26,357 bases of DNA from a virus. The translations under genes were made by a program, and so were the position numbers. The stretch covers positions 1 through 26,357 of IMG/VR virus record IMGVR_UViG_3300024356_000037; one strand, 5' to 3'. The notes beneath the pieces were generated by a model. That model ran no database searches and was not told the origin of the DNA. It worked only from the letters and a program-made list of their open reading frames with translations. Shown one piece after another: positions 1 to 26,357 of this stretch; position 1 is the stretch's first letter, and each line of letters starts with the position of its first letter.

Positions 1-1
1 G

Positions 2-523
2 GCACAGGTCTTGGGTTCGTTCGTGACCTACCTCCGTAGGTACTCTCTTGCGGCGTTCGGTCTGGTGGTCGGGGAACCCGACGACGATGGGGAAGAGGAT
101 CGCAAGAGCCGTCCTACCTTCAACCCCGCCAACGCCAAGGGCGGAAGCGGCAAGCCCGCCAGCAAGCCCAGCAAGCCCGCTGACGACTTCCTGTCGGAAG
201 CCGCCCCCATTCGCGCGGCTTCATCCGACGAGCCTCTGATCGGCTCTGACCGCGCCGACGAGATTCTCAATCGTCTGGCGGCGATCAAGCGCAACCCAGT
301 CGCGCTCCTCGCGGCGGTTGAGGGGCAGGGCTTCGATGTCTCCAGCGGCATCGCTGGTCTGCCCGAGTCGCTCTTGCCTCGCGTGGAAGCGTGGGTCGCC
401 AAGGCTGTTCAAGCCCACGGCGAGGCGGCTGGGGAAGAAAATGCGGAATCTTCCGCAGAGGGTAGTGACAAGTCCTCGCGGCTGGATACGCTCCGCACCC
501 GCCGCTCCTCAAGGGGCGGCTGA
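2..523 (+). CDS. ERF-family single-strand annealing protein (C-terminal part, 5' end outside window)
   Basis: The frame is open at the left edge, so this is the C-terminal 173 residues or so of a longer protein. The first visible residues read AQVLGSFVTYLRRYSL followed by a DDDGEED acidic stretch. This matches the conserved core of ERF-type annealing proteins (G-S-x-x-T-Y-x-R-R-Y-x-L, then an Asp-rich end). ERF proteins pair complementary single strands during phage recombination and replication. After the core comes a Lys/Pro/Ser/Gly-rich linker and a poorly conserved Ala/Glu-rich tail, usual for the family. The position at the head of a block with helicase, primase and RusA fits a recombination role. 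The TTG at 11 is not the true start. Confidence 0.75.
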   Translation, partial: AQVLGSFVTYLRRYSLAAFGLVVGEPDDDGEEDRKSRPTFNPANAKGGSGKPASKPSKPADDFLSEAAPIRAASSDEPLIGSDRADEILNRLAAIKRNPVALLAAVEGQGFDVSSGIAGLPESLLPRVEAWVAKAVQAHGEAAGEENAESSAEGSDKSSRLDTLRTRRSSRGG

Positions 524-584
524 TGTCCAACCAAAGGTCAAGTCGCTCCCGACGACTACTGCGCTGTGGCGCATCGGGAAGGGT

Positions 585-815
585 GACGACTGCCCGTCGA
601 GAAGGTCGAGGTCTCCCCGTCGAAAGACGGGGATTTGCCGTAGGGATTGGCTCTACCCTACGCCGAGTGTCAACGATTGACACCCGCGCTATTCCCCGTC
701 ATCAGCGGGTGGCTGACCCCACCGAAATGAGCATTCTGACGGGGCGCGATACGCGCTGTACGCCGAAAGGGTCAGCCAGAGATCGCAGCGGCTCTCCTTC
801 AGGAGCCGCTCTGCG
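585..815 (+). ncRNA. Cluster of strong inverted repeats; candidate structured RNA or leader
   Basis: The gap between the ERF and ParB-like genes holds an unusual run of perfect stems: 614-621/626-633 (8 bp, GAAA tetraloop), 639-645/656-662 (7 bp), 667-673/677-683 (7 bp, CGA loop), 694-701/737-744 (8 bp), 710-719/769-778 (10 bp, crossing the previous stem, so a pseudoknot or a switch), 744-748/752-756 (5 bp) and 787-794/803-810 (8 bp). An open frame at 523-873 touches both neighbours (TGATG start, ATGA end) but its product is Arg/Ser-rich with codon use unlike the neighbours. I favour a structured RNA, such as a leader for the ParB-like gene. I do not recognise the class. A cis-acting DNA site is the main alternative. 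Confidence 0.4.
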
Positions 816-869
816 CTCCCGCCTCACGGGTAGCCAAAGAAACACCTCAACATCAAGGATGATACGGGA

Positions 870-1694
870 ATGACGAAGACCAAGAAGACGGTTGTCCCTC
901 TCGCAGACCTCACCGATGATGCGCGGTTTCAGTCGCGCACCCGTACCGACACGGGAACGGTTGACGACTACAAGGAGTCGATGTCAGGCGGCGCGGTCAT
1001 GCCACCTATCACGGTCGCTCTTGTCGAGGGCGTGATGTTCATCGTTGACGGATGGCATCGCGTTCAGGCTGCACGGGAACTTGGATACGAGGAGATCGAA
1101 GCCGAGGTCATTCCGATGACCGACAGCGAGGCTATGTGGCGTGCCGCTGGCGCGAACCAGTCGCACGGTCTGCGCCGAAGCAACGCCGACAAGATTCGCG
1201 CCGTCGAGATGGTTCTCGCGATCCCGACCACCGAGATGATGTCGGACAGGGAGATTGCGCGGCGCATCGGCGTGTCGCACGAGTTCGTGCGCCAGCACAG
1301 GATGCGCGAGGAGGAAGGCTCCGATTCGGTCGATGAGGTCGAGGAGATGGACGAGGAGTCCACGGGCGTTGACGGCGACGATGACGCTGGCGACAACGCC
1401 GCAGACGAGCCGATGGCGGAGGCGAAGAAGAAGTACACGGAGATCATCGGCATGATCGACGCGGTGCGTGCCGCGCTCACGATGCTGTCGAGCGACCCCG
1501 CTGGCTATTCGGTCAACTGGAACGCGCTGGACGCGGACATCAGGAACGCCAAGCGTTGCCTGACCGATGCGATGCCGCACGACCTGTGCGTGTATTGCAA
1601 TGGAGACGGGTGCGATGCCTGCAAGCACACGGGCTGGCTTGGAAAGGTCGCAATCGAAATGGCTCCGAAGAATCTCAAGAAGGGACGCAAGTGA
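870..1694 (+). CDS. ParB/Srx-like protein with HTH and C-terminal zinc-finger-like motif
   Basis: This 274-residue protein has a ParB/Sulfiredoxin-type N-terminal domain. Residues 55-72 contain the VDGWHRVQAAREL signature (DGxHRxxAA core), and an N-Q-S-H-G-L-R-R segment follows at about 96-103. A helix-turn-helix lies at about 125-145 (SDREIARRIGVSHEFVRQ), then an acidic linker (150-185) and a tail with C-x2-C-x4-C-x2-C at 240-251, similar to a DnaJ zinc repeat. Phage ParB-like proteins vary in role: DNA binding, CTPase or nuclease activity, or partner of DNA-modifying enzymes. There is no ParA nearby, so classic plasmid partition is unlikely. The Cys motif is an uncommon addition. The start follows an AAGGA at 854-858. 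Confidence 0.75.
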   Translation: MTKTKKTVVPLADLTDDARFQSRTRTDTGTVDDYKESMSGGAVMPPITVALVEGVMFIVDGWHRVQAARELGYEEIEAEVIPMTDSEAMWRAAGANQSHGLRRSNADKIRAVEMVLAIPTTEMMSDREIARRIGVSHEFVRQHRMREEEGSDSVDEVEEMDEESTGVDGDDDAGDNAADEPMAEAKKKYTEIIGMIDAVRAALTMLSSDPAGYSVNWNALDADIRNAKRCLTDAMPHDLCVYCNGDGCDACKHTGWLGKVAIEMAPKNLKKGRK

Positions 1695-1963
1695 TGTTCA
1701 TTCCACTATCCGAACTGGTGTTCATACCAGTCGATTCCGTCAGCAGAATCTCGTTCTTTGGCGGCGATGCCAGAGTCGAACTCAAGCCGAGCGCGACCCG
1801 TGGCGACGAGGTGATCGTGGTCAAGGATGAGGATGCCCGCAGGCTGTTCTCGTTCATCATGGCGCAGATGCCACCGTCTCACTATCACGCGACGATGGAA
1901 GAAGCCGCGAGAAGCGGCGTTGCAGGCGATGACTCGCATCCGTATCGGAAGCCGACCGCATGA
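1694..1963 (+). CDS. Hypothetical protein, 89 aa
   Basis: Not recognised. The start ATG at 1694 shares one base with the stop of the ParB-like gene (TGATG) and the stop overlaps the helicase start by four bases (ATGA), so it is translated as part of the operon. The N-terminal half reads like a small beta-strand fold (alternating hydrophobic residues, FIPLSELVFIPVDSVSRISF). The C-terminal half is helical and ends in a polar His/Tyr-rich tail. Its place directly before the helicase suggests a replication accessory role, but nothing in the sequence shows one. Confidence 0.7.
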   Translation: MFIPLSELVFIPVDSVSRISFFGGDARVELKPSATRGDEVIVVKDEDARRLFSFIMAQMPPSHYHATMEEAARSGVAGDDSHPYRKPTA

Positions 1964-3633
1964 CCGACCTGTTCACTCCCACGCAGTTGATTCAGCGCAA
2001 GGCGATCAGCCTGCGTCCGTACCAGACCGAGGCTGTCGAGGCTGTCGAACGCGAGTTCCAGACCAACGACTCGACCCTGCTCGTCATGGCGACTGGTCTT
2101 GGCAAGACGGCGACCTTTGGCGAGATGATCCGCCGAATGTCTGGCAATGGGAAGCGTTGCCTAGTGATCGCCCACCGAAGCGAACTTGTCGAACAGGCTG
2201 CACGGCACATCCAGACGCGAGTTGGCATCAACGCCTCCGTTGAGATGGCGGAGCGGCGTGCGACGAACGGCATCTACGCCGATCCAGTCGTCGTCGCATC
2301 CGTCCAGACCTGTGTCGCGGAGAGCGGCGGTTCGCGGCGGATGGAGCGGTTCAACCCATCGCAGTTCAGCCTTGTCGTCGTTGACGAGGCTCACCACGCG
2401 ACGAGTTCGTCGTACCGAGATGTCATCAACTGGTTCACCGCTGGCGGCGCGAAGGTTCTTGGCGTTACCGCGACCCCCGACCGCGCCGACGAAGAGGCTC
2501 TTGGTCAGGTGTTCGATTCGGTCGCGTATGAGTACGGTGTCGCTGAAGGCATTGCAGACGGATTTCTTGTCCCCATCAAGCAGACGATGGTCACGGTCAG
2601 CAGCCTCGACTACTCCGACTGCCGCACCACCGCTGGCGACCTCAACGGAGCCGACCTCGACCGCGTTCTGAAGTACGAGGAGACGCTCCACCGCATGGTC
2701 GAGCCGACCGTGAAGATCGCTGGCGACAGGCGAACGCTCATCTTCTGCGCGTCCGTCGAACACGCCGAGCGGGTGGCTGAAATCATCAACAGGTACAAGC
2801 CCAACACGGCGGCGTTCGTGAGCGCGAACACCCCGCACGACCGCAGGCGAACCATCTTCCGCGACTTCGGTGACGGCAAGTACCAGTTCCTTTGCAATGT
2901 CGGCATCGCCACGGAGGGGTGGGACGACCCAGCAACGGACGGCAAGGGCGTTCAGTTCATCGCCATGATGCGCCCGACCAAGAGCAGGAGCCTTTACTGC
3001 CAGATGGTTGGTCGCGGTACGAGGACGCTGCCGAGCGTGATTGACGGGATCGAAACGCCAGAGGGGAGACGGGCTGCAATCGCGTCGAGCGCGAAGAAGT
3101 GCGTGACCGTCCTCGACTTCGTTGGGAACTCTGGTCGCCACAAGTTGATGCGTGTCGCGGACGCGCTTGGAGGAAACTGGTCTGACGCTGTGCGCGACAG
3201 GGCTACGGCGAAGTCGGAGCAGGATGCCAACAACTCGCTGCTGGTCGAGGTCGATGTACTTGAGCAGATGGATGAGGTCGAGCGCGACCTCAAGCGCGAG
3301 GCGGAGGAGAAGCGCAGGACTTTCATCAAGATTCGCACGACCTACAAGACGCAGGACATCGACCCGTTCTCGTCGCTTGGGATCGTGCCGCAGCGCGTGC
3401 CCGGGTGGGCGAAGCGCATTCCCGCCAGCGAGAAGCAGATCGCCTTCCTGAAGCGCAACAACATTCCCAATGTTGACAACCTCAACACCAAGGAGGCAAG
3501 CCAGTTGATCGAACACCTCATGTCCGCGCCCACGGACAAGCAGGCATGGGTGCTTCGCAAGGCTGGTCTCGACCCCGCGAACTTCGACCGCAAGGGCGCG
3601 TCAGAGGCAATCGACAAGATCAAGAAGGGCTAG
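1960..3633 (+). CDS. SF2 DEAD/DEAH-box helicase
   Basis: This 557-residue superfamily 2 helicase has its motifs in order: LRPYQ (18-22), Walker A MATGLGKT (43-50), DEAH at 142-145 followed by H, motif III-like TATP (170-173), motif V-like NVGIATEGWDDP (313-324) and motif VI QMVGRGTR (348-355). It resembles the UvsW/RecG-like or type III-restriction-like helicases of phages that unwind branched DNA with ATP. After about residue 460 there is a basic linker and a small C-terminal domain that starts ASEKQIAFLKRNNIPN, seen as an add-on in phage helicases. Placed between ERF/ParB and methyltransferase/primase, it probably serves replication or recombination. Confidence 0.93.
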   Translation: MTDLFTPTQLIQRKAISLRPYQTEAVEAVEREFQTNDSTLLVMATGLGKTATFGEMIRRMSGNGKRCLVIAHRSELVEQAARHIQTRVGINASVEMAERRATNGIYADPVVVASVQTCVAESGGSRRMERFNPSQFSLVVVDEAHHATSSSYRDVINWFTAGGAKVLGVTATPDRADEEALGQVFDSVAYEYGVAEGIADGFLVPIKQTMVTVSSLDYSDCRTTAGDLNGADLDRVLKYEETLHRMVEPTVKIAGDRRTLIFCASVEHAERVAEIINRYKPNTAAFVSANTPHDRRRTIFRDFGDGKYQFLCNVGIATEGWDDPATDGKGVQFIAMMRPTKSRSLYCQMVGRGTRTLPSVIDGIETPEGRRAAIASSAKKCVTVLDFVGNSGRHKLMRVADALGGNWSDAVRDRATAKSEQDANNSLLVEVDVLEQMDEVERDLKREAEEKRRTFIKIRTTYKTQDIDPFSSLGIVPQRVPGWAKRIPASEKQIAFLKRNNIPNVDNLNTKEASQLIEHLMSAPTDKQAWVLRKAGLDPANFDRKGASEAIDKIKKG

Positions 3634-3659
3634 ATCGCCCAAGCACAGACGAGGAAGTC

Positions 3660-5015
3660 ATGGAAGACATCAGGCACACGATCTATGCAGGCGATTGTTG
3701 GAACGAGATTCGGAAACTTTGCGATCAAAGCATTGACTCCATTGTTACCGATCCTCCCTACGGACTTGAGTTCATGGGGAAGGAGTGGGATCACGGCGTT
3801 CCCGCCAAGGACTTTTGGATCGAAGCCTTGCGGGTTGCAAAGCCGGGATGTCACCTTCTTGCCTTCGGCGGAACTCGCACCTACCACCGACTTGCCGTGG
3901 CGATTGAAGACGCAGGATGGGAAATCCGAGACTGCATCATGTGGGTCTACGGCAGCGGATTCCCCAAGTCGCATGATGTGAGCAAGGCGATTGACAAGGC
4001 GGCGGGAGCCGAGCGTGAAGTTGGAGAAGTTGATCCCGCTAGGGCTGGGAGATTGGTCAATCAACAATGCGAATACCAAACATCATCGGGATGGAGTGCT
4101 GGTGGCAGGAAGATCACCATTGATCCCCCAGCAACCGATGATGCAAAAAAATGGAATGGTTGGGGAACCGCTCTCAAGCCCGCATGGGAGCCGATCATCG
4201 TCGCAAGGAAGCCGCTCGTCGGAACGGTTGCGGAGAATGTGTTGAAGCACGGAACGGGCGGGATCAATGTTGATGGGTGTAGGATTTCCACGAGCGCAGA
4301 GGACGCAGCCGCTATGGAAAGAGTGAACAGCCCCAACTCTGCAAGGATGAGGATTGACAGAAGAAGGAGAGGCGATGGATACTTCTCTCCACAAATCGGA
4401 ATCGGGGAAATGGACACGACGAAGGGTCGCTTCCCCGCCAACCTCATTCACGATGGCAGCGATGAGGTGGTGGGGTTGTTTCCCCACACAACTAGCGGCA
4501 AGCCGTGCGGCATTCAGAATGTCAAGTCTTCCACCTACGGACAGTCTCAAGCGGGTAGACCGCTCACGGGATTTGGCGACAGCGGGTCTGCCGCCCGTTT
4601 CTTCTACTGCGCCAAGGCAAGCAGGAGCGACAGGGAAGATGGCTTGGAATCCGACAGCGGAACCTTGCAGCAGTCTGTTGCATTCGGGCAGAGGAAGCAT
4701 GGAACGCTTCCCTACACAAATGAGATTCGTGAACAGAATCCACGACCAAGGGTGAACACCCATCCAACGGTCAAGCCGACCGACCTGATGCGCTACCTAT
4801 GTCGCTTGGTCACCCCTCCAAACGGGATCGTCCTTGATCCTTTCATGGGATCAGGAAGTACGGGCAAGGCAGCGATGCTGGAAGGATTTCGCTTTGTTGG
4901 TATTGAAAGAGAAGCGAGTTATGTCGAGATAGCGAAGGCTCGTATCGCGTCTGCAATGGAAAAGCGAACGAAATCAACAGCGCATCCAACTCTTTTCTCG
5001 GAGACCACTCCGTGA
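3660..5015 (+). CDS. DNA methyltransferase, N6-adenine/N4-cytosine class (beta order)
   Basis: 451 residues. Motif IV DPPY lies at 31-34, before the SAM-binding motif I LDPFMGSGSTG at about 392-402. This order defines the beta group of N6-adenine/N4-cytosine methyltransferases, and DPPY favours adenine-N6. THPTVKP at 368-374 is the usual segment just before motif X/I. The middle (residues 100-360) is a long insert with WVYGSGFPKSHDV and GTALKPAWEPIIVARKPL, common in phage and mobile-element enzymes of this type. No restriction endonuclease is adjacent, so it is probably an orphan protecting phage DNA or regulating it. The ATG at 3660 is preceded by GAGGAAG; an upstream in-frame extension overlaps the helicase and is unlikely. 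Confidence 0.92.
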   Translation: MEDIRHTIYAGDCWNEIRKLCDQSIDSIVTDPPYGLEFMGKEWDHGVPAKDFWIEALRVAKPGCHLLAFGGTRTYHRLAVAIEDAGWEIRDCIMWVYGSGFPKSHDVSKAIDKAAGAEREVGEVDPARAGRLVNQQCEYQTSSGWSAGGRKITIDPPATDDAKKWNGWGTALKPAWEPIIVARKPLVGTVAENVLKHGTGGINVDGCRISTSAEDAAAMERVNSPNSARMRIDRRRRGDGYFSPQIGIGEMDTTKGRFPANLIHDGSDEVVGLFPHTTSGKPCGIQNVKSSTYGQSQAGRPLTGFGDSGSAARFFYCAKASRSDREDGLESDSGTLQQSVAFGQRKHGTLPYTNEIREQNPRPRVNTHPTVKPTDLMRYLCRLVTPPNGIVLDPFMGSGSTGKAAMLEGFRFVGIEREASYVEIAKARIASAMEKRTKSTAHPTLFSETTP

Positions 5016-5320
5016 ACGACAAAGAAGCATTATTGAATGAGGCGATTGATGCTGTGTCGAAGCGAGGACGCACCTACGGAGACGCACAGCATCATTTCAT
5101 GCGTACTGTTGGCGCGATCAACGCCATGTTCAAGCACAAGTTCAACGAGGACTTGACACCAAGCGACTGGGCGATGATGATGATGATCGACAAGATCGCA
5201 CGGGAGCAGCACGCTCCCAAGCGGGACAACGCCGTCGATATTGCGGGATACGCGGCGTGTCTGGCTCAATGCCGCATGGAGGCGGGCAACTATGGCGGAT
5301 CAACAGGCAAGCAAGACTGA
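5012..5320 (+). CDS. Small conserved phage protein, DUF6378-like
   Basis: The 102-residue product starts at a GTG that overlaps the methyltransferase stop (GTGA), with GGAGA upstream. It shows RGRTYGDAQHHFMRT near residue 18, then a hydrophobic M-M-M-M-I-D-K-I-A-R helix and a DNAVDIAGYAACL segment near the end. This arrangement (R-G-x-x-Y-G, K-I-A-R, D-x-x-D-I-A-G-Y) is what I know from phage DUF6378-type proteins, which are helical and of unknown function. The spacing of acidic residues recalls all-alpha NTP pyrophosphatases, which is only a suggestion. The family name is from memory. Confidence 0.7.
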   Translation: MNDKEALLNEAIDAVSKRGRTYGDAQHHFMRTVGAINAMFKHKFNEDLTPSDWAMMMMIDKIAREQHAPKRDNAVDIAGYAACLAQCRMEAGNYGGSTGKQD

Positions 5321-5570
5321 CGATACCCCGAAGCGCAAGTACGCCAAGGAGGAGATTGTCTTCATCCGATGCCGTGTGGTGAACTACGACTTCGACACGA
5401 AGTCGCACGCCTACGGCGCGGAGGAGTCGATCCAGAATCCAGATCGCGGCGAATACCTACTGGAAACGGTCAACAAGATGGGCAGGGCTGACGAGCAGAG
5501 CCGCCCGATCTGGATCATCGACGCTCACCTTGTCTCGCTGGAAGAGGCGAAGAGGGCTGTGCGCCGATGA
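5292..5570 (+). CDS. Hypothetical protein, 92 aa
   Basis: Not recognised. The start at ATG 5292 (GGAGG ten bases upstream) overlaps the previous gene by 29 bases, and the stop overlaps the primase start (ATGA). A Lys/Asp-rich N-terminus is followed by a beta-rich core (EEIVFIRCRVVNYDF) and an amphipathic C-terminal helix. An earlier in-frame ATG exists but would overlap the upstream gene far more and has no better ribosome site. Confidence 0.65.
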   Translation: MADQQASKTDDTPKRKYAKEEIVFIRCRVVNYDFDTKSHAYGAEESIQNPDRGEYLLETVNKMGRADEQSRPIWIIDAHLVSLEEAKRAVRR

Positions 5571-6433
5571 GCCGCGTACTCCGCCTTGTGGACAGGTCTA
5601 CTGGCGAGGTCACCTTTGAGGGTCGCCGCGTCACGAACAGGGTTCCGTGTCCTGTATGCGCCCAACTGCACAAGCATCAGAGTTGGTGCTTGATCGACCA
5701 AGACAGGGGTCTCGTGATATGCCCGAGGGTCGAGAGCCGCAAGAAGATCGGTGAGGCTGGGTGGCTACACGCCATCGACGGCAAGGAAATCGGTGAGGCG
5801 GCGCGGTTCAGCGTGAAGATGTGGAGCGAGTCGCGTGCGGAGATGCACGACTTCGGCAAGATGCAGAACAAACTGCGCTCTTCGATCACGCTCACTCAAC
5901 TGACGGAACTGGCGACGAGCCTTGGCGTGTCGAGGGCTTCGCTGGAGTCGTATGGCATTGGGTGGGACGGTCGATGCTGGTCGTTCCCGATGTGGAGCAG
6001 GGGTGTAGTCTGTGGGATACGGCTTCGCGCACCAGACAAGAAGTTCTGCGTGACGGGGAGCAGGCTTGGTCTGTTCCTGCCGAAGCATGGGAATGTCCAG
6101 AAGGAAGGGGACTTGTTCATCTGCGAGGGCGAGTCGGACGCGGCTGCAATGACGGATCGCGGATTTGTTGCTGTCGGACGACCGGGGTGCAAGTTGGCGG
6201 TCTCCGATTGCTGCTCCATCGCGACTGGCAGGGATGTCGTCATCGCCCGAGACAACGATGCCGCTGGAAGGGCTGGAGCCACCGAACTCGCCTCCATGAT
6301 TCGCAAGGATTACGCCAAGAGCGCGTGCATCATCGCGCCGCCAGCCGCCTACAAGGACTTCAGGGCGTGGATCAATGACGGAGCGCAGCAAGACGACATC
6401 CAAGCCATCGTGAAGGCGAGGCGCGGATGGTGA
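5567..6433 (+). CDS. DnaG-like primase with zinc-binding N-terminus and Toprim domain
   Basis: 288 residues. The N-terminus holds a zinc-binding set (C28, C31, H35/H37, C41, C52) like the ribbon that primases use to find their start site. The C-terminal half has a Toprim fold: LFICEGESDAAAM at about 183-195, with E188 as expected catalytic glutamate, and VVIARDNDAAGRAGA at 224-238, where D229 and D231 form the metal-binding DxD. KDFRAWINDGA at 263-273 matches the segment that often ends phage Toprim primases. The protein lacks a helicase domain and is shorter than cellular DnaG, as in small phage primases. It sits directly before RusA in the same operon. Confidence 0.88.
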   Translation: MSRVLRLVDRSTGEVTFEGRRVTNRVPCPVCAQLHKHQSWCLIDQDRGLVICPRVESRKKIGEAGWLHAIDGKEIGEAARFSVKMWSESRAEMHDFGKMQNKLRSSITLTQLTELATSLGVSRASLESYGIGWDGRCWSFPMWSRGVVCGIRLRAPDKKFCVTGSRLGLFLPKHGNVQKEGDLFICEGESDAAAMTDRGFVAVGRPGCKLAVSDCCSIATGRDVVIARDNDAAGRAGATELASMIRKDYAKSACIIAPPAAYKDFRAWINDGAQQDDIQAIVKARRGW

Positions 6434-6912
6434 TCGCCTACGAGGTCGATGCCTCCACCGTCATCTCCTTCACGGTCGCTGGACTTCCTGTGGCGCAGCC
6501 GAGGGCTAGGCACGCGAGGATCGGCAACCATGTCCGAACCTACTACCCGTCCAGCCACCCAATCGGCAACTGGAAGAACATGGTGGTCATTGCCGTCAGG
6601 GAGGCATTTGCCAATGCAGCCCTCTCTGCTCCAATCGACTGCCCCGTGTTCGTCCGCGCCGAGTTCGTGTTCCCGATGGTGACGACGACCAAGATGCTCC
6701 AGAAGACAAGCAAGCCAGACTGCGACAATCTGACCAAGGGCTTGCTCGACGGCATCAACAACAGCGGCGTGTGGCGCGACGACTCAATCGTCTATTCCAT
6801 GCACACCACCAAGAGGTACGCCAAAGACGGCGAACTTGCCTGTACAAAGGTCGAGATCGCCCTGATCGACCCTATCCTCGTGTCAAAGAGGCGCAAGGGA
6901 CGATCCACATAG
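6427..6912 (+). CDS. rusA: RusA-like Holliday junction resolvase
   Basis: 161 residues. KPDCDNLTKGLLDGINNSGV followed by WRDDS (97-120) is the RusA signature; the aspartates at 98, 100 and 118/119 are the expected metal ligands. RusA enzymes act as dimers and cut four-way junctions formed during recombination or fork reversal, which fits the ERF, helicase and primase upstream. The N-terminus carries the G-L-P-V-A-Q-P-R-A-R strand typical of the family. The chosen ATG overlaps the primase by seven bases. It is the last gene before an intrinsic terminator. Confidence 0.92.
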   Translation: MVIAYEVDASTVISFTVAGLPVAQPRARHARIGNHVRTYYPSSHPIGNWKNMVVIAVREAFANAALSAPIDCPVFVRAEFVFPMVTTTKMLQKTSKPDCDNLTKGLLDGINNSGVWRDDSIVYSMHTTKRYAKDGELACTKVEIALIDPILVSKRRKGRST

Positions 6913-6925
6913 ACCCCGTAGGAAG

Positions 6926-6952
6926 CCATCGCTCCCGCTCGTCTCGCGATGG
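6926..6952 (+). repeat. Inverted repeat downstream of rusA
   Basis: CCATCGC (6926-6932) pairs perfectly with GCGATGG (6946-6952) around a 13-base loop. It lies just before the stronger terminator hairpin and may add to transcript-end stability. Confidence 0.4.
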
Positions 6953-6959
6953 TGGTCTG

Positions 6960-6996
6960 CAACAGCACGCTCTTTCGGGAGCGTGTTGTTGTTTAC
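6960..6996 (+). terminator. Intrinsic terminator of the replication operon
   Basis: A 13-bp stem (6960-6972 with 6979-6991, one G-T pair) closes a six-base loop and runs into a T-rich end (GTTGTTGTTTACT). It lies between the convergent rusA (+) and HNH (-) genes. The T-tract is on the plus strand only, so it should end the rightward operon. Confidence 0.75.
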
Positions 6997-7349
6997 TGGG
7001 GGTCTGGCGCGGGAATCCTGTCGCCATCGTCCGTCAGCATCCACCATGTCCCGTTGAGGAGGACTGGCACGGACGCGGGATCGCAGCGCGACGAGACGAT
7101 CAGACCGTCACGCCGAGAGTCAGCCCTGTTCTTCTCGACCTCGCCGTGGCATCCGCTTGTCCCAGAGCCGCACAGGACGATCAGGTTGGACGCGCTGTTG
7201 GTCTTGGGGTCTTTCGACCCTCCCATGCCGCGAGGTCTCCTGTGGTGGACGGACGCTCCGTCCCAACGGTCGAGGCGACCGCCGCACAGTTCGCATCTGC
7301 CGAGCGAACGGTTGATTGCAAGTTCACGACCTTCGGAGTCCCCGCGCAT
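6993..7349 (-). CDS. HNH endonuclease
   Basis: 118 residues with a complete HNH core: C19-x2-C22, the HH pair at 35-36 (SVHHRRPRGMGG), N55 in SASNLIVLC, then C60 and C67-H68 (GCHGEVEKN). The four cysteines and the H-N-H residues fit a metal-dependent nicking or cutting nuclease of the beta-beta-alpha-metal type. In phages such genes work in packaging or are free-standing homing enzymes. It stands alone on the minus strand between two plus-strand units, as a mobile homing gene often does. No clear ribosome site precedes the ATG at 7349. Confidence 0.88.
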   Translation of the reverse strand: MRGDSEGRELAINRSLGRCELCGGRLDRWDGASVHHRRPRGMGGSKDPKTNSASNLIVLCGSGTSGCHGEVEKNRADSRRDGLIVSSRCDPASVPVLLNGTWWMLTDDGDRIPAPDPQ

Positions 7350-7403
7350 CGAAGCACATTACCACAAGGCAAGGCGATTTTCCAGATTCTTGCTTCACAC
7401 CTA

Positions 7404-7431
7404 TTGACATTGGTCAAACATCTGCTATGAT
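7404..7431 (+). promoter_or_regulatory. Sigma70-like promoter with TTGAC-N4-GTCAA operator-like dyad
   Basis: TTGACA (7404-7409), 16-bp spacer, TATGAT (7426-7431). The -35 hexamer is part of the dyad TTGACATTGGTCAA (7404-7417). It drives the structured leader and gene at 7670, and the dyad could also affect the divergent HNH gene. Confidence 0.8.
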
Positions 7432-7440
7432 CCGTTCTCC

Positions 7441-7669
7441 GTGGCGATGCGGTGACCCCGCCACAGAGAGAAACGGCGACCCTCCTGCGAGAACGCTGCC
7501 TAGCACCGATGGATACGAGCCTTGCGGCGACTTGCCCATTGGATGACAGCCCAGATTGAGGTGTTCAGGCACTCTCAAACACCGCCTCCCTGACGAGGGC
7601 AGTACATCTGGGTCACGCGACCCAAGGCTTCCAGAGGACGCTCTGGGAGCCGACCTTTTGGAGACGAGC
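7441..7669 (+). promoter_or_regulatory. Long structured 5' leader, possible attenuator
   Basis: About 230 untranslated bases separate the promoter from the ATG at 7670. Hairpins visible: GTGGCG/CGCCAC (7441-7446/7459-7464), GGTGTT/AACACC (7560-7565/7578-7583), CCCT/AGGG (7588-7591/7596-7599), TGGGTC/GACCCA (7609-7614/7619-7624) and an 11-bp stem (7626-7636/7641-7651, GACG loop). The last is followed by GACCTTTT and then the ribosome site, like a weak attenuator. CGGCGAC occurs twice (near 7475 and 7525). I do not recognise a riboswitch class. Confidence 0.5.
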
Positions 7670-8068
7670 ATGATTGTCGGAAGCATCAAGACCGTTTCGC
7701 ATCATCGGAACGGCATCAGCGGCGAACCCTTCTACTGCGTGGCGTTCGCGTTCCAGCACGAGGATCAGAACTGGGACATGATCGCGACACTTGATCCACA
7801 GAATCCAAGCCTCACGCGGGTCTTGTGCGTCACGAGCCTCCATGACGGATGGCGCGGCGACACGATGTTCGATTCGATCATCGGCGCGGTCGCAAAGGCG
7901 GTCAAGGAGGGGTTGATTGACGAAGAGTCTCGCATTTGGGCGTGTGCGCTCCTGTCGAACTTCAGGAAGGAATCCAGACGCGATTCCGAGCATCTCGCTT
8001 CGGACGGGTTCCCGATGGAGAAGTTCGACGGTCTCACTCCAGCCGATCATGGCACGGACACGCCGTGA
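7670..8068 (+). CDS. Hypothetical protein, 132 aa
   Basis: Not recognised. The ATG at 7670 follows the shared leader GGAGACGAGC. The product begins MIVGSIKTVSHHRNGISGEP and has a beta-rich N-terminal half (FYCVAFAFQHEDQNWDMIATL), an Asp/Gly-rich middle and a helical segment (FDSIIGAVAKAVKEGLIDEE). It is the only protein expressed from the promoter at 7404 before the next promoter at 8073, and it has an unusually long structured leader, so its level may be controlled. There is no signal peptide or membrane segment. Confidence 0.75.
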   Translation: MIVGSIKTVSHHRNGISGEPFYCVAFAFQHEDQNWDMIATLDPQNPSLTRVLCVTSLHDGWRGDTMFDSIIGAVAKAVKEGLIDEESRIWACALLSNFRKESRRDSEHLASDGFPMEKFDGLTPADHGTDTP

Positions 8069-8072
8069 CCGC

Positions 8073-8100
8073 TTGACAGAAGCGCGGATGTGTCTATAGT
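8073..8100 (+). promoter_or_regulatory. Sigma70-like promoter of small RNA
   Basis: TTGACA (8073-8078), 16-bp spacer, TATAGT (8095-8100). This is one of the best matches in the window. The predicted start is near 8107. It lies only five bases after the stop codon of the upstream gene. Confidence 0.8.
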
Positions 8101-8106
8101 CGCTTC

Positions 8107-8245
8107 CGAGCCTTGCGGTGGACGACTCCGCATAAGCCAAGCCAGTCGAAAGGCTGTCTTGGCGATTAGGGTGCAACACCACCCGCATTCATCTTTTCCC
8201 CCATGCGCTGCCGCCCCAGAGCCGATCAGGGGCGGTGGCGTTTTT
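8107..8245 (+). ncRNA. Putative small non-coding RNA, about 139 nt
   Basis: The segment lies between a strong promoter (8073-8100) and a strong intrinsic terminator (8206-8245) and has no reading frame with a ribosome site. Inside are TGCGG/CCGCA (8114-8118/8128-8132), a stem GCCAAGCC with GGCT-bulge-TGGC (from 8137 to about 8163), and an unpaired C-rich stretch (CATCTTTTCCCCC) just before the terminator. This is the usual layout of a phage or bacterial sRNA. It could instead be an attenuated leader for the holin-like gene at 8396. It does not match tRNA, tmRNA or 6S by eye. Confidence 0.6.
8206..8245 (+). terminator. Strong intrinsic terminator
   Basis: A 12-bp stem (8206-8217 with 8229-8240, two G-T pairs, core CCGCCCC/GGGGCGG) with an 11-base loop is followed directly by TTTTT (8241-8245). 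It is the clearest rho-independent terminator in the window. Confidence 0.88.
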
Positions 8246-8274
8246 GCGGTTAGGGTATTCTTCGACCCGCAACA

Positions 8275-8290
8275 GGCGGATCACTCCGCC
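8275..8290 (+). repeat. Perfect hairpin GGCGGA-TCAC-TCCGCC
   Basis: A six-bp perfect stem with a four-base loop, between the terminator and the structured RNA at 8302. Its role is unknown. A weak TATTCT at 8256 has no matching -35, so I do not call a promoter there. Confidence 0.4.
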
Positions 8291-8301
8291 CTCGCCTCAC
8301 T

Positions 8302-8383
8302 CCGTGCGCTTGGTTGGGCGGACTCTCTGACGAGATCGCTTGGCGTGTGCCACAGCGTGCGTCCGTACCAGCCAAGCGCACGG
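8302..8383 (+). ncRNA. Structured RNA: 16-bp stem closing a multi-branch junction, upstream of the holin-like gene
   Basis: CCGTGCGCTTGGTTGG (8302-8317) pairs with CCAGCCAAGCGCACGG (8368-8383) over 16 bp with one G-T. Inside are CGGAC/GTCCG, a short hairpin TCTC-TGAC-GAGA, and CGCTTGGC-GTGT-GCCA with AGCG (one bulge). The whole 82 bases fold into a compact three-way shape. It ends 12 bases before the ATG at 8396, leaving the GGGAG ribosome site free. It contains CTGACGA as in hammerhead ribozymes but lacks the GAAA partner, so I reject that class. Probably a leader element or a processed RNA. Confidence 0.5.
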
Positions 8384-8395
8384 TTGGGAGCAGTC

Positions 8396-8608
8396 ATGGA
8401 AGACAACGGTCTCACGAAGGGCGCGAAGACGAGCGAGTTCTGGGTTGCAGTCGTTCCTGTTGCCATTGCCATGCTTGAGAACTTCAAGCAGGACACGGAG
8501 TCGTCAGAGCGGATGATGACGCTAGCGTTTGCCATCGGAGGTCTCTATCTCGTGAGCAGGACTGCGCTCAAGATGATGGAGATGTGGACGGCGACGAAGC
8601 GCGGTTGA
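8396..8608 (+). CDS. Holin-like small membrane protein
   Basis: 70 residues with two hydrophobic helices: SEFWVAVVPVAIAML (about 13-27) and MMTLAFAIGGLYLVSRTAL (about 40-58), joined by a charged loop (ENFKQDTESSE) and ending in KRG. Size, two transmembrane segments and a charged C-terminus fit class II holins, which open the inner membrane for the endolysin. The lysozyme-like gene is 8 kb away, so the usual holin-endolysin cassette is split. The ATG at 8396 has GGGAG upstream. The 3' end overlaps the convergent sigma-like gene by 41 bases. Confidence 0.6.
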   Translation: MEDNGLTKGAKTSEFWVAVVPVAIAMLENFKQDTESSERMMTLAFAIGGLYLVSRTALKMMEMWTATKRG

Positions 8609-9206
8609 CTGGAGTATGCCGCTCGTACTTGGTTCTCTTGCGGTACTCCTGCAAGTAGAGAATCCTGTCGTGTATGTGCTTGGCAAGTGATTCCGACATC
8701 TTCTCCCCCAAGAACTCGTGCAACTCCTTGGCGCACTCAAACTTCAACTGACTGACGCGCGATGCCGAAACTCCGAGCATCAGGGATATCTGTCGGAACG
8801 ATTTGCCTTGCAGCCTCATCACCGCGATGCACTTCGCCTCTAGCGACAGCCTGTCCGAAGACAAGATCATCTGGATGAACGCCTCGACGCTCTTGGTCTC
8901 CGACCGCGAAGGCTGCACCGCGTCCATCACAGCCGAGCCTTGCATATTGATCGACCGCTGACCAATCCGCCTGCTTCCCACCTCGTTGCGGATCGCATCA
9001 AAGACCACGAATCGCGCCTTGTTGTTCGTGTACTGAAATGACGACCCGTTTCGCAGCAACGCCAGCATCGTCTCCTGCGCGATGTCGTCCGAATCCATCC
9101 CGTTGATGGAGCGACAGCCAGACTTGCGTAGCCATCGACTGGCAACGCGCTTGGCGATTCTCCATGCCCGCCTTGGGTCTTCGCCTGCCGAATCGGTGCG
9201 TTCCAT
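8568..9206 (-). CDS. Phage-encoded sigma-70-family-like factor
   Basis: 212 residues. The N-terminal half resembles sigma region 2: MDSDDIAQETMLALLRN (37-53) followed by NKARFVVFDAIRNEVGSRRI (62-81), which matches the helix contacting core polymerase and the -10 element. The C-terminal half has a region-4 helix-turn-helix, EAKCIAVMRLQGKSFRQISL continuing MLGVSASRVSQL (123-154). Spacing is like the short FliA/SigF-type or ECF factors. It is the last gene of a five-gene minus operon. The ATG at 9206 has GGGAGG four bases upstream; a TTG four codons earlier is less likely. It may switch host RNA polymerase to late phage genes, since no late genes lie in this window. Confidence 0.78.
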   Translation of the reverse strand: MERTDSAGEDPRRAWRIAKRVASRWLRKSGCRSINGMDSDDIAQETMLALLRNGSSFQYTNNKARFVVFDAIRNEVGSRRIGQRSINMQGSAVMDAVQPSRSETKSVEAFIQMILSSDRLSLEAKCIAVMRLQGKSFRQISLMLGVSASRVSQLKFECAKELHEFLGEKMSESLAKHIHDRILYLQEYRKRTKYERHTPVNRASSPSTSPSS

Positions 9207-9275
9207 TACGCCTCCCAAGGCATAATCACCGCTTTCCGATATCAGCCATTTTTTGAATCCGCGCTTTCTCGCAGA

Positions 9276-9503
9276 TCAGATTGTGTCACGGCAATCGCAG
9301 CAGCGGTCACCGAAACGCTCGTCCGTCGAGAAGATCGGGCGGACGGGATTCCCCTCGCGGTCGAACAGGTCGAGCGCGATACCGTGCTGGTCTGTGTCGA
9401 GCAGCAGGGGCGGCTTCCTCACTAGGACTCCGCAGTCCGCGTCCCTGCGGGTGCATTCGACGCAATGGACTTCAGCCGCGTAGGTGTAGCCGACGATCCT
9501 CAT
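9276..9503 (-). CDS. Small Cys-rich (zinc-binding-like) protein, 75 aa
   Basis: Not recognised at family level. It starts at ATG 9503 with GGAGG upstream and overlaps the previous gene's stop (ATGA). It has HCVECTRRDADCG near residue 13 and ends in RCCDCRDTI, so two C-x2-C pairs could hold a metal ion. The middle (LLLDTDQHGIALDLFDREGNP) is beta-like. The third-base composition is like its neighbours. Confidence 0.72.
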   Translation of the reverse strand: MRIVGYTYAAEVHCVECTRRDADCGVLVRKPPLLLDTDQHGIALDLFDREGNPVRPIFSTDERFGDRCCDCRDTI

Positions 9504-10051
9504 GCGACCTCCTCTGGCTCCATCTCCTGAATGACATCCTTGATGTCGGAGACGGTATCCCACGAGGTGAAGCCCGAGCCGTGCGACGAGCGGAGGTGCG
9601 TCATACAACCGAGGATCGTCGCGGCTGGCTTGACCCAACGCTCGTCGTTGACCGCAAGACCACGGGCGATGGACTCGACCAGCGTGGCTGTCGTGTCACT
9701 CATGTAGTCCTCGTAGATTCGGACGGCATGGCGAAGGTGCGCCACGGTCGGATTCGGTGTCGCTTCGTTGGCGACACGGACGACATCCAGCGCGGTCTTG
9801 CGGATGGCGACGATCATTCGCGCCGCATCCAGTTGCGCCTCCGCGAGTGACTCCGCGACCTCCAGTTCGCAAACGGCAACACCCTCATTGACCCGAGCCT
9901 CCCACTCTTCGACGGAGGTGGTCACGGGAGAGGACTTGGCGCGGATGGCTTCCAGAGCCTCCTTCGCGTCCTGAAGGCGACCACGGGCGGAAGCAACGGC
10001 GGCTTCGCCTTCAGCAACGAGAGCCAACATACTTGGAATGTCGAGTTTCAT
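9500..10051 (-). CDS. Hypothetical protein with N-terminal coiled coil, 183 aa
   Basis: Not recognised. Residues 8-100 are Ala/Glu/Arg-rich with heptad spacing (EGEAAVASARGRLQDAKEAL), so a coiled coil is likely. The C-terminal part is mixed and ends in acidic residues (QEMEPEEVA). It starts at ATG 10051 after GGAGG and its start overlaps the stop of the gene before it. There is no signal peptide or membrane segment. Confidence 0.75.
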   Translation of the reverse strand: MKLDIPSMLALVAEGEAAVASARGRLQDAKEALEAIRAKSSPVTTSVEEWEARVNEGVAVCELEVAESLAEAQLDAARMIVAIRKTALDVVRVANEATPNPTVAHLRHAVRIYEDYMSDTTATLVESIARGLAVNDERWVKPAATILGCMTHLRSSHGSGFTSWDTVSDIKDVIQEMEPEEVA

Positions 10052-10389
10052 TAGTTTCCTCCACAGGGGATGCTGACGCGGACAACGCCGCCGTCACGGG
10101 TGATAGAGACCTTGTTCGCGAGGTCGCTCACCATCAGCGGGCAACCGCTGACGGAGAACACGACTGGGAGACCATCGTTGGTCAGGTTCGGGATGTTGTT
10201 GTCGTCGTCCCAATGGCGGATGCCGTTGGCGAGGAGCGAACGGGCGACGAACTCGACAACCGAGTCGTTGCTGGCGTTCGTCCTGAACGAGAGGACGAGC
10301 CTGAAGACCGTCCAGTTGTTCCCGCAGACCTTGCGGTCAGCGATGGACGCAGAGACGGGAGTCTGTCGGTAGTTCCAGTTGATGTTCAT
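10051..10389 (-). CDS. Hypothetical protein, 112 aa
   Basis: Not recognised. The product is rich in beta-type segments (TVFRLVLSFRT, VVFSVSGCPLMV, VVRVSIPCGGN) with few long helices, suggesting a small beta-sandwich or barrel. It sits three bases after the stop of the previous gene in the minus operon and shares a base with the next start. It has two cysteines near the C-terminus that are not in a metal pattern. Confidence 0.75.
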   Translation of the reverse strand: MNINWNYRQTPVSASIADRKVCGNNWTVFRLVLSFRTNASNDSVVEFVARSLLANGIRHWDDDNNIPNLTNDGLPVVFSVSGCPLMVSDLANKVSITRDGGVVRVSIPCGGN

Positions 10390-10392
10390 GGA

Positions 10393-10620
10393 TCAGCCCT
10401 TCACCGCGCCGTGGAGACGGCGGCGGATGCTGTTGTTGCGTGCGGTGTACTCCTCCATGAGTTCGCCCAGACGGGCGCGGTAGGAGTCGATCACCATCGG
10501 GTGCTGGAAGGTCGCCTCCAGATTCGGGAGGTAGCGGTTCAGCATGACTTCGATGGCGCGGGCGATCTCGCTGTCCGCCATCTCCTTGATGTTGCCTTCC
10601 ATGATCTGGTCGTGGCTCAT
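10393..10620 (-). CDS. Hypothetical helical protein, 75 aa
   Basis: Not recognised. It is the first gene of the minus operon driven by the promoter at 10679-10706. The ATG at 10620 is preceded by CGAGACGAGCA, the shared leader of this phage. A longer in-frame extension would run through the promoter and is rejected. The product is nearly all helix (EMADSEIARAIEVMLNRYLP, YRARLGELMEEYTARNNSIR) with a basic end (RRRLHGAVKG). Confidence 0.75.
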   Translation of the reverse strand: MSHDQIMEGNIKEMADSEIARAIEVMLNRYLPNLEATFQHPMVIDSYRARLGELMEEYTARNNSIRRRLHGAVKG

Positions 10621-10653
10621 TGCTCGTCTCGTTTCTGCCCTGTCGGGCGTTGC

Positions 10654-10672
10654 GTCGATCCCCTTGATCGAC
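10654..10672 (-). promoter_or_regulatory. 5'-terminal hairpin of minus transcript
   Basis: Read on the minus strand: GTCGATC-AAGGG-GATCGAC, a 7-bp perfect stem with an AAGGG loop. It begins at 10672, exactly the +1 predicted from the promoter at 10679-10706. The loop matches the plus-strand leaders at 10822 and 23970. Confidence 0.65.
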
Positions 10673-10678
10673 ATGGAC

Positions 10679-10706
10679 AGAGTAGCGTCTGCTTTACAGG
10701 TGTCAA
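10679..10706 (-). promoter_or_regulatory. Sigma70-like promoter of five-gene minus operon
   Basis: On the minus strand TTGACA (10706-10701), 16-bp spacer, TACTCT (10684-10679). It is divergent from the promoter at 10788. Confidence 0.75.
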
Positions 10707-10787
10707 GGGCTTTGGGATGGAATATCGACTTTTTTCCGTTCGGCTTCTGTCTGGGTGGCGATTTTCCGAGATTTCCCCTCAAGGCAC

Positions 10788-10815
10788 TTGACAAGCCTTG
10801 ACGATGTAGTACCAT
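10788..10815 (+). promoter_or_regulatory. Sigma70-like promoter with TTGAC-N5-TTGAC direct repeat
   Basis: TTGACA (10788-10793), 16-bp spacer, TACCAT (10810-10815). A second TTGAC follows ten bases after the first (10798-10802), on the same face of the helix, as at 23936 and at the minus promoter near 22000. Confidence 0.7.
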
Positions 10816-10821
10816 CAGGGA

Positions 10822-10838
10822 GTCAGCAAGGGGCTGAC
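10822..10838 (+). promoter_or_regulatory. 5'-terminal hairpin GTCAGC-AAGGG-GCTGAC
   Basis: A six-bp perfect stem starting exactly at the predicted +1 of the promoter at 10788. The same element recurs at 15359 and 23970. Confidence 0.7.
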
Positions 10839-10858
10839 CAGAACCAAGGAGACGAGCA

Positions 10859-11275
10859 ATGACCACCAAGATCAAGAACGACTTCGACGGCATCAAGAAC
10901 CCGCTCAACTACTACAGCGACAAGCCGCTTGCGCTGTTGGCGAATACCTCTTTCGGTGGCGCGACCGTGCGCGAGTACGAGTCGATTGATGAGTCAACCG
11001 ATTTCCGTACCGTCCTCGTTCATGCGTTCGACCTGTTCCTCTGGAGCGCGACCGAGCCGACCGTGGAGACCGCCAAGAAGTGGCTCCATCTCAAGGCGTA
11101 TGGCGACGAACTCACGCGGCTGAAGATCGCTGGCTTCCCCGAGGGCTACGAAACCCACGAGGCGCGGGCTACCAGCCACGCGGAGTGGGTCGTCCGCGTC
11201 ACCGAGTGGGAGTGCCTCACCAACGCCTACGGCAAGACCGTCTTTCGCGGCTGGTTCCGCGAAGACCTCTCGTAA
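10859..11275 (+). CDS. Hypothetical protein, 138 aa; paralogue of the next gene
   Basis: Not recognised. It starts at ATG 10859 after AAGGAGACGAGCA. The middle and end can be aligned by eye with the next gene: YESIDESTDFRT against YEPIADDSGDET with equal spacing, then A-x-x-W, then HAEWVV against YADWVV followed by an aromatic-Glu pair. This suggests tandem duplication. The domain looks mixed alpha/beta without metal motifs, signal or membrane segment. It is first in a two-gene transcript with its own promoter and 5' hairpin, so it is probably well expressed. Confidence 0.8.
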   Translation: MTTKIKNDFDGIKNPLNYYSDKPLALLANTSFGGATVREYESIDESTDFRTVLVHAFDLFLWSATEPTVETAKKWLHLKAYGDELTRLKIAGFPEGYETHEARATSHAEWVVRVTEWECLTNAYGKTVFRGWFREDLS

Positions 11276-11285
11276 AGGAGCAACC

Positions 11286-11675
11286 ATGAACATCCATGAC
11301 CTACCGCTGGCGCGGGACGAAGAAGGATTCCCCCGCGAGATCACCTTCACCGACAGGGCGTTCAGCGTTGTCTTTCGGCTCTACGAGCCGATTGCCGACG
11401 ATTCTGGCGACGAGACCATCTACACCCATGTCATCGACCTAGATGTCTCAAACGAGAAGGACGCGCGGGACTGGATGTACGCATACACCATCCGCATCCT
11501 CGTCTCTGACCACGGAGACCATCGTCGCGATCCCGTCCTCAAGAAGCGGTTCCGAGACTACGCCGACTGGGTGGTCGCGAACAGCCGATACGAGGTCGTG
11601 AAGAACACCAAGGACTTCGACTTCATGCGGATCACCTTCACCGACAACCCGCCCGAGCATCTCGTCATCGCCTGA
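11286..11675 (+). CDS. Hypothetical protein, 129 aa; paralogue of the previous gene
   Basis: Not recognised. It begins at ATG 11286 after AAAGGAG, ten bases behind the previous stop. It shares with the upstream gene the order Y-E-x-I, T, H-x-x-D-L, A-x-x-W, A-(E/D)-W-V-V and an aromatic-Glu pair, so the two are probably diverged copies. It ends only two bases before the convergent protease-dockerin gene; no hairpin separates them. Confidence 0.78.
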   Translation: MNIHDLPLARDEEGFPREITFTDRAFSVVFRLYEPIADDSGDETIYTHVIDLDVSNEKDARDWMYAYTIRILVSDHGDHRRDPVLKKRFRDYADWVVANSRYEVVKNTKDFDFMRITFTDNPPEHLVIA

Positions 11676-11677
11676 TG

Positions 11678-12739
11678 TCAGGCGCGTGGCTTCTGGTTGT
11701 CGGGGTCGTTCACGATGATCGGAGGCGCGGATGGGGCTTGCGTGTTCTGCGGCATGGCGTATGAACCCCATGCGGCAAGAAGTTTCGCCATGTCCTCGCC
11801 GCCGACATGGAAGTCGCCGTCGAGGTCGAGCAGGGGATTGCGACCACCCCATCCTGCTAGGAGCGTGGCGAGGTCGGCTGCATCGACGCTGCCGTCCTGA
11901 TTGATGTCCTCTGGCTTCGCGCTCAACTTCACATGGTCAAGCGTGTATCCAAACGGATACAGGATCGCTGACAGCCGCGCGAAGCAGGCATCGTTCACGC
12001 ATTGACCGCCGTACTGGAGACCGACGAAGACCGTCTCGCCGTACTGGTCGCGAACCATGACGGGAGAGCCAGAGTCACCGACGAAGATCGCCACCGCTCC
12101 GTTGACATACGCTCCATCGTTCACGCCGTCGATGCACGGGGCAAACCCGTACCCAGCGACATCGCCAACGGTGTTGAGGATGGCGTTCTTGAACAGCGTC
12201 TTGTACACCTTGGCGTTGCTGTCCTTCGTCCACAGCGGCGTGCCAGCGGGGATGTAGCGGGGATTGGCGATTCGGTTGTAGATGCGGACATCCGCGTCTG
12301 GAAACGGCTGCATGAACTCCAGCAGCGTGAGGTCAGCACCAACATCTAGGTAGACGCGGGTGACGGTGTTCTCGTACATCGCCCCGCCCTTGCCGAAGAA
12401 CCTGATGCCAGCCGTGTTGATGGTGGGATCGGCGTGCGCTCCACGGAAATGCTGACACACGAGGGCGTGCCGAGGCGAGATCAGCACCGCGCCGTAGGTG
12501 CAATGGTTCCAGAAGTTGACGCTCCCAGAATCGTGGGGAATCGTCAGCATGGGATTGGCTGCAAGAAGGCGGCAGAAGTAGCGGTCGAGGCATCGCGTAC
12601 CCGACCAGTCGATCACGCCGTAGGTCTGGCACTCGCCGCTGTACCCGTCTGGGGTAATGCCTCCGCTCGTCTGGGTAGCGGGAACGGGGTAGTGGTAGAT
12701 GTCGTGAGTCGCGGGGGTGTAGTAGCGCAGGACAGCCAT
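11678..12739 (-). CDS. Trypsin-like serine protease with C-terminal type I dockerin-like repeat
   Basis: 353 residues. A chymotrypsin-fold protease is indicated by GDSGSP at 221-226 (S223 nucleophile), GADLTLLEF at 134-142 (D136) and ALVCQHF at 92-98 (H97), in the right order and spacing. After it, DINQDGSVDAADLATLLAGW (278-297) and LDLDGDFHVGGEDMAKLLAAW (304-324) form two calcium-loop/helix units of a type I dockerin, the module that plugs into cohesins. A Pro/Ala/Gln tail follows. I see no signal peptide at the N-terminus, so it may leave the cell at lysis or ride on the virion. It lies nine bases after thyX, in one operon with the cohesin-like gene. The dockerin style is planctomycete-like. 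Confidence 0.85.
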   Translation of the reverse strand: MAVLRYYTPATHDIYHYPVPATQTSGGITPDGYSGECQTYGVIDWSGTRCLDRYFCRLLAANPMLTIPHDSGSVNFWNHCTYGAVLISPRHALVCQHFRGAHADPTINTAGIRFFGKGGAMYENTVTRVYLDVGADLTLLEFMQPFPDADVRIYNRIANPRYIPAGTPLWTKDSNAKVYKTLFKNAILNTVGDVAGYGFAPCIDGVNDGAYVNGAVAIFVGDSGSPVMVRDQYGETVFVGLQYGGQCVNDACFARLSAILYPFGYTLDHVKLSAKPEDINQDGSVDAADLATLLAGWGGRNPLLDLDGDFHVGGEDMAKLLAAWGSYAMPQNTQAPSAPPIIVNDPDNQKPRA

Positions 12740-12748
12740 GACAACACA

Positions 12749-13420
12749 CTAACGGCTTTCCATAAGCGCACGCCAACTCATTGGGTATCTGGGAGCAATG
12801 ATGTCCGAAATCGCCTGCGCGACCTCCCTCGTCTCCCATTGCGCGTGCTGATCCGAACGCTGCCTCACCACGCGGGCAAACGCCGAGAGGCTTCCAGTCC
12901 ACCACCACTCCGTCATCGCCGCCTGCGGCAATGCAGCCCTCGCCTGCTCTCCAGCGATCCCCATCTCCAGCAACGCCTCGTAGGTCTTGGTCGCCTGATG
13001 GATCAGGTCGCCCATCAACCTGTCCGCGTCCGCGCGTGCGCCCGCGTGCGAGAGGAAGTCGTCGCTCCCCTGCTTCGCTCCGCCAGTTGGCTTCGTCCTC
13101 CAGTTGGGGATGTAGAACGAAGGCGAGTCCGTCACATATCGGCGGCTCACCTCGTTCTCCACCAGCCCGACCTTGTGCTTGAACAACTGCGTCCGAACGA
13201 ATATCGGAGCCTTGATCGTCAGGGTGATCTGCGGGTGGGCGAACGGTGTCCAATGTCTGTGCCGCGCCAGATAGTTCAGGAGCCTCTCGTCGGACTCCGT
13301 GAACTGCCTGCTCCGCTTGGAGAATGAGACGCGGGCTGCATTGACGACCATGAGATCGTCGCCCATGTGCGCTTCATAGGCGACGAACCCGCATCCAAGG
13401 ACGGTAACCAGATTTGTCAT
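12749..13420 (-). CDS. thyX: Flavin-dependent thymidylate synthase ThyX (variant motif)
   Basis: 223 residues. ThyX makes dTMP from dUMP with FAD and methylene-tetrahydrofolate. The sequence has the N-terminal NAARVSF segment (27-33), HWTPFAHPQ, then LFKHKVGLVENEVSRRYV and FYIP. In most ThyX proteins this reads RHRxxSxNExSxRY; here both arginines are lysines, the serine is lost and one residue is inserted before N-E. Similar FKH-x-VG-x-x-NEVSRRYV forms occur in phage ThyX proteins as I recall. The C-terminal ARAALPQ and R-S-D-x-H-A-Q-W-E segments match the family. Roles in base hypermodification cannot be excluded. No clear ribosome site precedes the ATG. Confidence 0.88.
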   Translation of the reverse strand: MTNLVTVLGCGFVAYEAHMGDDLMVVNAARVSFSKRSRQFTESDERLLNYLARHRHWTPFAHPQITLTIKAPIFVRTQLFKHKVGLVENEVSRRYVTDSPSFYIPNWRTKPTGGAKQGSDDFLSHAGARADADRLMGDLIHQATKTYEALLEMGIAGEQARAALPQAAMTEWWWTGSLSAFARVVRQRSDQHAQWETREVAQAISDIIAPRYPMSWRALMESR

Positions 13421-13465
13421 CTAGCGCAGGAAACCGTCAAGCAGGCTTGCTGTCAACCGTTGGCA

Positions 13466-14806
13466 TCACGAACCGCTGCCAGATACGACCGCGTTCTTGA
13501 CCTCGCCCGTCACGAACGAGCCAGCAACGCACGACCCGAGGATGCCCATCTTGTCCAAGGTCTGAACCGAAGTGAACCGCGTGTCGGAGTCCTTCAGAAT
13601 CTCAATCGCGGTGGAATCGAACGGAGCCACGCACTTGAACCGCAACTTCGCGATCAGCGTCACCCTGTCGATTGGGGCTTTGTCTCCAAGGCGGGCAAGC
13701 CAAGTTAGATTTGCAGTTCCGTCCTTCGGGATCGCCGCCTCGTTGATGCAAGTGGGGCAGATGAAGTCGATGGTTGACATCATGGACGGCTTTGCGCCGA
13801 AGGTGCTGATCCCCACGAACTCAAGGTGGCTTGTGTCCCACGCGAACGGCACGGTGACCGAGTGAATGACCTGTGGCAGAGTCTCTGGGTTCGCCATGAC
13901 GCTGACCTCAAAGGTGTCGCCTGCATCGACTGGTTCGGATGGGGGAATGAGCCACAGACCAACCTTGTAGGCGGGAGACGGCGCGGACTTGATCTTGTTC
14001 GCTCCGTTCCTGATGGAGCCGATCATGTTCCGAGCCAACTCTGGAGAACCGTTCACCATGCTGTTGGCAATGGTTCCGTCCGAGACGACAACGCTTGGGA
14101 CGACCTTGATGTCCGTGGTCTGCTGGACGGGATAGTGGAAGTCGGAGATGACGGCAAAGCGCAACTTGCCGAGGCAGCGGCGACCGTTGCCTTGCCACAG
14201 GAAGCCGCCGTACAGCCACCTGTAGTAGTCAGCCGCCTTCATTGGTGACGGTGCAGCCTTCACCTCCGCATGGATCATCGCCGTGCCGTCTGCTGGGACT
14301 GGAGCCTCGTTGACACCGCTCGACAGATGCGGAGCCGTGAATCCAGTCTTGCTGATGTCGAACACCGTCTTGTCGGTGAGGAACGGATGCGCCGTGAAGT
14401 CGAGCAACTTGAGCCGAGTGTGATCCCAAGTGACGATGATGTCCGCGCTGCGGAAGACCTGAAAGTGGGTCGAGGCTGGGTTGGGCTGCATCGCGCCGTT
14501 GACAACGGTGGATGCGAACTCGCCCTCGACCATGACATCCGCCTCGACAATCGACCCCATCCAGCAGTTCGATCCGTATCGGACGCGACCCTTCTCGTCC
14601 TCGTTGGAGTGGTTCGATGTCACGGTGACGGCGAAGCACCTGTCGGGCGAGATGATGTAGGGGTTGTAGGTGAAGCCCTTGGGGTATTGCAGCAGGATCG
14701 TCCCGTCAGCCTGCGCGACCTGAACTGGCGTGTTGTCCTGTCCCATCGCCACCCGCGCCATGATGATGATCGTCAGGATGAACAGTCTCGCGGTCATGGA
14801 TTCCAT
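13466..14806 (-). CDS. Secreted protein with two cohesin-like repeats
   Basis: 446 residues. ATG at 14806 follows GGAGG. TARLFILTIIIMARVAMG (5-22) is a signal peptide with likely cleavage near A20-M-G-Q. Two copies of one module are visible: ADIIVTWDHTRLKLLDFTA (121-139) against HSVTVPFAWDTSHLEFVG (315-332); VNEAPVPADGTA (165-176) against INEAAIPKDGTA (354-365); GKLRFAV (213-219) against AKLRFKC (386-392). The second copy begins DAGDTFEVSVMANPE (294-308). The pattern G-D-T-(F/V)-x-V-x-V, then a buried strand, W/Y-D-x-x-x-L-E-x-x-x-V, and a final (A/G)-K-L-x-F-K is that of cohesins. A partner for the dockerin two genes downstream is the natural reading. An alternative is a phage adhesin with a cohesin-like carbohydrate-binding fold. 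Confidence 0.6.
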   Translation of the reverse strand: MESMTARLFILTIIIMARVAMGQDNTPVQVAQADGTILLQYPKGFTYNPYIISPDRCFAVTVTSNHSNEDEKGRVRYGSNCWMGSIVEADVMVEGEFASTVVNGAMQPNPASTHFQVFRSADIIVTWDHTRLKLLDFTAHPFLTDKTVFDISKTGFTAPHLSSGVNEAPVPADGTAMIHAEVKAAPSPMKAADYYRWLYGGFLWQGNGRRCLGKLRFAVISDFHYPVQQTTDIKVVPSVVVSDGTIANSMVNGSPELARNMIGSIRNGANKIKSAPSPAYKVGLWLIPPSEPVDAGDTFEVSVMANPETLPQVIHSVTVPFAWDTSHLEFVGISTFGAKPSMMSTIDFICPTCINEAAIPKDGTANLTWLARLGDKAPIDRVTLIAKLRFKCVAPFDSTAIEILKDSDTRFTSVQTLDKMGILGSCVAGSFVTGEVKNAVVSGSGS

Positions 14807-14872
14807 ATCACACCTCCTGACCCCACCATAACACCGTTTCCGCGATTTTCGCGTTTCTCCAATCGACAGCAC

Positions 14873-14901
14873 TTGACAAGAGACAATACTTGTGCTACGC
14901 T
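14873..14901 (+). promoter_or_regulatory. Sigma70-like promoter
   Basis: TTGACA (14873-14878), 17-bp spacer, TACGCT (14896-14901). Divergent from the cohesin-like gene; no good promoter is visible for the latter. Confidence 0.65.
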
Positions 14902-14907
14902 GTCCCA

Positions 14908-14925
14908 TGCCAGCGCGGGCTGGCA
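14908..14925 (+). promoter_or_regulatory. 5'-terminal hairpin TGCCAGC-GCGG-GCTGGCA
   Basis: A seven-bp stem starting at the predicted +1. Compared with GTCAGC/GCTGAC leaders the second pair changes from T-A to C-G on both sides, which is compensatory. Confidence 0.65.
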
Positions 14926-14938
14926 CAAGGAGACAGCC

Positions 14939-15328
14939 ATGACGAGCAAGCAAGACGCACGCACCAAGACCCTGAAGATCGCCAAGATTCGCGGTCGAGT
15001 CATTCCGACCCTCGCGAACCTCAACGGAACGGTCAGTCCCGAGGACATGACCTACTACAGCAAGTCGATGCCGTCCAAGGTGTTGCACGCGAAGTGGTAT
15101 CAGCAGATCGGGGTGTACGACTTTGAGTGCGAACTCCTCCTGATCCGCGATGGCAATGTCATTGCCCGCATCGAACTCAACGACGAGGGGTGCTGGAACA
15201 AGTACACCGCCAGCGTGAGGGGCGGCGGCTTCAATAAGTTCAGCCGCCAGAGCGCGGCTATCGCGTGGGTCTACAGGGAGTTGGAGAATCAGATGGAAAA
15301 TCGTCAGATTCCCTCCCAAGTGGCTTGA
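14939..15328 (+). CDS. Hypothetical protein, 129 aa
   Basis: Not recognised. ATG 14939 follows AAGGAGACAGCC. A basic N-terminus (TSKQDARTKTLKIAKIRGR) is followed by a beta-rich centre (YDFECELLLIRDGNVIARIE) and a helical end (SAAIAWVYRELENQM). The basic start could bind nucleic acid. It has a promoter of its own and the 5' hairpin, and the next promoter lies over its 3' end. Confidence 0.78.
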   Translation: MTSKQDARTKTLKIAKIRGRVIPTLANLNGTVSPEDMTYYSKSMPSKVLHAKWYQQIGVYDFECELLLIRDGNVIARIELNDEGCWNKYTASVRGGGFNKFSRQSAAIAWVYRELENQMENRQIPSQVA

Positions 15329-15352
15329 CACGAGTCAATAGTGTGGTATCAT
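15325..15352 (+). promoter_or_regulatory. Sigma70-like promoter with TTGAC-N4-GTCAA dyad
   Basis: TTGACA (15325-15330), 16-bp spacer, TATCAT (15347-15352). The dyad TTGACACGAGTCAA spans 15325-15338. The -35 overlaps the stop codon of the upstream gene. Confidence 0.8.
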
Positions 15353-15358
15353 CATCCT

Positions 15359-15376
15359 GTCAGCAAAGGGGCTGAC
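15359..15376 (+). promoter_or_regulatory. 5'-terminal hairpin GTCAGC-AAAGGG-GCTGAC
   Basis: A six-bp perfect stem beginning exactly at the predicted +1 of the promoter at 15325, with a one-base longer loop than at 10822 and 23970. Confidence 0.7.
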
Positions 15377-15395
15377 CAAACAGGAGACGAGCAAC

Positions 15396-15947
15396 ATGAG
15401 CATCGGAATCAAGGTTCAGCGCGAGATGAAGGCACAGCACGGCGTTCCCACCGTGGCGGAAATCCGCGAGATGGTCGCCAGCCGCGAGGAGGCGCAGAAC
15501 CGCGCCCTGATCGCGATCTACAACGGGCAGACCCAGCAGGAGAAGGTGTCCCAGACCACGGTCGAGGACAACGGGATCGGCTTCACGGGCTGTGATGCCG
15601 AAATCCTCACCTCCTTCGCGGAGCAGTTCCTCCGCCGCCAGTTCCTCTCCCCCAAGCAGCGGGCGATCCTCGCCAAGAAGATGCCCAAGTACGCGGGGCA
15701 ACTCTGGCAGATCGCCGTCCGCAAGAAGGGCGCGACCCTGACGGCTACGCCCGTCCGCGACGACCGCGACGAGGAGACCGCGACCCGCAAGGCTTGCGAC
15801 GATCTGGTCGATCAACTCACCAAGCGCATCAACGAACTCCGCGCCGAGCGCGAGAACGCGGACAAGAGCCACGCTCTCATGCTCGACATCCAGATCGAAG
15901 ACCTCTACGAGCAGATCGCACTCGCGACCGAGGCGGCGTACTGCTGA
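15396..15947 (+). CDS. Conserved phage hypothetical protein, 183 aa
   Basis: No function known to me. Starts at ATG 15396 after GGAGACGAGCAAC. It has an N-terminal helix, then TTVEDNGIGFTGCDAEILTS, then a segment FLSPKQRAILAKKMPKYAGQ where K-Q, K-K and K-Y-A-Q-L spacing recalls small C-terminal modules of phage DNA-metabolism proteins; the helicase at 1960 has a related SEKQIAFLKRNN. The last 60 residues form a coiled coil rich in Glu/Arg. It may bind DNA or a replication partner. It heads the long plus-strand operon of 15-21 kb. Confidence 0.78.
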   Translation: MSIGIKVQREMKAQHGVPTVAEIREMVASREEAQNRALIAIYNGQTQQEKVSQTTVEDNGIGFTGCDAEILTSFAEQFLRRQFLSPKQRAILAKKMPKYAGQLWQIAVRKKGATLTATPVRDDRDEETATRKACDDLVDQLTKRINELRAERENADKSHALMLDIQIEDLYEQIALATEAAYC

Positions 15948-16186
15948 TGGAAGCACCCATGACCATCGTCCTCAAGTCCGATCCGTCCTGCCGATGCTGC
16001 CACGGGAAGGGGTTCGTCTACGAATCCCACGGGTGCGGCATGATGGGCGGGGAGCAGTTGCTATGCGACTGCGTGCTTGACCTCGCCCCCAACACCCCCG
16101 AGGTCGATGCGGCTCTTGCATCGGGCAACTACGAGATCGAAGGCACGGGCGACGAGATGCCCGAAGACACGGAGGATCGGGAATGA
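15947..16186 (+). CDS. Small zinc-finger-like protein, 79 aa
   Basis: ATG 15947 overlaps the previous stop by one base (TGATG); a second start at 15959 is possible. CRCCHGKGF at 15-23 followed by HGCGMMGGEQLLCDC (28-42) gives six cysteines in a DnaJ-like C-x-x-C-x-G-x-G arrangement. The C-terminus is acidic. The Cys motif recalls the tail of the ParB-like protein at 870. Probably a metal-binding adaptor; function unknown. Confidence 0.72.
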   Translation: MEAPMTIVLKSDPSCRCCHGKGFVYESHGCGMMGGEQLLCDCVLDLAPNTPEVDAALASGNYEIEGTGDEMPEDTEDRE

Positions 16187-16434
16187 ACATCCCATCGTAC
16201 ATCCCGCGCGAGATACCGCGCTCCAAGGTTCGCTCGTGGTGCATTGACGAGCAGAGCAGCCACGCGAAGGTCATCATCGTCAAGCCAAAGGACTTCAAGG
16301 CTTGGCTGGACACCATCAACGAGATGGTCAGGCGGGTCGAGACCTACCTGACGGCAAACGGATTCACGATCATCAACGACGAAGGAGACGAGCATGGCAA
16401 GCAGCACGGTCAAGTTCCCGAACGCAACGGTTGA
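16183..16434 (+). CDS. Hypothetical protein, 83 aa
   Basis: Not recognised. Starts with an ATGA overlap with the previous gene and overlaps the next gene by 41 bases. The product has a mixed core (SHAKVIIVKPKDFKAWLDTI) and a helix-strand end. The 3' third carries the ribosome site of the following gene, so the last residues may not be under selection. Confidence 0.6.
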   Translation: MNIPSYIPREIPRSKVRSWCIDEQSSHAKVIIVKPKDFKAWLDTINEMVRRVETYLTANGFTIINDEGDEHGKQHGQVPERNG

Positions 16435-16603
16435 CCTCACGAGGATCGACGGCAACGCCTTCGCCATCCTTGGGGCGGTTCAGAAGGCTCTCCGAAGGGC
16501 TGGAGCCACCAAGGAGCAGCAGGACGAGTTCATCCGCGAGGCGACCAGCGGGGACTACAACAACCTCCTCCAGACGGTTATGCGCTGGGTCGAGATCGAC
16601 TGA
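16394..16603 (+). CDS. Conserved small phage protein, 69 aa
   Basis: ATG 16394 follows AAGGAGACGAGC. The sequence LTRIDGNAFAILGAVQKALR and SGDYNNLLQTVMRWVEI is one I recognise from many phage genomes as an uncharacterised small protein (G-N-A-F-A-I-(L/M)-G and S-G-D-Y-x-N-L-L). It is mostly helical. Its function is unknown. Confidence 0.78.
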   Translation: MASSTVKFPNATVDLTRIDGNAFAILGAVQKALRRAGATKEQQDEFIREATSGDYNNLLQTVMRWVEID

Positions 16604-16647
16604 AATCTCTCAAGTGCCACGGGGTGGTGTTCCGATGAGGGAATACC

Positions 16648-17085
16648 ATGAATACCCCAGCACTCGTCAAGTCGTTCGTCCTCGCACTCGCCCTCAACGC
16701 GACCGCCCTGTCCGCCCCGCCCCCGAGCGGGTTCGACCCTCGCCCGATCCTCGACGCGATCCGATCCGTCGAGACTGGATCGCGCAAGGACGCGAACACC
16801 GCCGTAGGTGATGGCGGCAGGGCTTTGGGCGCGTACCAGATTCATCTCTCCTACTGGCAGGATGCCGTGGAGCATGACCCGTCCCTGACGGCGAACGGCG
16901 AAACCTACCAGTCTGTCACGAACCCGAAGTACGCGGAGAGAGTGATCCTCGCGTACTGGAATCGTTACGCTACGAAGTGGACGCACGAGGAACTCTCCCG
17001 CATTCACAACGGCGGACCGGTTGGTCACAAGCGGAAGGCGACCAAGGCGTACTGGCAGAAGGTCAAGGAGCGGCTGGATGCGTGA
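16648..17085 (+). CDS. Secreted lysozyme-like endolysin (i-type lysozyme/destabilase-like)
   Basis: 145 residues. A signal peptide (VKSFVLALALNATALSA, 7-23, Ala-x-Ala before PPP) is followed by a lysozyme-like domain: AIRSVETGS with E42 as likely catalytic acid, LGAYQIHLSYWQDA (60-73), YAERVILAYWNRYA (95-108) and RIHNGGP (118-124). The E, the G-x-Y-Q-I-x-x-x-Y-W and the A/S-R-I-H-N-G-G-P segment are the marks of i-type lysozymes. It should cleave peptidoglycan; an exported endolysin would not depend on a holin to cross the membrane. Cysteines of animal i-type enzymes are absent. The start has GAGGGA upstream. Confidence 0.78.
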   Translation: MNTPALVKSFVLALALNATALSAPPPSGFDPRPILDAIRSVETGSRKDANTAVGDGGRALGAYQIHLSYWQDAVEHDPSLTANGETYQSVTNPKYAERVILAYWNRYATKWTHEELSRIHNGGPVGHKRKATKAYWQKVKERLDA

Positions 17086-17281
17086 GTACCCGAGCATGAC
17101 CGAGCAGCGGTGGAGGCAGATATCCGCCGACTACAACGAACGGCTCACCATCTCCGAACTCGCCGCTGGATGGCACTTCTGCCCCGACCTAGACGGAAGG
17201 CTCATTCACCCACGCTGGGAAGAGTACCGCCATTGTCAATGCGGTCACAGCGGGATACACGGAGGGCGCAAGGATGCGTGA
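17078..17281 (+). CDS. Hypothetical protein, 67 aa
   Basis: Not recognised. Starts at ATG 17078 inside the end of the lysozyme gene with AAGGAG upstream and overlaps the next gene. It contains GWHFCPDLDGRLI and HCQCGHSG, three cysteines and several histidines that could bind a metal ion. The N-terminus is helical (TEQRWRQISADYNERL). Confidence 0.65.
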   Translation: MREYPSMTEQRWRQISADYNERLTISELAAGWHFCPDLDGRLIHPRWEEYRHCQCGHSGIHGGRKDA

Positions 17282-17495
17282 CATAACGGATGCCGTCGAG
17301 CGGCTGTGCCGACTTGAGACCGACGACCTGTTCGTCTCCAAGGCGGACACCGAGGCGGCTTGCAAGTGGATGTACTCAAGGATCGTCTCGCTTGAGGCGA
17401 CCGTCTCCGAACTCCGCAGACAGATACGCGCGACCGAGGTCGAGGCGACTGGCGCGGCGCAGGCAACACCCGTCCTGAAGGAGATCAGGCGATGA
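17274..17495 (+). CDS. Hypothetical helical protein, 73 aa
   Basis: Not recognised. GGAGG and AAGG precede ATG 17274; it overlaps its neighbours by 8 and 4 bases. The middle (KWMYSRIVSLEATVSELRRQ) has heptad spacing and probably forms a coiled coil. Confidence 0.65.
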   Translation: MRDITDAVERLCRLETDDLFVSKADTEAACKWMYSRIVSLEATVSELRRQIRATEVEATGAAQATPVLKEIRR

Positions 17496-17686
17496 ACAAG
17501 ATGGTGCGAAAGAGGCGCGGCGTGACCGTCTCCGTCGATCCGCAGACGCACGCGCAGATCAGCGAACTCGCCAAGCGGTACAGCGAGGAGTGGGGCAAGG
17601 TCATCAGCAGGACGGACATCGTTCGCATGGGGCTTACCGCGCTTGCGCTGATGCGTGAGCGGGGCAAGGTGGAGAAGCCGAAATGA
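17492..17686 (+). CDS. Ribbon-helix-helix (CopG/Arc-like) DNA-binding protein
   Basis: 64 residues with a basic start (MVRKRRG), a strand VTVSVDPQTH, a first helix AQISELAKRYSEEW and a second helix ISRTDIVRMGLTALALMRE. This is the ribbon-helix-helix layout, in which two strands of a dimer read the major groove and the helices dimerise. It is a candidate repressor for the TTGAC-type operators, but this is inference. ATGA overlaps on both sides. Confidence 0.68.
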   Translation: MNKMVRKRRGVTVSVDPQTHAQISELAKRYSEEWGKVISRTDIVRMGLTALALMRERGKVEKPK

Positions 17687-17967
17687 GGGCTGGCGTGAGC
17701 ATCCAAGTCCACGAGGATGTCCTGTTCTGGGCGTTTCGGTACTGCCTGCAACGAGAGACATACGCGAAGGACGATGGAATCGCCGCCGTCATCCACAACT
17801 GGAACGACATCACCGAGTCCACCAAGCGCAAGATTCTCCACGAGATACGCGAACACCTCGCCAAGAAGAGCGGCATTGCCGACGACTGGGAGAAGGTTCT
17901 CAAGCACGCCGAGCCAAAGCCCTTGACAGGCGTACAGGGCTGTGATATTCTGGACGACGACACATGA
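17683..17967 (+). CDS. Conserved phage hypothetical protein, 94 aa
   Basis: The N-terminal part, VHEDVLFWAFRYCLQRETYA followed by KDDGIAAVIHNWNDI and KRKILHEI, is a pattern I associate with uncharacterised small phage proteins (L-x-W/Y-A-F-R-Y-x-L-x-R-x-T-Y). It is mostly helical with no metal motif. The last part of the gene contains a good promoter for the following gene. ATGA overlaps on both sides. Confidence 0.7.
   Translation: MRAGVSIQVHEDVLFWAFRYCLQRETYAKDDGIAAVIHNWNDITESTKRKILHEIREHLAKKSGIADDWEKVLKHAEPKPLTGVQGCDILDDDT
17923..17951 (+). promoter_or_regulatory. Sigma70-like promoter inside a coding region
   Basis: TTGACA (17923-17928), 17-bp spacer, TATTCT (17946-17951). The predicted +1 near 17958 is only about six bases before ATG 17964, so the transcript would be nearly leaderless and has no 5' hairpin. 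Confidence 0.6.
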
Positions 17968-18302
17968 AAGACGAGACCATCAGGCGGACGCTCCAGTTCT
18001 TCGCGACCTTCGTGCGCGAGAACACCATGCCACCGCATCAGGTCGCAGAACTCCTCATGCGTGCCGATGCACACATCGCCATCACCGAGGACATCGTTGT
18101 CTCGTCCGCAAGGCTGACGGATGCGCTGCAACGGCAGCGGGACAGCCTGCTCGACGCGAACGAAATCCTTCAGGAGCGCGTCAAGTACCTCCAGCGCGGG
18201 CTGGGCGAGATCGTCAAGAACGCCAACTCCGAGCCTGCTGCCGCCGACTACGCCTCCGACCTACTCGCTGGCAAGGAAGTCGCGGAGGACGATGGAGCCT
18301 GA
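17964..18302 (+). CDS. Hypothetical coiled-coil protein, 112 aa
   Basis: Not recognised. Overlaps the previous stop by four bases. Residues 45-85 (SARLTDALQRQRDSLLDANE, then ILQERVKYLQRGLGEI) show heptads typical of a coiled coil; the C-terminus is acidic. It is one of several coiled-coil proteins in this operon. Confidence 0.68.
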   Translation: MKDETIRRTLQFFATFVRENTMPPHQVAELLMRADAHIAITEDIVVSSARLTDALQRQRDSLLDANEILQERVKYLQRGLGEIVKNANSEPAAADYASDLLAGKEVAEDDGA

Positions 18303-18468
18303 TCCCTACTTCACCGACGATGGTCACACCCTGTCATTCCATTGTGACGACAGGAAGGATGTCGTCATGGCGAGGGAACTCGTGGTCAGGTTCGTGGACG
18401 AGATCAACAGACTCCGACTCGTTGCAGCACGCAAGGACGCGAATGCCATTGACGACCCAACACCGTGA
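18292..18468 (+). CDS. Hypothetical protein, 58 aa
   Basis: Not recognised. ATG 18292 follows GGAGG and overlaps the previous gene by 11 bases. The short product (EPDPYFTDDGHTLSFHCDD and a helix ARELVVRFVDEINRLRLVAA) reads as a compact strand-helix unit. Confidence 0.62.
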   Translation: MEPDPYFTDDGHTLSFHCDDRKDVVMARELVVRFVDEINRLRLVAARKDANAIDDPTP

Positions 18469-18925
18469 CCAGAAGCGCGTCATCTACGAGACCGATGCCG
18501 ACCGACAGAGGCAGCGCGATGCCATCGGTCACCTAGCGCGGGCGACCAACACACAGGTTGTCGAGACCGAGCGACTCGCTGGGTGGGACTACGAGATGGT
18601 GCGCGACAGCCGCGTCCTCGCGATGGTCGAGGTCAAGTGCCGCGAGTGCAAGTCGTACACCTACGCGACCTACATGGTCAGCGAGGCGAAGGCTCTGCGC
18701 CTGCGGGAGACCGCCCTCAAGAGGGGTGTCGCTGGGGGGATTCTGGTCTGCTGGAAGGACGGCGAGATCGGTTGGCTGCGGATCGACAGCCTAGAGCCTG
18801 CAAGTTGGGTGGTGGAGCAGGGAGGCAGGGTTGACCGCAACGACCCGCTCGACATCGAACGAGTCGTCCACTTCCGCATCTCGTCATTCAGGTTCATCAA
18901 CAGGACGACAGGAGAGTTCAGATGA
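18443..18925 (+). CDS. PD-(D/E)XK-like nuclease candidate, 160 aa
   Basis: Starts at ATG 18443 after AAGGA, overlapping the previous gene. It reads RQRDAIGHLARATNTQVVET (a helix that could hold the conserved Glu/Gln), then AGWDYEMVRDSRVLAMVEVKCR, where D of GWD and E-V-K match the D...(D/E)-x-K core of PD-(D/E)XK nucleases. A helix with SEAKALRL follows, as in the family where it carries substrate contacts. Phage members cut recombination intermediates or foreign DNA. The assignment rests on the motif only and a catalytically inactive fold is possible. Confidence 0.55.
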   Translation: MPLTTQHRDQKRVIYETDADRQRQRDAIGHLARATNTQVVETERLAGWDYEMVRDSRVLAMVEVKCRECKSYTYATYMVSEAKALRLRETALKRGVAGGILVCWKDGEIGWLRIDSLEPASWVVEQGGRVDRNDPLDIERVVHFRISSFRFINRTTGEFR

Positions 18926-19398
18926 CAAGAGAAGGCGTTGCCGAACTCGTCAACCGCATCGGACACCTCAAGGAAGCCAACGCACGGCTTGAGGCGCGGG
19001 TCAGGCTGCTGACCGAGGAGATGGAGAAGGCGAAGGAGAGGCACGAGGAGTACCGAAAACTCGTGGTCAAACTTCGCGACGACAAGCAGACCACGCAGGC
19101 AAACTGGGCGTTCAGGTCGATTGAGGACTCCCAGATGAAGTCGAACGCCGCGAACGCCGTCGAGCAACTGCTGGGCGAGATCGCCGTGGCGCAGAGCGAC
19201 TTGGAGAATGAGCGAAGGATGCTCGACTGGCTGGCTGACAGTCTGGAGGATGCCTGCATTGAGGATGACGGGAGCGAGGTCGATCCAGCGGCGTACATGA
19301 ACGAGGAGACGGTGGAGACCTTCCCGCAGGCTTGGAGGATCGCGATCACGAAGCACCTAGAACGAAAGGCTGGCGATGGACATCCACGCACGACTTGA
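18922..19398 (+). CDS. Hypothetical coiled-coil protein, 158 aa
   Basis: Not recognised. ATGA overlap with the previous gene. Residues 5-110 are almost entirely charged heptads (LEARVRLLTEEMEKAKERHE, EEYRKLVVKLRDDK), a long coiled coil; the C-terminal third is acidic with WRIAITKHLERKA. Probably a structural or scaffold-like small protein. Confidence 0.7.
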   Translation: MTREGVAELVNRIGHLKEANARLEARVRLLTEEMEKAKERHEEYRKLVVKLRDDKQTTQANWAFRSIEDSQMKSNAANAVEQLLGEIAVAQSDLENERRMLDWLADSLEDACIEDDGSEVDPAAYMNEETVETFPQAWRIAITKHLERKAGDGHPRTT

Positions 19399-19696
19399 CA
19401 AACTCGTCAAGGCTGTCCCCGTCATGGGAAGCGGGGAGAACTACCACCACTCCGTCTATCTCATGGACATCGAATCAGTCCGTGGCAAGATCGTGATGAT
19501 GGAAGAACAGATCGCCACGCTCACCAAAGAGGTCGAGCGGCTCCGTGCAGGCGGATGCGCCCGCTACCAGAACACCACCCAGTTCTGCGCCGAGGCAGTC
19601 GCGCTTCAGGACGAGGTGAAGGCACTACGCATGAAACTCGACCTGACGGAGTGCCATCTCAAGGACGCGAATGAGCGTCTGAAGGAGCGAGGATGA
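19376..19696 (+). CDS. Hypothetical coiled-coil protein, 106 aa
   Basis: Not recognised. Overlaps the previous gene by 23 bases and the next by four. A segment IATLTKEVERLRAG and a second one LQDEVKALRMKLDLTECHLK are coiled-coil heptads on either side of a loop with GCARYQNTTQFC. This pattern resembles small phage leucine-zipper-like proteins of unknown role. Confidence 0.65.
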   Translation: MDIHARLDKLVKAVPVMGSGENYHHSVYLMDIESVRGKIVMMEEQIATLTKEVERLRAGGCARYQNTTQFCAEAVALQDEVKALRMKLDLTECHLKDANERLKERG

Positions 19697-19974
19697 GCGA
19701 TGAGGAAGACGACCAGATGTTCCTGTTCGATGGGCTGCACGACGACCCGAACGACTGGAGGAAGCATTGGGTCGGGATGCCAGAACTCTCGCAGGAAGAC
19801 CTGTCGTCGTTCAGGAAGATCGTCGTCCACTTCCGAAGCGAAGAGGATGTAGCCGCGTTCGCGGCACTTATCGGGCAGCAGATCACGCCGAAGCAGCCGA
19901 GCCTCTGGTTCCCAGAGATGGCGCACAGGATCGCATCGGACAAGCGTTGGGTCGGCACGAAGGATGAACCCTAG
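19693..19974 (+). CDS. Conserved phage protein paired with glycosyltransferase, 93 aa
   Basis: Contains DWRKHWVGMPELSQEDLSSF, KIVVHFRSEEDVAAFAALIG and QQITPKQPSLWFPE. This series (W-x-G-M-P-E, H-F-x-x-E-E-D-x-x-x-F-A, I-T-x-K-x-x-S-x-W-(F/Y)-P) is one I know from phage genomes beside glycosyltransferases of the next gene's type. Its role is unknown; it could be a partner protein of the DNA-modifying system. It overlaps the following start by 11 bases. Confidence 0.72.
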   Translation: MSDEEDDQMFLFDGLHDDPNDWRKHWVGMPELSQEDLSSFRKIVVHFRSEEDVAAFAALIGQQITPKQPSLWFPEMAHRIASDKRWVGTKDEP

Positions 19975-20842
19975 ATACCCCGTCTACATCATCTCCAAGG
20001 GCAGGGCTGATCGGCGGCTCACCATCCGCACGCTCGACGCGCTTGCAGTCCCCTACACCCTTGTTGTCGAGCCGCAGGAGTTCGATGACTACGCACGCCA
20101 TGTCGATCCGCGCCGAATCGTCGTCACGCCATTCAGCAATCTGGGGCATGGCAGCATCCCCGCGCGTAACTTCGTCTGGGAGCATTCGATCTCCAGAGGG
20201 GCGAGGCGGCATTGGATTCTGGACGACAACATTGCGGCGTTCTGCCGCCTGAACCACAACCTACAGGTCAAGGTCACGGACGGGACGGTGTTCAGGGTGA
20301 TGGAGGACTTCGTGGACAGGTACGCGAATGTCGCCATAGCCGGTCCCCAGTACGACCACTTCGCCAAGTCCAAGTGCGTCCACCCCGCCTTCTGCGCCAA
20401 CACCCGCATCTACTCCTGCCTCCTGATCGACAACTCCCTCCCCCACCGCTGGCGCGGTCGCTACAACGAGGACACCGATCTCTGCCTCCGCGTCCTCAAG
20501 GACGGTCTATGCACCGTCCTGTTCTACGCCTTCACGCAGGAGAAGGCGACAACCATGACCATGCGCGGCGGCAACACCGACGAACTCTACAAGGACGATG
20601 GTCGGCTCCTGATGGCGCAATCCCTCGCGGATCAGCACCCCGATGTCGCCCGCGTCTCTTGGAAGTTCAACCGCTGGCAGCACCATGTCGATTACCGCCC
20701 GTTCCGCAGGAACGCCCTCAAGTACCGCGATGGCTACATCCCGCCAAGCGGCATTGACGAGTACGGCATGAGGCTCGTCTCCGTCGAGGAGCCAAGCCTG
20801 TTCAGCGAACAAGCCCCGTGCGATGCACGAGGCTTGCTCTAG
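19964..20842 (+). CDS. TET-associated/GREB1-type glycosyltransferase (TAGT-like)
   Basis: 292 residues. N-terminal YIISKGRADRRLTIRTLDAL and VPYTLVVEPQEFDDY (29-43), then ARNFVWEHS and HWILDDNI (83-90, with D87-D88 in the place of a GT-A metal motif), and RGRYNEDTDLCLRVLKDG (164-181). These blocks match the GT-A-like family first described next to TET/JBP oxygenases in phages and in animal GREB1. The members are predicted to glycosylate modified bases in DNA. No TET/JBP gene lies in this window; a modified pyrimidine would have to come from elsewhere in the genome. The family assignment is good; the substrate is inference. Confidence 0.8.
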   Translation: MNPRYPVYIISKGRADRRLTIRTLDALAVPYTLVVEPQEFDDYARHVDPRRIVVTPFSNLGHGSIPARNFVWEHSISRGARRHWILDDNIAAFCRLNHNLQVKVTDGTVFRVMEDFVDRYANVAIAGPQYDHFAKSKCVHPAFCANTRIYSCLLIDNSLPHRWRGRYNEDTDLCLRVLKDGLCTVLFYAFTQEKATTMTMRGGNTDELYKDDGRLLMAQSLADQHPDVARVSWKFNRWQHHVDYRPFRRNALKYRDGYIPPSGIDEYGMRLVSVEEPSLFSEQAPCDARGLL

Positions 20843-20849
20843 GGGACGC

Positions 20850-20867
20850 GCGGGAGACCAATCCCGC
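20850..20867. repeat. Intergenic hairpin between convergent genes
   Basis: GCGGGA (20850-20855) pairs with TCCCGC (20862-20867) around a six-base loop. It lies between the convergent genes at 20842 and 20878. No T-tract follows, so it would be a weak terminator at best. Confidence 0.35.
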
Positions 20868-20877
20868 ACGAGACGAG

Positions 20878-21405
20878 TCACTTGGATGGGGCGGCGTAGA
20901 TGGCGCAGACCACCTCGCCCTTGCCCTTGAGTTCGTTCATCATCCGCGCGAACGCGGTCGGGTGACAGCCAGTCATAAGACCGCTCTCGGTCAGGATCAT
21001 CGTGAAGCCCTTGGCGTGAACCTTCTTCTTGAAGGCGGCGATCTCCTTCGCCTCCGCCATGTCGTGGGCAACGCGGTCGATCACATCAACGATCCCGATG
21101 GGGTAGCACTCGCCGTCCCATTGCTCAAGACGCTGCTTCACCTCGTCGTTGAGGTTGCGCTCGACCATGTGGTCAGCGAAGTACAGGCTCGTCTCGCCGC
21201 CATTGCCATCGTTGTGGACATCAGCGACATGGCGACCGTCGAGGAAGACCGCCGCCGTGAAGCACATCGTCTCGCGGCTGAAGGTCTTGCTGTGCTTGAA
21301 CTTCTTGAGCGTGATGCGCTTCGCGATGGAAGCGGTCGCTTGCTTGCTGTTGTTCCACGCCTTGTGGAAGTCGGACGGCGCGGGCTTGAGGTCGGTGTCG
21401 ATCAT
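20878..21405 (-). CDS. Conserved phage hypothetical protein, 175 aa
   Basis: ATG at 21405 follows AAAGGA. The central part, ITLKKFKHSKTFSRETMCFT continuing AAVFLDGRHVADVHNDGNGG, is a pattern I have seen in uncharacterised phage proteins (K-x-S-K-x-x-S-x-E-T, then V-x-D-G-x-x-V-A-x-V-x-N-D-G-x-G-G). A helical middle (FKKKVHAKGFTMI) and a C-terminal strand close the chain. It has no signal peptide. Function unknown. It is second in the two-gene minus unit. Confidence 0.78.
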   Translation of the reverse strand: MIDTDLKPAPSDFHKAWNNSKQATASIAKRITLKKFKHSKTFSRETMCFTAAVFLDGRHVADVHNDGNGGETSLYFADHMVERNLNDEVKQRLEQWDGECYPIGIVDVIDRVAHDMAEAKEIAAFKKKVHAKGFTMILTESGLMTGCHPTAFARMMNELKGKGEVVCAIYAAPSK

Positions 21406-21423
21406 GGCTCTGTTCCTTTGGGC

Positions 21424-21455
21424 GGGGGAGGGGCGGGTTTCCCCGCCCTCTCCCC
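21424..21455. repeat. GC-rich intergenic hairpin
   Basis: GGGGAG-GGGCGGG (21425-21437) pairs with CCCGCCC-CTCCCC (21442-21448 and 21450-21455, one bulged T) around a short loop. It lies between two same-strand minus genes. No T-run follows on the minus side, so it may tune expression of the downstream gene or mark a transcript end. Confidence 0.5.
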
Positions 21456-21463
21456 GTCCCGTG

Positions 21464-21895
21464 TTAGGCGACCTTGGTCACGGTGAGGTTGGCAACATCG
21501 GCGGGGGAGACCTCCGCGACCGACAGACCCTTGAAGGTCGTCTTGCCCGCGCACTCGCGAGTCGCCTCGCTGCGGCAAGCGGCGATGAACGCATCGACCG
21601 TCTCGTCACGCTCGTCGGTGAGGGACGCGAGGCGGCTGGCGATCTCGCCCTCCGCGACAGCCTTGGCGATGACCTCGCGCATCAGCGGCGAGTAGGCAGC
21701 GAGAAGGCGCAAAATCTGCTCGGGCTTCGCCGCCTGCCAGATCGTCTGCGAGTAGTCCTCGCCCTTGGTGACCGTACCCGTGATGCGGACGGTGACATCG
21801 ACCTCGGTCGTGCCGACAGGGAGGTCGCACGAATCCTTGATGAAAGCCTTGGCTCCGTCGAGGATCGACTTGTCGTTGGTGGTCAGGTTCGTCAT
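21464..21895 (-). CDS. Hypothetical protein, 143 aa
   Basis: Not recognised. First gene behind the minus promoter at 21977-22004; ATG 21895 follows CGAGACGAGCC, preceded by GCAGAAA as in the other minus operon. The N-terminal half has strands (TEVDVTVRITGTVTKGEDY), the middle is helical (EQILRLLAAYSPLMREVIAK) and the last part is mixed. There are no metal or membrane motifs. Confidence 0.78.
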   Translation of the reverse strand: MTNLTTNDKSILDGAKAFIKDSCDLPVGTTEVDVTVRITGTVTKGEDYSQTIWQAAKPEQILRLLAAYSPLMREVIAKAVAEGEIASRLASLTDERDETVDAFIAACRSEATRECAGKTTFKGLSVAEVSPADVANLTVTKVA

Positions 21896-21941
21896 GGCTC
21901 GTCTCGTTTCTGCGGGTCTTCCGCAATCTTGGTCTCTGTCA

Positions 21942-21968
21942 GGCTTGCGACCCCGTTGGTCGCTTGCC
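21942..21968 (-). promoter_or_regulatory. 5'-terminal hairpin of minus transcript
   Basis: On the minus strand GGC-AA-GCGACC-AACGG-GGTCGC-AA-GCC: a 6-bp stem and an outer 3-bp stem separated by an A-A internal loop. It begins within about two bases of the +1 predicted from the promoter at 21977-22004. The AACGG loop is close to AAGGG. Confidence 0.6.
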
Positions 21969-21976
21969 ATGCACCT

Positions 21977-22004
21977 AGTATAGACATCGGTCAAGCCCTG
22001 TCAA
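21977..22004 (-). promoter_or_regulatory. Sigma70-like promoter with TTGAC-N5-TTGAC direct repeat
   Basis: On the minus strand TTGACA (22004-21999), 16-bp spacer, TATACT (21982-21977). A second TTGAC follows ten bases after the first, as at 10788 and 23936. Confidence 0.8.
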
Positions 22005-22074
22005 GCCCTTGAGACGATTTTCCGACGATTTTGTTTGTCCAAATGGAACTGCCGATAAATCAGCCACTTGCATC

Positions 22075-22103
22075 TTGTAAAGGGGTTCCCAACTCGGTAT
22101 ACT
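22075..22103 (+). promoter_or_regulatory. Sigma70-like promoter
   Basis: TTGTAA (22075-22080), 17-bp spacer, TATACT (22098-22103). It lacks the second TTGAC half-site. Divergent from the promoter at 21977. Confidence 0.6.
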
Positions 22104-22104
22104 G

Positions 22105-22130
22105 GGGTCGGGACAGGCTTCGGACGACCC
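22105..22130 (+). promoter_or_regulatory. 5' leader hairpin GGGTCG/CGACCC
   Basis: A six-bp stem (22105-22110 with 22125-22130) with a 14-base loop close to the predicted +1. It is the least regular member of the leader-hairpin set. Confidence 0.45.
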
Positions 22131-22169
22131 GAACGCCGCCCGAATGGAGCCGCGAAAGGAATGGAGCGC

Positions 22170-22475
22170 GTGAAGTGCCTCTTCATCCCGCAGGAAGACA
22201 CCAAGCCCGTCAGGGGCATGGAGATCGCTCCATACAAGGGGGCGCACGAGATATTCAACGCCGTCATCGAAACCACCAACGGGACGGTCGCGCGGGCGCA
22301 CGGGCGCACGGGAACCCTGCTGTGGATTGACGACGAGACCAAGCCATGCCGCGTCAACCACAGGGCTACCAGCATCGCTGGACAGGAGATCGCTGGTCAC
22401 GCGGTCGTGTTCCAGATTGGACTGGACGGAGAACTGACTGATGTCGATTACGATTCCCTCGGACTCAAGCCGTAA
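22170..22475 (+). CDS. Small conserved phage protein, DUF3846-like
   Basis: The AAAGGA ribosome site (22155-22160) directly touches an ATG at 22161 but is well spaced for the in-frame GTG at 22170, so I prefer the GTG; the ATG adds three residues. The product has a strand CLFIPQED, then EIFNAVIETTNGTV, VNHRAT, and EIAGHAVVFQIG near the end. The late N-x-x-A-T and I-x-G-x-x-V-V features recall DUF3846 phage proteins. No activity is known. First gene behind the promoter at 22075. Confidence 0.65.
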   Translation: MKCLFIPQEDTKPVRGMEIAPYKGAHEIFNAVIETTNGTVARAHGRTGTLLWIDDETKPCRVNHRATSIAGQEIAGHAVVFQIGLDGELTDVDYDSLGLKP

Positions 22476-22743
22476 GCCAACGCCTTCGCGGAGGCTGGCG
22501 GCACGCAGGGAGGCGACCGTGCAGGCAGATCAGCCACAGGTAGATCAAGAAGCACTTGAGCGGGCGAAGGATGTCGCCACGAGGTTCAAGTGGTATGTCG
22601 TCGTCGGGACGGGCGGCGCACTCAACCATCGCGGCAAGTGCTGCTTCAAGGAGTCGCAGGCTGCACAGTACGCGGTCGATTCGTGGGAAGATGCCATCGG
22701 CTGCTTCCTGCCAGACGGACGCTTCTACCAGAAGAGGAACTGA
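22441..22743 (+). CDS. Hypothetical protein, 100 aa
   Basis: Not recognised. ATG 22441 follows GGAG and overlaps the previous gene by 35 bases. The basic, Ser/Arg-rich N-terminus (RKPTPSRRLAARRE) is followed by a small fold with RFKWYVVVGTGGALNHRGKC and a C-terminal hydrophobic stretch. The N-terminal 40 residues may be poorly structured. Confidence 0.62.
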   Translation: MSITIPSDSSRKPTPSRRLAARREATVQADQPQVDQEALERAKDVATRFKWYVVVGTGGALNHRGKCCFKESQAAQYAVDSWEDAIGCFLPDGRFYQKRN

Positions 22744-22976
22744 TGCCTGCCTACAACGGCTACGCGAACCGTTCCACATGGAACATCGTGCTGTGGGTGT
22801 CCAACGACGAGCGGCTGTACAACGCCTGCAAGTGGCGGTGGCGCGAACACAAGCCATCGCCCAAGGAGGCTCTGGACTGGTGCATCACCTTCTTCGGGGC
22901 GACCACCCCAGACGGCGACCTGATCTCGGAAGCCGACTTCGTTGAGGTAGCCAAGGCTTTGGGAGAACTCGCATGA
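22743..22976 (+). CDS. Conserved small phage protein, 77 aa
   Basis: ATG 22743 follows GAGG. It starts MPAYNGYANRSTWNIVLWVS followed by NDERLYNACKWRWR. The pattern Y-N-G-Y-x-N-x-x-T-W-N-x-x-L-W is familiar from many phage and bacterial small proteins of unknown function. The rest is helical. ATGA overlap with the next gene. Confidence 0.75.
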   Translation: MPAYNGYANRSTWNIVLWVSNDERLYNACKWRWREHKPSPKEALDWCITFFGATTPDGDLISEADFVEVAKALGELA

Positions 22977-23212
22977 CGCTCCCAGAAGAGTCGTATCGCG
23001 CCGTTATCCAGACGCGGCGTTTCCTCATGGACTTGCTCGACCCGCAGAAGACCCCGCGCGTCCCGTCCGCCGTCCGCGTGCAGGCTCGTCGCCTCGTCAA
23101 GCACTACCCATTCGACTGCGAGGTTGAGGTCGCCACGACATCGCCGCAGAAGATCAGGATCGGCGCGGGTCGAACTGCCTGCGGAGCCGCTCAACCTCGT
23201 CGCTCGACATGA
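22973..23212 (+). CDS. BPSL0761-like small phage protein
   Basis: 79 residues. YRAVIQTRRFLMDLLDPQKT and PRVPSAVRVQARRLVKHYPF match the short BPSL0761-type phage proteins (A-x-x-x-T-R-x-F-L-x-x-L-x-D-P, P-R-V-P, R-x-x-A-x-x-L-x-x-H-Y-P). Function unknown. ATG 22973 follows GGAG. The C-terminal 20 residues run over the end of the convergent gene at 23154 and look less conserved. Confidence 0.75.
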   Translation: MTLPEESYRAVIQTRRFLMDLLDPQKTPRVPSAVRVQARRLVKHYPFDCEVEVATTSPQKIRIGAGRTACGAAQPRRST

Positions 23213-23489
23213 TGCACCGCACGCTGCTCGGCAGCGTGTACGCACGATGGGGCTTGGTTGAGACTGGGTACATCCGCCAAGAAGCCCTCGCCTCGCGCTC
23301 CGCGAACTCCCTCGTGGTGGACGACATGATGGTCATCCACCTCGCGACGATGCGGTAGTCGAGGCACATCCCACGGCGATCCTTGCGACCCCTCGGGTCG
23401 AACTCGTAGTCCTGACACAGCAGCATGAGCCGCACGGTGTCGGAATCGGCGTTAGGTTCGACCTTGAAGATGCGGTTGCGGATGTTCAT
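23154..23489 (-). CDS. Hypothetical protein, 111 aa
   Basis: Not recognised. I take ATG 23489 as start; a GTG at 23525 in the same frame would add 12 residues, and neither has a clear ribosome site. The product reads IRNRIFKVEPNADSDTVRLM then LCQDYEFDPRGRKDRRGMCL with a basic second half and two cysteines. It is the only gene behind the minus promoter at 23817-23844, after a long structured leader. Its 3' end overlaps the convergent gene by 59 bases. Confidence 0.65.
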   Translation of the reverse strand: MNIRNRIFKVEPNADSDTVRLMLLCQDYEFDPRGRKDRRGMCLDYRIVARWMTIMSSTTREFAEREARASWRMYPVSTKPHRAYTLPSSVRCIMSSDEVERLRRQFDPRRS

Positions 23490-23619
23490 GGCGAGGAAAT
23501 CCCGATGAACCGCTCGGGACAACACGGGGAGTTTCTCTGCTCCTTGCGCCTCTCACGGGCAAGTGAGCCTAGAGCCTCCTAGCAATGGTTACTTGGAAAG
23601 TGGTGTCGAAGGGCGGATT

Positions 23620-23810
23620 CAGACCTAGCGAGGAGTCGAACCTCGCATACCCAGCAGGGTCGTTTTAGCCACACGGAGGTCAGACCCCGTGGGTTACCGC
23701 AGAAGCCTCCTCGCGAACCGTCTGGTGGATCAGACCGTCAGATTCGCGCATCAGCCTCTCCCTGCCGCTGAACGGTAGTCAGCCCGACAAGCCTGAAACC
23801 GTCCTCCGAC
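23620..23810 (-). ncRNA. Structured leader or RNA with tRNA T-arm-like hairpin
   Basis: Between the minus promoter (23817-23844) and the gene at 23489 lie about 320 non-coding bases. On the minus strand 23645-23629 forms a 5-bp stem with the loop TTCGACT, meeting all conserved T-arm positions, followed by CTAGGTC. No matching 5' acceptor strand (GACCTAG) or anticodon arm is visible, so it is not a normal tRNA. Other stems: 23712-23719/23741-23748 enclosing 23720-23724/23731-23735, and 23672-23676/23687-23691. GCGAGGAG (23628-23635) can pair with CTCCTCGC (23707-23714), which would break both neighbours, as in a switch. Confidence 0.4.
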
Positions 23811-23816
23811 ACGCAC

Positions 23817-23844
23817 ACAGTACCACAGTATTGACCGTTGTCAA
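23817..23844 (-). promoter_or_regulatory. Sigma70-like promoter with TTGAC-N4-GTCAA dyad
   Basis: On the minus strand TTGACA (23844-23839), 16-bp spacer, TACTGT (23822-23817). The dyad TTGACCGTTGTCAA (23831-23844) covers the -35. Confidence 0.65.
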
Positions 23845-23935
23845 TGGGCTATCGGGGGAATCGGGCAAGATTCTTCAGATTCTCCCAGACCGTTATCTGG
23901 TCTATGGAAATCCGACAAGATTCTCCTAAAGGCAC

Positions 23936-23963
23936 TTGACACGCCTTGACGATGGTGTAGACT
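23936..23963 (+). promoter_or_regulatory. Sigma70-like promoter with TTGAC-N5-TTGAC direct repeat
   Basis: TTGACA (23936-23941), 16-bp spacer, TAGACT (23958-23963). A second TTGAC lies at 23946-23950. Confidence 0.75.
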
Positions 23964-23969
23964 ACAGGG

Positions 23970-23986
23970 GTCAGCAAGGGGCTGAC
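23970..23986 (+). promoter_or_regulatory. 5'-terminal hairpin GTCAGC-AAGGG-GCTGAC
   Basis: A six-bp perfect stem beginning at the predicted +1; identical to the element at 10822. Confidence 0.7.
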
Positions 23987-24004
23987 GGAAAGAGACGAGA
24001 ACAA

Positions 24005-24367
24005 ATGACCAACGACCAGACCAACAGCAACAACCGCCACGACCGACTCCGCGAGGAGTGGCTTCTCCTGACCGCCCAACTCCTGCGGAGGAGCGTGAAT
24101 CGCCTCCAACTTGAGGACTGGCAGCGCGGAGGCAGCGATCACCTTCACGCCCTCACCAGCGAGTTGCTCGGTCTCGCCACCGAAGCCCTCGCTCGGCACG
24201 GCGTGGAAGGCACGCTCGACTGGCGCGGGCATGGGTTGAGTCCAGACGGAACATGGGGTTGGGGACAATGGGATGACCCCCATCTCAACCTCCATTTCTC
24301 CGCCGACTCCAACGATGTGCGGACTGCCGAAGCCAACGACCTTCGCGTGGGCGATTGCCTTCTCTAA
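24005..24367 (+). CDS. Hypothetical protein, 120 aa
   Basis: Not recognised. ATG 24005 follows AGAGACGAGAACAA. A polar Asn/Gln-rich start is followed by a long helix (REEWLLLTAQLLRRSVNRLQ) and a Trp/Gly-rich part (TLDWRGHGLSPDGTWGWGQW). The last region is acidic. It heads the last operon of the window. An upstream in-frame extension runs through the promoter and is rejected. Confidence 0.75.
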   Translation: MTNDQTNSNNRHDRLREEWLLLTAQLLRRSVNRLQLEDWQRGGSDHLHALTSELLGLATEALARHGVEGTLDWRGHGLSPDGTWGWGQWDDPHLNLHFSADSNDVRTAEANDLRVGDCLL

Positions 24368-24377
24368 AGGACAAGCC

Positions 24378-24701
24378 ATGCACCAGACCGCATTCCCAGC
24401 CTTCGCGAACTACCAACTTGGATCAGACACGATCCCATACGAGGTGATCCGTGTCGTTTCCGACAAGACAATCGAAGTCCGCCGCATGAAGGCGGAACTC
24501 GACCCTTCGTGGAAGCGAGACTTCATCCCGGGCGGGTTCTGCGGTCACACCGCGAACAACGACTCGCAGAAGTGGATCGTCACCAGCGACGAGACGCAAC
24601 CCGTTATCCGCATCCGCAAGCAGAAGAGCGGACGGTGGGGCAAGAACGGCTGGTTCTACCTGTCTGACAAGCCCGTCTACTTCTACGACTTCAACTTCTG
24701 A
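24378..24701 (+). CDS. Conserved small phage protein, 107 aa
   Basis: ATG 24378 follows AAAGGA. The run YEVIRVVSDKTIEVRRMKAE, then FIPGGFCGHTANNDSQKWIV and a final KPVYFYDFNF is a beta-rich pattern I have met in phage proteins of unknown function (T-(I/V)-E-V-R-x-M, G-G-F-x-G-H, Q-K-W, Y-D-(F/Y)-N-F). No catalytic residues are evident. Confidence 0.75.
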   Translation: MHQTAFPAFANYQLGSDTIPYEVIRVVSDKTIEVRRMKAELDPSWKRDFIPGGFCGHTANNDSQKWIVTSDETQPVIRIRKQKSGRWGKNGWFYLSDKPVYFYDFNF

Positions 24702-24727
24702 CCGCAACACAGAAACGAGCAACGACC

Positions 24728-25102
24728 ATGAACCACAACCACCTCACCCAACTCCGATTCGTTTGCAACAACACCGCATACGACCCGAAGTGCCGTTCCC
24801 CGTGGGGACGGATTCAGAATGTCACGCGCATCGCGGATGGCATCTCGTGGCTCTCGACGGCTGGTCACGGCGGATTCCGCCTGTCCAAGACCCGCTACGA
24901 GGAGATGCCAGAGTACCTCCGCGCCTGTTCGTTCACGAACAACCAGTTCTTTGAGGAGGACTGCTCGTGGTGCGCCGTTGTGCTTGCGTTCCCCCAGTTC
25001 TTCAACGCCGACCAGAGCCTCTCTGCGTCGATCACCTTCAACAAGTTCTACGCCAAGACCGCAGCGCGAGTCGCTGATCTGGTCAACTTCCCCGCGCCAT
25101 GA
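24728..25102 (+). CDS. Conserved phage protein, DUF7007-like
   Basis: 124 residues. SPWGRIQNVTRIADGISWLS, TAGHGGFRLSK, then MPEYLRACSF and FFEEDCSWCAVVLAFPQFF. The W-G, T-(A/P)-x-H-G-G-x-x-L-S and F-E-E-D-C-x-W order fits the domain I recall as DUF7007 in phages and mobile elements; the name is from memory. Function unknown. The start lies after ACGAGCAACGACC with only a weak ribosome site. Confidence 0.7.
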   Translation: MNHNHLTQLRFVCNNTAYDPKCRSPWGRIQNVTRIADGISWLSTAGHGGFRLSKTRYEEMPEYLRACSFTNNQFFEEDCSWCAVVLAFPQFFNADQSLSASITFNKFYAKTAARVADLVNFPAP

Positions 25103-25293
25103 AGCCACCACGGAACATGACCTTGCAACAGGCACTCGCCCTCGCGGAGCGGGCGGCATCGCACACCCGCAGATGCGAGATGGACGCGGAGTCCAAGCCA
25201 TCGCTGACGAACCTAGCCCGCCTCAAGCGGGCGGAAGAGGCGGAGGCGAAGGCGTGGCGGAGAGCAGCAGCATTGGAGGATTCAGATGGGTAA
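25099..25293 (+). CDS. Hypothetical helical protein, 64 aa
   Basis: Not recognised. ATGA overlap with the previous gene. Entirely Ala/Glu/Arg-rich helix (LQQALALAERAASHTRR, LARLKRAEEAEAKAWRRAAA). Its composition is typical of small phage coiled-coil proteins. Confidence 0.6.
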   Translation: MKPPRNMTLQQALALAERAASHTRRCEMDAESKPSLTNLARLKRAEEAEAKAWRRAAALEDSDG

Positions 25294-25531
25294 GCCCAAG
25301 CAGTTCGTCGTCGGGAAGGACTACGAAGCGTCCCTGCTGTTCAACAACGGCAGGGCGAAGTACCGATGCGTCAGCATCCATTGGAACAGGCGGACGGCGC
25401 GGTTCGTTTCCGCAAGCCGCACGGACGAGCCGTTCTCGTCCCGCATCGCGATCACCAAGGACGGCGTGGAGACTTGCCAGTCCGACACCATGCTGCGCGG
25501 ACGGATCAGCGCAGACAGGAGATGGAAGTGA
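25286..25531 (+). CDS. Hypothetical protein, 81 aa
   Basis: Not recognised. ATG 25286 follows GGAGG. A basic beta-rich chain (KQFVVGKDYEASLLFNNGRA, KYRCVSIHWNRRTARFVSAS) resembling a small beta-barrel; high Arg/Lys suggests nucleic-acid binding. Its stop overlaps the kinase start (GTGA). Confidence 0.65.
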   Translation: MGKPKQFVVGKDYEASLLFNNGRAKYRCVSIHWNRRTARFVSASRTDEPFSSRIAITKDGVETCQSDTMLRGRISADRRWK

Positions 25532-25941
25532 CCAATACGCTGTTCATCATTCGTGGCGTGAGTGGGAGCGGGAAGACGACATTGGCGGCTGCACTCGACG
25601 GTGGGTGGGCTGTGCCAACCTATCACGCCGAAGCCGACCAGTTCTTCATGGTCGATGGCGAGTACCGCTTCGACCCGACGAGGCTCAAGCAGGCGCACGC
25701 TGATTGCCTCGTGAGGGCTGATGCCGCCATGATGTCTGGGGACTACTCCAGAGTCATCGTGAGCAACACCTTTACGCAAGTGTGGGAGTTTCAGCCGTAC
25801 CTCGACCTCGCGCGTGCGCGTGGGTGGCGCGTGTCGGTCATCCACATGGAGACGCGGCACGCCAACACCCACGGGGTTCCCGAGGAGGCTGTCAAGCGGA
25901 TGCTGGCACGCTGGGAGCCGTTCAACCCCGTCAACGGTTGA
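25528..25941 (+). CDS. P-loop kinase (AAA_33/polynucleotide-kinase-like), 137 aa
   Basis: GTG 25528 overlaps the previous stop and has AGGAG six bases upstream; an ATG at 25522 touches the ribosome site and is less likely. Walker A GVSGSGKTT lies at 10-18; EADQFF (35-40) holds the usual catalytic Asp; VSNTFTQVWEFQPYLDLA (78-95) and ANTHGVPEEAVKRMLARWE (112-130) match phage kinases of the N4BP2/T4-Pnk type, where H-G-V-P marks the lid. It could phosphorylate DNA or RNA ends. A role on hydroxymethylated bases, as in phage 5-hmdU kinases, is possible given the glycosyltransferase but not shown. Confidence 0.85.
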   Translation: MTNTLFIIRGVSGSGKTTLAAALDGGWAVPTYHAEADQFFMVDGEYRFDPTRLKQAHADCLVRADAAMMSGDYSRVIVSNTFTQVWEFQPYLDLARARGWRVSVIHMETRHANTHGVPEEAVKRMLARWEPFNPVNG

Positions 25942-25942
25942 C
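25930..25942. promoter_or_regulatory. Palindrome GTCAAC-G-GTTGAC
   Basis: A perfect 13-base dyad over the stop codon of the kinase gene, built from the same GTCAA/TTGAC half-sites as the promoter operators but with reversed order. Confidence 0.4.
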
Positions 25943-26215
25943 ACTCCCGCGTTGCAGGCGCGTTCCCAGCACGCTGGCATCGTCGTCGCGACCCGACCTC
26001 GCGTCTGTGCGTGCGCGTCTGTGTATGCGTGCGTGCGCGGGCGATCACGCGCGCCTGCACCCGCGCGGGCGTAGGCGTGCGCGGGCGCGTAGGCGCGTGC
26101 GTAGGCGCGTGCGGGCGTGCGCTGCGTGCGCGTGAAGGTGGCGGTAAGCGAGGCGGTGGCGCGTACCCCATCCAATGATGTGCTTCAGGTGTTCGTTCAT
26201 GGCAATGCCTAGACG
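25942..26215. other. Intergenic GC-rich, alternating purine/pyrimidine region; no gene
   Basis: No reading frame here has protein-like composition. From about 25985 to 26135 the sequence is dominated by GCG/CGTG runs, with long alternating purine/pyrimidine stretches (26003-26037), a pattern that can adopt Z-DNA. A short minus-strand frame beginning near 26201 (MNEHLKHIIGWG) runs into the repeat and is not supported. Confidence 0.5.
26089..26112 (+). repeat. Tandem 12-bp repeat GTAGGCGCGTGC
   Basis: Two perfect tandem copies (26089-26100, 26101-26112) with degenerate relatives upstream (GTAGGCGTGC at 26071). Possible iteron-like or slippage-derived repeat. Confidence 0.6.
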
Positions 26216-26287
26216 ACCACAGGAGGGGATTGCCGAGGGCTTTCGCGGAAGATTTCCGATTTGCCCGTGGGACGGCTGTGGATACAG

Positions 26288-26301
26288 TTGACTGGTGTCA
26301 A
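26288..26301. promoter_or_regulatory. TTGAC-N4-GTCAA operator-like dyad
   Basis: TTGACTGGTGTCAA, the fourth copy of the 14-base dyad in the window. TTGCCC (26261-26266), 16 bp, TACAGT (26283-26288) upstream could be a promoter with the dyad at its -10/+1, ahead of ATG 26318; this is weak. Confidence 0.45.
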
Positions 26302-26317
26302 TAACTGTGACCCAGCC

Positions 26318-26357
26318 ATGCCCAAGAGAAGACCCAAGAAAAATAATCGGATTTCCC
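26318..26357 (+). CDS. Possible start of a gene running off the window
   Basis: An ATG opens a frame MPKRRPKKNNRIS to the window edge, strongly basic. No clear ribosome site precedes it. The upstream operator-like dyad gives mild support. Too short to assign. Confidence 0.25.
   Translation, partial: MPKRRPKKNNRIS

Follow-up and report, generated by a model that had tools for sequence, protein, structure and literature searches.

Here we describe a promoter, a predicted structured RNA of about 139 nt and an intrinsic terminator that lie ahead of a 70-aa open reading frame (ORF) in a phage sequence. The feature is real and well formed, and of a familiar type: a terminated phage leader or small RNA. 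Our favoured reading, which we give about an even chance of being right, is a terminated leader RNA that gates the 70-aa ORF by conditional or partial termination. What the sequence shows directly is the signals and their spacing, the conservation, the constrained ORF and the lack of another promoter for that ORF.

The window, that is, the whole stretch of DNA analysed, is an IMG/VR virus record in full (26,357 bases). Its gene content is that of phage replication and DNA modification (helicase, methyltransferase, primase-like, RusA, HNH and ThyX). A genome of the tailed-phage type is indicated by a 54-kb record that matches the first 5.2 kb of the window at 99.96% identity and carries genes for portal and major head proteins. 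DNA searches against a named-phage collection and against plasmids gave no match. As to the host, a weak match to a GC-type dockerin-like protein hints at a planctomycete-like origin and is a lead only; when the helicase alignment and this dockerin-like protein were used to search genome contigs, no relative and no host came to light. The gene at 19964–20842 (+) encodes a TET-associated (TAGT) family glycosyltransferase, a hint of modified phage DNA bases. The element was found in only two other contigs: one is 99.95% identical, and the other (L003) has 98.0% identity across 5,957 bases. Additional neighbouring genes used as queries returned nothing beyond the three contigs already known. The part of the element up to the terminator is made up as follows.

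8073–8100, + strand: promoter TTGACA-16-TATAGT (P8073), 11/12 consensus match; −35 box at 8073–8078, −10 box at 8095–8100
8107–8245, + strand: predicted structured short RNA, about 139 nt from a presumed start; fold z = −4.2; no changes relative to L003
8114–8132, + strand: 5′ hairpin UGCGG/CCGCA, from the fold
8136–8163, + strand: hairpin GCCAAG-C-CAGUC-GAAA-GGCUG-U-CUUGGC, from the fold
8162–8186, + strand: hairpin motif GCGRTTAGGGT-N8-ACCCGC, copy 1; the similarity of the two copies is reached in 5% of shuffles
8188–8203, + strand: C-rich stretch, predicted unpaired (partition function)
8205–8245, + strand: intrinsic terminator with a 13-bp stem, an 11-nt loop and T5

The near-consensus promoter noted earlier is borne out, at a level far above shuffled sequence: four promoter-like sites in the window, both strands counted, match at 11/12 or better, against a mean of 0.03 per shuffle. 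These sites are members of a larger group, about ten TTGACA-16-TAnnnT sites that lie ahead of genes. Both boxes of P8073 are unchanged in L003, where differences are confined to spacer positions 8092–8093. Across the roughly 91 kb scanned (the window plus seven loci from its kin, L009, L013–L017 and L046, with locus overlaps discounted), 8073–8245 is the sole promoter with an intrinsic terminator 40–400 nt downstream.

Elsewhere in the window, the −35 boxes at 7404, 10788, 15325, 22004(−), 23844(−) and 23936 are embedded in palindromes (TTGAC-n-GTCAA) or direct repeats (TTGAC-n-TTGAC), which suggests an operator for a phage regulator. A conserved hairpin, GTCAGCA-n-GGCTGAC, lies within about 10 nt downstream of three promoters, at the transcript start (10788–10838, 15325–15376 and 23936–23986), and a fourth copy is present in a distant relative (L047); it is a 5′ mRNA element common to this phage group.

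The terminator stem contains 13 perfect pairs, G-U included (10 G-C), with arms at 8205–8217 and 8229–8241 and a T-run at 8241–8245. A strict search of the window returned only two strong intrinsic terminators, this one and another just after the RusA gene, compared with 0.07 per shuffle. A simple scan that allows only loops of 3–8 nt missed it because its loop is 11 nt long. A 94% complement of 17 nt between 8217–8233 and 232–248 was dismissed as one among many chance inverted repeats. The predicted RNA runs from near 8107 to 8245 and is laid out as three hairpins, the C-rich unpaired stretch and the terminator. The corresponding 140-nt stretch folds at −62.9 kcal/mol (z = −4.2), and z is −2.6 once the terminator is removed. 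The earlier note had proposed a transcript of about 139 bases with internal stems and a C-rich single-stranded stretch, all of which agrees with these predictions; its terminator also stands, with a stem of 13 bp in place of the 12 bp given there. Searches of Rfam at gathering and permissive thresholds found nothing credible for the element. As a separate observation, the RNA shares a 12-mer, CGAGCCTTGCGG, with the leader (7432–7669) of the upstream promoter P7404; the local alignment score of these two leaders is reached by 11/300 shuffles, so the similarity is weak.

With its own promoter and terminator, a structured body, a C-rich unpaired stretch and a sequence unchanged in the near relative, the RNA could instead be a stand-alone, trans-acting small RNA whose partners would be mRNAs of the phage or the host, through base pairing, or an RNA-binding protein of the host, the terminator being a mere 3′ end. 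Phage small RNAs already known include several of about 139 nt (PMC12197685). We regard this as possible but on the unlikely side. A search for targets of the C-rich stretch, as suggested earlier, gave no pairing with phage sequences that exceeded chance: over some 49 start regions of the phage, the best energy was matched by 90% of shuffled queries. The best non-self duplex within the window was likewise near the shuffled range. A further difficulty is that the constrained ORF downstream would have no promoter. The region concerned contains the following.

8246–8270, + strand: hairpin motif GCGRTTAGGGT-N8-ACCCGC, copy 2, directly 3′ of the terminator
8275–8290, + strand: hairpin GGCGGATCACTCCGCC
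8302–8382, + strand: long branched hairpin upstream of the ribosome-binding site of the 70-aa ORF
8396–8608, + strand: 70-aa ORF, GGGAG before ATG; two weakly hydrophobic stretches; no family match
8568–9218, − strand: sigma-70-family-like protein, convergent, in one accessory block with the RNA and the 70-aa ORF

The leader at 8246–8395 is more strongly folded (z = −5.6) than the short RNA. All four changes that separate the 70-aa ORF of the window from that of L003 are synonymous and none is nonsynonymous, a pattern that indicates purifying selection. The best promoter match between the terminator and the ATG reaches only 7/12. Without a promoter of its own, the ORF would have to be transcribed by read-through of the terminator, and a gated leader is thereby the most parsimonious interpretation. 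The ORF’s frame is open back to 8090, throughout the short RNA (about 4% by chance); the only in-frame starts within the RNA, TTG at 8159 and GTG at 8171, are without a clear ribosome-binding site. The description of this gene as holin-like in the earlier note rests on its size and the two weakly hydrophobic stretches and finds no family match. We also considered a type III toxin–antitoxin (ToxIN-like) system and rejected it: there is only one spaced repeat pair (P ~0.05), and the ORF matches no toxin or defence model.

Conservation was assessed on one relative of 98% identity, L003, whose alignment contains 121 changes, none of them in 8094–8391, against 24 in 753 adjoining positions on both flanks. 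The chance of such a run is P ~8e-5 if changes fall at the flank rate and 0.002 if they fall at the mean rate, and the short RNA accounts for 139 of the unchanged positions (0/139 nt). Three gaps this long among 121 changes arise in 0.04% of random placements. The other long change-free gaps lie partly within genes. Because changes are unevenly spread over the alignment, recombination or mosaic ancestry could account for part of the conservation. Between close relatives, the sigma-like gene has many nonsynonymous changes (13/27).

The kin locus L014 retains the 132-aa gene upstream of the element (68% protein identity) and has neither P8073 nor the RNA, nor the 70-aa ORF, nor the sigma-like gene. 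In their place, the upstream gene is followed by about 170 bases, mostly unrelated, that include a 37-aa ORF on the opposite strand. The joint absence of RNA, ORF and sigma-like gene indicates that the element is an accessory block, either gained here or lost in L014. A palindromic 13-mer in the 8275–8290 hairpin, GGCGGATCACTCC, recurs at L014:4940-4954, between neighbouring genes and with no surrounding sequence in common, and may mark the edge of an exchanged block. The 7432–7669 leader of the upstream gene is long and change-free in the near relative; L014 has about 60 nt instead.

The upstream gene also raises the possibility that the terminator is an ordinary 3′ end. It would then close the transcript of the 132-aa gene (7670–8068) from P7404, with P8073 weak or silent and no regulatory short RNA. 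The gene’s stop codon lies 4 nt before the −35 box, P7404 transcription runs straight into the terminator, and the window’s only other strong terminator also follows a gene, RusA, directly. However, the terminator also cuts P8073 transcripts, so that a short RNA arises unless P8073 is silent, and the homologue of the upstream gene in L014 has no such terminator. We consider this reading unlikely. P7404 is also a counterpoint to gating, in that the 70-aa ORF could be reached from it too.

The short transcript unit claimed in the earlier note thus stands, on the sequence statistics and the absence of change in L003. Its stand-alone character is less likely, because the RNA, the post-terminator leader and the conserved 70-aa ORF form one accessory block and that ORF is without a promoter. 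On the gated-leader reading, P8073 transcription would end by default at the intrinsic terminator (8241–8245), giving the structured RNA of about 139 nt. Read-through, either by a minority of polymerases or by polymerases that a factor of the phage or host has modified at some point during infection, would carry transcription past the terminator into a second structured leader and on into the membrane-protein-like ORF of 70 aa. Transcription itself, the RNA ends, read-through and any controlling factor are predictions from sequence.

How termination might be relieved was considered in several ways. The best alternative antiterminator fold was equalled in strength by 49% of shuffles, so no RNA-only switch is visible; an RNA-only attenuator or riboswitch fails on this point and on the lack of an Rfam match. 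The attenuator of a holin-like gene that had been offered as an alternative therefore survives in part: control of that gene fits better, as conditional or partial termination, and the alternative antiterminator fold stays at shuffle level. No Q-like antitermination protein was present among the phage proteins scanned, which cover part of the phage. After three tested mechanisms stayed at shuffle level, factor-dependent or simply partial termination remains. In one candidate form of it, which we think very improbable, a protein controlling read-through would bind the bulged hairpins GCGRUUAGGGU-N8-ACCCGC that flank the terminator (8162–8186 and 8246–8270), as part of a new RNA-directed (nut-like) antitermination system in a phage whose host is poorly studied. 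The pair is only a hint, because equal repeats occur in 5% of shuffles. A pattern scan of viral contigs for the motif gave six single matches besides the two close relatives, none with the double motif; we take the six to be chance, because their surroundings resemble coding sequence (methyltransferase-like in three).

If transcribed as predicted, the element would be a phage leader RNA from a lineage for which the collection of named phages searched contained no relatives. It would also be a simple case in which to test conditional termination upstream of a small gene for a membrane-protein-like product. The element alone does not indicate a new mechanism.

In the isrK locus, the order is promoter, short RNA, terminator, structured leader and small ORF (PMC4825925). 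The parts here are ordered in the same way: one promoter would give a short terminated RNA and a possible read-through mRNA, followed by a small ORF. A dual RNA of this kind, whose short isoform would act in trans to open the structured leader on the read-through isoform, is also favoured by the strong leader structure. However, pairing between the short RNA and the leader equals shuffles (53% as good), so that, unlike isrK, trans pairing is not above chance, and no AntQ or AnrP homologue was identified. We rate this reading very improbable.

The lambda pR′–6S RNA–tR′ unit comprises a strong promoter, a short non-coding leader, an intrinsic terminator and a small lysis-type gene reached only by read-through, under Q antitermination. 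The element here likewise has its terminator between the promoter and a downstream small ORF with no other promoter. Unlike in lambda, no Q-like gene or Q site was identified and no sequence relation is seen; and unlike in the lambda late operon, one small ORF lies beyond the terminator, followed by a convergent gene. Lambda Q and tR′ are discussed together with the Pseudomonas AlpA–alpBCDE antitermination unit, in which an intrinsic terminator, tB, lies between the promoter and the first, holin-like gene, alpB (PMC7969949). No AlpA-like protein or AlpA site was identified here, unlike in that unit, but the order is the same: a promoter, then an intrinsic terminator, then the first gene, here the 70-aa ORF with its putative holin nature.
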